Shown here piece by piece: positions 1-64,000 of a stretch of 64,000 bases of DNA. The stretch spans positions 310,001 to 374,000 of the forward strand of contig JAIYAX010000012.1 of the NCBI GenBank assembly GCA_027488815.1. Reading direction: 5' to 3'. The position numbers and the translations under genes were made by a program. The notes under the pieces were generated by a model. The model had not been told where the DNA came from, searched no databases, and worked only from the letters and a program-made list of their open reading frames with translations. Positions within the stretch are counted from its first letter, which is position 1; every line of letters starts with the position of its first letter. The stretch is from Cytophagaceae bacterium (GTDB taxonomy: Bacteria; Bacteroidota; Bacteroidia; Cytophagales; JAIYAX01).

Positions 1-11
1 ACGCACTTTTT

Positions 12-3000
12 ATGAAATACTTTTACTTGACCAAAACATCTCGAACTGTCTGGATGTTGGCCTTGATGGCCTCCCTTTTTGGACTATCACCTTCGGCTTC
101 TGCACAGTATTGCACCACGAACTTGTATTCGACAGGTTGTGATTTTGATGACCGAATTGACCTATTTGTTCTCAATACGATCAACAATCCAACAAGCAAC
201 TGCCCTACAGGTGCCTACTCTGACTTTACCAATCTAAGCACTCAGCTTACTCAGGGAGTTACATACTCTGTTACCATTGGAGCAGGACCTTTCAGTAACC
301 AGTTTTTTGCGGTTTGGATTGACTTAGACAACAACCAAACCTTCGATGCGAGCGAGCAACTTTATGCAAGCACAACCGGTGCCGCTGCTAACCAATCCCT
401 TACTGGAAGCATCACCATTCCTACGAATGTCACCGGTGGGCCAAAGAGATTGAGGGTCAGAGGCAGATGGAACTCAGCGATACCTGCCGGAGATGCCTGC
501 GCAAACTTTTCTTTTGGCGAAACAGAAGACTACACTGTCAATGTAGGCCTACCTGCTGCAAATGATGCGGGAATAGCGTCCATCATCAGCCCAATATCAG
601 GATGCGGTCTTAGCGCAAACTCAATCATCACTGTGCGCATCAGAAATTATGGCACTGCTTCAATAAGTAGCATACCTGTTTCTTACAGAGTGAATGGAGG
701 ACCGATAAGCTCAGAATTTTATCCGGGAAGTATTCCTGCAGGGCTTGATACCGCTTACACCTTTACGGCAACGGCAAACCTTAGTGTGGCTGGCACCTAT
801 ACCATCACCGCCTGGACATCTTTCTCTGGGGATACTGTTACCTTCAATGATACAGCTTCAAGAACAGTGACTACTATACCAACCATATCATCCTCAGCAT
901 TTCCTTATTTCCAAAATTTTGAAAGTGGAAATGGTGGTTGGGTTTCCTCCGGGGCTATTTCAAGCTGGGCACTTGGCACACCTGCTGGTCAGGTAATCAA
1001 CGCTGCTGCTTCAGGTACAAATGCCTACATGACTGGATTAAGCAGTAATTACTTTAACAATGAGCTTTCATTTGTGACCAGTCCATGTCTCAACATGACC
1101 AGTCTGACTAATCCTAAAATAGAAGTTAAGGTTTGGTGGGATTCTGAATTTAGCTGGGATGGAGCACAGCTTCAGTCCTCTATTGATGGAGGTAACACCT
1201 GGACAACAGTTGGGGCCTTTGGAGATCCGGACAATTGGTATAATGATAATTCTGTGAATGGATTGCTTCCGGCGGGTAATCAGGACGGTTGGTCAGGAGC
1301 AGCCAGTTCATTTATCCCATCAGGAAGTGGAGGATGGGTTACAGCAAAGAGAAATCTGACCGGATTGGCCGGTCAAGCAAATGTGAGGCTAAGGATCGTT
1401 TTTGGCTCAGATGCCTCTGTCAATAATTTTGATGGATTTGCATTCGATGATTTGTTTATCGGTGACCCTGCAGCCAATGATGTAGGCGTAGTTTCCTTGG
1501 CGAACCCAAGTGCCAACTGCGGTGCATATGCTAACCAGAGCGTGTCTGTCACCATCAAGAATTTCGGGTCAGCGGCCCAAAGCAATTTCCCTGTTTGGTA
1601 CAGAGTCAATGGTGGAACCCCTTCCAACACTACTTTTTCCGGAACGATCCAACCTGACAGCACTGCAATAGTTACTTTCCCAACCCAGTTTAACTTTACT
1701 TCTGCGGTTACAACGACTTTTGTTATTGATGCCTGGACTTCTTTATCTACTGATGGAATTACCTCGAACGATACTCTTTCATCTGTAGCCGTTCGAAATA
1801 ATCAGTTGCCATTGGATAGTGTAACATTTACCGGATATACTGGAGCTAACCTGCCAACAATTACTACCGGATGGACAGAAGCTAACGGAATAATACCAAG
1901 CGGCAATTCAAGCGACTGGACTTCCAACACGTTCGCATTCTCAGGTAACAATGTGGCCAATATTTGGATGGGAGCGTCTGGCACAACCCCACAATGGCTG
2001 ATCAGTCCGTCTTTTCAGGGTGATGTAGCTACTGTTCTAGATTTTTCAGCAGCCTATGCTGATTTTGGAGGTGGCCCGGCAACCCCGCTGGGTGCTGATG
2101 ATAGTGTGGCTGTCATGGTAAGTACAGATTGTGGACTAAGCTGGACGCCAGTACAAGTTTTCACTTCTGCCAATGCTCCCACCAATTCCTTAACAAGATA
2201 TCTGGTAGGATTAAACCTAACAGCAGGTCAGGTAGCAAAAGTGGCCATTGTAAGGTTTACCGGTTCGAATTTCGGTGGTGATTACTTCTTTGTTGACAAC
2301 CTTCAGGTGCGAAACCTTTCTGGAACGGACCTTTCTACTGTTGGTTTAGTCGCACCTACCTCAGGCTGTAATCTAACCAGTTCAAGCCCGGTAACCATCA
2401 GAATCCGGAATTTTGGATCAACTCCGGCGTCAAATTTCCAGGCTGGTTACAGAATAAACGGCGGAATAGCAGTGACTGAGACGGTAACCGCAACGGTTGC
2501 ACCAAACAGTTTCCTGAACTATACTTTCACACAAACCGGAAACTTTGTTTCAACCGGTCCAGGTAATTATTTAGTAGATGCCTGGGTGAATGTGCTCAAC
2601 GATGGTGATATAAGTAATGACAGTCTTTTGGCAACCACTGTGGTGAACATCCCAAGCATTAGCACCTTCCCTTACATTCAGAATTTTGACTCGGGACCTG
2701 CCGGTTGGCTCTCCGGTGGTACTAACTCTACATGGGCTCTAGGAACACCAGCTAAAACGGTTATCAATTCTGCGGCTTCAGGTACGAATTCTTGGATCAC
2801 CAACCTTTCAGGCAATTATTTGGATGATGACAATTCATTTGTCACCTCACCCTGCTTTGTTATGACCGGTTTGACTAATCCAAGAGCTGAACTTAAAGTA
2901 TGGTGGGACTCTGAGCCAGGATGGGACGGAGCAGTGCTACAAACCTCTACCAATGGTGGACAAACCTGGCAAAATGTGGGTAGTGTAGGCGATCCGGATA

Positions 3001-5591
3001 ACTGGTATAATGATAACTCTATTGACGGTCTGTCATTTTTGAATACCAATCTGGAAGGATGGGCAGGATCGAACAGTTCATTTACCCCTAGTGGCAGTGG
3101 AGGCTGGTTAACAGCTAAGCGTAACCTTACCGGACTTGCTGGACAAGGTAGTGTATTGATGCGAGTGGTTTTTGGTTCTGACGGATCAGTAAACAACTTC
3201 GATGGCTTTGCATTTGATGATTTCAAAGTGGGCGATCCTTCGCCTAATGACCTAGGCGTTACCACATTGGTGAACCCAGGCCCTGATTGTGGAGCATTTG
3301 GAAATAATCCGATTACTGTGGCCATTAAGAATTTTGGTTCAGCACCCCGTTCTAATTTCCCTGTTTCTTACAGGATCAATGGTGGAACAGCTGTAACTGA
3401 ACTTGTGACCAGCACGGTTCAACCGGACTCTACGTTGCTGTTTACGTTTACAGCTCCATTTAACTTTAATGCTACAGTAACAACCCAGTATGTATTTGAG
3501 AGCTGGACTTCGTTGCTCAATGATGTGGATGGAACCAATGACAGCATTGAGGAAGTAATCAATAGCAACTTCCTTCCCTTACCAACTGTTGACTTTAATG
3601 GTTACAATGGCAATAACCTCTCAACTTTGTTCACAGGTTGGTCTGAAATATCAGTGACCTCAACAGGTTCTTCAAATGGGTCAAGCTGGTCAAGCTTTAC
3701 ATTAGCAGGTAACTCTGTAGGTGGAACTTGGACAGGAACAAGTATTTCCGGTGAAGACTGGATGGTTAGCCCGGGCTTCCTGGCGAATGCTTCTTCTGTA
3801 ATTGAGTTTGACGCTGCATACGGAAGTTTCTCCGGTGGCCCTGCATTTAGTCCTATGGGTTCAGATGACAGTGTGTGTGTCATGGTATCAACCAATTGTG
3901 GATCAACCTGGACAAGGGTATTCACCTTTACTGATGCCAACAAACCTTCCAACACAGGTGGAAATTACATTGTTAACCTTGGCTTAACTGGCACAGCGAC
4001 GGCGATTGTAAGCATTGTTTATTTCCATGGCAATCAGTTTGGTGGAGACTATTTCTTCGTAGATAATCTTACCATCCGTGCCCAAGCCGCAATTGACCTT
4101 GGCATTATCGGAACCATAGGAAGCACCAGAGGGTGTGCCTTGTCTGCTAGTTCATCCAGAGACGTTGTTGTGAGAAATCTCGGAACTCAAGCGGTCAACT
4201 CATACAGCATCAACTACATTCAAAATGGCACATTCACCAATGGAGTAACCATCAATACCCCAATCCCAGGCAATTCGATCGATACCGTAACAGTAACGGG
4301 TATAAACCTCAGTGCTATTCAAACACATGACCTGCGTTTCATTGTTAGTGCAATCGGTGATGTGATTACCGGTAACGACAGCAGCAACATGGTGAGCATT
4401 CAGAACATTGCCATTCAACCGAACCCTATTACTACTCCTGTGACGGTTTGCGCTGGCTCACAAGCTGTGCTGACAGCTACAGGTAGTGCTACGATTTCAT
4501 GGTATCAGAATGCAAATCTTTCTGGTTTTATTGGCTCAGGCAACAGCGTGCAAAGTCCTCCGGTAAGCTCTACTACGACATTCTACGCAGCGAATGACAT
4601 TGGCTTCCTTGCCAATGTAGGCCCTGTAGATAATACCTTTGGAGTAGGCAGCATTTTCGGAATACCTGTAGGTCAAAGACTCCTGTTCACGGTTACTCAG
4701 CCTATCACGATAAATTCAGTTGCTGTTTATCCCGCTGCAGCTGGTAATGTTCAGATTACCATTAAAGATGCAGGATCTCTGAGCATAGTTCAGCAAAGTG
4801 CGCCATTCGCTGTAACTGGTGGTAATACCAAAACGGTAGTTCCTGTTGGGATTACACTTAACCCCGGCACATATGCAATGGAAGGAGATGGCAGCACAGC
4901 TACCTTGTTCAGAAATACTGCAGGAGCTTCGTACCCATACAGTTTGGGTTCTGCAATTTCGATTACAGGTAATTCATTTGATCCTACTTACTATTACTTC
5001 TTTTATGATTGGGTAATAGGAACAGGAACAGGTTGTCCGGGAGTTGCGCCTTTGACGGTGACTACAGGCAATATTCCTCCTGCGCCTAACTTTAGCTTTA
5101 CAGTTAATCAGAATTCGGTAAACTTTACCAATCTTACCAACTCTGGAACCACTTACTCCTGGGCTTTTGGTGATGGCAATACCAGCACTCAGGTAAACCC
5201 TGTTCATACGTATGCTGCTGTTGGTACATATAGCGCAGTACTCACAGCTTCAAATAGTTGCCAGAGCAATGTGTTATCTGCTCCTCAGTCGGTAAGCATC
5301 ACCGTGCTTGGCATAGAACAGGATGCTTTGAGTTCATCAGTTAAGGTATTCCCTAATCCGGCGAGTGGAGAGATCAAGATTGAGTTGAACGACAAGCTGA
5401 GAAATGGTATTGAAAACTTAAGGGTTGATCTGATCACACTTCAAGGTCAAACCATGCTTACTCTTGATCGTGTGGATACCCGCAATCAGTTCCTGACTAT
5501 GGATGTTAGTGAAATGAGCAATGGTATATACTTCTTGCGAGTGACAAACGGTAAAGAATTGTTTATCAATAAGCTGGTGATTCAACATTAA
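12..5591 (+). CDS. Giant modular T9SS-secreted surface protein (GEVED, CARDB-like, MAM-like, PKD)
   Basis: The 1859-residue protein is exported by Sec and then by the type IX system. A signal peptide ends near residue 32 (SPSASAQ). A GEVED domain follows at about 96-178 (GETEDYTV). Then come alternating CARDB-like beta-sandwich repeats (each opening with ND-hydrophobic-G and a Cys, and containing YR(V/I)NGG) and two larger module types: a MAM/jelly-roll-like module (about 297-487 and 884-1075, FPYxQNF...FAFDD) and a second module (about 597-770 and 1190-1360, ending GGDYFFVDNL). An Ig-like segment sits near 1468-1530 and a PKD domain near 1692-1764 (SWAFGDGNT). The last about 90 residues are a type A sorting domain (VFPNPASGEI, SNGIYFLRV). 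Such domains in known families mediate adhesion or glycan binding; no catalytic site was seen. The next gene is a paralogue. Confidence 0.9.
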   Translation: MKYFYLTKTSRTVWMLALMASLFGLSPSASAQYCTTNLYSTGCDFDDRIDLFVLNTINNPTSNCPTGAYSDFTNLSTQLTQGVTYSVTIGAGPFSNQFFAVWIDLDNNQTFDASEQLYASTTGAAANQSLTGSITIPTNVTGGPKRLRVRGRWNSAIPAGDACANFSFGETEDYTVNVGLPAANDAGIASIISPISGCGLSANSIITVRIRNYGTASISSIPVSYRVNGGPISSEFYPGSIPAGLDTAYTFTATANLSVAGTYTITAWTSFSGDTVTFNDTASRTVTTIPTISSSAFPYFQNFESGNGGWVSSGAISSWALGTPAGQVINAAASGTNAYMTGLSSNYFNNELSFVTSPCLNMTSLTNPKIEVKVWWDSEFSWDGAQLQSSIDGGNTWTTVGAFGDPDNWYNDNSVNGLLPAGNQDGWSGAASSFIPSGSGGWVTAKRNLTGLAGQANVRLRIVFGSDASVNNFDGFAFDDLFIGDPAANDVGVVSLANPSANCGAYANQSVSVTIKNFGSAAQSNFPVWYRVNGGTPSNTTFSGTIQPDSTAIVTFPTQFNFTSAVTTTFVIDAWTSLSTDGITSNDTLSSVAVRNNQLPLDSVTFTGYTGANLPTITTGWTEANGIIPSGNSSDWTSNTFAFSGNNVANIWMGASGTTPQWLISPSFQGDVATVLDFSAAYADFGGGPATPLGADDSVAVMVSTDCGLSWTPVQVFTSANAPTNSLTRYLVGLNLTAGQVAKVAIVRFTGSNFGGDYFFVDNLQVRNLSGTDLSTVGLVAPTSGCNLTSSSPVTIRIRNFGSTPASNFQAGYRINGGIAVTETVTATVAPNSFLNYTFTQTGNFVSTGPGNYLVDAWVNVLNDGDISNDSLLATTVVNIPSISTFPYIQNFDSGPAGWLSGGTNSTWALGTPAKTVINSAASGTNSWITNLSGNYLDDDNSFVTSPCFVMTGLTNPRAELKVWWDSEPGWDGAVLQTSTNGGQTWQNVGSVGDPDNWYNDNSIDGLSFLNTNLEGWAGSNSSFTPSGSGGWLTAKRNLTGLAGQGSVLMRVVFGSDGSVNNFDGFAFDDFKVGDPSPNDLGVTTLVNPGPDCGAFGNNPITVAIKNFGSAPRSNFPVSYRINGGTAVTELVTSTVQPDSTLLFTFTAPFNFNATVTTQYVFESWTSLLNDVDGTNDSIEEVINSNFLPLPTVDFNGYNGNNLSTLFTGWSEISVTSTGSSNGSSWSSFTLAGNSVGGTWTGTSISGEDWMVSPGFLANASSVIEFDAAYGSFSGGPAFSPMGSDDSVCVMVSTNCGSTWTRVFTFTDANKPSNTGGNYIVNLGLTGTATAIVSIVYFHGNQFGGDYFFVDNLTIRAQAAIDLGIIGTIGSTRGCALSASSSRDVVVRNLGTQAVNSYSINYIQNGTFTNGVTINTPIPGNSIDTVTVTGINLSAIQTHDLRFIVSAIGDVITGNDSSNMVSIQNIAIQPNPITTPVTVCAGSQAVLTATGSATISWYQNANLSGFIGSGNSVQSPPVSSTTTFYAANDIGFLANVGPVDNTFGVGSIFGIPVGQRLLFTVTQPITINSVAVYPAAAGNVQITIKDAGSLSIVQQSAPFAVTGGNTKTVVPVGITLNPGTYAMEGDGSTATLFRNTAGASYPYSLGSAISITGNSFDPTYYYFFYDWVIGTGTGCPGVAPLTVTTGNIPPAPNFSFTVNQNSVNFTNLTNSGTTYSWAFGDGNTSTQVNPVHTYAAVGTYSAVLTASNSCQSNVLSAPQSVSITVLGIEQDALSSSVKVFPNPASGEIKIELNDKLRNGIENLRVDLITLQGQTMLTLDRVDTRNQFLTMDVSEMSNGIYFLRVTNGKELFINKLVIQH

Positions 5592-5608
5592 GAATCATTT
5601 ATAAGGTT

Positions 5609-5645
5609 AAAAGGGGTGGGACCATAGGTTCTACCCCTTTTTTTA
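5609..5645 (+). terminator. Rho-independent terminator after the first T9SS gene
   Basis: A perfect or wobble-paired stem of about 14 bp (AAAGGGGTGGGACC with GGTTCTACCCCTTT) closes on an ATA loop and runs into a T-rich tract. It lies about 20 bases after the stop codon, so the two giant genes are probably transcribed separately. Confidence 0.85.
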
Positions 5646-5688
5646 TTTATTATAAAATACGTCTATTTTTACAGAAATTATTTGCCTT

Positions 5689-8600
5689 ATGAAACATCTT
5701 AAACTAAGCACTTCACAAAATTTTTGGATCATCATCGCTTCCCTTATTATGATGATCGTTCAAAGTCCAATTAAGGCGCAATCCTTGAATGATTATATAT
5801 TCACTTCAGGAAATGAGCCCTTTGTGCAAATCACAGGAACCACATTGCCTCTTAGTTCAGGCACTCTGGATGATGGAGTATTTACCAATATTCCTATAGG
5901 ATTTACTTTTGACTATCTGGGTACCAACTTTTCCACCGTCTCAGCATCTACCAATGGATGGTTGAGTTTTGTTTCTCCAACTACAAATTCCTTACTAGGT
6001 AATAATCTGGCGACAGGAACAGGTGTAAGGCCGTTACTTGCTCCTCTTTGGGATGACAATCAATTGGCATCAGCATCAGATTTCTCTTTTACCACAACAG
6101 TTCTTGGCGGGGATAGTGTTTTTATTGCCCAGTGGATAAATGTTTGGTGGAGATTTACTGCTGGAACCCCGGTCATGTCTTTCCAGGTAATTCTGAATAA
6201 GACCGACCGAAGCATCAAATTCACTTACAGGGAAGAAGCGGGTGCCCCTAATACACCTTCAGCTTCGATTGGGATTTGTGGTACATTAACAGGCCCTGGT
6301 AATTTTCTTTCTTTGGGAAGTACCGGCACTAACCCAACTGTCAGTTCTACCACAGAAGCCAGTAATTTAAGTGGTAAACCTGTAACAGGACAGTTCTACA
6401 AGTTTACTCCTCCACCATTGGCGGCAAACAATTTAGGAGTTATTGCAATTACTTCTCCTTCGGAGCAATGCGGATTAGGTTCAAGTTCCCCTGTGACTCT
6501 TGTTGTCAGAAATTTCGGAACCACCTCTCAGGCAAGTATACCTCTTAATTTCAGCATCAATGGAGGAACAACCGTAAGTCAAACATTCACATCCACCTTA
6601 AACACGGGAGATACTGCTTCTTTTACACTTACAACTCCTGCCAGTTTTCCTGCCACTACAACTACCGCTTATAATGTAACCGGTTGGGTGGCATTACCGG
6701 GAGATCAATTTACACTAAATGATACCCTGATCAGAAGTTTTACCAAATATGTTGCTCCCTTACCATTAATTAGTTTTACAGGATTTACTGGACCTAATTT
6801 AAATACTGTAGCTGCCGGCTGGAACGAAGCAAATGGGTTTATACCTACCATCGGTACAGGAAACTGGCTATCAAACACTACTGCTTTTCCCGGAAATACA
6901 ACTGCCACGATAGGCCTTACAACGACAACTGCGGGTGCACATTGGATACTAAGTCCAACTTTTACCACTGTTGGAGGCGATGTAGTTGATTTTTTGGCGG
7001 CTCAGGCTACCACAGCCGGAGCCTCTGTCATTCCTTTGGGCTTTGATGACAGTATTTCTATTCGTTTCACTACAGACTGCGGGCAGAGCTGGAATACCTT
7101 GTTTTCATTTACCACGGCCAACTCACCTACAAGTTCTCTATCTAACTATCTGGTGGGATTAGGCTTACCTGCAGGTGTGCAAGTTCAGGTGGCCATCGTT
7201 GCCTACACTGGTTCGATTGGTAGCGTAGGAACAGGCAACTTCTTTGTAGATGACATCAGGGTAAGGCAGCTCTCAGGTACCGATATGAGGGTAAGTTCAT
7301 TACTGAGTCCACGTCGAGACTGTGAAGCGCTTGCTGCCAGCCCTGTCACTATAACACTCAACAATGCAGGGGCTAACCCTCAGACAGGCTTCTCGGTAAG
7401 CTATACTGTGAATGGGGGTAGTCCTGTGACTGAGTTTTTTACGGGTACAATAGCTTCCGGAGCCTCTCAAAACTATACTTTCACCCAAACGGCTAACTTA
7501 TTAGGGCTGGCATCAGTAAATATCACAGCCTCTGTTTCAGCAACAGGGGATAGTGATCCCAGTAATGATACCCTAACCCGTGGGTTTGTTCAATTTTTGC
7601 CTCCTTATGCTGTCATTCCTTTTACAGGGTTTACAGGAGCTAATCTACCTGCCATTGCTCCAGGGTGGGTGGAGGCCGCTGGCTTTGTACCTGTTCAAGG
7701 TACCTCAAACTGGACCTCCAACACTACGGCTTTTTCAGGAAATACCACAGCCACAGTAAACCTGAACACTACCCTCAGTGGACAGCAATGGATCATAAGC
7801 CATGCCATAGATGCGACAACGAATACTGCTCTGGAATTGAAGGTTGCCTATGCCACCACTTCAGGAGGCGTGGCACCAGCACCAATCGGCTTTGACGATA
7901 GTGTGGTCATCGCTTACACCACCAATTGTGGACTTACCTGGACTCCTATTTTGTCATTTACAAATAGCTCAACACCTACCAATGTCCTTACCATACAAAC
8001 GGCTGCACTTGGGCTTAATGCTCCTGCTAAAGTAAGGATAGGAATATTGGCAGTCACAGGTTCTACCTCAGGAGGGGCCAACTTCTTTATCGATGACCTT
8101 CAAATCCGTGAGCTGGTTGGAAATAATTTGCAATTGTTTGCCATTACTTCCCCCACATCAGGTTGCAACCTGACGACCAATACTCCTGTAACTGTAACCA
8201 TAAGAAACGTAGGTACTAGCGCTCAAACCGGGTTTCCGGTTTCTTACAGGATCAATGGAGGAGCTAGTGTCACCGAAACAGTGGCTGCCTCAATTGCACC
8301 TGGTTCTAATCTAAATTATACATTCACGCAGGCTGGAAATTTTGTAAGTACAGGCCCTGGAACTTATACCGTAGATTCATGGGTGAGTTTAGTGGGAGAT
8401 ACAGATCCTTCAAATGACTCACTATTGGGTTACACCCTTCAGAATATTCCCAACATTTCAACTTTTCCATATTTCCAGAATTTTGAGAGCGGAGCAGGGG
8501 GTTGGGTTAGTTCAGGCACACTCAATTCCTGGGCTTTGGGAACACCTGCTAAGCCTGTGATCAACTCTGCGGCATCAGGCCTCAACAGTTGGATTACTGG

Positions 8601-11046
8601 CGTTACCGCCGCTTACAGCAATGGAGAAAATTCACAAGTTCGGTCTCCCTGCTTTAACTTTAGTACGCTTATCGCACCCTTGATCGAGTTCAAAGTATGG
8701 TGGAACGCTGAGTTTTCATTTGATGGAGCCGTTCTCCAGTCTAGCATTGATGGGGGGACTACTTGGCAAAATGTAGGTGCTTTGGGTCAACCAAACTGGT
8801 ATAATGACAATACAATTAGCGGAGGCCCTGGCGGACAACAGATCGGTTGGTCAGGAAGAATTTCGAGCAACAATGGAAGTGGGGGCTGGGTACTTGCCAA
8901 GAATGCACTGACAGGTCTGGCAGGTCAAAGCTCGGTATTCTTGAGAATTGCTTTTGGAACAGACGGTTCAGTGGTTGACGATGGCTTTGCTTTTGATGAT
9001 ATCTTGATTTTTGACCGACCTGCAAATGACATTGGGGTTACTGCCTTGGTTAATCCATCACCTGAATGCGGAGGATTTGGCGTAATCGCTCCTCAGGTGG
9101 TAGTAAAGAATTTTGGTATAGCACCTCAGAGTAATTTTCAGGTTTTGGTCAATGTAAATGGAGGCACTCCTGTTACACAGTTGTTTACGGGTACACTGGC
9201 TCCTGACTCAACGGTGACCATCAGTTTCTTGAGTACCATTGATCTTACAGCAGCGACCACGACAACATTCAATATTTCTGCCTGGACAATACTTACCAAT
9301 GATGCGATAGGAATTAATGATACTCTCTCAAATGTGCCGGTAGTAAATCGTAAACTGGCACTTCCTATGGTTGATTTTGCCGGGTTCAACGGAACTAACC
9401 TGAGTGCGATCACATCTGGTTGGAGAGAAGGGGCAAACTTCGGAGGAACCGTAGGCAACAGTTCGTGGACAAGTTCAACGGCATTTGTTGGTAATACAAC
9501 CGCTAACCTTTGGATGGGAACATCTGCTCCCGGCAACCATTGGATTATCTCGCCAACCTTTGAAGCCGGAAGCTCATCAGTACTTGAGATGCAAGCGGCC
9601 TGGGCTAGCTTTACCGGAGGGCCAACCACAACTCCTATGGGAAGCGATGACAGTGTCACTGTGTTGATCAGCAGCAACTGTGGTCAAACATGGAATTATC
9701 TGTTTGGATTTAATTCAACAAGCGGTCTAAACAATACTTTGAGTAATCATACCATTTCACTTGGACTGAGTGCTACTGCACCTGTCAGGATCGCAATCGT
9801 AGCGAATTTGGGGACTCAGTTTGGCGGAGAACACTTCTTCATTGACAACCTGAACGTTCGCAACCTGTCTAACATAGACATGGAAATGGTCAGCATCAAC
9901 CGCCCGACCTCAGGTTGTAATCTGACCACATCAGATACAGTTGAAGTAACTATTCGTAATGTTGGAACAGCACCCCAAACGAATATCCCTGTGTCATACC
10001 GGATAAATGGCGGAACAGCGGTTACTGAAATCATTACTGCAACTTTAAATCCATTGGGAATTCTGAATTATAAGTTCAGTGCAACGGGTAACTTTACTGC
10101 AACGGGACCTGGCGTATACCTGGTTGATGCCTGGGTGGGTCTTTCAGGTGACGGCGATTTGGGAAATGATACCATCATTGGCTACTCAGTGGAAAACATT
10201 CCTGTCATCAACGCATTCCCTTATTATCAGAATTTTGAAATTGGAAGTGGAGGCTGGGTATCAGGAGGAACATTGAATTCCTGGGCTTTAGGAACTCCTT
10301 CGAAACCCGTGATAAACTCCGCATTTAGCGGTAATACCTGTTGGGTAACTGGTTTGACACAGAATTATAACGACAATGAGAATTCATTTGTAATCTCACC
10401 TTGCTTCAACATGAGTTCATTGACCAACCCTTATGTTTCCTTGTCGATCAACTGGAATTGTGAATTTTCTTTTGATGGCGCTGTATTGCAAACCAGTATC
10501 GATGGGGGAAATAGCTGGCAAAATCAAGGTAACCTGGGCCAACTCAATTGGTACAACGATAACACCATCAGTGGTAACCCCGGAGGCCAGCAAATAGGCT
10601 GGTCAGGAACAGGATCAAGTGGAAGTGGGGGATGGAGAGTTGCAATCGATACACTCGTGGGTGTAGCTGGCCAATCCTCAGTTTTCTTTAGAGTGGGATT
10701 TGGTACCGATGGTTCTGTTGTGGGTGACGGAGTAGCATTCGACGATTTCTACATTCAGGATGGAGCCATTACCGGCATTCCTACTGATTTGATGAACAAT
10801 GGAATTTCTGTTTATCCAAACCCTGTTGAGCAAAGGCTATATCTTAAAACCAATATGTCTTTGGAGACCCTAAAACAGCTGGAAGTCTACAATGCTCAAG
10901 GCAAGCTTATCTTATCTTCTGAAGGTGAAAGCCTAACCAAGCTTATCACTTTTGGTCTGGATACCAGAGATTGGGCGACAGGATTGTATATCGTTCATAT
11001 CAAGTCGAATGACAGTAGTTTAAAAGCAAAAGTGATCAAACAATAA
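5689..11046 (+). CDS. Second giant modular T9SS-secreted surface protein
   Basis: This 1785-residue paralogue of the upstream gene has a signal peptide ending near residue 30 (QSPIKAQ). Its N-terminal beta-rich domain differs from the neighbour's: about residues 31-240 contain STNGWLSF and WDDNQ, as in nidogen-like or propeller-edge domains of Bacteroidota. It then carries the same series of CARDB-like units (YRINGG, NDTL), GW(N/V/R)E modules ending FF(V/I)D(D/N), and two MAM/jelly-roll-like modules (about residues 925-1110 and 1505-1690). There is no PKD domain. The C-terminal type A sorting domain begins at GISVYPNPVEQ and ends in KVIKQ. Shared module order points to duplication and N-terminal domain swapping. 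The protein is probably anchored at or released from the cell surface. The ligand is unknown. Confidence 0.9.
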   Translation: MKHLKLSTSQNFWIIIASLIMMIVQSPIKAQSLNDYIFTSGNEPFVQITGTTLPLSSGTLDDGVFTNIPIGFTFDYLGTNFSTVSASTNGWLSFVSPTTNSLLGNNLATGTGVRPLLAPLWDDNQLASASDFSFTTTVLGGDSVFIAQWINVWWRFTAGTPVMSFQVILNKTDRSIKFTYREEAGAPNTPSASIGICGTLTGPGNFLSLGSTGTNPTVSSTTEASNLSGKPVTGQFYKFTPPPLAANNLGVIAITSPSEQCGLGSSSPVTLVVRNFGTTSQASIPLNFSINGGTTVSQTFTSTLNTGDTASFTLTTPASFPATTTTAYNVTGWVALPGDQFTLNDTLIRSFTKYVAPLPLISFTGFTGPNLNTVAAGWNEANGFIPTIGTGNWLSNTTAFPGNTTATIGLTTTTAGAHWILSPTFTTVGGDVVDFLAAQATTAGASVIPLGFDDSISIRFTTDCGQSWNTLFSFTTANSPTSSLSNYLVGLGLPAGVQVQVAIVAYTGSIGSVGTGNFFVDDIRVRQLSGTDMRVSSLLSPRRDCEALAASPVTITLNNAGANPQTGFSVSYTVNGGSPVTEFFTGTIASGASQNYTFTQTANLLGLASVNITASVSATGDSDPSNDTLTRGFVQFLPPYAVIPFTGFTGANLPAIAPGWVEAAGFVPVQGTSNWTSNTTAFSGNTTATVNLNTTLSGQQWIISHAIDATTNTALELKVAYATTSGGVAPAPIGFDDSVVIAYTTNCGLTWTPILSFTNSSTPTNVLTIQTAALGLNAPAKVRIGILAVTGSTSGGANFFIDDLQIRELVGNNLQLFAITSPTSGCNLTTNTPVTVTIRNVGTSAQTGFPVSYRINGGASVTETVAASIAPGSNLNYTFTQAGNFVSTGPGTYTVDSWVSLVGDTDPSNDSLLGYTLQNIPNISTFPYFQNFESGAGGWVSSGTLNSWALGTPAKPVINSAASGLNSWITGVTAAYSNGENSQVRSPCFNFSTLIAPLIEFKVWWNAEFSFDGAVLQSSIDGGTTWQNVGALGQPNWYNDNTISGGPGGQQIGWSGRISSNNGSGGWVLAKNALTGLAGQSSVFLRIAFGTDGSVVDDGFAFDDILIFDRPANDIGVTALVNPSPECGGFGVIAPQVVVKNFGIAPQSNFQVLVNVNGGTPVTQLFTGTLAPDSTVTISFLSTIDLTAATTTTFNISAWTILTNDAIGINDTLSNVPVVNRKLALPMVDFAGFNGTNLSAITSGWREGANFGGTVGNSSWTSSTAFVGNTTANLWMGTSAPGNHWIISPTFEAGSSSVLEMQAAWASFTGGPTTTPMGSDDSVTVLISSNCGQTWNYLFGFNSTSGLNNTLSNHTISLGLSATAPVRIAIVANLGTQFGGEHFFIDNLNVRNLSNIDMEMVSINRPTSGCNLTTSDTVEVTIRNVGTAPQTNIPVSYRINGGTAVTEIITATLNPLGILNYKFSATGNFTATGPGVYLVDAWVGLSGDGDLGNDTIIGYSVENIPVINAFPYYQNFEIGSGGWVSGGTLNSWALGTPSKPVINSAFSGNTCWVTGLTQNYNDNENSFVISPCFNMSSLTNPYVSLSINWNCEFSFDGAVLQTSIDGGNSWQNQGNLGQLNWYNDNTISGNPGGQQIGWSGTGSSGSGGWRVAIDTLVGVAGQSSVFFRVGFGTDGSVVGDGVAFDDFYIQDGAITGIPTDLMNNGISVYPNPVEQRLYLKTNMSLETLKQLEVYNAQGKLILSSEGESLTKLITFGLDTRDWATGLYIVHIKSNDSSLKAKVIKQ

Positions 11047-11070
11047 AAACTGAATTCATCACCAAAGAAA

Positions 11071-11094
11071 GATCCCGGTTATCCGGGATTTTTC
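11071..11094 (+). terminator. Rho-independent terminator after the second T9SS gene
   Basis: The stem ATCCCGG / CCGGGAT with a TTAT loop is followed by TTTTTC, 25 bases after the stop codon. Confidence 0.85.
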
Positions 11095-11115
11095 ATTTAA
11101 CATGAAGTCAAGTCT

Positions 11116-11367
11116 ATGTCCTGGATTGAAGAAGACCATGCTTTGGTCAAAGAGTTTGTGTTTAAAGACTTTTCGCAGGCCTTTGCATTTATGGTAAGGG
11201 TCGCAATGGTAGCGGAAAAGATGAATCATCATCCTTGGTGGAGCAATGTGTACAACAAAGTAGAGTTCAGATTGCAAACTCATGACGCCGGTAATACCGT
11301 AACAGAGCGTGACACCAAATTAGCTGCTGCCATTGATAAAATTTACGGCACAATGGAAAGCCTTTAG
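11116..11367 (+). CDS. phhB: Pterin-4a-carbinolamine dehydratase
   Basis: The 83-residue protein matches the small PCD/DCoH family, which dehydrates 4a-hydroxytetrahydropterin after aromatic amino-acid hydroxylation. The family signature is present: E-K-M-N-H-H-P-W-W followed by V-x-F-x-L-x-T-H-D. The two adjacent histidines, the Pro and the later Thr-His are the conserved active-site elements. The length is slightly shorter than the usual 95-110 residues because the N-terminus is compact. No aromatic amino-acid hydroxylase lies next to it. It reads into rsmI only 12 bases downstream, so the two may be cotranscribed. Confidence 0.85.
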
Positions 11368-11379
11368 TTAATTTTGAGC

Positions 11380-12057
11380 ATGGAAAGTCAAGGCCGATTG
11401 TACCTGGTGCCCACACCTATTGGTCATCTGGCTGATATGACTTTCCGAGCAGTTGAAGTCCTTCAATCAGTGGATACTATCCTTTGCGAGGATACCCGCA
11501 CATCCGGCATATTGCTCAAGCATTACAGCATTTCCAAGCCTCTGAAGGCCTTTCATTTGGCGAATGAACACAGAGCCCTCGCCTCTGTCATGGCTCAGCT
11601 TCAGGAAGGTCGCCAACTTGCATTGATTTCTGATGCCGGCACCCCGGGTATTTCCGACCCCGGGTTTCTGTTGGTAAGAGCTTGCGTTCAGTCAGGTATT
11701 GCTGTTGAATGTCTGCCCGGTGCCACAGCGCTTATTCCTGCTTTGGTGGTGAGTGGCTTTCCCAGTGACAGATTTGTTTTTGAGGGTTTTTTGCCTCCAA
11801 AGAAAGGCCGAGAAACCCGGATTAAGGCACTTTTAGAGGAAGAAAGAACCGTCATTTTATATGAGTCCCCACATAAGATTTCTAAAACATTAGAGCAGTT
11901 TGTCGCCTTAGGTGCAGCAGAACGATTGGCTTGTCTGTGTCGTGAATTGAGTAAAAAATTTGAAGAAGTAAGAAGGGGAACCATCGCAGAATTGTTGCAA
12001 CAAGCAATTACGCTACCCCCCAAAGGTGAAATGGTGTTGTTGATACATGGAAAATAG
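11380..12057 (+). CDS. rsmI: 16S rRNA (cytidine1402-2'-O)-methyltransferase
   Basis: The 225-residue SAM-dependent tetrapyrrole-methylase-fold protein has the RsmI hallmarks: LYLVPTPIGHLADMT at the N-terminus, CEDTRTSG near residue 40, a SDAGTPGISDPG loop (typical of RsmI) and the LPGATALIPAL segment. It methylates the 2'-hydroxyl of C1402 in the decoding centre. I chose the ATG at 11380; a TTG two codons upstream is in frame, but the ATG puts the first beta strand at the usual place. The 3' end overlaps lnt by 11 bases, which suggests coupled translation. Confidence 0.93.
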   Translation: MESQGRLYLVPTPIGHLADMTFRAVEVLQSVDTILCEDTRTSGILLKHYSISKPLKAFHLANEHRALASVMAQLQEGRQLALISDAGTPGISDPGFLLVRACVQSGIAVECLPGATALIPALVVSGFPSDRFVFEGFLPPKKGRETRIKALLEEERTVILYESPHKISKTLEQFVALGAAERLACLCRELSKKFEEVRRGTIAELLQQAITLPPKGEMVLLIHGK

Positions 12058-13684
12058 ATTTAAGTTACCGTTACTTGCTGTATCCGGGGGTTTGTTGATG
12101 ACTCTCGCATGGCCCATGATGCCGATGGCCCCTTTGATGTTTTTCGCCTTTTCATTGCCTTTGGTGGTCATGGAAGCCGATCTCAGGCGGCCTGCAACAC
12201 AAAGGAAGCGGTGGAAATCCTTTTTTTACATATACTTATTCTTGCTTGTTTGGAACGTAGGCACTACCTGGTGGATATCAAATGTGCATTTGATCGCTGG
12301 AATTTTTGCCAATCTGGCCAATGCCTTTCTCATGGCCATTCCGTTGTTACTTACCCGATATGTATACCTGCAAGCAGGCCGTTTCCTTGGCTATATCGCT
12401 TTTATTTGTCTTTGGCTTTCTTTTGAGTACCTGCATCTGAACTGGGAGCTTACATGGGCATGGCTCACACTTGGTAATGGCTTTGCTTTCTTTCCACAGT
12501 GGATACAATGGTATGAATGGACGGGGCCGTTGGGTGGCTCCTTTTGGGTATTGGTTTGTGCTGTTTTTTTCGCCCACTTTATCCTGATACCGGTGTTGTT
12601 TGAAAAGAAAAGGCCTCTTACAGTAGCCTATGTCTACATGATTTTGCTCATATTGATTCCTATCATGTATTCCTGGTATTTGTTTCATCAATATGAGGAA
12701 AAAGGGGAGAAAATAGAGGTAATCGTGGTTCAGCCCAATATTGATCCGTTTAACGAGAAGTTTGAAGGCTCTGATCGCTATATACCCAAGGTTGAGCAGG
12801 TAGAGAGGATGAAATCATTGAGTGATAGCCTGATCAGCCCTTCGACTCGATGGGTGCTGTGGCCGGAAACTTCTTTTGACACAGAGCAATCGCTATGGGA
12901 AGAAGAGATTGAAAGGATACCCGAAGTTGAAGAACTGCGGCAGTGGGTGGCAAGCAAGGATAATCTTGAATTAATAACAGGGGCAACTACCTTCAGATCT
13001 TATGGAAATGATCGGGACCAAGCGCCACCAACCGCTCGCCATCACCCCTCCGTAGGCTATTATGATGTGTACAATTCTTCTTTTCATATCAAAGCAGGAC
13101 ATCCGGTCAACATCTACCATAAATCAAAGTTGGTCCCCGGTGTCGAGCGAATGCCCTATCCGGCATTTTTTAGATTTCTTGAAGCCTTGGTCCTTAACCT
13201 TGGTGGAGCAAGTGGCAGCATGGGCACTCAGCCAGACAGGGAGGTTTACTGCCATGAGCAGGGACATTGTACCACACCTTGCATCTGTTATGAGTCGATC
13301 TTCCCAGAGTTTATGTCAGAGGCCAGTCGCAAAGGGGCAGGTTTTATTTCCATCATCACGAATGATGGCTGGTGGGGGAATTCTCCCGGCCACCGTCAAC
13401 ATGCAGCGTATGCAAGCCTACTGGCCATTTCACTTCGCAGGGATATTGCGAGGGCGGCAAACACTGGCATCTCCTGTTTTGTAGACCAAAGGGGTTTGAT
13501 ACGTGGTCAAACCAGCTACTGGGTTCCGGCAGTAGTTAAGGATCAGGTAAGGCTAAATGACCGGTTGACTTACTATGCAGAACATGGGGATTACCTGGGT
13601 AAACTGGCAGCGTTTTTGGGAATTTTGCTCTTTCTTTCAGTGTGGGTAAAACATTTTACCCGCCTGCGATCAATAGATCACTAA
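12047..13684 (+). CDS. lnt: Apolipoprotein N-acyltransferase
   Basis: The 545-residue inner-membrane enzyme adds the third acyl chain to lipoproteins. The N-terminal about 220 residues hold several hydrophobic segments, followed by a periplasmic nitrilase-like domain that opens at VVQPNIDP. The catalytic triad is visible: Glu274 in LWPETSF, Lys361 in HKSKLVPGVERMP and Cys414 in CICYESIFPEF. The ITNDGWWGNSPGHRQH segment that follows is also typical. The length is in the usual 500-550 range. It overlaps rsmI by 11 bases, and the next gene starts 8 bases after its stop. Confidence 0.95.
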   Translation: MENRFKLPLLAVSGGLLMTLAWPMMPMAPLMFFAFSLPLVVMEADLRRPATQRKRWKSFFYIYLFLLVWNVGTTWWISNVHLIAGIFANLANAFLMAIPLLLTRYVYLQAGRFLGYIAFICLWLSFEYLHLNWELTWAWLTLGNGFAFFPQWIQWYEWTGPLGGSFWVLVCAVFFAHFILIPVLFEKKRPLTVAYVYMILLILIPIMYSWYLFHQYEEKGEKIEVIVVQPNIDPFNEKFEGSDRYIPKVEQVERMKSLSDSLISPSTRWVLWPETSFDTEQSLWEEEIERIPEVEELRQWVASKDNLELITGATTFRSYGNDRDQAPPTARHHPSVGYYDVYNSSFHIKAGHPVNIYHKSKLVPGVERMPYPAFFRFLEALVLNLGGASGSMGTQPDREVYCHEQGHCTTPCICYESIFPEFMSEASRKGAGFISIITNDGWWGNSPGHRQHAAYASLLAISLRRDIARAANTGISCFVDQRGLIRGQTSYWVPAVVKDQVRLNDRLTYYAEHGDYLGKLAAFLGILLFLSVWVKHFTRLRSIDH

Positions 13685-13692
13685 ATTTGAAC

Positions 13693-14484
13693 ATGGACTA
13701 TCAGAAAATTACCCATCAGGTGGTGGAAGTGGCTCAGAAGGCCGCAGAGTACATCGAGTTGGAGTCTGTCAGATTTGAAAAGGTACATATTGAGTATAAA
13801 GGGAGAAACAATCTGGTTTCTTATGTTGACAAAGAAGTTGAACGAATGGTAGTTCAAGGCCTGGAGAACATTATCCCTGGTGCAGGTTTTTTGACCGAAG
13901 AAGAAACCATCAAAAACGAGCATAAAGACTTTCTTTGGATCATTGACCCTTTGGATGGCACCACCAATTTCTTACATAAGCTGCCGGTTTATTCGATTTC
14001 AATTGCGCTGATGGTTCATGGTAAGCTCGTTTCCGGAGTGGTTCTGGAAGTGAACAGAAGGGAATGCTTTTATGCCTGGCTGGGTGGAGGTGCCTTCCTC
14101 AATGGTGAGTCAATTACTGTAGCCGATAATCATCATTTGAAAGAAAGCCTGTTGGCAACCGGTTTTCCTTATTACAACTTTGAAAAATTGAGTGAATACC
14201 TCGCCATTTTGAATCAATTCATGAGAAATTCCCACGGATTGCGCAGGTTAGGGTCAGCCGCTGTCGATCTTGCTTATGTTGCCTGCGGTCGAATTGATGG
14301 TTTTTTTGAATACAACCTCAACTCCTGGGATATTGCAGCCGGGGCCTTGCTGGTTGAAGAGGCAGGTGGTAAGGTGACAGATTTTAAAGGGCAGGAAAAT
14401 TATGTCTTTGGAAGGGAAATTATCGCTGCCGGGCCCATTCATACCGAAATGCTGGAGATTATTCATCCTCACTGGTACAACTAA
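13693..14484 (+). CDS. Inositol monophosphatase family protein (SuhB-like)
   Basis: The 263-residue Mg-dependent phosphatase has the family signatures: GFLTEEET (metal-binding Glu), IDPLDGTTNF starting at Asp85, and WDIAAGALLVEEAGG near the C-terminus. Members dephosphorylate inositol-1-phosphate or related sugar phosphates, and some bind ribosomal antitermination complexes. Substrate cannot be read from sequence. The ATG at 13693 gives a normal N-terminus; a GTG 17 codons upstream would overlap lnt and adds residues without family similarity. Its stop overlaps the start of the next tiny gene (TAATG). Confidence 0.88.
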   Translation: MDYQKITHQVVEVAQKAAEYIELESVRFEKVHIEYKGRNNLVSYVDKEVERMVVQGLENIIPGAGFLTEEETIKNEHKDFLWIIDPLDGTTNFLHKLPVYSISIALMVHGKLVSGVVLEVNRRECFYAWLGGGAFLNGESITVADNHHLKESLLATGFPYYNFEKLSEYLAILNQFMRNSHGLRRLGSAAVDLAYVACGRIDGFFEYNLNSWDIAAGALLVEEAGGKVTDFKGQENYVFGREIIAAGPIHTEMLEIIHPHWYN

Positions 14485-14663
14485 TGGCGCAACAGATATT
14501 GGTTTACCTCACTTTGGCTTTAGCCTTGATTTATCTGGGGAGGAAATTTTACAAGCAACTCCTAAAGCCTGAAAAGGCCTGCGGCAGCCATTGCACAGGA
14601 TGCGGCCAAATCGATTTTGAGAAAATTGTCGAAAGCCCAAAAAAGGCAAGTCAGGCTTTGTAG
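14484..14663 (+). CDS. Tiny Cys-rich membrane protein (FeoB-associated type)
   Basis: The frame encodes 59 residues. It starts MAQQILVYLTLALALIYLG, a single membrane segment, followed by a basic stretch (RKFYKQLLK) and a cysteine cluster C-G-S-H-C-T-G-C-G. This layout matches the small FeoB-associated Cys-rich family common in Bacteroidota (short TM helix plus a CxxxCxxC-like cluster). Its ATG overlaps the upstream stop codon (TAATG), which implies translational coupling. Its last 13 bases overlap the 3' end of hpt on the other strand. No feoB is nearby, so a link to iron transport is only by family. Confidence 0.6.
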   Translation: MAQQILVYLTLALALIYLGRKFYKQLLKPEKACGSHCTGCGQIDFEKIVESPKKASQAL

Positions 14664-15202
14664 CAATAAATGTCAGGAAGGTTTCTTCCATGTGACTCAT
14701 AGTCAAGCCCGAAACCGACAATAAATTCAGGGCCGATCTCAAATCCGAAATAGTCAATCCTTGGGTATTGATTCTCAGGAAGTGTTTTCTTAAAAAGGCA
14801 ACATGTGGCAACTGATGCTACCCCGCATTCATTGAGTCTATGGTTTAAATAGTGAAGCGTTGTTCCGGAGTCCACAATGTCCTCTATGATGACCACATGT
14901 TCTCCGGGGAAGGCTTTCTCCGGAAAATAATCCTCCTCAATTCTTCCATTGCTCTCCATGTGGGAATAGGAGCTTAGCTTGATGAATTGAACCCTTGCAG
15001 AGTATGGTATTTTAAGAAGCAGGGACGAAGCAAAAAAGAACGCACCGGAGAGCACCACTACAAACAGAGGATCTTTGTCTTTATAATCCTCTCCGATTTT
15101 CAGGGACAATTCCTGAACTTTGTCCTCAATCTCCTGACGACTGATCATCAGAGCAAAGGATTTATCGAGCAGTTGGATGGATTCCGGGGGTGTGATGGCC
15201 AT
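14651..15202 (-). CDS. hpt: Hypoxanthine phosphoribosyltransferase
   Basis: The 183-residue purine-salvage enzyme converts hypoxanthine or guanine plus PRPP to IMP or GMP. The PRPP-binding loop is clear (VVIIEDIVDSGTTL, residues about 103-116), as are the LSGAFFFASSL loop that contacts pyrophosphate and the KLSSYSHMESNG flexible loop. The C-terminal FGLDYESHGRNLPDIY segment is the nucleobase-contacting end. I start it at the ATG at 15202, which gives the usual 175-185 residues. The upstream in-frame extension runs through the terminator of the neighbouring gene. It is convergent with the tiny Cys-rich gene. Confidence 0.93.
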   Translation of the reverse strand: MAITPPESIQLLDKSFALMISRQEIEDKVQELSLKIGEDYKDKDPLFVVVLSGAFFFASSLLLKIPYSARVQFIKLSSYSHMESNGRIEEDYFPEKAFPGEHVVIIEDIVDSGTTLHYLNHRLNECGVASVATCCLFKKTLPENQYPRIDYFGFEIGPEFIVGFGLDYESHGRNLPDIYCYKA

Positions 15203-15204
15203 AG

Positions 15205-15243
15205 GAAAAAAAACACCCGCAAACCTGTGGCCTGCGGGTGTGA
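15205..15243 (-). terminator. Terminator of the pyrophosphatase-YceI gene
   Basis: On the minus strand the stem ACACCCGCA / TGCGGGTGT with an 11-base loop runs into a tract of eight T. It lies about 20 bases beyond the fusion gene's stop and immediately upstream of hpt. Confidence 0.85.
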
Positions 15244-15263
15244 ATTTTAAAGGTTTTGCAATT

Positions 15264-18065
15264 TTATTTAGTTGCTTCTTTCGGATTAGCCTCAACGGTA
15301 ATGTCCAGCTTCACCTCATCACCCAAAATACCAGGCATATAAGAGATACCGTAGTCATTTCTGTTTAAAACGATAGAGGTCTGGAAAGCAATAACCGGAA
15401 CATTGAAAGGAGTAAGTCCTTTGCCATAATAGGTAAATGGAAGCTCAACTTCTTTTTCAACACCATGAAAATTGAGTTTGCCTTTAGCTGAGTAGCCACT
15501 TTCTGTTTTGCTGATCTGCTCAGATTTGAAAGTGATAACAGGGTATTTGGCAATATCGAAGAAATCCGGGCTCTTCAAATGATCATCACGCTGTCCGTTT
15601 TTCGTGTTAACACTTGCCGGGTCAATGCTGATGTCGATTTTGGAGGCTTCCAGAGTAGGGGTAATGCTGATTTCTCCGCTTACTTTTTCGAAAGTTCCTT
15701 TAGCATCAGACATGATGTGCCTTACCCGGAAGTCCATAAAGGTATGTGCTCCGTCAATCATCCAGTTGCCCGCCGCTTCGGCAAGATCAGCGGAAGCAGG
15801 CGCAGCGGCTTTGGTCTCTGTCATGGGAACCATAGCTGCTCCTTCCTGATTGTTTCCACCACTTGGTATTTTTTCTAGTGCAATAAGTGGAGCAATTACA
15901 AGGGCAACTACTGACATCAGCTTTAGGAGGATGTTCAGCGAAGGACCTGAAGTGTCTTTGAAAGGATCACCTACAGTATCGCCTACTACAGCAGCCTTAT
16001 GAGGTTCTGACCCTTTGTAGTATTTCTTTCCATTGATGTCTACACCTTCTTCAAAGGATTTTTTAGCGTTATCCCAGGCTCCACCTGCATTGGATTGGAA
16101 AATAGCCATCAGTACACCTGCAACTGTAACTCCTGCAAGCAATCCACCCAGACCTTCAGCTCCAAACAAAGGCAAGAAGCCAATGAAAACAGGAACCACT
16201 ACTGCCAATAATCCCGGCAATATCATTTCTCTGATTGCGGCTTTAGTTGAAATCTCCACACACTTGCCATATTCGGCCTTACCGTCAGCATCAGCGAAAG
16301 TTTTTTTATCCTCTGCGGACCAGTCTTCCATTTCTTTGCCATCGTTTTTGCGCATAACCGCAAGAGCCGCTTTAAGAGCAGGGATATCGTTGAACTGGCG
16401 ACGTACTTCATTGATCATGCTCATGGCTGCACGACCCACAGCGTTCATTGCGAGGGCTGAGAATACAAAGGGAAGCATAGCACCGATCAGCAAGCCTGCC
16501 ATCACCTCTGCTTTGGAAATATCAATCGTTCTGATGTTTGCAGCCGTCATGTAAGCTCCAAAAAGTGCAAGAGCTGTAAGGGCAGCTGAGGCAATGGCAA
16601 AACCTTTACCAATGGCAGCTGTCGTATTGCCTACCGCATCAAGCTTATCCGTTCTTTTTCTTACTTCTTTAGGCAACTCTGACATTTCGGCAATACCTCC
16701 GGCATTGTCAGAAATAGGACCGTAAGCATCTACTGCCAGCTGAATCCCAAGATTAGAAAGCATACCTACAGCAGCAATAGCGATACCATACAAGCCACCA
16801 AAATGGAAAGCTCCGATGATGGATAGCGCAATGATAATGACCGGAATAGCGGTGGACATCATACCCACACCCAGACCAGCAATGATATTGGTTGCAGCGC
16901 CGGTGGACGATTGTCTAACAATGGCGTTTACCGGGCCTTTGCCCATTCCGGTGTAGTATTCCGTTACCAACCCTACCAGGAGGCCGGCCACCAAACCAAT
17001 GATAGTGGCAATGAATATACCCATGGAGGTCATGATGCGGGTGGTTCCATAGAGCAGATCATTGTACGTCCACTCAGCAGGTAGCATACCTGTGATGATA
17101 AAATAAGAGGCTGCTATCATGATGAACGAAGAGCCAAACTCACCAATGTTAAGTGCGGTTTGAGGATTACCGCCCTCTTTTACCCTTACAAAGAAGGTTC
17201 CTATGATGGACACTAAGATTCCTGTACCTGCAAGAACTAAGGGGAGCAATACTGCTGAAAGACCATTGAACTGATCACTAAACCCATCGACCATAAAGGC
17301 AGCACCAAGCACCATGGTCCCGATGATTGATCCCACATAAGATTCAAATAAGTCAGCACCCATACCTGCCACGTCACCAACATTGTCACCTACGTTATCG
17401 GCAATTGTTGCGGGGTTCAGGGGGTGGTCTTCAGGTATACCTGCTTCAACTTTACCTACAAGGTCAGCACCTACATCAGCAGCTTTGGTATAAATACCGC
17501 CACCTACACGGGCGAAAAGAGCGATGGATGATGCACCAAAAGAGAAACCTGTGATAATGGTAATAACACGATTGAGGTTTTCGGCTGTTTCCGTACCAAA
17601 CAAGTTTGCGTAGAAAATAAATAATCCTGAAAGGCCAAGAACACCGAGGCCAACAACACCCATGCCCATCACTGATCCACCTGCAAAGGCTACTTCAAGT
17701 GCTTTGCCCAGGCTTGTTCGGGCAGCATTCGTAGTTCTTACATTGGCTTTGGTGGCCACTTTCATACCGATAAACCCTGCCAAGGCCGAGCATAAGGCTC
17801 CTAGAACAAAGGAAAGACCTACTAAAGGGGAGGAAGATGCGCTGTCGGCAGTTACTGCGAGCAGGATGCCTACGCAGGCTACGAAAATGGCTAATATCTT
17901 GTATTCAGCTTTGAGGAAAGCCATGGCTCCTTCGGCAATATGGCTTGCAATTTTTTGCATTTTCTCAGTGCCGGGATCTTGTTTGCTCACCCAGGCAGAT
18001 CGCCAGGCGACATAAAGAAGACCTACCACGCCTAAAGCGGGCAGGACATAAATCAAATTGGTCAT
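15264..18065 (-). CDS. hppA: Membrane-bound pyrophosphatase fused to a periplasmic YceI domain
   Basis: The 933-residue protein couples pyrophosphate hydrolysis to cation export. Residues about 1-735 are a complete mPPase: [13 protein letters not shown] (197-209), [20 protein letters not shown] (223-242), EVRRQF, and the C-terminal [30 protein letters not shown] (about 478) has Ala and Gly at the two positions where K+-independent enzymes have Lys and Thr, so it should need K+. The Glu in LFES (241) is placed as in Na+-pumps and some K+-dependent H+-pumps, so the ion is undecided. After an Ala-rich linker (about 735-762), residues 763-933 form a whole YceI lipocalin-like domain ([16 protein letters not shown]...YPVITFKS). 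In known structures both mPPase termini face the periplasm, where YceI proteins also work. I start at the ATG at 18065; 30 upstream residues are non-family. Confidence 0.93.
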
Positions 18066-18114
18066 GTGATAGGAATGGTTAATTTCTGTGGTTAAACCTT
18101 CAATTTTTGCGCTG

Positions 18115-18122
18115 CAAAGGTA
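18115..18122 (-). promoter_or_regulatory. Candidate -7 promoter element for the pyrophosphatase-YceI gene
   Basis: On the minus strand TACCTTTG matches the Bacteroidota -7 consensus TAnnTTTG exactly, 49 bases upstream of the chosen ATG. No good -33 TTG is seen at the expected distance, so the call rests on the -7 element alone. Confidence 0.4.
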
Positions 18123-18163
18123 ATAGTAAAATTGAATTGGGACAGGGCCTGCCAAACAGGGCT

Positions 18164-21100
18164 TCAGGACACTCCGCTGGATTGAACAGAAGGTAGCTTT
18201 AAAAGGAAAGTTGTGCCTTTACCGGGCAATGTCTCTACCTCTATCGGGATATCATTTTGTTTACAGAAGCGAAACACGAGGGCCAGCCCAAGTCCGGTCC
18301 CCTTTTCATGCATGGTTCCTTTTTTAGAAACCACTTGGCCTCTTAAGTTAATCTGCTTCAGAATTTCCTCTTCAATTCCATCCCCTTCGTCACGAATACG
18401 AAGCCAGACTTGATCTCCAAGGTTTTCTGTAAAAATGTGAATACTTGCTCCCTGTGGACTAAACTTGATAGCATTGGAGAGAAGGTTTCTGATGATCACA
18501 GAAAGCATATCTTCATCAGCCACTACTCTGCTGGGGTCTTGCCGATGTAGGATGGAGATATGTTTTTTCTCCGCAACAGGCCGGTAAACTGCAATTGCTG
18601 CTTCAAGTAGGGTACTTAATGACAATGCTTTTTTACTTGGCTTAATCGTGCCTACTTGTGAATGGTACCAATACAGGATGGTATCAATTAATTGAAGGGA
18701 TCCATCAACCGACTGCTGCATCTGTTTTAAGTATTTTTTTACTTCTTCTGCGTTCAGCGGGTCGCCCGGCAAATCCATGATGCCCAGTAAACCTTTCAAT
18801 GTCGTAAGCGGGCTTCTCAGGTCATGCGATAAGATGGAGAAAATAATGTCTTTGCTTTTGTTTTCTGCTTCCAGCTCTTTGTAGAGCTTGTCAAGCTGGA
18901 GGTTCTGCAGAGCCAGTTTTTTGTTGATTTCGGTGATCTCATTGGTTTGACGATCTACTTCGTTTTTGAGCCTTGTTTTATACTTTTTGTTTTGAGTACT
19001 ACGGTATTGCAACCAGGTAAAAAAGATGCCTAACATGACCAGAATAAGGAAAGCATACATTAAGGGATCTAGCCAAATGGGTTGGTTGATAAATAGCTTA
19101 AATCTGGCAGTTTCCTTCGACCATAGCCCATCAGAGTTGCTGGCTGAAACCTCAAGCTCATATTCCCCGGGAGGCAGATTGGTGAGTATAATGAAGGCAT
19201 TTTTTCCGATTGTCACCCAGTCCTGATTGATACCGGATAGTTTGTAACGGTATTGATTATCCTCAGGGGAGACATAATTGGGATAAAAGAAGTCAAATCG
19301 TAGGTTGTTTTCACTATGCTTCAGCACAATGAATTCCTTGCTTACAAGATTGATCTTACTCGTTATGTTTTCACCGGATGATCCTGTGTTCCATACTTCG
19401 AGTCCAGAAATGACAGGTTTGTTTTGAAACTCATTTGGGCCACAATCCGCCGGGTCAAATAGATTGAATCCACTTAACCCTCCAAACAACAAAGAACCAT
19501 TTCTCAATTTCAAAAAGGCATTCATGTTGTATTCGTAGCCTTGTAGGCCATCCTTAGGGCTGTAGGTTTTGAATTCCCGATTGGAGATGTCGTATTTGAA
19601 TATTCCTTTATTACTTGATGCCCAAAGCCCACCCTTGCCGTCAGGAATAACCCCATAAACTACATTGGAGCTTAGATCCTTACTGTTTTGTGTATTGATC
19701 CGCTCTGTTTGTACTACACTATCCTCAGGAAAATTATCAGGAATGCTCACTTTCAATAAGCCATCTCCCCATGTTCCTACCCACAAATACCCTCCATAAT
19801 CAAGCATCGACATAGCCTTAGGATGCTCAGAATTACTCCTGTAGTTTCCTCTTCCCAATGCCATAGTCATTCGAAAGTCAGAGGTGTCGATATAGATTAC
19901 CCCCCCTGCCATGGCGGCGCCCCAAAATCTCCCTTTAGAGTCCTGATGAAATGACTTGATATGAATATAGGCAACTCGCTGATTGTTTAAGATCTGATGA
20001 GCAGTGGCTTCATCTGTTTTTTCATTCCATACAACAAGGCTTTGTGAGCAGGCAATCATGTATCGGTTCTGATCAATTTTGATCGCATCAAGGTATTTTT
20101 TAGAGCGATTCAAAGAAAACTCGGTAACTGCTTTACGTTGTATTCTCCTCCTGTCATCAGACAAGAACAGTATGCAAGAGTCACTTAGTAGGTACTTACC
20201 GCCTCTTGCTTCCAGAACTCTGTATACTTTGTTTTCAGGGAACAAGGAGCTTGGCGTGCCTGCTATATCGGTAAATTTGCGATCAGCTGCCGACCAGGTG
20301 TAAACCGCCCCGGTCATGGTACAAATCCATATTAACCCATCAGGTGCCTCATAGAAGCTATGTATATTGTTGTAATCTGCTTCCATTTTAGGATCCTCTG
20401 AAGTTCTGAAGACCCTTTGGAACCTAAGTTTGGCTGATGTATATTTAAACAAACCAGCACTGGTACAAGCCCATAAGGAGCCTGAATTGTCTTCAAACAA
20501 ATTAAAAACACGCTTTGAGGCAATAACCGACTCTTCTCCGATCCCTCTTGTTTGAGGATCTATAAAGGAAGTACTTCTTTTTTCGCCAGTAGCTGTATCG
20601 ACACAGAAAACCCCCATATTTCCAGTAGGGATGTAAAGCAAACCCTTGAAAATGATAGGATCCTTAGACTTGCGATTGTCTGAATTGATGACATCTTTTC
20701 GAATGTCATAAAACCTGGCGGTTTTCTTTGAATTCGGATCAATTACAATTACGCCTAAATCAACAGAAGAAAGCCACAATCGACCAGCCTCATCTTCATA
20801 AAAGCCGTTATGCATCAATGCAGTAGCAGAAACTGTACTGAAGGGGAAGTCTAGATTGAAAAGAAATTGAAAGCCACTGCTTTGAAAATTGAATTTGAAT
20901 AGCTTTTGATCATTGGCCAGATAGATATCTCCGTTTTTACATTTAATAATGGCCGACAATGAGGGTTTTAATGGGGAGTCAGAAATGACCGGTGCCCACC
21001 TCTTTTTCGCTTTGTTATACAAGATGACCCCGGAGTTGTCGGTTACAGAAATGAGTCGGTTGCGATCTGCCTCTACAGATTTGCAAAGGAGTAGCCCGCC

Positions 21101-21475
21101 AGTTTTAGACCCAATGGGGTGCATTTCAAGCTTGTTTTCCTTTCGCTTATAGCTGATGTATCCACCATCACCGGAAGCCCAAATGTTGCCATCTACCCCT
21201 TCAAAAATGTAATTCATCAAATGGTAGCTCAGGATGTTGGCACTGTCAGTCGTTCGCTGCCGGTAAATGTTGCTGCTGATTCCGTTGAAGTCAAAAAGCC
21301 CATCTTCTTCTGAGGCCGCCCACATTAGTCCGTAATTGTCTTGCAAGCCATGAACGATTTTAAGCCTCTGCCCATCTCTCTCCAACCTTACTTTCTCAAA
21401 TTGAATTACTCCCTGCGCCTGCAGCACCAGACTGGCCGCATTCATCAAAAGAAAGGTCAGAATACTTCTTTTCAT
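18164..21475 (-). CDS. Reg_prop / Y_Y_Y sensor histidine kinase
   Basis: The 1103-residue sensor has a signal peptide (to about residue 20), then a long periplasmic region of about 670 residues with two-component propeller blades ([51 protein letters not shown]). A Y_Y_Y domain precedes a TM helix ([19 protein letters not shown]). The cytoplasmic kinase has the H box at His884 (SHDLRSPL), the N box ([12 protein letters not shown]) and G boxes ([17 protein letters not shown]). Unlike classic hybrid HTCS proteins it stops after the kinase: no receiver or AraC domain. The cognate regulator must be elsewhere; none is adjacent. Its start codon overlaps the stop of the WG-repeat gene (ATGA), so the two are translationally coupled. 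Confidence 0.93.
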
Positions 21476-23748
21476 CTGGCAGATTTAAAAAAGTAAACCT
21501 CGGATTTACTGTTGAATTTGTAGCTTATTTCAGCCTCCTCAGTCATGAAAAAAGTTTCAACCTCCCTTGGTTGAACCAGCCATTGGCCTGTCCGATCCAT
21601 TAATCCGCTTTGAGAGCCAATCTTTATCTGAAAATGATCTTTGCCGATAGGCTTGATATCCATTGCCAAAGCCTCAAGCAAGCGTTTGCCTTCACAGCTG
21701 ATAAGCCCTACTTTACCCTTTTGATGAAAAATGAGATCGCCTGTAATACTCCAAAAATAAAGGTCATCAGGCTTGAGGAGCACTTTTCCCTTTGGGTCAA
21801 TAAACTCTGCCTGATCAGAACGGTAGGCTAGTGCTATTGATCCTCTGAAATCTTCAACTGAGGTATACTGAGGTTGAACGGCAATCTGATCTCCTTCGTC
21901 AATAAATCCCCATAGATCCTGAAGCTGCATAGCCGCTCTTGGGGACGCACCTTGAAAAGGCCTTAAGGACTGATACCTTGGTGCGATGCGCAATCTGCCC
22001 ATCGGGTCGATCATACCCCACCCTGTTCGTTGCTTGACCAGCGCTTTTTGATTTACAAAGCCTGAAATACTGTCATACTGACGGGAAAAGCTGCTCACAA
22101 AGCACCCGGAACGGCTCATAGTGCCAAATGCAGTATCATTTTGAACCTGCCATGTGTACCATTCAGGCAAAAATCGAATAGAACTAGCTATAAGTGGGAA
22201 CATTACTTCGCCATCGATATTGATTAATCCTGTTCTTCCCTTTCTCCAGACTTGTACCAATGGGCCCGAGGGTGAAAGACTATCGAAAGCTAATAAATGA
22301 ATGCTGCAACCATCTAAATCGGTAAGCGAAAAGCGATATCCCTCAGGTAGGATGCTGTGTTCCTCACTTACAAATTCAATGGTTTTTGGCCAAATCGGAC
22401 CGATTTTCCAGTTTCCTTGCGGGTCGATAAGGCCCCAACGTCCGGCTGATGCAACTTTATAGCCTGTCCCGGTCCAGATTCCCGGGGAGTCGTATCGGTG
22501 CTTTAGCCATCTGCCCTGATTTAAATCGAAAGCACGGTAAAAGCCCAGGGTTTTCATCCATAAATGACCGGCTTCAATGACCAATTGAGGCTCTTGAATG
22601 CCGGATTGCACTTTTCTCCCTTGCTCGTCAAACAAGGTAAAATACAAAGAGTCCTGCTTGGCAAGCAGGTAGGGAGAGGGGCTTAATGGCTTGATTTCTT
22701 CATATAGGATTGGGATAAGCACACGACCATTGGTATCTACGGAGCCCCAGTGGTTTTTTTGTTTTACGAGGAAATAATCCTTATGAAAGGCAGACACCTC
22801 TTCAAATCCATAGGCCAGTAATTGATGACTCGTTGTAAAAATATCCCATAAGCCATCCTGAAGGCAGGTGTACCAACCCTTGCCCAAGTGCTTCACATTG
22901 GAAGCAAATAGAGTGTCACCATTGGGCATTACCCATCCAGGCTGCTTTCTGGCAAGCACATGACCTTTGCCTAGTACTTTTACCTCATGATAAACCACAG
23001 GGAGCAGCTCTTTCCCATTTTGGTCAATGAGGCCCATTCTGTTGCTTTGATTAACAACTGCCAAACCATCTATAAAAGTCCCGATAGACCGATAGGGTCC
23101 TGCCAAAAGGAATTGATCCTTAGCGGGTTTAAACAAAAAGACCTGCCTGTCAATATCCGTAAGTTGGTAGCCCTTCGATTTTAAACGTTTCACTTCAGAA
23201 TATTGCAAACCTATGCGTTTTCCATTGGCTTGAAGCAGCTCAAAAATGCCATCACTTCCGGGTAAAAAGGCATACAAAAAGGCATAGCTACTATCCGCAG
23301 TAAAATGAGAGTATTTGGCAGGACAAAGCACCTGGCCTTTGCTATCCATCAATCCGTAGGTTTCACGTTCCTTGGCATAGCACAGGTAATTGTTCCATGC
23401 ATACACGTCTTCGATCGGTAAGGGATACATCGATTTCCCATTATCATTCTTCAAGTAAAATCGTCCCTTTGTCCAGGCTTTGAAGAGGTTAACCTGTTTG
23501 GGTAGCCTGAATTGATGGCTGGTAACACTATCATACGTCAGGCTGTCAACTAAGCTTCCTTTACGGTCGACCAATTGCCATTGGCCACTTGAAAGTCTGG
23601 TTCGGAATTTTGAATTTGGAACTTCTTTGGTTTCATTTTGAGCATTTAGTACATAAGGAATGCACACCAGATAGAAGCTTAATTGCCAGGTGAAAAGAAA
23701 GATCTTTGTGGCTTGATACACGATTGAGGAACAATCAGTCTGCTTCAT
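21472..23748 (-). CDS. Secreted WG-repeat protein
   Basis: The 758-residue protein begins with a hydrophobic segment (FLFTWQLSFYLVCIPYVLNAQ) that reads as a signal peptide or anchor. The body is a series of WG beta-repeats, each about 30-50 residues and built round W-G-hydrophobic-(I/V)-D-G followed by P-x-Y (GWGMIDPMGRLRIAPRYQSL, LWGFIDEGDQIAVQPQY, RWGLIDPQGNWKIGP). WG repeats are widespread in Bacteroidota proteins of uncertain function. The gene ends in ATGA overlapping the sensor kinase, so this protein may be its partner or co-sensor. No catalytic domain is apparent. The divergent kinase gene starts only 12 bases away. Confidence 0.8.
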   Translation of the reverse strand: MKQTDCSSIVYQATKIFLFTWQLSFYLVCIPYVLNAQNETKEVPNSKFRTRLSSGQWQLVDRKGSLVDSLTYDSVTSHQFRLPKQVNLFKAWTKGRFYLKNDNGKSMYPLPIEDVYAWNNYLCYAKERETYGLMDSKGQVLCPAKYSHFTADSSYAFLYAFLPGSDGIFELLQANGKRIGLQYSEVKRLKSKGYQLTDIDRQVFLFKPAKDQFLLAGPYRSIGTFIDGLAVVNQSNRMGLIDQNGKELLPVVYHEVKVLGKGHVLARKQPGWVMPNGDTLFASNVKHLGKGWYTCLQDGLWDIFTTSHQLLAYGFEEVSAFHKDYFLVKQKNHWGSVDTNGRVLIPILYEEIKPLSPSPYLLAKQDSLYFTLFDEQGRKVQSGIQEPQLVIEAGHLWMKTLGFYRAFDLNQGRWLKHRYDSPGIWTGTGYKVASAGRWGLIDPQGNWKIGPIWPKTIEFVSEEHSILPEGYRFSLTDLDGCSIHLLAFDSLSPSGPLVQVWRKGRTGLINIDGEVMFPLIASSIRFLPEWYTWQVQNDTAFGTMSRSGCFVSSFSRQYDSISGFVNQKALVKQRTGWGMIDPMGRLRIAPRYQSLRPFQGASPRAAMQLQDLWGFIDEGDQIAVQPQYTSVEDFRGSIALAYRSDQAEFIDPKGKVLLKPDDLYFWSITGDLIFHQKGKVGLISCEGKRLLEALAMDIKPIGKDHFQIKIGSQSGLMDRTGQWLVQPREVETFFMTEEAEISYKFNSKSEVYFFKSAR

Positions 23749-23760
23749 TACCTTGCTGAC

Positions 23761-24945
23761 GTGAATGTATATCCGTACAGAGATCGATTCAAAATTCTGA
23801 TCATCATGGTGGCTGTGTTGATTGGAGGGCTGTCCTTATGGTACACCAACCAATTGGTAAAAGTACTCTCTGAAAGGGAAATTCATCAGATCGAGCTTTA
23901 TGCCAAAAGTCTGGAGTTTATTTCAAACCCTCAAAACGACGATAGTCAGGGGATAGCTTTTCTGATGGAGGAACTCGTATCAGAAAAGAAAAACATCTCC
24001 ATACCAGTGATCATAGCCGATGAAAGCGGCCAGGTAATCAGTGACATCAACCTGGATATTGATCCGGACCTTTCAACCGAGCAAAAAAACAAGCTGCTAC
24101 GAGAGGAGCTCAGTGAGATGAAGGAGCAGTACGAGCCCATCCCTCTTGATCTTGCGCCGGGCATACGCCAGTTCATCTATTACCGCAACTCTGCTCTAGT
24201 GGAGCAGTTGAGGGTTTATCCGATTATTCAGTTGGGAGTCATATCCCTCTTTGTGTTTTTCTCTTACCTCGCTTTCAGCTATTCCCGTAGGGCAGAGCAG
24301 GATCGGGTATGGGTCGGGCTTTCCAAGGAAACAGCTCATCAACTGGGTACTCCGCTTTCGGCGCTCATGGCCTGGGTGGAATATTTTAAAAACCAGGACA
24401 AGTTCAAAGATGATCCGGCAGTAGTTGAGCTTGAGAAAGATGTAGAGCGACTGGAGATGATCACGGCAAGGTTTAGCCAGGTTGGATCGGTGCCGGCGTT
24501 GAAAGAAGAAGACCTGCAAGAGGTGATCAGCAATACGCTCGATTACCTCAAAAGGCGAATCTCAGGGAAAGTAAAGCTTCAACTCGAGAATCACTTTCAG
24601 GGGCCGGTTATGATACGCCTCAACCGTTCCCTGTTTATATGGGTGATTGAGAATATTGTAAAAAATGCCGTCGATGCTATCGGTACTACAGGTGTTGTAA
24701 GTGTTCATATTGCATCCACGATTGATGGTAAAATTATAGTTGATGTGATTGATAATGGCAAAGGGATTCCCCGCAGCCAAATCAAAAAAGTATTTGACCC
24801 CGGGTTTACCACAAAGCAGAGAGGATGGGGCCTGGGTCTGACGTTGGCAAAGCGGATCATTGAAACCTACCATCACGGAAAGATTTTTGTGAAGCAATCC
24901 GAGCCCGGCAAAGGAACAACTTTCCGTATATTGCTGAATATGTGA
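23761..24945 (+). CDS. Membrane sensor histidine kinase
   Basis: The 394-residue kinase has two TM helices (about residues 11-29 and 154-171) around a small extracytoplasmic region of about 120 residues (DESGQVISDINLDIDPD, Cache-like in feel). The H box is SKETAHQLGTPLSALMAW with His193, followed by the N box ENIVKNAVDAIG, DNGKGIP, and GWGLGLTLAKRI. The H-box variant with AHQLGTPL is common in Bacteroidota kinases upstream of housekeeping genes. The start is a GTG at 23761; the first in-frame ATG is 15 codons later and would remove the residues before the first TM helix. No response regulator is next to it. It is followed by atpDC. Confidence 0.88.
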   Translation: MNVYPYRDRFKILIIMVAVLIGGLSLWYTNQLVKVLSEREIHQIELYAKSLEFISNPQNDDSQGIAFLMEELVSEKKNISIPVIIADESGQVISDINLDIDPDLSTEQKNKLLREELSEMKEQYEPIPLDLAPGIRQFIYYRNSALVEQLRVYPIIQLGVISLFVFFSYLAFSYSRRAEQDRVWVGLSKETAHQLGTPLSALMAWVEYFKNQDKFKDDPAVVELEKDVERLEMITARFSQVGSVPALKEEDLQEVISNTLDYLKRRISGKVKLQLENHFQGPVMIRLNRSLFIWVIENIVKNAVDAIGTTGVVSVHIASTIDGKIIVDVIDNGKGIPRSQIKKVFDPGFTTKQRGWGLGLTLAKRIIETYHHGKIFVKQSEPGKGTTFRILLNM

Positions 24946-24979
24946 CAGATATAATAGTATTTCTTAATTCTTTTTCTTG

Positions 24980-25010
24980 TTTGATTCACAGGTGGAAAGC
25001 CCTACTTTTG
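24980..25010 (+). promoter_or_regulatory. Bacteroidota-type promoter of atpDC
   Basis: TTTG at 24980-24983, a 19-base spacer, and TACTTTTG at 25003-25010 fit the -33/-7 consensus (TTTG, N19, TAnnTTTG) exactly. The implied 5' leader is about 50 bases. Confidence 0.75.
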
Positions 25011-25064
25011 CAACCTGAAATACCCCTAATCTGAGGACATTATCTTAACAAGAATCCCAATTAA

Positions 25065-26585
<1,521 letters not shown>

Positions 26586-26590
26586 AGCCT

Positions 26591-26833
26591 ATGTTCATCG
26601 AGATCATCACACCAGATAAAAAACTGTTTGCAGGAGAGATTACTTCAGCAAAATTTCCAGGTAGCGATGGCGGTTTTGAGGTACTTAACAATCACGCCCC
26701 CCTGATCAGCAGCCTTGGAAAAGGGCAAGTGGTCATCAATGAGCAAGGAAAAAAGTCCAGCTTTGAAGTGGATGGCGGTGTCGTTGAAGTATTAAAGAAC
26801 AAAGTCATCGTTCTGGTAGAAAGTAAAGCCTAA
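26591..26833 (+). CDS. atpC: F1 ATP synthase subunit epsilon (short form)
   Basis: The 80-residue protein is the N-terminal beta-sandwich of epsilon (MFIEIITPDKKLFAGEI, FPGSDGGFEVLNNHAPLIS, VDGGVVEVLKNKVIVLVE). The C-terminal helical hairpin found in E. coli epsilon, which mediates auto-inhibition, is absent; short forms are usual in Bacteroidota. It starts 5 bases after atpD and ends at a terminator. Confidence 0.93.
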   Translation: MFIEIITPDKKLFAGEITSAKFPGSDGGFEVLNNHAPLISSLGKGQVVINEQGKKSSFEVDGGVVEVLKNKVIVLVESKA

Positions 26834-26853
26834 AATCAAAGGCAAACCAATAC

Positions 26854-26882
26854 AAAACCACAGCAAGGTCTGTGGTTTTTTT
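26854..26882 (+). terminator. Terminator of atpDC
   Basis: Stem AAAACCACAG / CTGTGGTTTT with a six-base loop, followed by T residues, between atpC and the convergent response-regulator gene. Confidence 0.85.
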
Positions 26883-26884
26883 GT

Positions 26885-27571
26885 TTAGGAACAGCGCAAT
26901 GTGAAGCCCACTTTGTGGGTGTTTTCGATGGATAAGCCGGGCTCAGGTTTTAGACATTTTCTCAACCTCGAAATGAATACATCCAGACTTCTACCCATAA
27001 AATAGTCATCATCTCCCCAAAGGCTGAGCAGAATTTCCTCTCGTTTGACAAGTGTGTTTTTCTTTCTCCAAAGCAGGAGCAAGAGGTCGCTTTCTTTTTG
27101 TGTCAGCCTGATCGATGTTCCCGAAAGGGTCAGGCTTAGATTTTCCGGGTCAAAAATCAGATTTCCCTGCTGAAAGAGCTCCTTGCCGGTGTCAGCACCC
27201 GATGTCCTGCTGCGTTTCAAAAATACAGCGACCCTCAGCTTCAACTCTTCCATACTGAATGGCTTGAGGATGTAATCATCACCTCCCATTTGGAAGCCCC
27301 TGATCCGGTCTTCTTTCAGGGATCGGGCGGTGAGAAACAGTATCGGCACCTGTTGATTTTGTTTACGAATCTCAAAAGCCAGTTCAAATCCGTCTTTGGC
27401 AGGCAGCATGACATCCAGCAAGCATAGCTCAGGCTGAAACAAGCGAAACTCAGTAAGAGCTTTTTCGCCGTCTCCAACCGATTGGACCTCGTAGCCTTCC
27501 GCTCTCAGTGCATCCTCAATGAGAAAGGCCAGATTGGCATCATCTTCAACCAGTAGTATTCTGGCTTTCAT
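26885..27571 (-). CDS. OmpR/PhoB-type response regulator
   Basis: The 228-residue regulator has a receiver domain with acidic residues Asp10/Asp11, the phosphoacceptor Asp53 (LLDVMLP), Thr81 and Lys103 (KPFSMEEL), then a winged-helix DNA-binding domain (RLTQKESDLLLLLW, RSLDVFISRLRKCL, GFTLR). It resembles the RprY type of Bacteroidota. Its start overlaps the stop of the kinase gene by four bases (ATGA), so the pair is coupled. TTAAC repeats near the upstream end of the operon are candidate binding sites. Confidence 0.92.
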   Translation of the reverse strand: MKARILLVEDDANLAFLIEDALRAEGYEVQSVGDGEKALTEFRLFQPELCLLDVMLPAKDGFELAFEIRKQNQQVPILFLTARSLKEDRIRGFQMGGDDYILKPFSMEELKLRVAVFLKRSRTSGADTGKELFQQGNLIFDPENLSLTLSGTSIRLTQKESDLLLLLWRKKNTLVKREEILLSLWGDDDYFMGRSLDVFISRLRKCLKPEPGLSIENTHKVGFTLRCS

Positions 27572-28824
27572 AAGGGAAGGTATAAACTAAAAATCGATCC
27601 TTGACCCAAACGGCTTTTCAAATCTACCCTACCTCCGTGAGCAATCATGACCATGCGAACGTAATAAAGGCCCAGTCCAAAGCCCCTTGCCCCCTGTTTG
27701 TTTCCTGAAGGGATCCTGTAAAATCGCCTGAAGATTTTTTCTTGTTGCCCTTCAGCTATTCCCGGCCCATGATCCTCGACATCTATTCTGGCATACTTTG
27801 GCTCTACCGAAAGGCGGACATTAATCTCCAAAGGAGAGTTACTGTATTTCAAGGCATTATCCATCAGTCCGGAGAAGGCATTGCTCAGGTGCACTTCATC
27901 TGCTATCACATTCACTGCTTCTGCATTGCTTTCAAAGGTCAGTTTACCGCCAGCTAGGGTCAATCGTTCTTCCCAAAGGTTGAGTTGTTCTTTCAGGAAA
28001 TGGTAAAGCTCAATCTCAACTTTGGATAGCCTGAGCCCCTGCTCTTCACTGATGGCAGCCTCAAGTATGCGTTGGGTATGTGCTTTGAGTTTTCTGGACT
28101 CCTCTTGAATGATCCCTACATACCTAAGCTGTCTGGGATCTGTTAACATGTGCTGTAGTCCTTCAGCAGAAAGGCTGATTCCCGTAAGTGGGGTTTTCAA
28201 TTCATGAGTCATGTTATTGATGAAGTCTTTTTGTAGCCGGGAAAGCTTTTGTTGCTGAAGAAGAGCAAAAAGCGCATAGGCAAAAAAGACCAGTACCACC
28301 AGGAGCACTCCGGTAGAAAACAGCCAGATGTTCATGTCTGCAATCAGGTTGGCTTCTTTTCGTGGAAAGTGAACGATGAAATAGTAATTCTCCCGATCCC
28401 AACGGGGCAATATGCTTCCTTTCCTGACCGCTTCACCTTGTTGGCTAAGAGCTACATAATGCCCATAGACCATGTTTTGTGTCTGGCAATCGTAGATCCC
28501 AAACTCAAAGTCCTGCCGGATATTACGCTGCAAAAAGGAGCGCACCAGCAGTTGCCTTAGCAATTGTGCATCGATCACATCATTGACCATTACAATAAAA
28601 TAGTTGGTGGCCGGCTGGCTTACCGCATCAGGAGCAAGGGTAAGGTGGCCGTTGTATCGCAGCAGTTCAAGAGCCACTTCGCTGAGAGCGATATGGATGG
28701 TTTGGTTGAACTGCCGATTTCTCAAATCAAAAGCCTTTTTGAACCAGAACAACTGCACCGTAAAAATTCCGCCGATAGCAATTCCGGCCAGAATAAGAGT
28801 GATTTTAAGGGATGCCTTTCTCAT
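27568..28824 (-). CDS. Sensor histidine kinase of the OmpR-type pair
   Basis: The 418-residue membrane kinase has TM helices near residues 8-27 and 165-190 around a periplasmic sensor of about 135 residues. The H box is FINNMTHELKTPLTGI with His207, followed by an N box (LSGLMDNALKYSN), DHGPGI and RGFGLGLYYVRMV. It is of the RprX type. It stands first in a two-gene operon and would phosphorylate the coupled response regulator. The ligand is unknown. The operon is divergent from the DUF1573 gene. Confidence 0.92.
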   Translation of the reverse strand: MRKASLKITLILAGIAIGGIFTVQLFWFKKAFDLRNRQFNQTIHIALSEVALELLRYNGHLTLAPDAVSQPATNYFIVMVNDVIDAQLLRQLLVRSFLQRNIRQDFEFGIYDCQTQNMVYGHYVALSQQGEAVRKGSILPRWDRENYYFIVHFPRKEANLIADMNIWLFSTGVLLVVLVFFAYALFALLQQQKLSRLQKDFINNMTHELKTPLTGISLSAEGLQHMLTDPRQLRYVGIIQEESRKLKAHTQRILEAAISEEQGLRLSKVEIELYHFLKEQLNLWEERLTLAGGKLTFESNAEAVNVIADEVHLSNAFSGLMDNALKYSNSPLEINVRLSVEPKYARIDVEDHGPGIAEGQQEKIFRRFYRIPSGNKQGARGFGLGLYYVRMVMIAHGGRVDLKSRLGQGSIFSLYLPL

Positions 28825-28868
28825 CTATGGGATAAAGATAACGTTCTCCAATCAGCCTCTTTTCGTCT

Positions 28869-28905
28869 TTAACTTTTCATTAACATTTATTAGGAGATCG
28901 TTAAC
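28869..28905. promoter_or_regulatory. Candidate response-regulator operator (spaced TTAAC repeats)
   Basis: TTAAC occurs at 28869-28873, 28880-28884 and 28901-28905, so the copies are 11 and 21 bases apart, on one face of the helix. OmpR/PhoB-type regulators usually bind direct repeats with about 11-base spacing. The site sits between the divergent two-component operon and the DUF1573 gene, upstream of a near-consensus -7 element (CACCTTTG, 28928-28935). The assignment to the neighbouring regulator is inference. Confidence 0.4.
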
Positions 28906-28966
28906 AAAGACCCGGAAAGTGATCATGCACCTTTGTGCCATGTTCAACATTAAAACATTTAATCAC

Positions 28967-29371
28967 ATGAAAACAGTAGGATTATTTTTGATCATGTTCT
29001 TTTTCGGAACAACCGCATTTGCGCAAATGACCTCTTCTCTTGTAAAAGTTGAAGAAGCTAAGGCAGCCATTTCCTGGAATGCACAGGTAGTAGATCTGGG
29101 TAAAATTGATCAGGGCAAACCTGAAACGGCAGTTTTTTCGTTCACAAATACCGGAAAGACACCTTTGCTCATTACCGCTGTACAGGCAAGCTGCGGATGC
29201 ACCACCCCAGAGTATAGCAAGGAGCCTATTGCTCCCGGAAAGTCAGGTTTTGTAAAGGCAACTTACAATGCAGCAAATCAAGGAGCCTTCAACAAAACGG
29301 TGATGGTGACGACCAATCAATCCGAAGGCCCCATTTCACTGGTGCTGAAGGGTGAAGTAGTTACCAAGTAA
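28967..29371 (+). CDS. DUF1573 secreted Ig-fold protein
   Basis: The 134-residue protein has a signal peptide (MKTVGLFLIMFFFGTTAFAQ) and one DUF1573 beta-sandwich: FSFTNTGKTPLLI, then the hallmark QASCGCTTPEY, and PIAPGKSGFVKATYNA. The Cys-Gly-Cys is a family feature of unproven role. I use the ATG at 28967 because it gives a clean signal peptide; the frame is open for more than 100 codons upstream, but that part lies antisense to the kinase gene. Position opposite the two-component operon suggests it could be a target of it. Confidence 0.85.
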   Translation: MKTVGLFLIMFFFGTTAFAQMTSSLVKVEEAKAAISWNAQVVDLGKIDQGKPETAVFSFTNTGKTPLLITAVQASCGCTTPEYSKEPIAPGKSGFVKATYNAANQGAFNKTVMVTTNQSEGPISLVLKGEVVTK

Positions 29372-29394
29372 TACTTAGAAGGGTCTAGTTGGGT

Positions 29395-29433
29395 CCGGGT
29401 CGGTAGCCGCAGGCTGCCGACCCGGCATTTTTT
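29395..29433 (+). terminator. Terminator of the DUF1573 gene
   Basis: A stem of about 14 bp (CCGGGTCGGTAGCC / GGCTGCCGACCCGG, one wobble) with a GCA loop is followed by ATTTTTTC. Its T-run touches the stop codon of the convergent gene. Confidence 0.85.
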
Positions 29434-30002
29434 CAGCCCAGCCGATGCCTCACAATCTGATGCACCCGCTCAAACAATTTCATCGGACTAAAGGTACGCC
29501 AGGCATCCAATTCATCTAAATCTCCTCCGGAGTGCACATAATGGTCAATCCCAAAACGACCCATTTCCCGAAGCACGAAATCCCTGAAGTTTACCATGGC
29601 GACCCATCCTTCCTCCACATCTTCAAACCACTCCTCATAATAACAGTCGTCAGATCCATGAAAATTGAGGATATTCTCTCCAAGCAAAATGAAATGCCGG
29701 ATGCCTTGTGCAACCATGTGGTCAACAACATTTCGCTTCAGGTGCATCACATCGTTGTGCAGGGTGTCATTCCATTCACCAAATAGTTCGATAACGGCAA
29801 ATTGCTTTTCATACTGTGTGTAAAGGAGCTTTACATACAAGGTCTCTGATCCTATAAAATCCCAGGAGGGGTGGATGTAATAGCCATAAATGTCATGACT
29901 GTACTGATAGGGGTCGTTTTCAACTCCAAAAAAGGGAGAACGCTTATCATCACTTGCCCGATAAGCACTCTCCCAATTGTAAAACGGCTCCAATTCATGC
30001 AT
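29433..30002 (-). CDS. Conserved hypothetical cytoplasmic protein
   Basis: I do not recognise a named domain in this 189-residue protein. It has no signal peptide or membrane segment. It is rich in aromatic and acidic residues (YNWESAYRASDDKRSPFFG, DDCYYEEWFEDVEEGW) and contains beta-strand then helix patterns such as KQFAVIELFGEWND and GIRHFILLGENILNFHG. It starts three bases after murQ stops and is the last gene of the overlapping minus-strand operon, which ties its expression to amino-sugar recycling genes. This is context only. Confidence 0.65.
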   Translation of the reverse strand: MHELEPFYNWESAYRASDDKRSPFFGVENDPYQYSHDIYGYYIHPSWDFIGSETLYVKLLYTQYEKQFAVIELFGEWNDTLHNDVMHLKRNVVDHMVAQGIRHFILLGENILNFHGSDDCYYEEWFEDVEEGWVAMVNFRDFVLREMGRFGIDHYVHSGGDLDELDAWRTFSPMKLFERVHQIVRHRLG

Positions 30003-30005
30003 GGC

Positions 30006-30809
30006 TCAACCTTGAGATTCCAATGCTTTACGCACGTTACCATGTTGAAGAAGCAATTCCTCAGCCCGTTCGGCATCGATCTTCAACAATTGCATCAGCA
30101 TGGCTTTAGCCCTTGCCTGTAGCTTATGGTTGCTGAGCATCATGTCCACCATTTTATTGCCTTTTACCCTTCCCAGCCGTATCATGGCCCCGGTGGAAAT
30201 CATGTTGAGCACCATTTTCTGAGCTGTGCCCGCTTTCATACGGGTGCTACCGGTAACAAACTCAGGCCCTGTGATTACCTCTATCGGAAAATCTGCGATG
30301 GCTGCAAGCGCAGAGGCTGGGTTGCAGGTGACGCAAGCCGTCAGCAATCCTGCTTTTTTAGCTTCCTGAAGTCCACCAATGACATAGGGTGTACGTCCTG
30401 AGGCCGCAATGCCCACTACAGTGTCTATTATGGTAGGAGAGTAAACCTTCATGTCTTGCCAGGCTCCTTCAGGGTCATCTTCTGCAAACTCAACCGCTTT
30501 GCGAATGGCACCATCACCCCCGGCAATCAGACCAATCACAAGGTCATGACTAACACCAAAGGTTGGCGGGCACTCCGAAGCATCTAGAATGCCCAGCCTG
30601 CCACTTGTCCCAGCCCCGATGTAAAATAACCTTCCCCCCAGTTCCATTCGTGGTACCAGTGCTTCTACAAATGTAGAGATTGAAGGTATCGCCCTTCCAA
30701 CTGCTTCCACCACAGTTTTGTCTTGCTCATGTATGCCTTGAAGAAGCTCTGATACTGATTTTTTTTCCAGATCATCATAATGGCTTTCCTGCTCGGTGAT
30801 GAGGCTCAT
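30006..30809 (-). CDS. murQ: N-acetylmuramic acid 6-phosphate etherase
   Basis: The 267-residue SIS-domain enzyme cleaves the lactyl ether of MurNAc-6-phosphate to give GlcNAc-6-phosphate in peptidoglycan recycling. Visible signatures are GGRLFYIGAGTSGRLGILDA followed by SECPPTFG (with the catalytic Glu), IGLIAGGDGAIRKAVEFAED, GIAASGRTPYV and TGSTRMKAGTAQKM. It is shorter than the E. coli enzyme (298) because the C-terminal region is compact, as in other Bacteroidota. It overlaps the kinase gene upstream by four bases (ATGA). The neighbouring kinase could supply its phosphorylated substrate. Confidence 0.95.
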   Translation of the reverse strand: MSLITEQESHYDDLEKKSVSELLQGIHEQDKTVVEAVGRAIPSISTFVEALVPRMELGGRLFYIGAGTSGRLGILDASECPPTFGVSHDLVIGLIAGGDGAIRKAVEFAEDDPEGAWQDMKVYSPTIIDTVVGIAASGRTPYVIGGLQEAKKAGLLTACVTCNPASALAAIADFPIEVITGPEFVTGSTRMKAGTAQKMVLNMISTGAMIRLGRVKGNKMVDMMLSNHKLQARAKAMLMQLLKIDAERAEELLLQHGNVRKALESQG

Positions 30810-31654
30810 GGCTCGAAGGAGTGATAAAGACTAAGGCCAGCGATGGGTTTTTCCAGCACACGGCCCATAGCCCAGCCCCTTTGCTCCAGAGCTGATTGCA
30901 CAAAACTGTTGTAATAAAAAGCAATGCTTCCTGTAAAGTGAACCGGCAGTGGTCCATGGTTTTTCATCAACGGGGCCACGTAGATGTCCAGAAATGACAA
31001 GAAACTTTCCATGATCAATGAAGAAATGTAAGCTTGGTTTTTATGATCAAAAGCAAATTTAGCTAAAGCAGCGATGCTGGCGTTTGGCGACTTTTCTTTG
31101 TGATAGATCAGGTCAAGCCAATAGCTCAGGTCTCCGGGGTACCTTTTTGAAAAAGCCTTGGCCAGATCCTCAGGCATGCTGCCGTTGAGGTAGCTGCTCA
31201 GTAGCAATTTCCCCAAATGCCCTCCACTGCCCTCATCACCCAGCCAAAATCCAAGACTGGGTGCTTGCCCCATAATGGCTTGGCCATCAAAAAAGCAAGC
31301 ATTGGAGCCGGTACCCAAAATGCAAGCTATTCCGGGTTCTTTGCCACAAGAGGCTCTGGCACTGCCCAGTACGTCAGAATGTACTTCGATCACTGCCTGA
31401 GGCCAAAGTTCCAATAAACTCTCCCTGATCAGGTCGCAACGCTCCTGCCTGCCACAACCGGAACCGTAGTACTGGATTTGATCAGCCCTGACACCCTGAA
31501 GTCCCTGGCTAATCCGCTGGACTATTTCGATTTTATTTTGATAATATGGGTTGATGCCTTCGGTTTCATATTGCTCGATACGGCCATCGGGCAGGAGCAA
31601 TCTCCAGTCTCCTTTGCTGCCACCGCAGTCAGCGATGAGTACGGTTTTGCTCAT
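30806..31654 (-). CDS. BadF/BadG-type amino-sugar kinase (MurK/NagK-like)
   Basis: The 282-residue ASKHA-fold protein opens with the phosphate-1 motif MSKTVLIADCGGSKGDW and has GIACILGTGSNACFF (phosphate-2) and LGFWLGDEGSGGHLG, as in BadF/BadG/N-acetylglucosamine kinases. Members next to murQ phosphorylate GlcNAc and/or MurNAc. The four-base overlap with murQ strongly suggests that it makes MurNAc-6-phosphate for it. The exact sugar preference cannot be read from the sequence. It also overlaps the cytochrome-b5-like gene by four bases. Confidence 0.82.
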   Translation of the reverse strand: MSKTVLIADCGGSKGDWRLLLPDGRIEQYETEGINPYYQNKIEIVQRISQGLQGVRADQIQYYGSGCGRQERCDLIRESLLELWPQAVIEVHSDVLGSARASCGKEPGIACILGTGSNACFFDGQAIMGQAPSLGFWLGDEGSGGHLGKLLLSSYLNGSMPEDLAKAFSKRYPGDLSYWLDLIYHKEKSPNASIAALAKFAFDHKNQAYISSLIMESFLSFLDIYVAPLMKNHGPLPVHFTGSIAFYYNSFVQSALEQRGWAMGRVLEKPIAGLSLYHSFEP

Positions 31655-31890
31655 ATCAGTTTCCCAACGACGGGGAATTTGTCAAATACCCTATCCGTAT
31701 GCGGTGCATCTTTCAGCTCGTCGCTAAGGTCTTGACCCGCCCAGTGTTCATAATGTTTGCCATCTCTCCAAAGCCTTGATTTGTTTAACTCATAGATCAT
31801 TCCATTGTAGGCGCACCATATTTCTTCACAGTCGGTTCCATTTCTAAGGGCCAACTGAGCAAGAGTATAGCTTTTCAATTCTGTACTCAT
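31651..31890 (-). CDS. Small cytochrome b5-like heme/steroid-binding protein
   Basis: The 79-residue soluble protein follows the short prokaryotic cytochrome-b5-like family: YTLAQLALRNG, AYNGMIYELNKSRLWRDGKH, HWAGQDLSDELKDAPH and FDKFPVVGKLI. The eukaryotic HPGG heme-ligand motif is replaced by a GKHYEHWAGQD segment typical of this short family. It could bind heme or a hydrophobic ligand. It overlaps both neighbours by ATGA, so it is embedded in the operon, but its relation to sugar recycling is not obvious. Confidence 0.72.
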   Translation of the reverse strand: MSTELKSYTLAQLALRNGTDCEEIWCAYNGMIYELNKSRLWRDGKHYEHWAGQDLSDELKDAPHTDRVFDKFPVVGKLI

Positions 31891-33026
31891 TGCATCCTTG
31901 CCAGTGCTTTGATGTACGCATCTGGCAGTTGGCCGGATGCTGCCTGTTCATAGTCGGTTTTATCGCAAGGAATCACCCGGTGTTGTGTGCCATGTTGCAC
32001 TTCCATCCACCAACGAAGGTTGTATTTATGTTTGTAAAAATGGATCGGCTGGTGTCCGACACCCATGTCTACCAGGAAGGTGTAGAAATGATCTGTCTGA
32101 AAATCTTCATCGGCTTTGCGGTTGTAATAGCCTTCAAGAAAATACCAAACCAGCGTGGCGAGCACATAGGCCGACTGTCCGTCATGGTCCAACGAGGGAT
32201 TGTATTCATAAAACCCTGCTGTTTTCATATGGCTGCTGAGCCCGGCATACCAGGCAATCTGGCAGGCCTCTTCTGCTGTCAGTCCAAAAAAACCTTGCCT
32301 GCTGATGGCCGGAAAATCGCTCTTACGAATGGCTTCAAGGTCAAAACTCAGCATGTCGGCACCTCTCATGATCGGTTCTACCCTGCCAAAATCGTCTCTC
32401 AGCCTACCCAGACGGAGGTGATCGAAGTTGAGCTTTTCCAGCAGATGTGTAATCTCCATGTCGGTATGAAAGGACTGGTAGGCCAGGTGAACATAGTTGT
32501 ACAGCTTATTGGGCTGGAGTTGTACGGTTTTCATCACATGGCTGGAAGCCTCATCACTGTCGGCTTCATGCTCCATGTTAATTTTAGAGTCAACTGAAGC
32601 GATGGTCAACCATTCATAATGGGTGGCAAGTCCTTTGTACTGTGCCAGGCTTAGGTCATGACTGCCTCCAATGACCACCGGTAAGGTTTGGTAAGAAAGC
32701 AATGTCGCACAAAGCTCCTCTAGTCTGGAGTAGGTGTCTTCCAGGGTTGGCCCCGCACGCAAATTCCCAAGGTCTACGATATGCTTTCGGTTATCAATCC
32801 TGCTTAGGCCATACAGAATCTTTCTCCATTGATGGCCCTTAATTTCTTCATGTTTGTTGCTAAATGAGCCTCTGTTTTCCGGAACGTAGACCAAAGCGAT
32901 GTCAGCCAATTTGTAATCCGGCAGACTCTCAAAAAAAATACCCAGGTCTTGACCAAGTAAGCCACTACCCGACCTGATGGCAAAAGCATCCGGATCAAGG
33001 GGGTCAAGCAACAGGGATAAATTCAT
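31887..33026 (-). CDS. Arginase/agmatinase-fold protein with degenerate metal site
   Basis: The 379-residue protein has the ureohydrolase fold, including VVIGGSHDLSLAQY (119-130), IASVDSKIN (142-150) and MLSFDLEAI (225-233). In active enzymes these read GGDHS, DxHxD and SxDxD. Here the second motif has Lys148 for His and Asn150 for Asp, and the last ligand is Glu231. Several Mn ligands are therefore missing and catalysis as an arginase or formimidoylglutamase is doubtful, although annotation pipelines tend to call it HutG-like. It is the first gene of the overlapping operon. Its C-terminal part (FYTFLVDMGVGHQPIHFYKH) is an extension beyond the usual fold. Confidence 0.78.
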   Translation of the reverse strand: MNLSLLLDPLDPDAFAIRSGSGLLGQDLGIFFESLPDYKLADIALVYVPENRGSFSNKHEEIKGHQWRKILYGLSRIDNRKHIVDLGNLRAGPTLEDTYSRLEELCATLLSYQTLPVVIGGSHDLSLAQYKGLATHYEWLTIASVDSKINMEHEADSDEASSHVMKTVQLQPNKLYNYVHLAYQSFHTDMEITHLLEKLNFDHLRLGRLRDDFGRVEPIMRGADMLSFDLEAIRKSDFPAISRQGFFGLTAEEACQIAWYAGLSSHMKTAGFYEYNPSLDHDGQSAYVLATLVWYFLEGYYNRKADEDFQTDHFYTFLVDMGVGHQPIHFYKHKYNLRWWMEVQHGTQHRVIPCDKTDYEQAASGQLPDAYIKALARMQ

Positions 33027-33143
33027 GGCGGGATTTTCATCGAAAAATAAGGGATCACTTCATGGTTTCCAACCTTGAGTTGACCACATACAGGCAGGTT
33101 CAGAAGTCCGGAGGGTAAAGGGGACTTACAACTTCTAAATTCT

Positions 33144-33151
33144 TAGCTTTG
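33144..33151 (+). promoter_or_regulatory. Candidate -7 element for obg
   Basis: TAGCTTTG matches TAnnTTTG exactly and lies 19 bases before the obg start codon. The -33 element is not clear. Confidence 0.45.
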
Positions 33152-33170
33152 CAGCCTTTTCAAATTCAAG

Positions 33171-34163
33171 GTGCCCGAAAGTAATTTTATTGACTATGTG
33201 AAGATTTGCTGCCGTTCAGGAGCAGGGGGTGCCGGCTCGGCTCATTTTATGCGGGCCAAGCACACACCCCATGGCGGGCCTGATGGAGGCAATGGCGGCA
33301 GGGGTGGACATATCATCTTAAGGGGCAATTCTCAACTCTGGACCCTCCTTCACCTCAAATACAAAAAACATGTTGTGGCCGAACCGGGCCAGAAAGGCAG
33401 TGCCAACAATTCATCTGGTGTCAGTGGCAAAGATGTAATTCTTGAAGTGCCCCTGGGTACCGTTGCCAAAAAAGCCGAGACCGGAGAGCTGATCTGTGAG
33501 ATTACGGAAGAAGGTCAGGAGTTCATCCTCACTCCGGGTGGCAGAGGTGGTCTCGGAAATAAAAATTTTACCACCAGTGTCAAGCAGGCCCCTACCTATG
33601 CCCAGCCGGGCGAATCCGGACTGGAGGAATGGAATATCTTGGAGCTCAAGCTGCTTGCAGATGTGGGGCTGGTAGGATTACCCAATGCAGGCAAGTCAAC
33701 CTTGCTGTCTGTGGTATCGGCAGCCAAGCCGGAGATAGCCAATTACCCTTTTACTACTCTGGTACCTCAGCTTGGGGTGGTGAAATACCGTGATTATCAG
33801 TCTTTCGTGATGGCTGATATCCCTGGAATCATCGAAGGTGCCTCAGAAGGAAGAGGCATAGGGCTACGTTTCTTACGACATATCGAGCGCAACTCACTTC
33901 TTCTTTTTATGATCTCCATTGAAGAGCCAAAGCCCAACGCCACTTTGAAAATGCTCTTGAATGAGCTGAAACAATACAACCCCGAGCTAATTCACAAGGA
34001 AAGGCTGCTGGCCATCACCAAGGCAGACCTGGTCACAGAAACGGAGAAAAAGGCTTACCTGAAAAAGCTTAAAACAGATCTTCCAACGGTACTGATTTCA
34101 GCCCATACCGGCGAAGGCATTCCGGCCCTAAAAGATCTGATCTGGCAAACGCTCAACCGCTGA
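33171..34163 (+). CDS. obg: Obg family GTPase
   Basis: The 330-residue ribosome-associated GTPase has the glycine-rich Obg fold at 1-158 (GGPDGGNGGRGGHI), then the G domain with P-loop GLPNAGKST at 169-177, switch II DIPGIIEGAS and the TKAD specificity motif, but no C-terminal OCT extension. It acts in 50S subunit assembly and growth control. The start is GTG at 33171 (MPESNFIDYV after initiation), the only start that fits the family N-terminus. Confidence 0.95.
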   Translation: MPESNFIDYVKICCRSGAGGAGSAHFMRAKHTPHGGPDGGNGGRGGHIILRGNSQLWTLLHLKYKKHVVAEPGQKGSANNSSGVSGKDVILEVPLGTVAKKAETGELICEITEEGQEFILTPGGRGGLGNKNFTTSVKQAPTYAQPGESGLEEWNILELKLLADVGLVGLPNAGKSTLLSVVSAAKPEIANYPFTTLVPQLGVVKYRDYQSFVMADIPGIIEGASEGRGIGLRFLRHIERNSLLLFMISIEEPKPNATLKMLLNELKQYNPELIHKERLLAITKADLVTETEKKAYLKKLKTDLPTVLISAHTGEGIPALKDLIWQTLNR

Positions 34164-34240
34164 CAACTTGTCACTTAAGAGCAGATGGCAATGTTTTTGG
34201 AGAAGGGGCATCAGATAAAAAACATCAGCATATAGTTAAA

Positions 34241-34816
34241 ATGAGCCCTACAGATCAAGATAAAGAAATGCAAGACAATGAAGCCCAAAGTCCTGTAAGT
34301 CAGGAGCATGTGCAGGAAGTTGCCTCTTCAATGGAGAGCCAGCCGGTGGACACTGTAGAGGCCATCCCTCATTTGGAGCAGGCACTCAGGGCTGAAATAG
34401 ACGAGTATAAAGACAAATATTTACGCCTGTATGCTGATTTTGAAAACCTGCGCAAGCGTAGCCTCAAGGAGCGCCTTGATCTGATCAAAACGGCAGGTGA
34501 AGAACTCATGACAGCTTTGTTGCCTGTATTGGACGATATGGAGCGTGCAGTCAAAGCTCTTGAAGCACAGGAGGCTCATCCTGCAAAAGAAGGAGTGTTA
34601 CTCATCGCTCATAAATTGCAAAAGACCCTGGAAGGCAAAGGGTTGAAAACCATGAACGCCCTCGGAGAGAGCTTTAACTCCGAGCTACACGAAGCCATCA
34701 CCGAAATAGCTGTCACAGACGAGAAACAGCAGGGTAAAGTCGTAGATGAGGTAGAGAAAGGCTATTACCTGCATGATAAAGTGATCCGATATGCTAAAGT
34801 AGTCGTTGGTAAATAG
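34241..34816 (+). CDS. grpE: Nucleotide exchange factor GrpE
   Basis: The 191-residue protein has an acidic, disordered N-terminus (about 1-45), a long coiled-coil ([20 protein letters not shown]) and the C-terminal beta-wing ([35 protein letters not shown]). It releases ADP from DnaK. It stands two bases upstream of dnaJ, and the pair form a heat-shock operon; dnaK is not in the window. Confidence 0.95.
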
Positions 34817-34818
34817 GT

Positions 34819-35925
34819 ATGTCAAAAAGAGATTATTACGAGGTACTCGGGGTAGATAAAGGTGCGGATGCAGAAAGCATCAAAAAGGCTTATCGAAAAA
34901 TGGCCATTAAGTACCACCCTGACAAAAACCCCAACGACCCCTCGGCAGAGGAAAAATTTAAAGAAGCGGCAGAGGCTTACGAAGTATTGAGCAACCCCGA
35001 AAAGCGCAGTGCCTACGACCGCTTTGGACATCAGGGAATGAACGGTGGCGGCTATGGAGGGGGCTCTATGAACATGGAAGATATTTTCTCCCAGTTCGGA
35101 GACATCTTTGGCGGAGGTGGATTTGATGGCTTCTTTAGCAATAGCCGTGGAGGCCGTACCCGTCGGGGTTCCAACCTGCGCATTAAGCTGAAATTGAGCC
35201 TTCAGGAGATCGCCACCGGGGTCGAAAAGAAAATCAAAGTCAAAAGGCTGGTGCCAGCCAAGGGAGTGACCTATAAGAATTGCACTTCCTGCGGGGGCAC
35301 AGGTCAGATTCGCAAAGTAGTCAACACCATGCTGGGTCAGATGGTATCTGCCACCACATGCCCTACCTGCAATGGTGCCGGACAAATGATGGACTACCGA
35401 CCACCTGGAGTGGATAGCACCGGTCTGGAGCAGCTTGAGGAAGTGATCAGCATTAAGATACCTGCCGGCGTAAGCGAAGGCATGCAACTGAGCATGAGCG
35501 GCAAAGGCAACTCAGGGCCGGGTGGGGCTGTCCCAGGTGACCTTATCATTGTGATTGAGGAAGTGGAAGATGATAAGCTCAAGAGAGATGGTCTGAACAT
35601 CATTTATGACCTGTATATTTCTTTCAGCGATGCTGCTCTGGGCACTTCTGTGGAAGTTCCTACGGTGGAGGGTCCGGTAAGACTAAAAATTGATGGAGGA
35701 ACACAGGCAGGCAAGGTACTTAGGCTGAAAGGCAAAGGAATCCGTGAGGTGAACGGTTATGGCAAAGGGGATCAATTGGTCTATGTGAATGTATGGACCC
35801 CTACTCAGTTAAGCAGGGAAGAGACCGAGATACTGGAGCGACTAAGGCATTCAGCCAATTTTCAACCTAATCCGGGAAAGGCAGAAAAAGGCTTTTTCGA
35901 GCGGATGAAAGATATTTTCTCCTAA
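34819..35925 (+). CDS. dnaJ: DnaJ-type co-chaperone with a reduced zinc region
   Basis: The 368-residue protein has an N-terminal J domain with the HPD motif (KYHPDKNP, about 33-35), a Gly/Phe-rich linker (GGGGFDGFF), and two C-terminal beta-sandwich domains ending in [16 protein letters not shown]. The zinc region is unusual. Type I DnaJ has four CxxCxGxG motifs, but only two are present here (C155/C158 and C181/C184), spaced like canonical motifs 2 and 3. The first and fourth, which form the other zinc centre, are absent, and the sequence after GAGQ runs directly into MMDYRPPGV. It is encoded directly after grpE. Confidence 0.93.
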
Positions 35926-35998
35926 GCAGCGGCATTATTCCGGCGATCCCGGTGGATACTTTCATGCTCATGTCCCCAAGGTTGATTAACTTTTGGGC

Positions 35999-36904
35999 AT
36001 GATTTTCAGGTATGCCGTGGTAATGAGCGTTTATGGTCTGATGGTTTTGAGTCCGATCAAGGAGGAAAAACCCGAGGTATATTCCCTTGAAGACAGCGAT
36101 CAATACAACTCAAGCCTTCTGACTTTTCGTAGTGGCGATGCGGACTGTAGTTTTGCTCCGGTGGACAATCCCAACCCTCTGAAGATATCTGCCTATTTCG
36201 ACCACAAGCTCTATCAGGCAGCCTTTAGCAAGCAAAGCAAGGGCGATCAGCAGCTAGGTTTTTTCCAACTCAGCAGAGCAGAGGGCAAGATCAACAAAGA
36301 CGGCTCGGTAGACTATAGCTTTAACCCATTCTCCTCCTCCTCGAAAGAAGACGAAAAACGAAACCAGGTACAGGTGTACCTCTCCCGCAAGAAAAGCATG
36401 TCGCTCGATCTGGATTTTGATGCCGGGAAAAGCAGCCTCAACCTGAGTGGCTTAAAGCTGTCTGCCCTTGACATGCGCTGCGGGAGCGCCGATGTAGAAC
36501 TCACCTACGGCCTTGGGCAAATGAATGCCATCAGCATGGACACCATCCGGATCAAAAGCGATGTAGGCTCCATCCTTTTTACCCATGTGGACCATAGCAA
36601 TGCCAAAAGCATACAGGCAGAGGCACGTTACGGCAAGACCATCCTTACCTTTTCACCTTACACCCAGAAAGCCATGCACATCAAAAGTGTGATTGGCGCC
36701 GGGCGTATGGAGATACGCCTGCCGGAAAAGGAAGTGCCTGTGCTCCTTAAGATCAGACGTTCCAAAATGGCCAACGTGAAGCTGCCTGAAGGGTTCAGCA
36801 CCAAGCCTGACGGCACTATGATCAATGAGCATTATTACATCAACGCACCGGGGGTGATCACCCTCGAGGTGGAGATGAAAGCTGGTAGTCTGGAGATTTA
36901 TTAG
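35999..36904 (+). CDS. Beta-strand-rich hypothetical protein (DUF4097/LiaF-like architecture)
   Basis: The 301-residue protein starts with a short hydrophobic N-terminus (MIFRYAVVMSVYGLMVLS) that may act as a signal peptide. The rest is a beta-strand series with alternating polar and hydrophobic residues (KSSLNLSGLKLSALDMRCG, VGSILFTHVDHSNA, VIGAGRMEIRLPEKEVPVLLKI). This pattern resembles the right-handed beta-helix of DUF4097 and cell-wall-active proteins, but I cannot name a family. I prefer the ATG at 35999 over a TTG two codons earlier. It is convergent with the isochorismatase-like gene, with only three bases between stops. Confidence 0.6.
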   Translation: MIFRYAVVMSVYGLMVLSPIKEEKPEVYSLEDSDQYNSSLLTFRSGDADCSFAPVDNPNPLKISAYFDHKLYQAAFSKQSKGDQQLGFFQLSRAEGKINKDGSVDYSFNPFSSSSKEDEKRNQVQVYLSRKKSMSLDLDFDAGKSSLNLSGLKLSALDMRCGSADVELTYGLGQMNAISMDTIRIKSDVGSILFTHVDHSNAKSIQAEARYGKTILTFSPYTQKAMHIKSVIGAGRMEIRLPEKEVPVLLKIRRSKMANVKLPEGFSTKPDGTMINEHYYINAPGVITLEVEMKAGSLEIY

Positions 36905-36907
36905 CGT

Positions 36908-37450
36908 TTATTTGATGAGGGCGGATATGGATTTGAACAATTCCGTACCCGAGCTGCGGCAAAGCTCCAGAAGCAGCGACTCCGTTGTTGTCAATAAGGC
37001 ACCTTCCCTTTTCATACGATCAAGAGCGACCTGCTTGTCCAGCGGACGGCGGGAGCTGATTGCATCAACCACCACTACCGGGGTGTAGCCGTTTTCTCTG
37101 AGATCCAGGACCGTTTGCAGCACACATACATGCGCCTCAATGCCGGCAAGTATGACCATGTTACGTTGAAGCTCATGCATCCTCAGCATCAGGCGAGGCT
37201 CATCGCAGCAACTGAAGCTCATCTTCTCCACCGGCTCATGGCCCTGCAGGAATTCAGAAAGATCAGGGATGGTGCGGCCAAGCCCTTTGACATACTGCTC
37301 TGAAACCAGGTAGGGGACATGAAGTAGCTTTAAACCACGAAACAAGACCTGAATTCTGCTGAGCAGGGCCTCTTTCTCATGGATATGGGGGTAAAGCCTT
37401 TCCTGTACGTCGATCAGGAGGGCACAGCTGTCATCGAGGGGTATGCGCAT
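36908..37450 (-). CDS. Isochorismatase-family cysteine hydrolase
   Basis: The 180-residue protein has the family's catalytic triad arrangement: Asp14 in ALLIDVQERLYP, Lys76 in VEKMSFSC, and the nucleophile Cys109 in GIEAHVCVLQTVLDL. Members hydrolyse amides such as nicotinamide or isochorismate ethers. It is closest in feel to the YcaC-type hydrolases, whose substrates are poorly known. It stands alone at the left border of the accessory region. Confidence 0.85.
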   Translation of the reverse strand: MRIPLDDSCALLIDVQERLYPHIHEKEALLSRIQVLFRGLKLLHVPYLVSEQYVKGLGRTIPDLSEFLQGHEPVEKMSFSCCDEPRLMLRMHELQRNMVILAGIEAHVCVLQTVLDLRENGYTPVVVVDAISSRRPLDKQVALDRMKREGALLTTTESLLLELCRSSGTELFKSISALIK

Positions 37451-37757
37451 GGCTAAGAGCTTAAGGGCAGAAACTTACGAAATTGATGGGAATGAACACA
37501 GGGTGTAGGGGATGGAGGGGGGTGATTAAATGCATGGTTATGAATCATGGCGCATGTTATTAGGGGCCTTATATTAGCTAGTGAGCTATAAGGTTGGTTG
37601 TCATATTCATAGAATTACTCTTGTTAACCCATTTGAATTGTGCTAATGAATAAATTGTTGTTTTATTGAGTTTCAGTTCACTCGTTTATAAATTCAATTT
37701 GATTTTTAAGTTAATTGCTTTAGAGATATTATTTTTGAATGTTCACTTGCTGACAGT
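37451..37757. other. AT-rich intergenic border of the accessory region
   Basis: These 307 bases hold no credible gene. Base composition shifts here from the moderately GC-rich chromosome to AT-rich DNA. The right end holds the candidate promoter of the methyltransferase gene. Confidence 0.5.
37730..37737 (+). promoter_or_regulatory. Candidate -7 element for the methyltransferase gene
   Basis: TATTTTTG fits TAnnTTTG exactly, 20 bases before the ATG. The TTG triplets upstream are at non-ideal distances (12 and 28 bases). Confidence 0.35.
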
Positions 37758-38735
37758 ATGGAGAAAATTAAGTTTATCGATCTTTTTTGTGGTATAGGAG
37801 GATTCAGAACAGCCATGGATCAGGCATGTTTTGAGCATAAACTCATTCCTGAATGCGTGTTCTCCTCTGATATTGATCCATTTTGTCAAGATAGCTATGA
37901 AGCAAATTTTGGCCATAGACCGGTTGGTGACATCACCAAGGTTGATGAGAGAGACATACCCGACCATGATGTGCTTTTTGCAGGGTTCCCCTGCCAGCCT
38001 TTTAGTATCATTGGCCAGATGCAAGGCTTTAATGACATCAGGGGTACTTTATTCTTTGATATAGCAAGGATCATCGGGCACAAAAAGCCAAAAGCTTTTG
38101 TGTTGGAGAATGTTAAACAGCTGGTTGGGCATGATGGAGGGAACACACTTAAAACCATTATACATACACTCGAAAAAGATTTAGGATACTATGTTTCATT
38201 TGCTGTACTCAATGCACTTGATTATGGACTTCCTCAAAAGCGTGAAAGAGTAATCATTGTAGGGCATAGAGAACCGATACTTTTTAATTTTCCTGTTCCG
38301 GTAAGGCCATTTAAACCACTTTCAGAAGTACTCGAAAGACAAGTTGATGGAAAGCACTACGCATCGGAATACATCATTCAAAAGCGGAAGGAAGCGCATA
38401 AGTCAGCATATAAACTATCCATTTGGCATGAGAATAAAGCTGGGAATATTTGTTCTTATCCTTACTCCTGTGCCTTACGTGCAGGTGCTTCCTATAACTA
38501 TCTGTTGGTGAATGGTGAGAGAAGACTTACACCTCGAGAAATGCTTCGTTTGCAGGGTTTCCCGGATAGTTACAAAATCGTTGTCGCTGACGGACAAGCT
38601 CGTAAACAGGCTGGAAATGCAGTTCCGGTTAATCTGGTTAAGGCAGTCATTTTAAAGTTATTACCTTTTGTAGCAACATCTTTGGACATGACTTCGGTGC
38701 TCAGAGAATATGAAGTAAAATATGGAGAGCAGTAG
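37758..38735 (+). CDS. Type II DNA (cytosine-5) methyltransferase
   Basis: The 325-residue enzyme has the C5-methyltransferase motifs in order: I (DLFCGIGGFRTAMDQ), IV (FPCQPFS with catalytic Cys79), VI (ENVKQL), VIII (QKRERV), a short variable target-recognition region, IX (LTPREMLRLQGFP) and X (QAGNAVPVNLV). The length is typical of single-chain type II enzymes. It overlaps the next gene by 14 bases and protects host DNA from that gene's nuclease. The recognition site cannot be predicted by eye. Confidence 0.95.
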   Translation: MEKIKFIDLFCGIGGFRTAMDQACFEHKLIPECVFSSDIDPFCQDSYEANFGHRPVGDITKVDERDIPDHDVLFAGFPCQPFSIIGQMQGFNDIRGTLFFDIARIIGHKKPKAFVLENVKQLVGHDGGNTLKTIIHTLEKDLGYYVSFAVLNALDYGLPQKRERVIIVGHREPILFNFPVPVRPFKPLSEVLERQVDGKHYASEYIIQKRKEAHKSAYKLSIWHENKAGNICSYPYSCALRAGASYNYLLVNGERRLTPREMLRLQGFPDSYKIVVADGQARKQAGNAVPVNLVKAVILKLLPFVATSLDMTSVLREYEVKYGEQ

Positions 38736-39480
38736 GTCGCCAAAACTTCGGACAGTACAGAAGTCCGTTTCTGCATTTCCGCTAAATGAGTTTCCTAAAG
38801 AGTTTCCATTCTTACTTGGCAAAGAGTTGATCTATTTACTGGCTGCAAAAGGAAAACCAGAGTTGGAGGGCTCCGAGTGGGAAAGCATTTTTGCAAAATG
38901 TATTGGCGCAGACTGGAAGCCTTCTAATGTTGGTCTTGATGATGTAGTGATGGGCAATACGGCCTGGGGTGCAAAAACAGTAAAGTCAGTACATCCGTCA
39001 AAGCAGAAAAGGGTACGATTGATATCTGGTCGGAACTCTCCCAATTATTCATTTGGCGAAAGAAGCGATCAACAAGTGGATGCAGTACTCATGGGCAAAC
39101 TGGTTCTTGAAATTTGGAATGAGAGAGTTTCAGCCATAAGAGAGAAATTCAAGCATCTGCGAACCGTAGTATTGATAAAATCCAACGACTTAACCGAAGT
39201 AGTAGTCTTTGAATTTGAAACGGTTCGATACGATCACGAACTGTACGACTGGGCATGGAATAAAAACAACAACCTAACAGGCACCCATAAGAAGACAGGT
39301 GAACACTCTTTTACGTGGCAACCACATGGTGCTCAGTTTACAATCATTGAAGAGGTGCCCGATAAATGTCTGGTGATCAAGATCAAACAACCCGAAGCAC
39401 TCGACAAAGAAAAAGTGCTTGAGGTTCTTGGATTTGACACGACGTGGATAACCGTGACACAGAAAACCAATGAACTTTGA
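38722..39480 (+). CDS. Probable type II restriction endonuclease
   Basis: The 252-residue protein is assigned from its position: it overlaps the C5-methyltransferase by 14 bases on the same strand. It has an SEWESIF helix (51-57) with two Glu residues, and a GLDDVVMGNTAWGAKTVK segment (71-88) that could be the nuclease core. In PD-(D/E)xK nucleases the lysine is preceded two residues earlier by an acidic residue, but here Gly83 or Thr86 sits there, so the active site is atypical or uses the upstream Glu residues. The region KHLRTVVLIKSNDL is also well structured. I do not recognise a specific family. Confidence 0.7.
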   Translation: MESSRSPKLRTVQKSVSAFPLNEFPKEFPFLLGKELIYLLAAKGKPELEGSEWESIFAKCIGADWKPSNVGLDDVVMGNTAWGAKTVKSVHPSKQKRVRLISGRNSPNYSFGERSDQQVDAVLMGKLVLEIWNERVSAIREKFKHLRTVVLIKSNDLTEVVVFEFETVRYDHELYDWAWNKNNNLTGTHKKTGEHSFTWQPHGAQFTIIEEVPDKCLVIKIKQPEALDKEKVLEVLGFDTTWITVTQKTNEL

Positions 39481-39574
39481 GTAGTCTATACATTCATTAT
39501 CAACCCTATTTCTAAGTCCCAGTCTTGGTTTCAAGTTCAAATACCACCTAGATTATACCCAACCCTTTTGTCAT

Positions 39575-39582
39575 TAGCTTTG
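39575..39582 (+). promoter_or_regulatory. Candidate -7 element for the AraC-type gene
   Basis: TAGCTTTG matches TAnnTTTG exactly and lies about 50 bases upstream of the chosen ATG. No clear -33 element. Confidence 0.35.
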
Positions 39583-39632
39583 TCTGATTGAGCCCTATTG
39601 GTGTTGGAAGCCGTTAGGGACTGACCTTGCCC

Positions 39633-40448
39633 ATGAAAAAGGACTTCCATATCAGACTCCTTTACCGACCTGTGCAGCCAAGCGTTAAGCAGGCAGGGCA
39701 ACTTGTTTCGTACCGGGAAGTTTTGCCCAATGAAAGGCTTTTGGAGAGTATCTATTGCTACTGGGAACTGAAAACGCAGAAACCCCTGCAGGATCCTTTT
39801 ACCTACAGAGTTGTGGCGGATGGTTGCATCGATATTTTCTTTCAACTCGACAATCCTGCTGAGAATTATGTGATGGGCTTTTGCAAGAAATACACAGAAT
39901 TCCCCCTTGACAACTCTTTTCACTACATCGGTATCCGCTTTTTGCCTACCGCCTTTCCAGCCCTGTTTCGTGTAGATGCAAAAGAATTGAGCAATCGTTT
40001 TGAGAAACTTGAGAACGTACTAGGCAAAACCTCTCAGTTTATCACAGATCGCTTTTCGGAAAAGGACGATTTTGATAGAGTTAAACAAAAGCTGGATGCC
40101 TATTTCATCGCTGAACTGGAAAACCTGTCTGCTGGTCTGGATCAGCGTTTTCAGAATGCATTGGCCATCATACTCAATAACTTTGGTGTAGTGAACGTGC
40201 AAACGGATTTAGACATAGGGTTAAGCCAGCGACAGCTTAGGCGCTATTTTGAGTTTTACATCGGAGATACCGCCAAAACCTTCAGTCAGGTGGTTCGATT
40301 TCAAAACATCCTCAATGCCAAACCCTCCACGCAGAGCCTTAAACAGAACAAAATATTCTTTGACCTAGGCTATTATGACCAGGCGCATTTCATCAAGGAG
40401 TTCAAGAATTTTTATGGAGTGAGTCCCGGCAAAGCTTTTGGCAGGTAG
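39633..40448 (+). CDS. AraC-family transcriptional regulator
   Basis: The 271-residue regulator has an N-terminal ligand-sensing beta-rich domain (YRVVADGCIDIFFQL, HYIGIRFLPTAFPALF) of the type paired with AraC domains in Bacteroidota, and a C-terminal double helix-turn-helix (DLDIGLSQRQLRRYFEFYIG, IFFDLGYYDQAHFIKEFK, YGVSPGKAF). I start at the ATG at 39633; a TTG two codons upstream is possible. It probably controls the adjacent VOC-family gene. Confidence 0.9.
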   Translation: MKKDFHIRLLYRPVQPSVKQAGQLVSYREVLPNERLLESIYCYWELKTQKPLQDPFTYRVVADGCIDIFFQLDNPAENYVMGFCKKYTEFPLDNSFHYIGIRFLPTAFPALFRVDAKELSNRFEKLENVLGKTSQFITDRFSEKDDFDRVKQKLDAYFIAELENLSAGLDQRFQNALAIILNNFGVVNVQTDLDIGLSQRQLRRYFEFYIGDTAKTFSQVVRFQNILNAKPSTQSLKQNKIFFDLGYYDQAHFIKEFKNFYGVSPGKAFGR

Positions 40449-40523
40449 AATGTCCGTTTTTTACAAGTCAGGGTCATCTGCTACCTGCAATTTTGCCTCA
40501 TCAATCACGTAAACAAAAAAGGC

Positions 40524-40904
40524 ATGAAACTGAACGCAGGCATTCTCACAGAAAAATTAGCAGAGACCAAGGCTTTTTACACCGGTAACCTTGGTTTCGG
40601 GGTCACATTTGAAAACGAATTTTACCTCTTGATGCATACGCCCAACCATCAGGCTGAGCTGAGCTTTTTGCTCCCTAATCACCCTACGCAGCAGCCCTTT
40701 TTTCATCCACCATTCAAAGGTCAGGGGATGTACTTGACCATTGAGGTAGAGGATGTGGATGCGATGTACAATGACCTTAAACAAAAGGGAGTTGACATTA
40801 AAGTCGAGCTAAGAGATGAGCCCTGGGGCGACAGGCATTTTGCCATTGAAGACCCCAATGGAATCGGGATTGACATCGTAACGTATTCAGCTCCACAAGA
40901 GTAA
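40524..40904 (+). CDS. VOC/glyoxalase-fold protein
   Basis: The 126-residue protein has paired beta-alpha-beta-beta-beta modules: KAFYTGNLGFGVTFENEFYLLM and GQGMYLTIEVEDVDAMYNDLKQKG with the terminal EDPNGIGIDIV. Vicinal-oxygen-chelate proteins include glyoxalases, dioxygenases and antibiotic-binding proteins. The usual final Glu ligand of the DPNG..E motif is replaced (GIDIV), so metal-dependent catalysis is uncertain. It follows the AraC gene by 75 bases. Confidence 0.85.
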   Translation: MKLNAGILTEKLAETKAFYTGNLGFGVTFENEFYLLMHTPNHQAELSFLLPNHPTQQPFFHPPFKGQGMYLTIEVEDVDAMYNDLKQKGVDIKVELRDEPWGDRHFAIEDPNGIGIDIVTYSAPQE

Positions 40905-41156
40905 GGCCAGGGAAAGGTTATCTACAGCAGCTTGAAAGGGGCCAGGGTCTCGTGGATTCCCGGTCTAAAGAACCAAGTCATTTAGGTCGATTTCTTGAAT
41001 TTGTTACTCAACTAGTTGTTTATTTTTTGTTTTTGGGGTCTTTTTAGCTTGGGGTATAAAGTTTCGAGTATTGCCGAAGGCGGGTATTTTTTGAACAAAA
41101 GCTCAGTAGAATTACTGCTATTGAACCTTGCACAAATGTCTAATCGAGTCCATTTA
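40905..41156. other. Non-coding stretch between the VOC gene and the helicase cassette
   Basis: No credible coding frame. One short frame here runs into the complementary strand of the helicase and has no recognisable domain. The right part is AT-rich and leads into the palindromic border of the helicase-RNase H segment. Confidence 0.4.
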
Positions 41157-41194
41157 GCCCCGCTTTTGGCAATACCTTGTTATGTGTTCGGGCA
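41157..41194. repeat. Left border of the helicase-RNase H cassette (hairpin plus terminal repeat)
   Basis: GCCCCG at 41157-41162 can pair with CGGGC at 41189-41193, giving a short stem with a long loop, somewhat like integron attC sites. It includes GTTATGTGTTCGGGCA (41179-41194), which matches the first ten bases of the inverted copy at 44089-44104. Confidence 0.45.
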
Positions 41195-41221
41195 TTCATT
41201 AACATTCGTTTTTGTGTCAAG

Positions 41222-43390
41222 TTATTTTAGTTGTTCCGTTACTTGTTGTCCGCAATATGGGCAAAACTTATGTAGTTTCTCTAATTGGCTATAGCAACTA
41301 TCGCATAGGATTACTTTGTCAACTACTTGCTTAATTGTGTTTGTCGTCCTAACAGTAAATGCTTCGGGAATTTCTTTTAAGAAACTTGATTCGTTACCTT
41401 TTTTTGTTATTAGAAAAAGTTTGTCTTTGGCTCTTGTAATGGCAACGTAAAACATACGTCTTTCTTCTTCCATTAGCAAGTCGTGATTTGCTTTTTTAAT
41501 CACTTGAAAAATTCTGTCTTCAAGCCAAATATCTGGAAAACCGCCATTTCCTTCTGTCAAGCCAATGATAAAAACAACTTTTGCTTCAAGTCCTTTTGAA
41601 GCGTGGATTGTCTTGCCTTGAATACGAACAATTTCTTTTTTAAACCTATAAAAATACGGTATAAACATTTTGCTTCGTCTGTACAAAAACAAAATTTCGT
41701 CATTGCTTATTCCGTCTTTCAAAACTTCTCTGACTTTATCAAAACAGAATTGTATGTTTTCATCTTCTGTGTTACCTGCAAAAACGACAATTTTATGTTC
41801 TGATTTTTTTGATGCTTGAACATCTTTGTCAACTTTGAATTTGTTGTGTTTAATAACTTCGTTACTTGCACCTACAATGTTTTGTGTACTACGATAATTC
41901 AAATTGAGTTTAATTGTTTTTGCGTTAGCAAAATGATTTTCAAACTCAACAATATAACTTACATTAGAACCTCTGAAACCATAAATACTTTGCCAATCGT
42001 CTCCAACGCAAAACAATTGAGTGTCGTCAGTAAGCAATAATTTAATGAGTTCAACTTGTAGATTATTTACGTCTTGAAACTCGTCAACTAAAATGTATTG
42101 ATACTTGCTTTTGTATTTGTTTGCAATGTCGCTATGATTTTGAAATAAGGAAGTGCTTCGTGAAATCAAGTCGTTGAAGTCAAGATAAGATTTGTTTGTG
42201 CAATAATGAATGTATTTTTTTACGATTGGAATTGCCAATTCGTAAAAATTACGAACTCGTTCGTGTTGGTCATTTCTTGCATTTTGTAAAACTGTATCAA
42301 CATTGATGTTTTCAACTTTTATCATATTCGTGATACGCATAATTTGCTGAACAAAATCTTTTACATCTTCGTGATGGCCGTTAAATTCTTCTTTAAAGTT
42401 TATAGAAATTGTTTTGTGATAATCGGCTGGTAAACGATTTTTTACAATCTTGTCAAGCGTATGATTGAACAATGCAGAGTCTTTGGTCATTGCTTCAAAA
42501 GTTTTGACAAGAAGTAAATTTCCTTTTTGAAATTGTTCTTCTTTGTCTTTCATTGAAAAACTTTTGTCGCTGATATGTTCGATGTACAAATCGGCTTCTG
42601 GAATATAGAAATCGGGCGTAAACGAAAAATCTTTTATGTTTAATAATGGTTCGTATTCGTATTTTATACTGTGGCGATAAAACCAATCGGAAATAAATTG
42701 TTCAGATTTTGAACGAACATTTGTACCGTCAAGTGTTGTGAAATATTTGCCATCTTTCGACAAAAATTTTGGGTCATTTTGCTTTAAATGAATTTTGTCA
42801 ATGATGTAATCGAGAATATATCGTTTAAGATTGAGCAAATATTCCATGTCTTCACATTCTTCAATCAATAGTTTATGAAACACTTCAAAAACTGTTTCCG
42901 GTGCTACATTTTTTGAAAGCTCATCTTCTTCTTCACGTTTTGTGTCGTCAATAATTTTAAACTTGTTGTCAAACTCATTCACTCCGTAATTGCGTAAAAC
43001 GCTATAACAAAAACTATGAAAAGTTTTGACGGTTAAGCCTTCAATCCAAGTATATTTTTTCTGTTGATAATATCTTTCTCTGTCTTTGTCAGCGAAACTT
43101 TTCCGTTTGTCAAAAAATTGTTTTTCATATTCGCCACTTTCGTCTGCCGATATGATAAGGCGGTCAATCATTTCGTTTGTTGCGTTTTTGGTAAATGTAA
43201 TCGCAAGAATACTTGATGGACTTACACCTTTTTCTTCGATCAAATAAATGAGTTTTTGTAAAAGCGTTTTTGTCTTTCCTGAACCTGCACCTGCAAGAAC
43301 CAAAAGCCTTTTGTCTTCACTAATAACAGCGCCCTTTTGTTGGTCGTTTAATGCACTTAAATCTATTTTTAAGTTTGCTTCCAAAATCAA
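41222..43390 (-). CDS. UvrD/HelD-type superfamily 1 helicase with inserted nuclease-like region and zinc ribbon
   Basis: The 722-residue helicase has Walker A AGAGSGKT (33-40), motif Ia (ITFTKNATNEM), the DEAD-like VDEFQD, QSIYGFRG, LNYRSTQNI, KGLEAKVVFIIG and MFYVAITRAKDKLFL. Inserted in the first half is SFTPDFYIPEADLYIEH (about 255-273), the PDF...IEH region of a PD-(D/E)xK-like fold that HelD/helicase IV relatives share. A C-terminal zinc ribbon has CDSC and CPYC. No ATG gives this N-terminus: the frame is open back to an upstream TAA and offers TTG at 43390 or 43384. It follows the RNase H gene by 31 bases and uses AT-rich codons unlike the chromosome. Confidence 0.88.
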   Translation of the reverse strand: MILEANLKIDLSALNDQQKGAVISEDKRLLVLAGAGSGKTKTLLQKLIYLIEEKGVSPSSILAITFTKNATNEMIDRLIISADESGEYEKQFFDKRKSFADKDRERYYQQKKYTWIEGLTVKTFHSFCYSVLRNYGVNEFDNKFKIIDDTKREEEDELSKNVAPETVFEVFHKLLIEECEDMEYLLNLKRYILDYIIDKIHLKQNDPKFLSKDGKYFTTLDGTNVRSKSEQFISDWFYRHSIKYEYEPLLNIKDFSFTPDFYIPEADLYIEHISDKSFSMKDKEEQFQKGNLLLVKTFEAMTKDSALFNHTLDKIVKNRLPADYHKTISINFKEEFNGHHEDVKDFVQQIMRITNMIKVENINVDTVLQNARNDQHERVRNFYELAIPIVKKYIHYCTNKSYLDFNDLISRSTSLFQNHSDIANKYKSKYQYILVDEFQDVNNLQVELIKLLLTDDTQLFCVGDDWQSIYGFRGSNVSYIVEFENHFANAKTIKLNLNYRSTQNIVGASNEVIKHNKFKVDKDVQASKKSEHKIVVFAGNTEDENIQFCFDKVREVLKDGISNDEILFLYRRSKMFIPYFYRFKKEIVRIQGKTIHASKGLEAKVVFIIGLTEGNGGFPDIWLEDRIFQVIKKANHDLLMEEERRMFYVAITRAKDKLFLITKKGNESSFLKEIPEAFTVRTTNTIKQVVDKVILCDSCYSQLEKLHKFCPYCGQQVTEQLK

Positions 43391-43421
43391 ATCAATATTT
43401 TAATAGAACAAATATCTGAAA

Positions 43422-44054
43422 TTATTTTCTTCCAAAATCTGCTGGATTTTCGCCCCAAGCTTGTGTTTCCCATTTCAGAATTTCATTGTCATATTCGTTT
43501 TCATTAAGCCATTTAATGGCTCTGTCAATAAGTTCAAATAGTTTTTTGTTTCTATCGCTTTTGTCGTGATTAGTTCTTGCTTGTTTATCTCTAACCCAAC
43601 CGATAGCATTTCTGCTGTCTGAATAAATAGGTAGTTTTAAATTATGCTGTTTGCAATATGCTAATGCGTGAACTATCGCTAAAAACTCGACAATGTTGTT
43701 TGTTCCGTCCTCATACGGGCCAACCCGAAATAAATTTTCGCCTGTGCCTGTATGTGCGCCTTGGTATTCAACAATACCTGTTGCTGTGTTCCAAGCTCCG
43801 TCAACAGAAATGCTGTCTTTTATTGGTTCTCCAATAAGTGCTAATTGTTCGGTGGTTAAAACCGTTTCAAAAATCTCTTTTCCAAGAAATTCTTTACTTG
43901 AACTGTTAAACGCTTTTTCGGCTAATTCTTTTGTCTTAAAAGATTTATATTGAGCTTTTGGGAAGCCAAATATTTGTTCGTTGCACTCTTCCCAATTTTC
44001 AAAAATTCCTGTTTGTCGTCCAACCCAAACTACATAATATTTTTTCTTTGCCAT
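43422..44054 (-). CDS. RNase HI with N-terminal hybrid-binding (viroplasmin) domain
   Basis: The 210-residue protein has an N-terminal hybrid-binding domain (KKYYVVWVGRQTGIFENWEEC, FKTKELAEKAF), which grips RNA-DNA duplexes, and a C-terminal RNase H fold. The four catalytic acidic residues are visible: Asp85 (SVDGAWN), Glu123 (NNIVEFLAIVHAL), Asp146 (IYSDSRNAIGW) and Asp206 (NPADFGR). It cleaves the RNA strand of RNA-DNA hybrids. It is the first gene of a two-gene unit with the helicase. Confidence 0.92.
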   Translation of the reverse strand: MAKKKYYVVWVGRQTGIFENWEECNEQIFGFPKAQYKSFKTKELAEKAFNSSSKEFLGKEIFETVLTTEQLALIGEPIKDSISVDGAWNTATGIVEYQGAHTGTGENLFRVGPYEDGTNNIVEFLAIVHALAYCKQHNLKLPIYSDSRNAIGWVRDKQARTNHDKSDRNKKLFELIDRAIKWLNENEYDNEILKWETQAWGENPADFGRK

Positions 44055-44088
44055 TTACTGTTTCGTCTTTATGGTTTTGGGTTGCTCG

Positions 44089-44104
44089 TTGCCTAACACA
44101 TAAC
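44089..44104. repeat. Right border repeat of the helicase-RNase H cassette
   Basis: Read on the minus strand this is GTTATGTGTTAGGCAA. It shares GTTATGTGTT with the left border (GTTATGTGTTCGGGCA), so the pair is inverted around the 2.9-kb module. GCCTAAC in it resembles an integron attC end. Confidence 0.45.
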
Positions 44105-44340
44105 TACTCCGTTGGCGAATCATTTCGCATAGCTCCAAGATCCAGGTGATCCACAGGCTCTTTCAAAGGCCCTTCAAAAAGCCAATCATCTGGTTTATAC
44201 TCCTTGAGGTATTTTTGGATCAAGCTGAGGATATTTTCAGCCAATATAGTAGTTCTGTCTTTTTTTCCTTCCCTGAACTCAAAAAAATTTGATCGCTGTC
44301 CCTATTCTTTCAACTACCCGCTTTGAGCCATACTCCTTGT
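44104..44340 (-). pseudogene. Tyrosine-recombinase (integrase) fragment, frameshifted
   Basis: On the minus strand a frame encodes EGKKDRTTILAENILSL then IQKYLKEYKPDDWLFEGP, which matches the catalytic-domain segment of phage/integron-type tyrosine recombinases (the lysine-bearing GKKDRTT turn and the (K/R)YxxxYKPxxWLFEG helix end). After that the frame diverges and stops at 44104-44106, right at the cassette border. Upstream, similarity passes through a poly-A/T run (seven T on the minus strand, 44281-44287) where a one-base frameshift would join it to KEYGSKRVVERIGTAIKFF. The N-terminal domain and the catalytic Arg/His/Tyr boxes are missing, so it is inactive. Confidence 0.6.
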
Positions 44341-44343
44341 CTG

Positions 44344-44459
44344 AGCCCTTGTTGGTGTTACGGGTAGCCAAAGTGTTGTTCACTAATGAGGTTTCCTCTT
44401 CACATACCTTTTTGGTGAAGCCTTTGCTATTGAAATAAGTGCAACACCAGCAATGGCCA
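44344..44459. repeat. 116-bp repeat, copy 1 (left of the toxin-antitoxin pair)
   Basis: This unit and the copy at 44977-45092 are about 90 percent identical (11 mismatches counted by eye) and in the same orientation. Each has outer inverted arms (CTTGTTGGTGTTAC near the left, GCAACACCAGCAA near the right) and inner arms (TTCACCAA / TTGGTGAA; one mismatch in this copy), so it folds on itself like a MITE or attC site. It ends eight bases from the toxin stop codon. Confidence 0.7.
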
Positions 44460-44467
44460 GTAGAAAC

Positions 44468-44734
44468 TTATGGAAAAGCATTATAGATGTCCTTACGATG
44501 CAATACCCTTGCAAACTCCACCACATCATTTTCAATAAAAACTCCGATTCTGAATTGGCCTACCCTTAGCCTGTAGGCGTGTTTAGTGCCTTTAAGTTTC
44601 TTGATTCCTGAAAGATCGGCTAATCCTTTAGCTTGTTTTACCGCCTCGATAGCTCTTAAAACGGATTGTTTGTCAATCGATTTGTTTAGTTTGGATAAGT
44701 CCTTCTCAAAGCTTTTTAAATAGCGTACGTCCAT
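44468..44734 (-). CDS. RelE/ParE-type toxin
   Basis: The 88-residue protein has the RelE-like small beta-alpha fold: VRYLKSFEKDLSKL, then LSGIKKLKGTKHAYRLRVGQFRIGVF and FARVLHRKDIYNAFP. The Arg/Lys-rich centre and the H-R-K-D-I-Y end are typical of mRNA interferases or gyrase-directed toxins of the superfamily; which of these it is cannot be read from sequence. It starts at the overlap with the antitoxin stop (TGATG). Confidence 0.88.
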   Translation of the reverse strand: MDVRYLKSFEKDLSKLNKSIDKQSVLRAIEAVKQAKGLADLSGIKKLKGTKHAYRLRVGQFRIGVFIENDVVEFARVLHRKDIYNAFP

Positions 44735-44931
44735 CAGGACATCAGTTTTTTCATAACCGAATCTTCAGACACCTGCTCATTTCTGTTTACTTTACTCATT
44801 AAAGCGGCGAGGACGGCATCTTCAAGTTCGGTCTTGCTAACATTTTTGGATCGAATACCCATCTGTTTCAGGAGCCTTAGAACCTCATCTGATTCCTTTT
44901 TATTGCGTGGTTGTACTACTATAGGGTTCAT
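44734..44931 (-). CDS. Antitoxin of the RelE-type pair
   Basis: The 65-residue protein precedes the toxin and overlaps its start by one base. Its first strand (MNPIVVQPRNKKESDEVLRL) and acidic C-terminal part (VSEDSVMKKLMS) fit small antitoxins of RelE modules, although I cannot assign the DNA-binding type. It should neutralise the toxin and autoregulate the pair. Confidence 0.78.
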   Translation of the reverse strand: MNPIVVQPRNKKESDEVLRLLKQMGIRSKNVSKTELEDAVLAALMSKVNRNEQVSEDSVMKKLMS

Positions 44932-44976
44932 TTTGCCAGAGGTTTAAACAAAAATAATGATTTTCGTGATATTCTT

Positions 44977-45092
44977 AGCCCTTGTTGGTGTTACAGGTAG
45001 CCAAAGTGTTGTTCACCAAAAAGGTTTCCTCTTCACATTCCTTGTTGGTGAAGCCTTTGCTATTGCAGAAAGCGCAACACCAGCAAAGGCCA
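44977..45092. repeat. 116-bp repeat, copy 2 (right of the toxin-antitoxin pair)
   Basis: Same-orientation copy of the repeat at 44344-44459. It starts 45 bases before the antitoxin ATG (on the minus strand this is the upstream side). Its inner arms TTCACCAA and TTGGTGAA pair perfectly, and outer arms are CCTTGTTGGTGTTAC and GCAACACCAGCAAAGG. Confidence 0.7.
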
Positions 45093-45308
45093 AGCTTTGT
45101 CAGGTGTCTTCACATGCTTCTTTTGTTTCAGTTGAAATAGTAGTCGTTAGCCTCGCTATGCCTGGCAGCTATGTCGGGATGAATCATTACAGACTAGTTG
45201 CATATACTGAAGGCAGATGTTGAGAGGATTGTCGTGTCAGGTGAGGACACCTGCTAAGGGAGTAAGGATATGTTCATGAGAATCAGACCCTTCCCAGAGA
45301 GCGAATAA
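45093..45308. other. Non-coding stretch between the repeat and the aminopeptidase gene
   Basis: No credible gene. A small palindrome (CAGGTG TCCT CACCTG, minus strand) near 45237-45253 lies downstream of the aminopeptidase gene but has no T tract, so I do not call it a terminator. Confidence 0.35.
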
Positions 45309-47294
45309 TTATTCCTTTAGGAATGGAATCTTAAGGTCTTGCTGGTCATTAAGGCCAACAAGGAAGTAAGTTCCTGTAGGCAGATGGCTGATGTTGAACT
45401 GCTGTCTTCCTTCTCGGGCATCGGATTGAAACTGAACTTTGCCTTGGATATCAACGATCTCAAAAGTCATCTTCCGGCCACTTCTGTTTTCCAAAAGAAG
45501 CAGTTCATTCACAGGGTTGGGATAGATGTTCACCTGCTGATCAGTTGCCACTAGTCCATTGATTCCAAGCACCAAATTGGTGTTTTTGATCACAGTTCCG
45601 TTTGCATTTACGACCCATTGATCGGGATCAAGCACAATGGCGGTTACTGTGCCACTGACGTTTAAAATAAAATTCTCAAGGTTTTGATCATGATATAGCC
45701 TTAAGGTGGTGTCCGGGAGTCCACTTCGGCTTAAACGGTAGTCCAGATGCATTTTGAACAGTGGGGTGACACTTGGGAATGAAGTCGTTTGTGTGGTTTG
45801 AAGATAGAGTTGATTGCCGACCTGATTCCATTGCAGGCTAAAGGTTGGATGCCCTTCTCCGGTGTACCATTGATTGAAAAAATCACTGAAGTTCATGCCG
45901 GTCGTGTTTTGCATCACTTGCCTGAAATCAACACCCGTTGCAACCGCTGATCCATACAGCTGAAGGTAATTCCTGAGACCTAAAAAGAATAAACTATCGT
46001 TGTTGATCTCATACCTAAGCATGTGAAGGATGAGAGCGCCTTTGTTGTACGTTAACCTTGAGTTGAAAATCCGTGAAACGCTGGTGGTATCAGGCACATA
46101 AACACTGCCATTGCTGCCGGATAAAACGGAATTGTTTTTGGAGTTTAGCCATGCTAATCTGGTGCTTGGGCTTGCGGCTTCCCGGTACAGGTATTCGCTG
46201 TAGGTTGCAAACCCTTCATTCACCCAAATGTCTTTCCAACTGGCACAGGTCACATAGTCGCCAAACCATTGATGTCCAAGCTCATGCGCAGTCAAATCCT
46301 GGTTGAACAATCCCTGAGTCGTCATAGTTTGATGCTCCATTCCCCCACTAAAAGGAGCCATGCAATGCCCGTATTTTTCCAACCTGAAAGGGTATAGCCC
46401 AAAGCGATTGGAGAATACATGAAGCATATCCACAGTCTTGTCGATTTCAGTTTTGAAGAACACGAGTGTGCTGTTGGCATTTGGGCTGCCAATCACATTG
46501 TTGTAAATGAAGTTTACCACGGGGATACTGTCGGTCATGCCGGCGGGTTTGGCATAAATGGTATAGTCCACATAGCGAGCGACAGAAACAGAAATGAGGT
46601 AGTAAGCGATGGGGTATCGACTTTTCCATTCCCAGCGATGCTTCCCATTGGGCATGGGACTTACTTGCTGCAGGAGACCATTTGATCCTGCCTTGTTGCT
46701 GGTGTCCGTTGTGATCCATACTTCAACGCTATCGGCTTTGTCTGGGAGGCTCTGCTTCACCGGAAACCACTCATAGGCGGCATAAGGCTGGCTGAGAGAC
46801 CAGGTAGCCTGATTCCCCCAGGAAGTTGATGTGCCGGTAGAAAAACCGTTCCCAATTGCCGCACTCGCTCCACTTGGGGCTGTGCCACGGTAGTAGACCC
46901 TAAGCGTGAGGTTGCTGTTGATGGCAGGCGCTGAGCCCGGCACAGTGGCACTCACCACAGATCCTGTACGGGTATAGATCGCTGAAATCCCATTGATCAA
47001 AACAGTGTCAATGACAAAATTGGGATGCAGCTCAAACAAAAACTGAGCAAAAGGACTGGATTTGACTTTAACACCGATCATCACATTTCCACTCAGGTAG
47101 ATGCTGTTTCGCTCGATGTTGAGATCAAGCTTGTAATAATGCACATCATAGGCCTCCATACTGTTCATGGCTGCCTTGCTGGCAGTTGGTTCTAGTCCGG
47201 AAAGCTTGATTTTGTGTTTGGAGCAGTCGTGGATTTCCTGAGCAAACAATGGGCTGGCAAAGCAAATCAGCAGGACCTTAAGCAGTTGTTTCAT
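45309..47294 (-). CDS. Secreted M1-family zinc aminopeptidase with T9SS sorting domain
   Basis: The 661-residue enzyme has a signal peptide (MKQLLKVLLICFASPLFAQ), an N-terminal beta domain, and the M1 catalytic site: HELGH at 337-341 and Glu360 at HExxH-x18-E, with the exopeptidase variant GGMEHQTMTTQ. Residues 580-661 form a type A sorting domain (VNIYPNPVNELLLLEN, GTYFLVGLNDQ). It trims N-terminal residues from peptides outside the cell. I start at the ATG at 47294; the upstream extension to 47378 precedes the signal peptide and lacks family character. Confidence 0.93.
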   Translation of the reverse strand: MKQLLKVLLICFASPLFAQEIHDCSKHKIKLSGLEPTASKAAMNSMEAYDVHYYKLDLNIERNSIYLSGNVMIGVKVKSSPFAQFLFELHPNFVIDTVLINGISAIYTRTGSVVSATVPGSAPAINSNLTLRVYYRGTAPSGASAAIGNGFSTGTSTSWGNQATWSLSQPYAAYEWFPVKQSLPDKADSVEVWITTDTSNKAGSNGLLQQVSPMPNGKHRWEWKSRYPIAYYLISVSVARYVDYTIYAKPAGMTDSIPVVNFIYNNVIGSPNANSTLVFFKTEIDKTVDMLHVFSNRFGLYPFRLEKYGHCMAPFSGGMEHQTMTTQGLFNQDLTAHELGHQWFGDYVTCASWKDIWVNEGFATYSEYLYREAASPSTRLAWLNSKNNSVLSGSNGSVYVPDTTSVSRIFNSRLTYNKGALILHMLRYEINNDSLFFLGLRNYLQLYGSAVATGVDFRQVMQNTTGMNFSDFFNQWYTGEGHPTFSLQWNQVGNQLYLQTTQTTSFPSVTPLFKMHLDYRLSRSGLPDTTLRLYHDQNLENFILNVSGTVTAIVLDPDQWVVNANGTVIKNTNLVLGINGLVATDQQVNIYPNPVNELLLLENRSGRKMTFEIVDIQGKVQFQSDAREGRQQFNISHLPTGTYFLVGLNDQQDLKIPFLKE

Positions 47295-47435
47295 GTTAAT
47301 TTTATGGCAAAAAGCTAAGCAAGTTAGGTAATTTTTAAGGCCTAAATATAAACCACAGGTTATTAAATCTCTCGGCATGTTTTAAAAGCACCAGAAACTT
47401 AATTCCTGGATTCCCTTTGGTCGGCTCAATTGTTC

Positions 47436-49682
47436 CTAAGAGAGAGCTTCATCCTCCTGCGGCAATACCAATACAAGTTCCCTACAAAAAGCAAGCATCT
47501 TTTTGAATTGATTAACGTCCAGCAATTCACCATTTAAGGGTAAAATGAATAACTCTTTGCCTTTTGCTTCGACTTGATATTGATCTTCTCTTTCCAATAA
47601 TTTTATAAGCCCTTCACCAAATATCCGTTTGACTTCTTTAGGGCTGTTACTGGTTAGACTGTATTTTCTGCTGAACAAAGGATATTCAGGGAAGTCAATG
47701 TCTTGCATACCACTGAATGCTTTGGCTTTTTCCAAAAGGTCTTCTTTGACAAGTTTAAAGTCCATGTTGATATGACCCGGAAGTTCAATCCAACCTGCAG
47801 ATATTGATTGTTCGTCAGACTGTTGCCTTGCACCGCTTATCAGGTGCAGATCAAACAAATGAATTTCACCAAACTCTTCAAAAGAGGTGAGTGTATTCTC
47901 TCGAAACAGAAGTCTTTGTCTTTGTGCTAACTCAAAATACCTTAAATGTGGTAAACTTTTAATTTTAAGTGGTATAAAACCAAGTTCCTCTTCTAGCGCT
48001 AATTTTTGAAGCTCTTTTTGTCTGATGTTGAGTATTAGTCCTTCATTTAATCTCTTTTCCAGAGAAACTTTCTTCCTCGAAGCCATAGGGTGATTGCTGA
48101 CGGGTTTGTGCTGGTCCAGACCGGTGATGATGATTTGCCTCCCCGATACAGCCTGGTCTTCTTCAAAATGATGAAGATGTTCCATGAAGCTATGATCCAC
48201 CAGTTTGGTATTTGAAAAATCAATGACCAGCTTTTTGTTTATAGGGGCTTTGTAAAGGAATTTTTTAAAACCCAAATAATTAGAGAAAGTAGCTGAATGT
48301 CTGATGCTTAAGGTATATTCAGCTGGGCTTTCCTTGATCTCCACATCTGATTTAAACAGATTACTCACCGGGCCACCAAGCAGCACCTGAATAAACAGTT
48401 TCATCACTATTCCGGCTGCAATTCCCAATAAAAGATCTGTTGCCAGGGTCACAAAAATGGTGGTCAGGAAAATCGATAACTGATCCATCCCTATGCTGTA
48501 GGTTTTGTAGAACTCCTTAGGCGATGCCAACCTATACCCGGTGTAGAGCAGCATGGCTGCCAGTGCAGCATTGGGGATATGGTGGATCAGTGGGGCTGCC
48601 AGAGCCACAAAAGCCAACAGAAAAAAGCCATGGAAGAAATTTGACCATCGGGTATGCGCTCCATTATTGATGTTGGCTGAACTTCTTACTATTTCAGAAA
48701 TCATGGGCAAGCCGCCTACCATGCCCGCAAGCGTGTTTCCAATGCCGACTGCCACCAAATCTTTGTTCAGGTTTGACTTTCGTTTGTAAGGATCAAGGGT
48801 ATCGATGGCCTGGGTGCTCAGCAAAGACTCCAAACTACCTACCAGTGAAAACATAACTAGATATTTGAACCCAATAGGACTTAATACTCCAGAGAAATCA
48901 GGGAAAGTGACCCCATCCATCAAATTGGCCGGCAGTACAACCAGAAAATCATTGGGGTTGATATGGAACAAGTGTCTGTTAAACACATAGTCATGGGCAT
49001 GATCAAGGTCAAAGAGGAAACCCAGAGGTATAGCAACCAGCAATACAACCAGTGCTGCAGGCACAGCTTTGATAAACTTGCTTTTTATAGTGGGCATCAA
49101 AAACAAGATCAAAAGACTTATACCACCGATCAAGGCAATCTCAGGGTTCATGCCCATGATGCTATCCGGCACTTCGGCCAGTAGCTCGAGCGGTTCTGCT
49201 CCACTAGGTTTCACCCCGAGAGCCACATGGATTTGTTTACTGGCGATGATAATGCCAATGGCTGCTAGCATACCGTGGATCACCGTCACCGGAAAAAAGT
49301 CAGCCAGCCTGCCCATTTTAAGCAACCCAAAGGCGACCTGAATCAAACCTGCTACCACGATTACACCCAGAGCCAGCCTATATCCGAGAAAGTTGTCACC
49401 CTTGCCTAACTCGTCAATGGCACCCAGGGCAATGACGATCAGACCCGCTGCCGGCCCTTTGATGGTAAGCGCAGAGCCGCTGAAAAAGGAAACTACAAGC
49501 CCGCCAATGATGGCAGTGAACACACCTGAAATAGGAGGGAAGCCACTGGCCTTTGAAATCCCAAGACAAAGAGGAAGGGCAATCAGAAAAACTAAAAATC
49601 CACTGATGGCATCGCTCCTAAAATGCGTTTTGAACTCAGAAAAAGCACCGGAGATCGTATGTGTATTGATGGATGGTTTCAT
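47436..49682 (-). CDS. SulP-family anion (bicarbonate/sulfate) transporter with C-terminal extension
   Basis: The 748-residue transporter has about 14 membrane segments (to about residue 440; FLVFLIALPLCLGISKASGFPPISG and GSALTIKGPAAGLIV are SulP hallmarks), then a STAS-like domain (about 455-560, NKKLVIDFSNTKLVDHSFMEHL). A further about 180 residues (570-748) are soluble and of no recognised family. SulP proteins of this subgroup import bicarbonate (BicA-type) or sulfate. It is the last gene of the Dab operon, 32 bases after dabB, which favours inorganic carbon. No carbonic-anhydrase domain is fused. Confidence 0.9.
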   Translation of the reverse strand: MKPSINTHTISGAFSEFKTHFRSDAISGFLVFLIALPLCLGISKASGFPPISGVFTAIIGGLVVSFFSGSALTIKGPAAGLIVIALGAIDELGKGDNFLGYRLALGVIVVAGLIQVAFGLLKMGRLADFFPVTVIHGMLAAIGIIIASKQIHVALGVKPSGAEPLELLAEVPDSIMGMNPEIALIGGISLLILFLMPTIKSKFIKAVPAALVVLLVAIPLGFLFDLDHAHDYVFNRHLFHINPNDFLVVLPANLMDGVTFPDFSGVLSPIGFKYLVMFSLVGSLESLLSTQAIDTLDPYKRKSNLNKDLVAVGIGNTLAGMVGGLPMISEIVRSSANINNGAHTRWSNFFHGFFLLAFVALAAPLIHHIPNAALAAMLLYTGYRLASPKEFYKTYSIGMDQLSIFLTTIFVTLATDLLLGIAAGIVMKLFIQVLLGGPVSNLFKSDVEIKESPAEYTLSIRHSATFSNYLGFKKFLYKAPINKKLVIDFSNTKLVDHSFMEHLHHFEEDQAVSGRQIIITGLDQHKPVSNHPMASRKKVSLEKRLNEGLILNIRQKELQKLALEEELGFIPLKIKSLPHLRYFELAQRQRLLFRENTLTSFEEFGEIHLFDLHLISGARQQSDEQSISAGWIELPGHINMDFKLVKEDLLEKAKAFSGMQDIDFPEYPLFSRKYSLTSNSPKEVKRIFGEGLIKLLEREDQYQVEAKGKELFILPLNGELLDVNQFKKMLAFCRELVLVLPQEDEALS

Positions 49683-49714
49683 GTTGGATAGAAAAAAATG
49701 ATTAAAAAATGAGG

Positions 49715-51592
49715 TTAGGAAGATTGGTATGGCAGCTCATGATAAGTTTTAACATGAGGCCCGAGAAACAGCCTGGCATAAATTCTCACCAGGGATATGC
49801 CGCTAATAATAAAGCAGGAGGCATTAAAAAACGCAAGCAGATACTGGTCTTCATGGATGTGGCTGAAAACCAAATCTTCACCAATGAAGGAGGCAGTGAT
49901 CGGGAAACCCATCAGACCCAGCACAGTGAGAAAAAACAAAAACGATAGCCTTGGATGCTCATAGCTATGGCCATGATAGCGCTGCAAAGTGAACCAATCA
50001 GGCTCTTTGGACTGCAGCCATTTTAAACAAGCAAATCCGATCAGCCCCGCCGGGATCACACCGCTCAGGTACAACATCGTATCCTTGGGATCAAAATGCT
50101 CATTGAACGAAATAGCCACAGCCATGAGGGTATGGTAAAAGAGAATGAGCGTCCAGGCCAGTGTTGGGGATTTGCGTTCTGAGAATGATTTAAGCACAAA
50201 AAGCAAGGCAATAGCCCCGTACAGCAATACCAGAAAGTCATGCACAGACTGCGGCAAGGCTTGCTCATGCTCGAGGGTGAACAGCGTGATCACTAAGAAG
50301 GGTATAAAAAACCAGTACATGTTCCTTTTGTTGATGAAATCCAGTTGGTGTCCAATCCTTTTCATGGGAGTAAACAGCCATTTGCTCAAAAGTTTGTCCA
50401 GTTTCCACTCTTTCAAAGAGAGTAAGTAGATGGTGTTTTCCCATTTTCTGGGGAGATTATCTTCCAGACTGTCATGCTTGGGCTGAAAGTGGTAAAACTG
50501 ATCCCGGATAAGATAACTGACTACAGAGGGAGATACCAGTAATTGGTAGGAGCGAAGGAAGGCATTACCGGCAAAATGGATTAACGCCAGGGTATGAAGC
50601 CCTGCCGCCACCTCGATGAAGATGAGCCCAATTTGCGAAACAGAAGCATAGGCTATTTGACTTTTGACAGATGACTGCGTCCTCGCTATCAGCACGGTGA
50701 CAATCGATGTGCTCAACCCAACTGCGGCAATGAGTATGCGTACCGAAAACTGATGCTCCCAAAAGGGAAAGGTTCTGAGCAAAAGGAACACTCCAAAGTG
50801 GACAGAAAGGGAGCCATAGAAAATCGCACTTGACGGGGTAGGCCCTTCCATTGCTCTTGGAAGCCATGAGCTGAAGGGCAATTGAGCAGATTTTGCCGCT
50901 GCAGCCACTAGAATCATCAACGAAATGAAGATGCCTGTGCCCGAATGGCTTTCCAAATGTTCATGCACCAAATCAAAATTACTGAGCTTGATGAAGGTGA
51001 TGTTTTCATGCCATAAGTGATGGCTGGCCCACATCGCCAACAAGATGCCCACATCACCTATCCGGTAAATTGAGAATACTTTGACAGCATTCTTCACCGG
51101 CAGGTACCTGTCCCGGTAAAAGGCAATCAGCATAAAGGAGCTGATCCCCAATGTTTCCCAACCCAGAAAAAGTGTCTCAAAATTGCCGGAGAAAATGGTG
51201 ATCACATAGCCCATGTAAAAGAGCTGTATCGTGTTGAAAAACCGCTTGTACCCTTGCTCTCTGTGGAGGTAGTAACGACTGTATACCGTGATCAGAAACG
51301 TGAGTAACGATCCAACCAGATAGTACGTTGCCGTGATCCGGTCAAAGAAAAAGTCGATAAGGAAACTGTATCCCGGAGTATGGTAGAGCTCCACTTCCTT
51401 GATGTTGAGCGTGGGAAATCCCTGCCATGCCCAGAAAAACCAGAATATCAGGAAGCCAAATAAGTTAAAGCCTGCTGTAGTGAACGCTATAGCCGAAAGA
51501 GCCCGCTCTTCTTTCGCAGGCATCACTAAACTCAACACAAAGCCCAGTACCGTTGATAGCAGGAATACATGGATGAAAATAGAGTTTTCCAT
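49715..51592 (-). CDS. dabB: DabB: NuoL/MrpA-like membrane subunit of the inorganic-carbon pump
   Basis: The 625-residue protein has many membrane helices and the antiporter-like motifs of complex I subunit L (GWETLGISSFMLIAFYRDR, AKSAQLPFSSWLPRAMEGPTPSSA, DRITATYYLVGSLLTFLITVYSRYY), yet no other complex I genes are near. Paired with DabA it would conduct protons or sodium and drive CO2 hydration. It starts three bases after the dabA stop, so translation is linked. The C-terminal part is short relative to NuoL. Confidence 0.88.
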   Translation of the reverse strand: MENSIFIHVFLLSTVLGFVLSLVMPAKEERALSAIAFTTAGFNLFGFLIFWFFWAWQGFPTLNIKEVELYHTPGYSFLIDFFFDRITATYYLVGSLLTFLITVYSRYYLHREQGYKRFFNTIQLFYMGYVITIFSGNFETLFLGWETLGISSFMLIAFYRDRYLPVKNAVKVFSIYRIGDVGILLAMWASHHLWHENITFIKLSNFDLVHEHLESHSGTGIFISLMILVAAAAKSAQLPFSSWLPRAMEGPTPSSAIFYGSLSVHFGVFLLLRTFPFWEHQFSVRILIAAVGLSTSIVTVLIARTQSSVKSQIAYASVSQIGLIFIEVAAGLHTLALIHFAGNAFLRSYQLLVSPSVVSYLIRDQFYHFQPKHDSLEDNLPRKWENTIYLLSLKEWKLDKLLSKWLFTPMKRIGHQLDFINKRNMYWFFIPFLVITLFTLEHEQALPQSVHDFLVLLYGAIALLFVLKSFSERKSPTLAWTLILFYHTLMAVAISFNEHFDPKDTMLYLSGVIPAGLIGFACLKWLQSKEPDWFTLQRYHGHSYEHPRLSFLFFLTVLGLMGFPITASFIGEDLVFSHIHEDQYLLAFFNASCFIISGISLVRIYARLFLGPHVKTYHELPYQSS

Positions 51593-51595
51593 GGC

Positions 51596-54097
51596 TCAGG
51601 ACTTTAAACTAGCTACAGGTAAGTTTTCAGTTTCCATCGAAATGAGCTCATGTACTGTGTCAAATTCCGGTAGGCTGATGTCTGGCACTTCCAAAGGAGT
51701 AAATTTACCCTCCTTGAAGTGATACATTTCCAGTGTTTCTGGCTCAACAGCTACGAGGTGTACCCATTGGTTTTTGAACCATTCATAAGTTGACTCATCC
51801 CGCTGAATGACAGACTGGATCAACTCTTTCTTCTGCTCTACCAGGATGAGAAGGCGCAAAGGGTCATGTACTTCCACCATTTGGGTGGGCAAGCCCGGCC
51901 TTAGGTCACCATCCAGCCCGTTGGCCACTCCGATCAGACCCATCACATTGTGGGGTAGTTTGGTGCCTGCCCCTAAGCGGTATTGATCAGTTCGGGAGAA
52001 GTAGTACTCCAGATTTATGCCCCCGCAAACCGGAGCTGCGGCTTTGAGAATTCCGTAGAGATAGTTGCCCTCAGGATCTTGCCTGTAGTCATAGCTGTTC
52101 ATAAATGATCGCCTATCCAGAAAAAGATGCCTGCTCAACTCACGCCTGCCAATAATGCAAACGGCATTGGTGGCATGGTTCAACTCAGGCCTGGGTTCAA
52201 AAAGAGATACAGAGCGAAGCTTGACATCTGCATGGATTTTTTCAGGGCTCCCCTTATGGTCCATCAGCACAAAGCGACGTGAACGCTCACGGGCATTCAG
52301 ATGTAGCGCTTTCTCAAAAAGACGAAGATGGGCCCTGTGTTGTTCGAGCTGTCCGGCGTTTAATACATCGGTGTCGTACCACTGAATTTCATCACGGGTT
52401 GTGTCGTGAAGCCCGGGAACAAAAACAGTGTTTGCGAGATCAATTCCTCGCTTCAAAAGCGTTTCACGAACTTCTTTGGTATTGGCCATTTGACAGATTG
52501 CCCTGGCATTCACCGAACCTGGCCTACCGCTGCAAGCCCCGCAATCATAGCCGGCGTAGTGGGTATTGTTTACACTGCTTGCACCATGACCCACCACATA
52601 GACCAGCTCTCCGAATGGTCCGCATAAGCCGATGCTTCTGAGCTGCCCTTCCACAATTTGGGCCATCTCTTCATAGGTATAGCCTACCTGCAAGCCATGC
52701 ACTTTGTGATTAGGATCAACAGTATGAACGGTCAGCTTTCCTTTGGGATCCATATGCCTGAACGAGGAAACCATAGCAGGGCTGCTGACCGGTTTGAAGA
52801 TATTGATCAGCAACCTAAATGCTGACGCAAAACCAAGGGTTTGCGAGATAAGTAGGCCTCCAAACAAGCCATACGTGGATTTGCCAAGATGCCTGTCAGT
52901 TTTGTGCTTCTTCTTGGCTTCCAGCTCTTTGATAAGGTGGCGGGGTTCCATAGGAGCCGGGCAGATTTTGGTGAAGTGGGAGCTATGCGCCGGTTGGTAA
53001 TAGCAAGCCACATTGAAAAAGCCGGGAGTGCCATAAGTTGAGGCTTGGGGATCTAGCTGTTCGATGTACCTGCGAAGGCTGCACTCACGGTCATCGATGC
53101 AGAAAATGGCCTGAAAGCTGGGTAAAGGAGAGGCAATCTCTTTTACCTGAGGTTTTGATTTAATTCCTGCGATGACTTGTCGGTAAAAACTCCACTCCAT
53201 AGCATCCTGCCAAAGTGAGAGCACCTGATGTTTTTCATTTTGCTTGCCTGTGTCCGAAAAAAGTGGCTGTGGAATTTTATCGATCAATTCGCTAAGAGGC
53301 TTCCAATTGCTTCCGAACTTTTTATCCAAAAAATTGATCTCCATCAGCAGTTCCAACCTGATGAAATCTTCAAGGCAAATCTTTCGCTGATCAAGCAGCT
53401 TTTCAGGATGGTCCTCCAACACAGAGATCATCCCTGACCAACCCGGATGCGCAAACTGCTGATCAAAGAGGTATTGCTCATGCCAGTCATGCCCCACCAC
53501 CAGACCGAGTAGTTCAGCCATAGAGGTGTCATTAAGCAGTAATTTTCTTGCCCTGGCTGTCTCGAATAGGCTGCTGTGGCTATTTTTCTCTAGTTCCTGT
53601 ACGGCTTTGAAGAATCCCTTTTTAGAGCCGGGGAAGTTCCAGATTGAGATGCCCTGGTCGAGGTAGCTGCTAAGTAACCTGAAGAGAAAAGGATGTACTT
53701 CCTTGTCAAAATTGATCCTGTATTTGCTTAACCAGACAGCTTTCAATTGTCCGATCCTGGGCAGCTCTACCTGATTGTAGTGGGCATGAAGCAGTTTTTG
53801 GCGCCACAAATCTGGATTTGAAGTGCTGCTGAGGGCAAAGTTTAAGGCTTGCTCATCAATGTGGCCTTTCAAATATGCCTCCCGATAGTCATGGAGGCTT
53901 AGGTAAACTTTGTATCCGAAAAGAGAAGTTGCTTCTGAAAGTGCCTCATGAAAAGGTAAATGCTGAAAAGCATGAAGTGTATTGTGATGTATGAAGTCTT
54001 TTAATGGAGATTGAGCCGGAAGAAAATGTTTGAGCTGATGCAAACAGGATTGCAGGCGCTCTTGAGCGGCTATTTCACCACCCGATAAGGTTTTCAT
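51596..54097 (-). CDS. dabA: DabA: zinc-dependent CO2-hydrating subunit of the inorganic-carbon pump (UPF0753/DUF2309)
   Basis: The 833-residue soluble protein matches the DUF2309 family. The four zinc/active-site residues are in place: Cys333 and Asp335 in FCIDDREC, His504 in GHGASSVNNTHYAGYDCG and Cys519 in the same segment; the 15-residue spacing of the last two equals that of the characterised DabA. It is thought to work as a one-way carbonic anhydrase that, with DabB and an ion gradient, traps CO2 as bicarbonate. It leads the dabA-dabB-sulP operon. The length is in the family's usual 800-1000 range. Confidence 0.92.
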   Translation of the reverse strand: MKTLSGGEIAAQERLQSCLHQLKHFLPAQSPLKDFIHHNTLHAFQHLPFHEALSEATSLFGYKVYLSLHDYREAYLKGHIDEQALNFALSSTSNPDLWRQKLLHAHYNQVELPRIGQLKAVWLSKYRINFDKEVHPFLFRLLSSYLDQGISIWNFPGSKKGFFKAVQELEKNSHSSLFETARARKLLLNDTSMAELLGLVVGHDWHEQYLFDQQFAHPGWSGMISVLEDHPEKLLDQRKICLEDFIRLELLMEINFLDKKFGSNWKPLSELIDKIPQPLFSDTGKQNEKHQVLSLWQDAMEWSFYRQVIAGIKSKPQVKEIASPLPSFQAIFCIDDRECSLRRYIEQLDPQASTYGTPGFFNVACYYQPAHSSHFTKICPAPMEPRHLIKELEAKKKHKTDRHLGKSTYGLFGGLLISQTLGFASAFRLLINIFKPVSSPAMVSSFRHMDPKGKLTVHTVDPNHKVHGLQVGYTYEEMAQIVEGQLRSIGLCGPFGELVYVVGHGASSVNNTHYAGYDCGACSGRPGSVNARAICQMANTKEVRETLLKRGIDLANTVFVPGLHDTTRDEIQWYDTDVLNAGQLEQHRAHLRLFEKALHLNARERSRRFVLMDHKGSPEKIHADVKLRSVSLFEPRPELNHATNAVCIIGRRELSRHLFLDRRSFMNSYDYRQDPEGNYLYGILKAAAPVCGGINLEYYFSRTDQYRLGAGTKLPHNVMGLIGVANGLDGDLRPGLPTQMVEVHDPLRLLILVEQKKELIQSVIQRDESTYEWFKNQWVHLVAVEPETLEMYHFKEGKFTPLEVPDISLPEFDTVHELISMETENLPVASLKS

Positions 54098-54174
54098 AAG
54101 GTTGAAAATTGAATTTAATACTACTGAAAATCAGGGCTATCGCCTAAGCCCAAAAAATAAGATTTCAGTAAATA

Positions 54175-54531
54175 TCAAATCCTCATGTTCCGGTTCAATA
54201 AAAAAACCGGTGTTGCATTTTCGTGAACATCAACAAAAAGTTCCTTGCTGAAACCAAGCCCCGAGCCAAGCTTTGATGCAGCAGCATCCCGATGCTCTGA
54301 AAGGATCAAGACAGGCAACTTGCGCTCATGTTCCTTTTGTTCTTCCTCCTGCTCAAGACTTGAGCTCAGCTCAGCAAAAAGCGGCATTTCCTCAGTGGTT
54401 TGAACGGATGCGATGTGTTCAGAAGAAGCCAGAAACTCCAAGCCTAAAATCAACAGATTGGTGCTGCTGATCAGATGACTAAACAACAAACAAAAAGTAA
54501 AAAGGGTAGCTCTGGTTAAAAAATGCCTCAT
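54175..54531 (-). CDS. Small hypothetical protein with N-terminal membrane/signal segment
   Basis: The 118-residue frame opens with a hydrophobic stretch (LFTFCLLFSHLISSTNLLILG) that is either a signal peptide or a membrane anchor, followed by an acidic low-complexity part (LSSSLEQEEEQKEHERKL) and a C-terminal tail with FVDVHENATPVFLLN. No family recognised. It lies 77 bases upstream of dabA on the same strand, so it may belong to the Dab operon, or it may be an independent or spurious gene. Confidence 0.45.
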   Translation of the reverse strand: MRHFLTRATLFTFCLLFSHLISSTNLLILGLEFLASSEHIASVQTTEEMPLFAELSSSLEQEEEQKEHERKLPVLILSEHRDAAASKLGSGLGFSKELFVDVHENATPVFLLNRNMRI

Positions 54532-54597
54532 GGCTTAGAACGCTGACGCAAATAGTGCAAACTTTTTAGTCAATGTCAAATAACATGCCCAAATAAG

Positions 54598-56076
54598 TCA
54601 GACAGCTTTATCGCTTTTAGGCCTGTATTTCAACAGGATTTTTTGAATCATTTTTTTGGAAGGCATGAATCTCAGTTTGGCTTCGGCGTAGGGTTTATCG
54701 ATGTCCTGAACCAATACTTGCATTTCCAACCAACTAAGTGAGTAGAACCATTCCGGCAGTGGTTGTGAAACCATATTCCAGGTCGACTGTTGTAGCCAGG
54801 CCGGTCTTAAAAACAAATAGGCAACGCAGGCTTTGTCAACTTCATGATGACTGATCAACTCTTCAGGTTCAAGAAGTAGCGGGGCGGTCCAGCAGAGATC
54901 ATTTTTTTCCATTTCGATCCGGTACAATCCGGCTAAGTGATAGCTCGTCTCTTGATGTTTTTGTAACCATCCTTGCTGATACAGGTCCTGGAGCATTTGT
55001 TGTGCATTCTGCTGGCGTTTCATACCGATCTTGATTCTCCATTTTTCAGGTTCATCGATTTGATTCATCATTCGTTGATAAACAAGCCTGCCGTCCCAGT
55101 CTTGCAACACAGGATTAAGGACTTCTCCGATAAAGGCCACTTTTTCAAGGATACTCTGAAACCATAGGAACTGACTTGATGATTTTAGCAAGGTGTCTGC
55201 ATTAAGTCTCAAGGCTATCGAAAAAGCCTGTTTAGCCGGTGAAAGGGCTTGATGCCAGCTCTTTTCTACAGCATGCTCCTGCACACCTCCTAATAATTTT
55301 CTGGCGAGATGGTGAGAACCGATCAACTTCAGGTCTGCTTCAACAGCTTCATTCAGACTTATTTTGGCATGAAGAAAGCCTTTAGGGGCAAGAGGTAATT
55401 CGTTCCACAGTGATTTTAAAAGAAGACCAGAAGCATAAAAGTCGAGGGCTGCATCACTTTCAGCGATTTCGGCCTTCCAATCTGCCAGAGTGTCTGCTTG
55501 ATTTTGACTCAATAGTTTTTCAATGCTTTCAGGAGGGTAAACAGTATCGGTAAGAACGAGCAATACTTCTTTATTCCAGGCAAATAGCAAAGGCAGTTCG
55601 TTCATCTTTGCCCATTGAATTTCTCCGTTTTTAAATGAATTTCTCTGTGCCTTTTTTTGACTCATCAGGCGGCCCCATTTTGCTTCATCCTTAAGCTTTG
55701 CAGCAAGCGCCCAATGATCCACAAGGCTATCGCTCCCTACGTTAAATGCCCAGAAATAACCCATCAGGTCCAGCCCACTGCTGTTGATTTCCTGCAAAGT
55801 GAAGGGGGCTTCCGTTTTTGGAGTCTTTGGTGGTTGGATAGTGTCTGAAGGTGACGTTTGGAAAGGAACTGAGTCGGCTTCATCTTCCAGATCGATCCCT
55901 CCCATAAGCATAGCCGCCATTACCTGATCCCCTTTTAATCTTAAAGCCATTGAGGTACGATCAGGAACAAGAGGCACTATGGTGTCTTTTGGGCTACAGG
56001 CAGGCAACAGACCGACCAATAGCACCCAAAGCACTACCTTCTCACAATTCAGGGTTAAACTCATGCTTGGCTTCAA
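54598..56076 (-). CDS. Hypothetical lipoprotein (DUF4836/DUF3352-like layout)
   Basis: The 492-residue protein has a lipoprotein signal with lipobox LLPACS (Cys about residue 28). After the lipobox come VPLVPDRTSMALRLKGDQVM, then long stretches of beta-strand plus helix with no catalytic motif. The arrangement (lipoprotein whose first domain speaks of VP..t.m.l.lk) resembles DUF4836-type proteins of Bacteroidota, but I only rate this as layout similarity. It is divergent from the mscS gene; the intergenic space to the mscS ATG is only 37 bases. A start four residues further in is equally possible. Confidence 0.7.
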   Translation of the reverse strand: MKPSMSLTLNCEKVVLWVLLVGLLPACSPKDTIVPLVPDRTSMALRLKGDQVMAAMLMGGIDLEDEADSVPFQTSPSDTIQPPKTPKTEAPFTLQEINSSGLDLMGYFWAFNVGSDSLVDHWALAAKLKDEAKWGRLMSQKKAQRNSFKNGEIQWAKMNELPLLFAWNKEVLLVLTDTVYPPESIEKLLSQNQADTLADWKAEIAESDAALDFYASGLLLKSLWNELPLAPKGFLHAKISLNEAVEADLKLIGSHHLARKLLGGVQEHAVEKSWHQALSPAKQAFSIALRLNADTLLKSSSQFLWFQSILEKVAFIGEVLNPVLQDWDGRLVYQRMMNQIDEPEKWRIKIGMKRQQNAQQMLQDLYQQGWLQKHQETSYHLAGLYRIEMEKNDLCWTAPLLLEPEELISHHEVDKACVAYLFLRPAWLQQSTWNMVSQPLPEWFYSLSWLEMQVLVQDIDKPYAEAKLRFMPSKKMIQKILLKYRPKSDKAV

Positions 56077-56084
56077 AACATCTT

Positions 56085-56092
56085 TAGTTTTG
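56085..56092 (+). promoter_or_regulatory. Candidate -7 element of the MscS-family gene
   Basis: TAGTTTTG matches the consensus exactly and lies 22 bases before the ATG at 56114. TTG at 56067-56069 is 15 bases upstream, shorter than usual. It lies within the divergent intergenic space. Confidence 0.5.
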
Positions 56093-56113
56093 CAGGCGCT
56101 TAAGGTACATCAA

Positions 56114-57679
56114 ATGTTCAAGCCATCACGTTCGATCCTGCTACTTTTTTATATGCTCCTGCCACTATGGGTTGTTTCGCAACCTGTAGATGAGGATGAA
56201 GAGAACCTGCTCAGTTTTGAGAGCCCATACCATGCCATCCAGGCTCACCTGTATTACCTGAGTGACAACAATTACAAGCCGGAGCTCTCAGCAAGAGCGA
56301 TTTATCCTAAGAACAATACCGGACAAAACCGTGTAGAGCTGGCCATCAGCCTTAAGCAGATTTTTGCCGCTAAAGGTATTCTGCCGGATGAAGACCGGCT
56401 ACCCAGGAATCCAAACTATGTGGACTCAATCACCGGTAAGCACCGTTATTATCTCTCTCCTGATGTACCGGGCATTTATGTGCAGAAATCCGGGCAGCGC
56501 TGGTACTATTCGAAGAAATCAACCGAAATGATCCCGGGTCTGCATCAGGAATTGTATCCATTCGGAACAGATCAGTTGCTGAAGCTGATTCCTGATCATT
56601 CCAAAAAAGTTTTTGGAATGCAATTGTGGAAACTGGTGGGTATTCTCATCCTTATTGTGGCGGCAGTCATTTTACATAAGTTTTTTACCTGGCTGTTTGA
56701 TATACTCCTCACCCGACTGGCTACCCGCCTGGGCCATGGACGTATCGCTCACAGATTCATCCGACCTGTGGCTATTCCATTTTCGCTCTTTTTCATTTTC
56801 CTGCTGCTGATTGTTTTTGTTCCGCTTCTTCAGTTGCCTTTTCGAACCAACTATTATCTGTTGCTCATCATCAAAGCTTTGTTGCCGCTGTTCATGACCA
56901 TCGTTTTTTACAAAGCAGCAGATGTAGTGGCCTATTATCTCATGCGGCTGGCAGAGAAAACCGAAAGCACACTTGATGACCAGTTGGTGCCATTGGTGCG
57001 GAGGGTGATGAAGATATTCGTGATTGTGGTGGGAGGGTTGTTTGCCCTTCAAAACCTCAATTTCGATGTGACAGCCCTCATTGCCGGTCTTTCCATAGGT
57101 GGTCTTGCCTTTGCATTGGCCGCTCAGGATACCATCAAAAACCTGTTTGGCTCCCTGATGATCTTTATTGATAAACCTTTTCAAATCGGGCAGTGGATCA
57201 AGACCAACGAGATTGACGGAGAGATTGAAGAAGTGGGATTTCGATCCACACGAATCAGAACATTTGCCAACTCACTTATCACTGTTCCCAACGGCAAGTT
57301 GGCTGATATGGTGATCGATAATATGGGCATGAGAAATTACCGTCGCATGCAGGTGAATTTGACCTTGGTCTACGGGACTTCACTCGATCAGATGAAAACC
57401 TTTGTAGAGTCCATACGCCAACTTGTTGAGAAGCATCCCAGCATCAGAAAGGACAACTATCAGGTGCATTTTACCAACATCTCAAGCTACTCATACGACA
57501 TCCTGTTTTATGTGTACATTGTTGCACCAACCTGGCGTGATGAGCTTAACATCAGACAGGACTTGCTGATGAGCATTCTTGAACTAGCAGAAAAACAAGG
57601 CCTTCGATTTGCATTCCCAACTCAAACCTTGCTTATGGAAAACCAAAAGCAGCAGTTTGAAAAGGATGAGAAAGCCTAA
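56114..57679 (+). CDS. MscS-family mechanosensitive ion channel
   Basis: The 521-residue protein has a signal peptide (MFKPSRSILLLFYMLLPLWVVSQ), a periplasmic N-terminal region of about 150 residues, and several membrane helices. It then has the MscS pore helix and beta domain: LIAGLSIGGLAFALAAQDTI, then FGSLMIFIDKPFQIGQWI, and IRTFANSLITVPNGKLAD. It opens under membrane tension during osmotic downshock. I place the start at 56114 since the 45 residues upstream (from 55979) lie beyond the promoter and precede the signal peptide. Confidence 0.92.
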   Translation: MFKPSRSILLLFYMLLPLWVVSQPVDEDEENLLSFESPYHAIQAHLYYLSDNNYKPELSARAIYPKNNTGQNRVELAISLKQIFAAKGILPDEDRLPRNPNYVDSITGKHRYYLSPDVPGIYVQKSGQRWYYSKKSTEMIPGLHQELYPFGTDQLLKLIPDHSKKVFGMQLWKLVGILILIVAAVILHKFFTWLFDILLTRLATRLGHGRIAHRFIRPVAIPFSLFFIFLLLIVFVPLLQLPFRTNYYLLLIIKALLPLFMTIVFYKAADVVAYYLMRLAEKTESTLDDQLVPLVRRVMKIFVIVVGGLFALQNLNFDVTALIAGLSIGGLAFALAAQDTIKNLFGSLMIFIDKPFQIGQWIKTNEIDGEIEEVGFRSTRIRTFANSLITVPNGKLADMVIDNMGMRNYRRMQVNLTLVYGTSLDQMKTFVESIRQLVEKHPSIRKDNYQVHFTNISSYSYDILFYVYIVAPTWRDELNIRQDLLMSILELAEKQGLRFAFPTQTLLMENQKQQFEKDEKA

Positions 57680-57715
57680 ACTCAACGTACTTTGTTGTTT
57701 CCATGATGAAAATCA

Positions 57716-57746
57716 TTGGCCACAGAGGACAAATTGATCAACTTTG
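57716..57746 (+). promoter_or_regulatory. Candidate promoter of the Usp gene
   Basis: TTG at 57716-57718, a 20-base spacer, then CAACTTTG (57739-57746), one base off TAnnTTTG. The ATG at 57760 follows 13 bases later. Confidence 0.35.
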
Positions 57747-57759
57747 CAAAAAACATACG

Positions 57760-58584
57760 ATGAAAACCATACTTGTACCCACTGACTTTTCAGAGAATGC
57801 ACGACATGCCCTCAGCTATGCTGTAGAGATCGCACGACGTAAGAAAGCCGAAATTCTCTTGCTCCATACCTATCAGGTGCCTTACGACTTTGAAATCCAG
57901 TTGCCCGGAATTATTGAAGAGATGGAGAAAAAATCGGCTGTAGAGCTAAGTGCTGAAAAGGCTAGAATCGAAAGCACTTTACAGGCAGCAGGGACAGGGG
58001 TTCGTACTTTTTCAACTATGGGAGATGTCGTTGAAGCAACGCTTGAGTTGGCCGAAGCGGAGAAAGTAGATATGATCGTGATGGGTACTCAGGGTGCATC
58101 CGGCCTTAAGCGTGTTTTTATCGGTAGCAATACAGCCTCTCTGATTAACAAGGCTACCTGCCCGGTATTGGCGGTGCCCGCTTCTACCCCAATCGTATCA
58201 ATTAACAAGATCGCCTATTCCACTGACTACCGTCAGGAAGATATCGGCACCATTGAAAAAGTGGTTTCACTTGCTGCCATGTTCGATGCCACCGTGTCCA
58301 TTCTGCACGTAAATGAAAGCAATAGCTTCACTGAGGACCTTCGTTTCCGTGGGTATCGTGACCTGGTAAAAGAAAAAATACCCTATGCAAAATTAAGCTT
58401 TCATAAACTTCTGGCAGACTCAGTTTATGAAGGAGTTGAGAATTTCATCAAAACTGAACACCCAAGTATTTTAGTAACAGCTACTTATCGCAGGTCGTTG
58501 CTCAGTTCAATACTAGAGCCAAGCATCACCAAGCGTATGGCATATTACACTGAGGTGCCCCTGCTTGCGGTCAATGTGAGCTAA
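57760..58584 (+). CDS. Tandem universal stress protein
   Basis: The 274-residue protein has two Usp domains. The first (residues 1-140) has the start KTILVPTDFSENARHAL and the ATP-binding signature VMGTQGASGLKRVFIGSNTA, then PVLAVP. The second (about 145-274) begins INKIAYSTDYRQEDIG and is more diverged, lacking the G-2x-G-9x-G loop. Members act in stress survival. I start at the ATG at 57760 because the 19 upstream residues are not family-like and would read through the candidate promoter. Confidence 0.9.
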   Translation: MKTILVPTDFSENARHALSYAVEIARRKKAEILLLHTYQVPYDFEIQLPGIIEEMEKKSAVELSAEKARIESTLQAAGTGVRTFSTMGDVVEATLELAEAEKVDMIVMGTQGASGLKRVFIGSNTASLINKATCPVLAVPASTPIVSINKIAYSTDYRQEDIGTIEKVVSLAAMFDATVSILHVNESNSFTEDLRFRGYRDLVKEKIPYAKLSFHKLLADSVYEGVENFIKTEHPSILVTATYRRSLLSSILEPSITKRMAYYTEVPLLAVNVS

Positions 58585-58631
58585 AAGTACTTAGGTCCAT
58601 CGCAGATTTAGACCATTTATAACTAAATTAG

Positions 58632-58666
58632 GCGGGTCAACAAGAAGTTGTTGTCCCGCTTTTTTT
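58632..58666 (+). terminator. Terminator of the Usp gene
   Basis: The stem GCGGGTCAACAA / TTGTTGTCCCGC (one T-T mismatch) with a GAAG loop is followed by eight T in a row. Confidence 0.85.
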
Positions 58667-58781
58667 CTTTGGCCTTATTTAGTTCAAAATTTTTTTTGAC
58701 CGAATGCAACCTTTTCACGCAGTTGATCATCTTATGGCTGTGAACCAATGAGGCAACAACCTTAAACCTTAACCCTGCACC

Positions 58782-59258
58782 ATGAAGCAGCTCAGTCAGT
58801 TTCTTTTTATGTATGCCTTTTTGGCTTTCGTTAGCTGGACTTCAGATGTAATTGCAAGCAACGGGGATGGCAACCCGGGTACCCCTAACACGGCACACAG
58901 CGCAGTTATCAAATCAGAATGCAAAGCGGTAACTCCCAAAGTACCTTCAGAATTCAGTCGCAAAGGACTTTATGTTTGTTCGCAGGTGGAGAACAGCATG
59001 TTTAACCTGAGTGATACTGCCATGTTAAGCCAGCTTTCAACCCCAAAGAAGAAGCTTGCCATTCATGATCTGACCTCCTCTGACCCTCAGACAGAGCGCA
59101 GGGTGATCCAACATCAGCTCCAAACCAAAGCGACAGAGAAATCAAGCTCTGAACAGGAAGTCAAACCTACTCTACAGCCCAAAAATCCCTGGATGGAATT
59201 TTTAAACAAACTCCAAAGAGTATTTAGCTACAGTACCGGCTTAGTCACAGGGGTATAA
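58782..59258 (+). CDS. Small secreted hypothetical protein
   Basis: The 158-residue protein has a signal-peptide-like N-terminus (MKQLSQFLFMYAFLAFVSW, cleavage near ASDVIASN). The rest is polar, probably disordered, and rich in Ser/Thr/Lys; it ends in NPWMEFLNKLQRVFSYSTGLVTG. No domain recognised. It sits between terminators, so it forms a single-gene unit. Confidence 0.6.
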   Translation: MKQLSQFLFMYAFLAFVSWTSDVIASNGDGNPGTPNTAHSAVIKSECKAVTPKVPSEFSRKGLYVCSQVENSMFNLSDTAMLSQLSTPKKKLAIHDLTSSDPQTERRVIQHQLQTKATEKSSSEQEVKPTLQPKNPWMEFLNKLQRVFSYSTGLVTGV

Positions 59259-59281
59259 AGTCATTAACTATTTTTTAGAGA

Positions 59282-59304
59282 GGCTCCCCTCAGGGAGCTT
59301 TTTG
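59282..59304 (+). terminator. Terminator after the small secreted protein
   Basis: Stem GCTCCC / GGGAGC with a four-base loop followed by TTTTTG, 24 bases after the stop codon. Confidence 0.7.
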
Positions 59305-59335
59305 TTTTCCAGCTACGTAATGTCCATTACCTTTG
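59301..59335 (+). promoter_or_regulatory. Candidate promoter of the small beta-rich protein and tadA
   Basis: TACCTTTG (59328-59335) is an exact -7 match; TTTG at 59301-59304 is 23 bases upstream, at the long end of the allowed range. The ATG at 59354 follows. Confidence 0.45.
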
Positions 59336-59353
59336 TGTCAAACACAATTCTTC

Positions 59354-59890
59354 ATGTTTTTGATCCAATCCATCGTTCTTTCTCTTTTGCTTCTGGCTGC
59401 TCCAGGCTCGTATCAAAAGGTCAAACTGGGTGAAAAAGCAAGTATCAAACTGCCCGAAGGTTTTTACCCTATGACCGAACAGGATTATCGGGAGAAATAC
59501 CTCAGCACTAAAATGCCCATCGCTTCTTATACCGATCAGGAGCGGGCAAATGACTTTTTTTACAACATTGCCGCCAATGAGTGGCAGGACAAAGACATCA
59601 GCTTGCTATTGAAGTTCAATAAATCCAGCATTGTGTCGATGCATACCAAAGTGGATTTTCTCATGGAGCAGGTCATCGAAAACAGCAAAACCAGGCAACA
59701 GCAAGGGGTACTCGAGTATGTAAGTACCATGAGCGACAAACGTGGCAGTGTGAGCAAGTACCATTACCAGGTTTACATCGTTGTCAAGCGTAAGATTCAC
59801 ATTTTCACTTTGATCGTCCCGATCAGCTTTAAAGATAAGTGGCAGCCTGAGGCCCGTAAATTTATGCAGACTGCTTATGTCAGCCGTTGA
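59354..59890 (+). CDS. Small secreted hypothetical protein upstream of tadA
   Basis: The 178-residue protein opens with a signal peptide (MFLIQSIVLSLLLLAAPGS). The mature part (VKLGEKASIKLPEGFYPMTEQDYREKYLSTKMP) begins like small Bacteroidota proteins with a PsbP/MOG1-type beta-sheet fold, but I cannot confirm this. I use the ATG at 59354, not a TTG seven codons upstream, because the promoter -7 element overlaps that TTG. It overlaps the tadA start by 14 bases. Confidence 0.65.
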   Translation: MFLIQSIVLSLLLLAAPGSYQKVKLGEKASIKLPEGFYPMTEQDYREKYLSTKMPIASYTDQERANDFFYNIAANEWQDKDISLLLKFNKSSIVSMHTKVDFLMEQVIENSKTRQQQGVLEYVSTMSDKRGSVSKYHYQVYIVVKRKIHIFTLIVPISFKDKWQPEARKFMQTAYVSR

Positions 59891-60329
59891 TCAGGACGAG
59901 CATTTCATGAGGCAGGCACTCAGTTTGGCAAGGGAAGCTTACGATGCAGGTGAGGTACCTGTGGGAGCATTGGTTGTGTTGGGCCAAAAAGTGATAGGCA
60001 AAGGGTATAATCAATGCGAGCGGCTGAATGATTGTACTGCCCATGCAGAAATGATTGCCCTCACGGCAGCACAGCATTTTTTAGGAGCCAAAGTGCTCAA
60101 TGAATGCACAATTTATGTAAGCCTTGAACCTTGTGCGATGTGTGCCGGAGCACTAGCCTGGGCTCAGATTGGCAGGCTGGTTTATGGAGCCGCTGATAAC
60201 AAAAAAGGGTATACTGTGTTTTCACATCAGATGCTGCACCCAAAGACACAATTGAAATCCTCCTTGATGGAGCAGGAAAGTACGGACCTGATGAAGCAAT
60301 TTTTCAAGCGACTAAGAACAAATGAATAA
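59877..60329 (+). CDS. tadA: tRNA-specific adenosine deaminase
   Basis: The 150-residue zinc enzyme has the deaminase signatures CTAHAEMIAL (zinc His and catalytic Glu) and SLEPCAMCAG (two zinc cysteines). It converts A34 in the anticodon of tRNA-Arg to inosine. The C-terminal FFKRLRTNE is typical. It overlaps the previous gene by 14 bases. Confidence 0.93.
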   Translation: MSAVDQDEHFMRQALSLAREAYDAGEVPVGALVVLGQKVIGKGYNQCERLNDCTAHAEMIALTAAQHFLGAKVLNECTIYVSLEPCAMCAGALAWAQIGRLVYGAADNKKGYTVFSHQMLHPKTQLKSSLMEQESTDLMKQFFKRLRTNE

Positions 60330-60357
60330 CCCCCACCAATTTTAAACACAAATAATT

Positions 60358-60966
60358 ATGGCTTTTGAATTACCCAAACTTCCTTATGCACCAGAAGCTC
60401 TGGAGCCGCATTTTGACAAACAAACCATGGAAATTCATCATGGGAAACATCATAATGCATATGTGACCAATTTGAATAATGCTGTAGCCGGAACAGAAAC
60501 CGAAAAGCTGAGCATTGAAGAAATTTGCAAAAACATTAGCAAGTATCCGATGGTCTTACGAAACAACGGCGGTGGACACTTCAACCACAGCTTGTTCTGG
60601 TCCATTCTGAGCCCTGTATCAGGCCAGCCAGATGCTGCACTTGCTGCTGCAATCAATAAGAAATTCGGCTCTTTTGAAGCAATGAAAGAAGAGTTTAACA
60701 AGGCTGCTACTACCCGATTCGGATCTGGATGGGCATGGCTTTGTGTCGAGAATGGAGAACTGAAAATTTGCTCCACACCTAATCAGGACAATCCTTTGAT
60801 GGACGTTGTGACTGACTGCAATGGAACCCCAATATTAGGATTGGATGTATGGGAGCATGCCTACTACCTTAAGTACCAAAACCGAAGGCCTGACTATATT
60901 GCGGCTTTTTGGAATATAGTTAACTGGGCAGAAGTAGGTAAACGATATGCTGCAGCGATGAAATAA
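60358..60966 (+). CDS. sod: Superoxide dismutase, Mn/Fe family
   Basis: The 202-residue enzyme has metal ligands in [21 protein letters not shown] and [25 protein letters not shown] with Gly in place of the Fe-type Gln suggests Mn-type or cambialistic binding. The residue choice near the C-terminal half ([12 protein letters not shown]) is common to both. It destroys superoxide and protects cells under light and oxygen. It has its own terminator. Confidence 0.93.
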
Positions 60967-60972
60967 AAAAAG

Positions 60973-60995
60973 AACCCCGGAAACGGGGTTTTTTT
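60973..60995 (+). terminator. Terminator of sod
   Basis: Stem AACCCCG / CGGGGTT with a GAAA loop, followed by seven T. It also lies just beyond the convergent pseudogene. Confidence 0.85.
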
Positions 60996-61003
60996 ATGCG
61001 TCT

Positions 61004-61414
61004 TTAGATCACAGGATGTGGTCCGTCAATCAGGGATACATGCCAGCGGGATTCTTTCCATCGGCTCCCTACTTTTTTCCAGATGATGGTTGTAACGCAG
61101 TTGAATCGTAGTTTTTGACCTCCAACTTTCAGAAACTGGTCAAAGTTAACCTCGCTGTATCCCAGGGTTTCATGTTGTAAAGCCTGATTAATCTCTGATT
61201 TCGGTGTAGGTATGGGCTTGCATGCTGCTTAGTTTTTCAAAAGCGTTCGGAACCAGTTTTCCCATCCTGCTCTGTCGTGTACCACTACATTTTTCCCCTG
61301 CGGGTCAAGGTCAATAATACCGAAGTCATCATCGCATAAGTCAGCCAATGTGTCAAAATCATGTTTGGATACGAAAGTGAACAACAACTCTGTTTCTTGA
61401 TAGAAAGGTTTCAT
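61004..61414 (-). pseudogene. SnoaL/NTF2-like protein, broken by two frameshifts
   Basis: The first frame encodes MKPFYQETELLFTFVSKHDF then DTLADLCDDDFGIIDLDPQG and WENWFRTLLKN*, the start of a small NTF2-like (SnoaL_3/DUF4440) protein. The next frame continues the fold with FEKLSSMQAHTYTEIRD* (61224-61180) and a third with EINQALQHETLGYSEVN, then QFLKVGGQKLRFNCVTTIIW and WKESRWHVSLIDGPHPVI*, ending at 61004. Joined by two frame changes they give a complete about 135-residue domain ending in the family's RWHVSLID. Either it is a pseudogene or the assembly contains two indels. Confidence 0.7.
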
Positions 61415-61432
61415 TGTACTTGGTTTGGGATG

Positions 61433-61467
61433 AAAAAAAAGCCGGTACCTGTGATAGGCACCGGCTT
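61433..61467 (-). terminator. Terminator of the proteorhodopsin gene
   Basis: On the minus strand the stem AAGCCGGTGCCT / AGGTACCGGCTT (one mismatch) with an ATCAC loop is followed by eight T, 19 bases past the stop codon. Confidence 0.85.
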
Positions 61468-61485
61468 GAATACTAAAGGAATGAA

Positions 61486-62262
61486 TTAAGCTTTAGCAGT
61501 ACTTTTTCCACTTTCAGCTTTGGCGATAGAATACACCACCAATCCAAAACCGATTTTGTTTACCGCATCAGCAATGTTGTAAAACAAATCTACATTAGCA
61601 GATTGCCAACCCAGACCAGTGTTTAACCAACCTCCTGGCATACACATGTAACCGATAGGATAGATAGCCCAGCCTACCAATACAAACCATGCAAGTGCCT
61701 GAATACCACTTTGAACCGCTGTGCTGTTTGAGTTTGCAGCCAGTTGCTTTGCTTCACCAAACCACGCTGAGTACAAAATATAGGCATAGCCGATAGTGGA
61801 AATCACGCCCCACATCACACTATGGGAGGTAGCTCCCTCAGCTGCTGTTCCATCAGCATTTAAAGGAACAAATGCTTCACCAATGTATCCAGTTACTAGC
61901 ATTAGCACAGCTGCACCTATCAGTTTCCACATGAAACTAATTTTGGCACCTGCAGGACGAAGAAGCAGGTAAAACTCCACACACATCAATGGAACAGTCA
62001 GAGTCCAGTCAATGTAGCGCAGGGCGGTAGGGTTTGAACCTGTAGAGACATAGTAATCTCTCATGTAGTAATAGTGAACGGCTGCAATACCGGTGATCAA
62101 ACCTGATACGAGAAGAGAAATTTTCCACTTTTCGTCAACAGAGCCTCTTTCGAAAAAGAAAAACACAGAAGCGGCTAACATGGCCATGTAGCCAGTAAAG
62201 AAGGTAAAAGCAATGGGATCATCTTTTGGGATGGTCATTACGTCAAGCAGTAATTGATTCAT
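61486..62262 (-). CDS. Proteorhodopsin-type light-driven proton pump
   Basis: The 258-residue seven-helix protein binds retinal at Lys236 (ADAVNKIGFG, with Asp232 as counter-ion). Helix C carries Asp85, Thr89 and Glu96, the DTE set of proton pumps: Asp85 accepts the Schiff-base proton and Glu96 re-protonates it. Met93 lies at the tuning position (eight after the Asp), as in green-absorbing forms. His63 occupies the position of the His paired with the acceptor Asp. It would export protons in light. No carotenoid cleavage gene (blh) or crt cluster lies in the window, so retinal synthesis must be elsewhere. Confidence 0.96.
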   Translation of the reverse strand: MNQLLLDVMTIPKDDPIAFTFFTGYMAMLAASVFFFFERGSVDEKWKISLLVSGLITGIAAVHYYYMRDYYVSTGSNPTALRYIDWTLTVPLMCVEFYLLLRPAGAKISFMWKLIGAAVLMLVTGYIGEAFVPLNADGTAAEGATSHSVMWGVISTIGYAYILYSAWFGEAKQLAANSNSTAVQSGIQALAWFVLVGWAIYPIGYMCMPGGWLNTGLGWQSANVDLFYNIADAVNKIGFGLVVYSIAKAESGKSTAKA

Positions 62263-62576
62263 ACTTTGTTTTGTTTAGAGATTGAACATTATATCTCAAA
62301 CATTCGATGTATCAAAAGGTTCAAAAAAATTTTGATTTTTTTTAAAAAAGCCAAACAGAGTATTGCAAAAGCCTTCTTTCGTTATGGAAAATTTTAGATT
62401 GGGCCGTTTTTGTTCATGCCAAGAAAGAGGGTAGAGCTGGTCGTAAAAACGATTTGTTTAGTCTTTTGGGCGTCAGTTTACACAAACAACAAATGGCCCG
62501 GCTTTCAGGTTCGGCCGGAATAGTGCAACAAGCTTAACCAGATCAGAACAAATGAGGAGGCCTAGGAAAAGGTGTA
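62263..62576. other. Intergenic region upstream of the proteorhodopsin gene
   Basis: No gene seen in these 314 bases. Minus-strand sequence upstream of the rhodopsin ATG contains TTTG, 17 bases, then AATGTTTG, one base off the -7 consensus, which is a candidate rhodopsin promoter (about 62295-62325). Confidence 0.4.
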
Positions 62577-63617
62577 TTACTCTTCTTTTCGGGTAGAAAG
62601 CACCATTTCATAGAACTGCAACTCGTTTTGATAATAGCTGGCATCCAGATCAGGGAATTTTTTTCGTATGTAGTTGATTCCATTTCTGATGTGGGGGATG
62701 TAGTCCTTAAAACCGGCATCTAAGCTATCAGCAAGGTACATTTGCATTCCTTTGCTGAGATACCGTTCAACTGTCCGGAAATTTGAATAGGCTTCCTGTC
62801 CGTAGGGCATCAGCGCTTTTGTATCCTCGTGAAGTGTCCTTCGGCAAAGAATAACCCCGTCTGATGTGTTTAAAGGTTTGAGCTCAGACAGCAATAAGTC
62901 TGCGACTTGTTTTCTACTTTTTATCTTTTCAATGTCCGATTTGTACTTTTCATAAAGCTGGATTTCATCTTCCAGGTATATTCCTTTTTTATGCTGATCC
63001 AATCGAAACAAGAACTCAGCTGCCTCCTCTAACCCTATTCTAAGCCGCCCTTTAATCAACTCAGTCACTACTGGGTCATGTCGAGAAAGCTGCTCAACTT
63101 CAACCTTTAAATTTTTAAAGGAGCGGAAAACATTGTCACTCCCCTTTAAAAAGCCAACCTCATGACACCCGGTTACCGGAAAAGCTCCATAAGGATTGTA
63201 TACCATTCTGGTTGCAAACTCTGAGTAAGAAATTAATTCATAGCCTTCATTGTAATATACCTTGGCAAACACTTTCAAGTGATCGTTCATAGGATGGCTT
63301 AGGATATGGATTTTTTCCAATGAACTTTCATAGCCTGCCGAAACATAGTGGGAGTTTTCAAAACCAAAACCTCTTATAAGTTGTGGATTGAGCACTTGTT
63401 GGACCAATTGCCCGGAGCCATCATCCAGAATTATAACTACTTTTTTAGCCAATTCACATGGGGGATCTTTTTTGATAATGGCATCAATCGTATCTCCATC
63501 CAATGAAACGTAATAACCCTCTCGTTGCTTATAGCCCAATTTAACGGGTGTTTGAGCGATGGAAAGCTTTGCCAGCAAAAGGAGAATAGCAATTGCCCCT
63601 ACCTTATATTCTAACAT
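62577..63617 (-). CDS. Secreted hypothetical protein, first of a tandem pair
   Basis: The 346-residue protein has a signal peptide (VGAIAILLLLAKLSIAQ) and no recognised domain. The mature part starts with beta-rich sequence (GYYVSLDGDTIDAIIKKD, as in DUF4384-less Bacteroidota proteins of unknown function) and ends in a helical C-terminus (RTVERYLSKGMQMYLADSLD, ASYYQNELQFYEMVLSTRKEE). The next gene, cut off by the window end, encodes a paralogue of this C-terminus. It is downstream of that gene on the same strand. Confidence 0.7.
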   Translation of the reverse strand: MLEYKVGAIAILLLLAKLSIAQTPVKLGYKQREGYYVSLDGDTIDAIIKKDPPCELAKKVVIILDDGSGQLVQQVLNPQLIRGFGFENSHYVSAGYESSLEKIHILSHPMNDHLKVFAKVYYNEGYELISYSEFATRMVYNPYGAFPVTGCHEVGFLKGSDNVFRSFKNLKVEVEQLSRHDPVVTELIKGRLRIGLEEAAEFLFRLDQHKKGIYLEDEIQLYEKYKSDIEKIKSRKQVADLLLSELKPLNTSDGVILCRRTLHEDTKALMPYGQEAYSNFRTVERYLSKGMQMYLADSLDAGFKDYIPHIRNGINYIRKKFPDLDASYYQNELQFYEMVLSTRKEE

Positions 63618-63802
63618 TTTGATATTTTTAAAGCTGATTTTAATTATCCTTCAAATATACTTTTGAGGAATTAATTGGCAAATGCGGGTAGATCCAATCA
63701 GATAAACTCAGAACATTGAAAATGCCTAATCGGCTCACATTGCAAGATTTTTTACAGGGCTGCCTTGATATTTACTTTTTAGGTATAGAGAGGAGTGTCG
63801 AC

Positions 63803-64000
63803 TTAGTCTTTACGTTCGAGCAGATAGGCTTCATAAAACATCAGCTCATTTTGGTAATAGCTGGTGTTAAGCTCAGTAAGATTAGCGTTTAAATACTCAA
63901 TGCCTTTTTTGATGTAGGGAATGTAATCCTTGAATTCATAAGTCAGGCTATCAGACTGGTACAGTTTCATTCCTTTTTGAAGATATCGCTCTACAGTTTT
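63803..64000 (-). CDS. C-terminal part of a paralogue of the preceding secreted protein
   Basis: The last 65 residues and stop are inside the window; the 5' end lies beyond base 64000. The frame reads KTVERYLQKGMKLYQSDSL, then YEFKDYIPYIKKGIEYL and NTSYYQNELMFYEAYLLERKD*, which aligns along its length with the end of the protein at 62577-63617. The pair is a local duplication. The 185-base gap between the two genes holds nothing recognisable. Confidence 0.75.
   Translation of the reverse strand, partial: KTVERYLQKGMKLYQSDSLTYEFKDYIPYIKKGIEYLNANLTELNTSYYQNELMFYEAYLLERKD

Follow-up and report, generated by a model that had tools for sequence, protein, structure and literature searches.

The stretch of DNA that we analysed, called the window below, is 64,000 nucleotides long and carries on its minus strand, at 15264..18065, a gene that joins a membrane pyrophosphatase (mPPase) to a YceI domain. 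The frame opens with an ATG at 18065, closes with a stop codon at 15266-15264 (included in the coordinates) and encodes 933 amino acids without an internal stop. Residues 13-724 (15894..18029, minus strand) cover the whole PF03030 model (H_PPase, 1-645; 882.8 bits, E 2.2e-265), and residues 768-926 (15288..15764, minus strand) cover the whole PF04264 model (YceI, 1-150; 139.1 bits, E 1.9e-40). The pump ends in the last modelled helix, residues 687-731 (15873..16007, minus strand), which alignment, model and hydropathy divide into a catalytic motif followed by TM16, predicted to lead to the periplasm. An Ala-rich linker of 36 residues (732-767; 15765..15872, minus strand) connects it to YceI. 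In fact, the initial annotation, which had read a complete mPPase, a linker and a complete YceI domain in one frame, proved exact in coordinates, strand and frame when set against Pfam and the open reading frame. Beyond H_PPase and YceI, no further Pfam family matched the 933-aa protein up to E 1, and the fusion protein passes the NCBIfam equivalog PRK00733.2-4, sodium-translocating pyrophosphatase (1194.6 bits against a cut-off of 1059). The window's YceI is thus not a separately exported lone protein, as it stands in frame behind TM16 of the pump. The genome that contains the window (G000; 3.37 Mb, 30 contigs) has this single mPPase, three YceI domains with the fused one included, and also one soluble family I pyrophosphatase (PF00719).

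The fusion gene may form its own transcription unit. After its stop codon lies a terminator-like hairpin (15213..15241, minus strand) of 13 pairs with a loop of 3 and a T run, the site with the most pairs in a scan whose total of 4 sites does not exceed the 3.3 of its shuffles. About 50 bases upstream of the ATG, TACCTTTG (18115..18122, minus strand) matches TAnnTTTG, the Bacteroidota -7 motif; a scan for sigma-70 promoters found sites no more numerous than in shuffles. At 14651..15202 on the same strand, reading of the frames shows a phosphoribosyltransferase-like gene that we named hpt by eye. A similar gene lies near the mPPase in three other fused loci (L115, L116, L117) and in two unfused ones (L028, L030). 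The remaining loci, most of them with a flank of only 1.5-5 kb, showed none. Such a gene might supply PPi next to the pump that consumes it. When shared neighbours were sought around 50 loci (49 fused and one of the OmpA type), the two largest clusters (19 and 13 loci) were discounted on visual inspection, because their members look like reading frames on the strand opposite the pump gene. Elsewhere in the window, 5689-11046 (plus strand) encodes a repetitive, probably secreted protein of 1785 aa, whose C-terminal end resembles, on visual inspection, a sorting domain of the T9SS type.

The catalytic motifs of the window's pump align with those of the Vigna radiata mPPase chains. A model of all 933 residues, built from 16 rows (pLDDT 82.5), matches both mPPase and YceI structures, and its pump fold compares with 4a01_A and 4av3_A at TM-scores by target length of 0.87-0.88. 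YceI rows fell on wrong columns in joint alignments that held many sequences of both domains, and subsets were tried until the columns fit; the one finally used (A5) holds 6 pump and 9 YceI rows. Alignment assigns Ser to place 5.43, Glu to 6.53 and Ala to 12.46; the glutamate of the Vigna pump, E301, stands at 6.57, four residues further on. According to the relevant parts of PMC6882861 and PMC10897367, Ala 12.46 marks K+-dependent pumps, and Glu 6.53 occurs in Na+ pumps, in dual Na+/H+ pumps and in one K+-dependent H+ pump, that of Carboxydothermus. All three residues are present in the window's pump, yet Glu 6.53 does not separate Na+ pumps from dual Na+/H+ pumps or the Carboxydothermus H+ pump; we take the window's pump to be K+-dependent and most likely of the Na+ or dual Na+/H+ type.

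The last catalytic motif of mPPases is cytoplasmic. In the model, with this motif aligned to the Vigna radiata pump, exactly one TM helix, reaching to residue 731, separates it from YceI. The best 19 residues have a mean hydropathy of 2.63 in TM16, 0.43 in the linker (732-767) and 1.07 from residue 732 to the end. A single TM helix after a cytoplasmic motif and no later hydrophobic stretch argue that the fused YceI should lie on the periplasmic side, as far as homology and the model can tell. In addition, pumps of relatives bear OmpA or FKBP domains at this very place, and since both kinds are known from the periplasm, this fits the proposed orientation. Both observations support the periplasmic C-terminus that had been proposed from known mPPase topology. 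The linker itself scores below 50 in pLDDT over residues 733-759 of the 933-residue model, and its length and sequence vary among fused pumps.

Modelled alongside 13 further rows of its family, the YceI domain reached a pLDDT of 91.5, with 7bwl, 1y0g and 1wub as its closest folds (TM-score by query length 0.83-0.87, 1y0g 0.87). Comparing 50 fused with 44 lone YceI domains, we found the same face to be more hydrophobic in all 10 strands (means of 1.51 against -1.17 for the other face in fused domains, 1.78 against -1.34 in lone ones); because the face with the higher value was chosen for each strand, part of the contrast is built in, and the agreement between fused and lone domains is the informative result. 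Structures of YceI lipocalins hold octaprenyl phosphate, octaprenylphenol or ubiquinone-8, and YceI is linked with cytochrome b561, occurs in b561-YceI chimeras and is given a role against lipid peroxidation (PMC9113575, in the parts available). In G000, a search for cytochrome b561 gave zero PF01292 matches at E<=0.001. The fused YceI would therefore need a partner other than cytochrome b561, and it is unlikely to work with this known partner in G000.

How widespread is the fusion? A junction profile built from ten junctions was run on draws from the order, the class and the phylum; from close relatives named Cyclobacteriaceae, Flammeovirgaceae and Cytophagales, we guess that the sampled order is Cytophagales and the class Bacteroidia. 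Of 390 genomes of the order, 12 carry the single-frame fusion (307-335 bits); the best of the other matches there, at most 170 bits, come from lone YceI genes. The fusion was found in 39 of 395 genomes of the class (187-333 bits), counted only at E<=1e-52, a threshold at which weaker fused genes would be missed. Among 395 genomes drawn from the whole phylum, G000 alone has it at E<=1e-40, and the matches in 66 other genomes are lone YceI genes of up to 174 bits. The profile misses a second YceI subfamily described below. With 1/395 in the phylum against 39/395 in the class, the frequency of the fusion depends strongly on the group drawn. The union of the three draws comprises 50 genomes, G000 being in all three, and the order and class counts bear out the suspicion in the initial annotation that the fusion occurs in related bacteria. 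A collection of named genomes, which may omit records near the window's genome, had it at 0 of 52 pump loci. These counts also make an artefact of an assembly join or a frameshift very unlikely, and we reject it: the same fusion recurs in 50 genomes, in one of them (G993) on a contig of 4,118,273 bases, and the YceI domain is under purifying selection (see below). In G966, one of the 39, the fusion gene is cut by a contig end, and the remaining frame reads from the pump through to YceI.

In fact, YceI is one of several domains at this place. Of 169 genomes of the class surveyed with PF03030, 159 have an mPPase, and we read the C-termini of 95 of these: 15 in which YceI of the window's kind had already been found, and 80 with long frames (~780 aa or more), a set that holds not quite every long-frame genome and leans to long tails, the other 64 having mostly shorter frames or fragments among the matches listed. 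These 95 comprise 26 YceI tails (15+11, in two subfamilies), 45 Cys-rich tails, 2 OmpA, 2 FKBP, 1 weak OmpA-like and 19 domain-free ones. In the second YceI subfamily, all 11 tails match the YceI profile at E 2.4e-8 or better, and all 5 that were scanned pass the Pfam YceI cut-off. FKBP_N and FKBP_C pass Pfam in both FKBP tails (L232:2396-3139 and L239:2331-3068, both plus strand). The three OmpA-like tails of the class are less uniform, as L216 passes Pfam, L235 falls below the cut-off and L233 was named by eye; four tails of the order look like OmpA, L104 and L109 passing Pfam when scanned and L108 and L118 being named by eye. mPPase-OmpA proteins thus occur in the order and class sampled here, outside the published Pseudomonadota. 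Also from the order, the C-terminal ~90-110 residues of L111:1578-4103 (minus strand) and L112:2245-4764 (plus strand) had no Pfam match and are perhaps OmpA-like. Cys-rich tails (5 or more Cys; 45 of the 80) show a CxxxCD-type pattern in 23 of 45 and are possibly metal-binding or disulfide-bonded; the one scanned, that of L225, had no extra Pfam match. They are often His-rich, with a pattern like CDMSKC..MTKEECAAYCDSMxCSPEEKAxC (L225:888-1424, minus strand; L231; L219; others). Seven fused pumps (L207, L202, L205, L206, L208, L210, L211) carry two kinds of tail in series, a Cys-containing segment after TM16 and then YceI.

The two YceI subfamilies probably came to the pump separately. In a tree of 78 rows, which includes 20 of the fused domains, the second subfamily groups with three lone YceI domains, including the C16 copy of G000 (support 92), and is separated from the window's kind by a long branch. 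Grouping with lone YceI across such a branch suggests that YceI probably joined the pump at least twice.

For the window's kind, pumps could be typed in 48 of the 50 fused genomes, L207 and L212 being truncated. Eight of the 48 are of the Na+ type (Ser 5.43 with Glu 6.53), and the other 40 have the 5.43 Glu known from the Flavobacterium johnsoniae H+ pump, with Gly at the 6.53 place in 36 and this place unread in 4. The two types stand well apart in the PPase tree (support 100 and 99; FastTree, 110 of 132 rows, 22 distant or clostridial rows having been dropped beforehand). On this tree, whose unfused rows were chosen for likeness to the window's pump, the fused/unfused label needs 10 changes, at least 7 by starred branches. 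In the YceI tree, built on 95 of 97 rows after removal of 2 short ones, the fused domains form one group (SH-aLRT 98; joint grouping not rejected, p 0.596), in which the sole lone YceI is L164, a second copy in G002. A clade of the eight Na+-type fused YceI domains is rejected (delta lnL 64, AU p 0.00122), the group having been defined by the pump and the AU test run after the YceI tree had been seen. Family f93 contains both kinds of fused pump, and in family f9 the fused G027 and G043 stand beside an unfused close relative, G008. A single fusion inherited with the pump is rejected on the 10 label changes and the AU result. Thus, one YceI group on two pump backbones, with the eight not forming a clade, argues that the module was exchanged or repeatedly recruited. 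Either it would have moved between backbones by recombination, or one unsampled YceI lineage would have been recruited repeatedly, and the trees fit both.

We also considered and rejected that YceI began as a neighbouring gene and was joined to the pump when a stop codon was lost, since no clear precursor or remnant lies downstream of unfused mPPases. When the sequence behind 81 unfused mPPases was searched with a YceI profile, over as much as 1200 bases each, 1 weak match appeared (L110, E 0.0091, 9.7 bits), and as a control the scan found 75 of 75 fused loci, duplicates included. The L110 signal behind an unfused pump is a possible remnant or chance.

From the tails and trees we envision, at a likelihood slightly short of even, that the mPPase in this class (probably Bacteroidia) is a general display platform with an exchangeable periplasmic slot. 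This slot would hold two YceI subfamilies, OmpA, FKBP-type prolyl isomerases and Cys-rich tails, and recombination at the conserved 3' end of the gene would have carried YceI across Na+- and H+-type backbones.

Are such tails of any use to the cell? One explanation is that mPPase C-termini simply tolerate additions, so that domains are captured almost neutrally and carried along without a joint function. The great variety of tails, with 19 of 80 domain-free, and the mixture of fused and unfused pumps in the G027/G043/G008 family would both be expected in that case. Selection speaks otherwise. Among 11 pairs, dN/dS of the pump is 0-0.036, and that of YceI is 0.016-0.142 in the nine computable pairs, with dS above 1 in three; the YceI domain is under purifying selection and is maintained. 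The appearance of a second YceI subfamily at the same place and the strand pattern kept in fused domains count against passive capture as well, and we regard it as unlikely. The tether is often loose, as linker dN/dS runs from 0 to 0.68 (nine pairs), being low in some of them (0, 0.06, 0.07).

The reading that we favour, at about even chances, is that a K+-dependent pump, most likely Na+ or dual Na+/H+, serves as the membrane anchor of a tethered, lipid-binding YceI domain in the periplasm. As in other mPPases, the core would hydrolyse PPi on the cytoplasmic side and move a cation out. Past TM16 the C-terminus would emerge in the periplasm and hold the lipocalin-like barrel of YceI on a flexible tether of ~36 residues. 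Where the inner membrane faces the periplasm, this barrel would most likely bind an isoprenoid or a similar lipid (menaquinone, a prenyl phosphate), and the tethered domain may serve as a lipid chaperone or an antioxidant, by analogy with what is thought of the cytochrome b561-YceI chimeras. mPPases are homodimers (PMC10897367, in part); the dimeric pump, which we assume to be abundant, would be mainly an anchor, and YceI need not control pumping. The presence of one YceI group on both Na+- and H+-type pumps, the AU rejection of a Na+-type clade, the often loose linker and the mixed slot point to a tether rather than to a finely adjusted link between isoprenoid binding and pumping.

Loose linkers are nevertheless compatible with regulation, the linker is conserved in some pairs, and the association of fused YceI with the pump in 50 genomes, L164 being the sole lone member, could reflect a functional tie. 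YceI might thus sense a periplasmic isoprenoid or quinone and allosterically adjust the exit side of the pump. The covalent 1:1 link on just that side would suit such a sensor, as would the fact that fused YceI domains group together and stay with their pumps, and so would purifying selection on YceI together with the conserved linkers. We think this control rather unlikely, because the linker is modelled with low confidence, varies in length and sequence and evolves fast in several pairs, the same YceI module sits on both pump types, and unrelated domains take the same slot.

More doubtful still is a link with undecaprenyl-pyrophosphate recycling, in which YceI would hand over prenyl carriers or the pump would be tied to the phosphate released there. 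The compartment is right, and YceI structures do hold isoprenoids, octaprenyl phosphate among them (PMC9113575, in part). This tie, put forward in the initial annotation, found no support: YceI sits on both pump types, the slot takes OmpA, FKBP or Cys-rich tails equally, and the linker evolves fast in several pairs. It is established, moreover, that the substrate of mPPases is PPi, which they hydrolyse on the cytoplasmic side, and that lipid pyrophosphates of the periplasm are not hydrolysed. By eye, the open reading frames near the gene include no look-alike of an undecaprenyl-pyrophosphate phosphatase.

The usual view of mPPases is that of single-domain pumps. A periplasmic appendage as widespread as YceI of the window's kind (39/395 class genomes) would give them a second role, linking the PPi energy economy to envelope maintenance; if the display platform is real, the pump would be both an energy converter and an anchor of envelope-maintenance domains. 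As YceI is covalently bound yet separable, its binding and its action at the inner membrane are directly testable by cutting one tether, and the set of tails offers natural markers of mPPase sidedness as well as ready-made chimeras.

We found no report of an mPPase-YceI fusion in the open-access literature, most subscription papers lying outside this search. An OmpA-like C-terminal domain is known on mPPases of Paucibacter and relatives, with its role left open (PMC11210485). These proteins have in common with ours an mPPase core followed by an extra C-terminal domain, whereas the window's fusion has YceI in place of OmpA; Table 2 of that paper covers Paucibacter, Burkholderiaceae and other Pseudomonadota, and the word YceI is absent from it. 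The LcoA-BcnA chimeras of alphaproteobacteria (cytochrome b561-YceI) likewise place YceI at the C-terminus of an inner-membrane protein, with a linker replacing the signal peptide (PMC9113575, in part). Their membrane partner is a redox protein, whereas here it is an mPPase pump, in a genome without a PF01292 match. With the K+-dependent Na+-PPase of Thermotoga maritima (4av3) and the H+-PPase of Vigna radiata (4a01), the window's protein shares the pump fold and catalytic motifs, but these pumps are without a C-terminal YceI. Finally, its YceI domain shares fold and family with the lone YceI proteins 1y0g, 1wub, 7bwl and 3hpe, which are unattached to a membrane protein, whereas that of the window is tethered.
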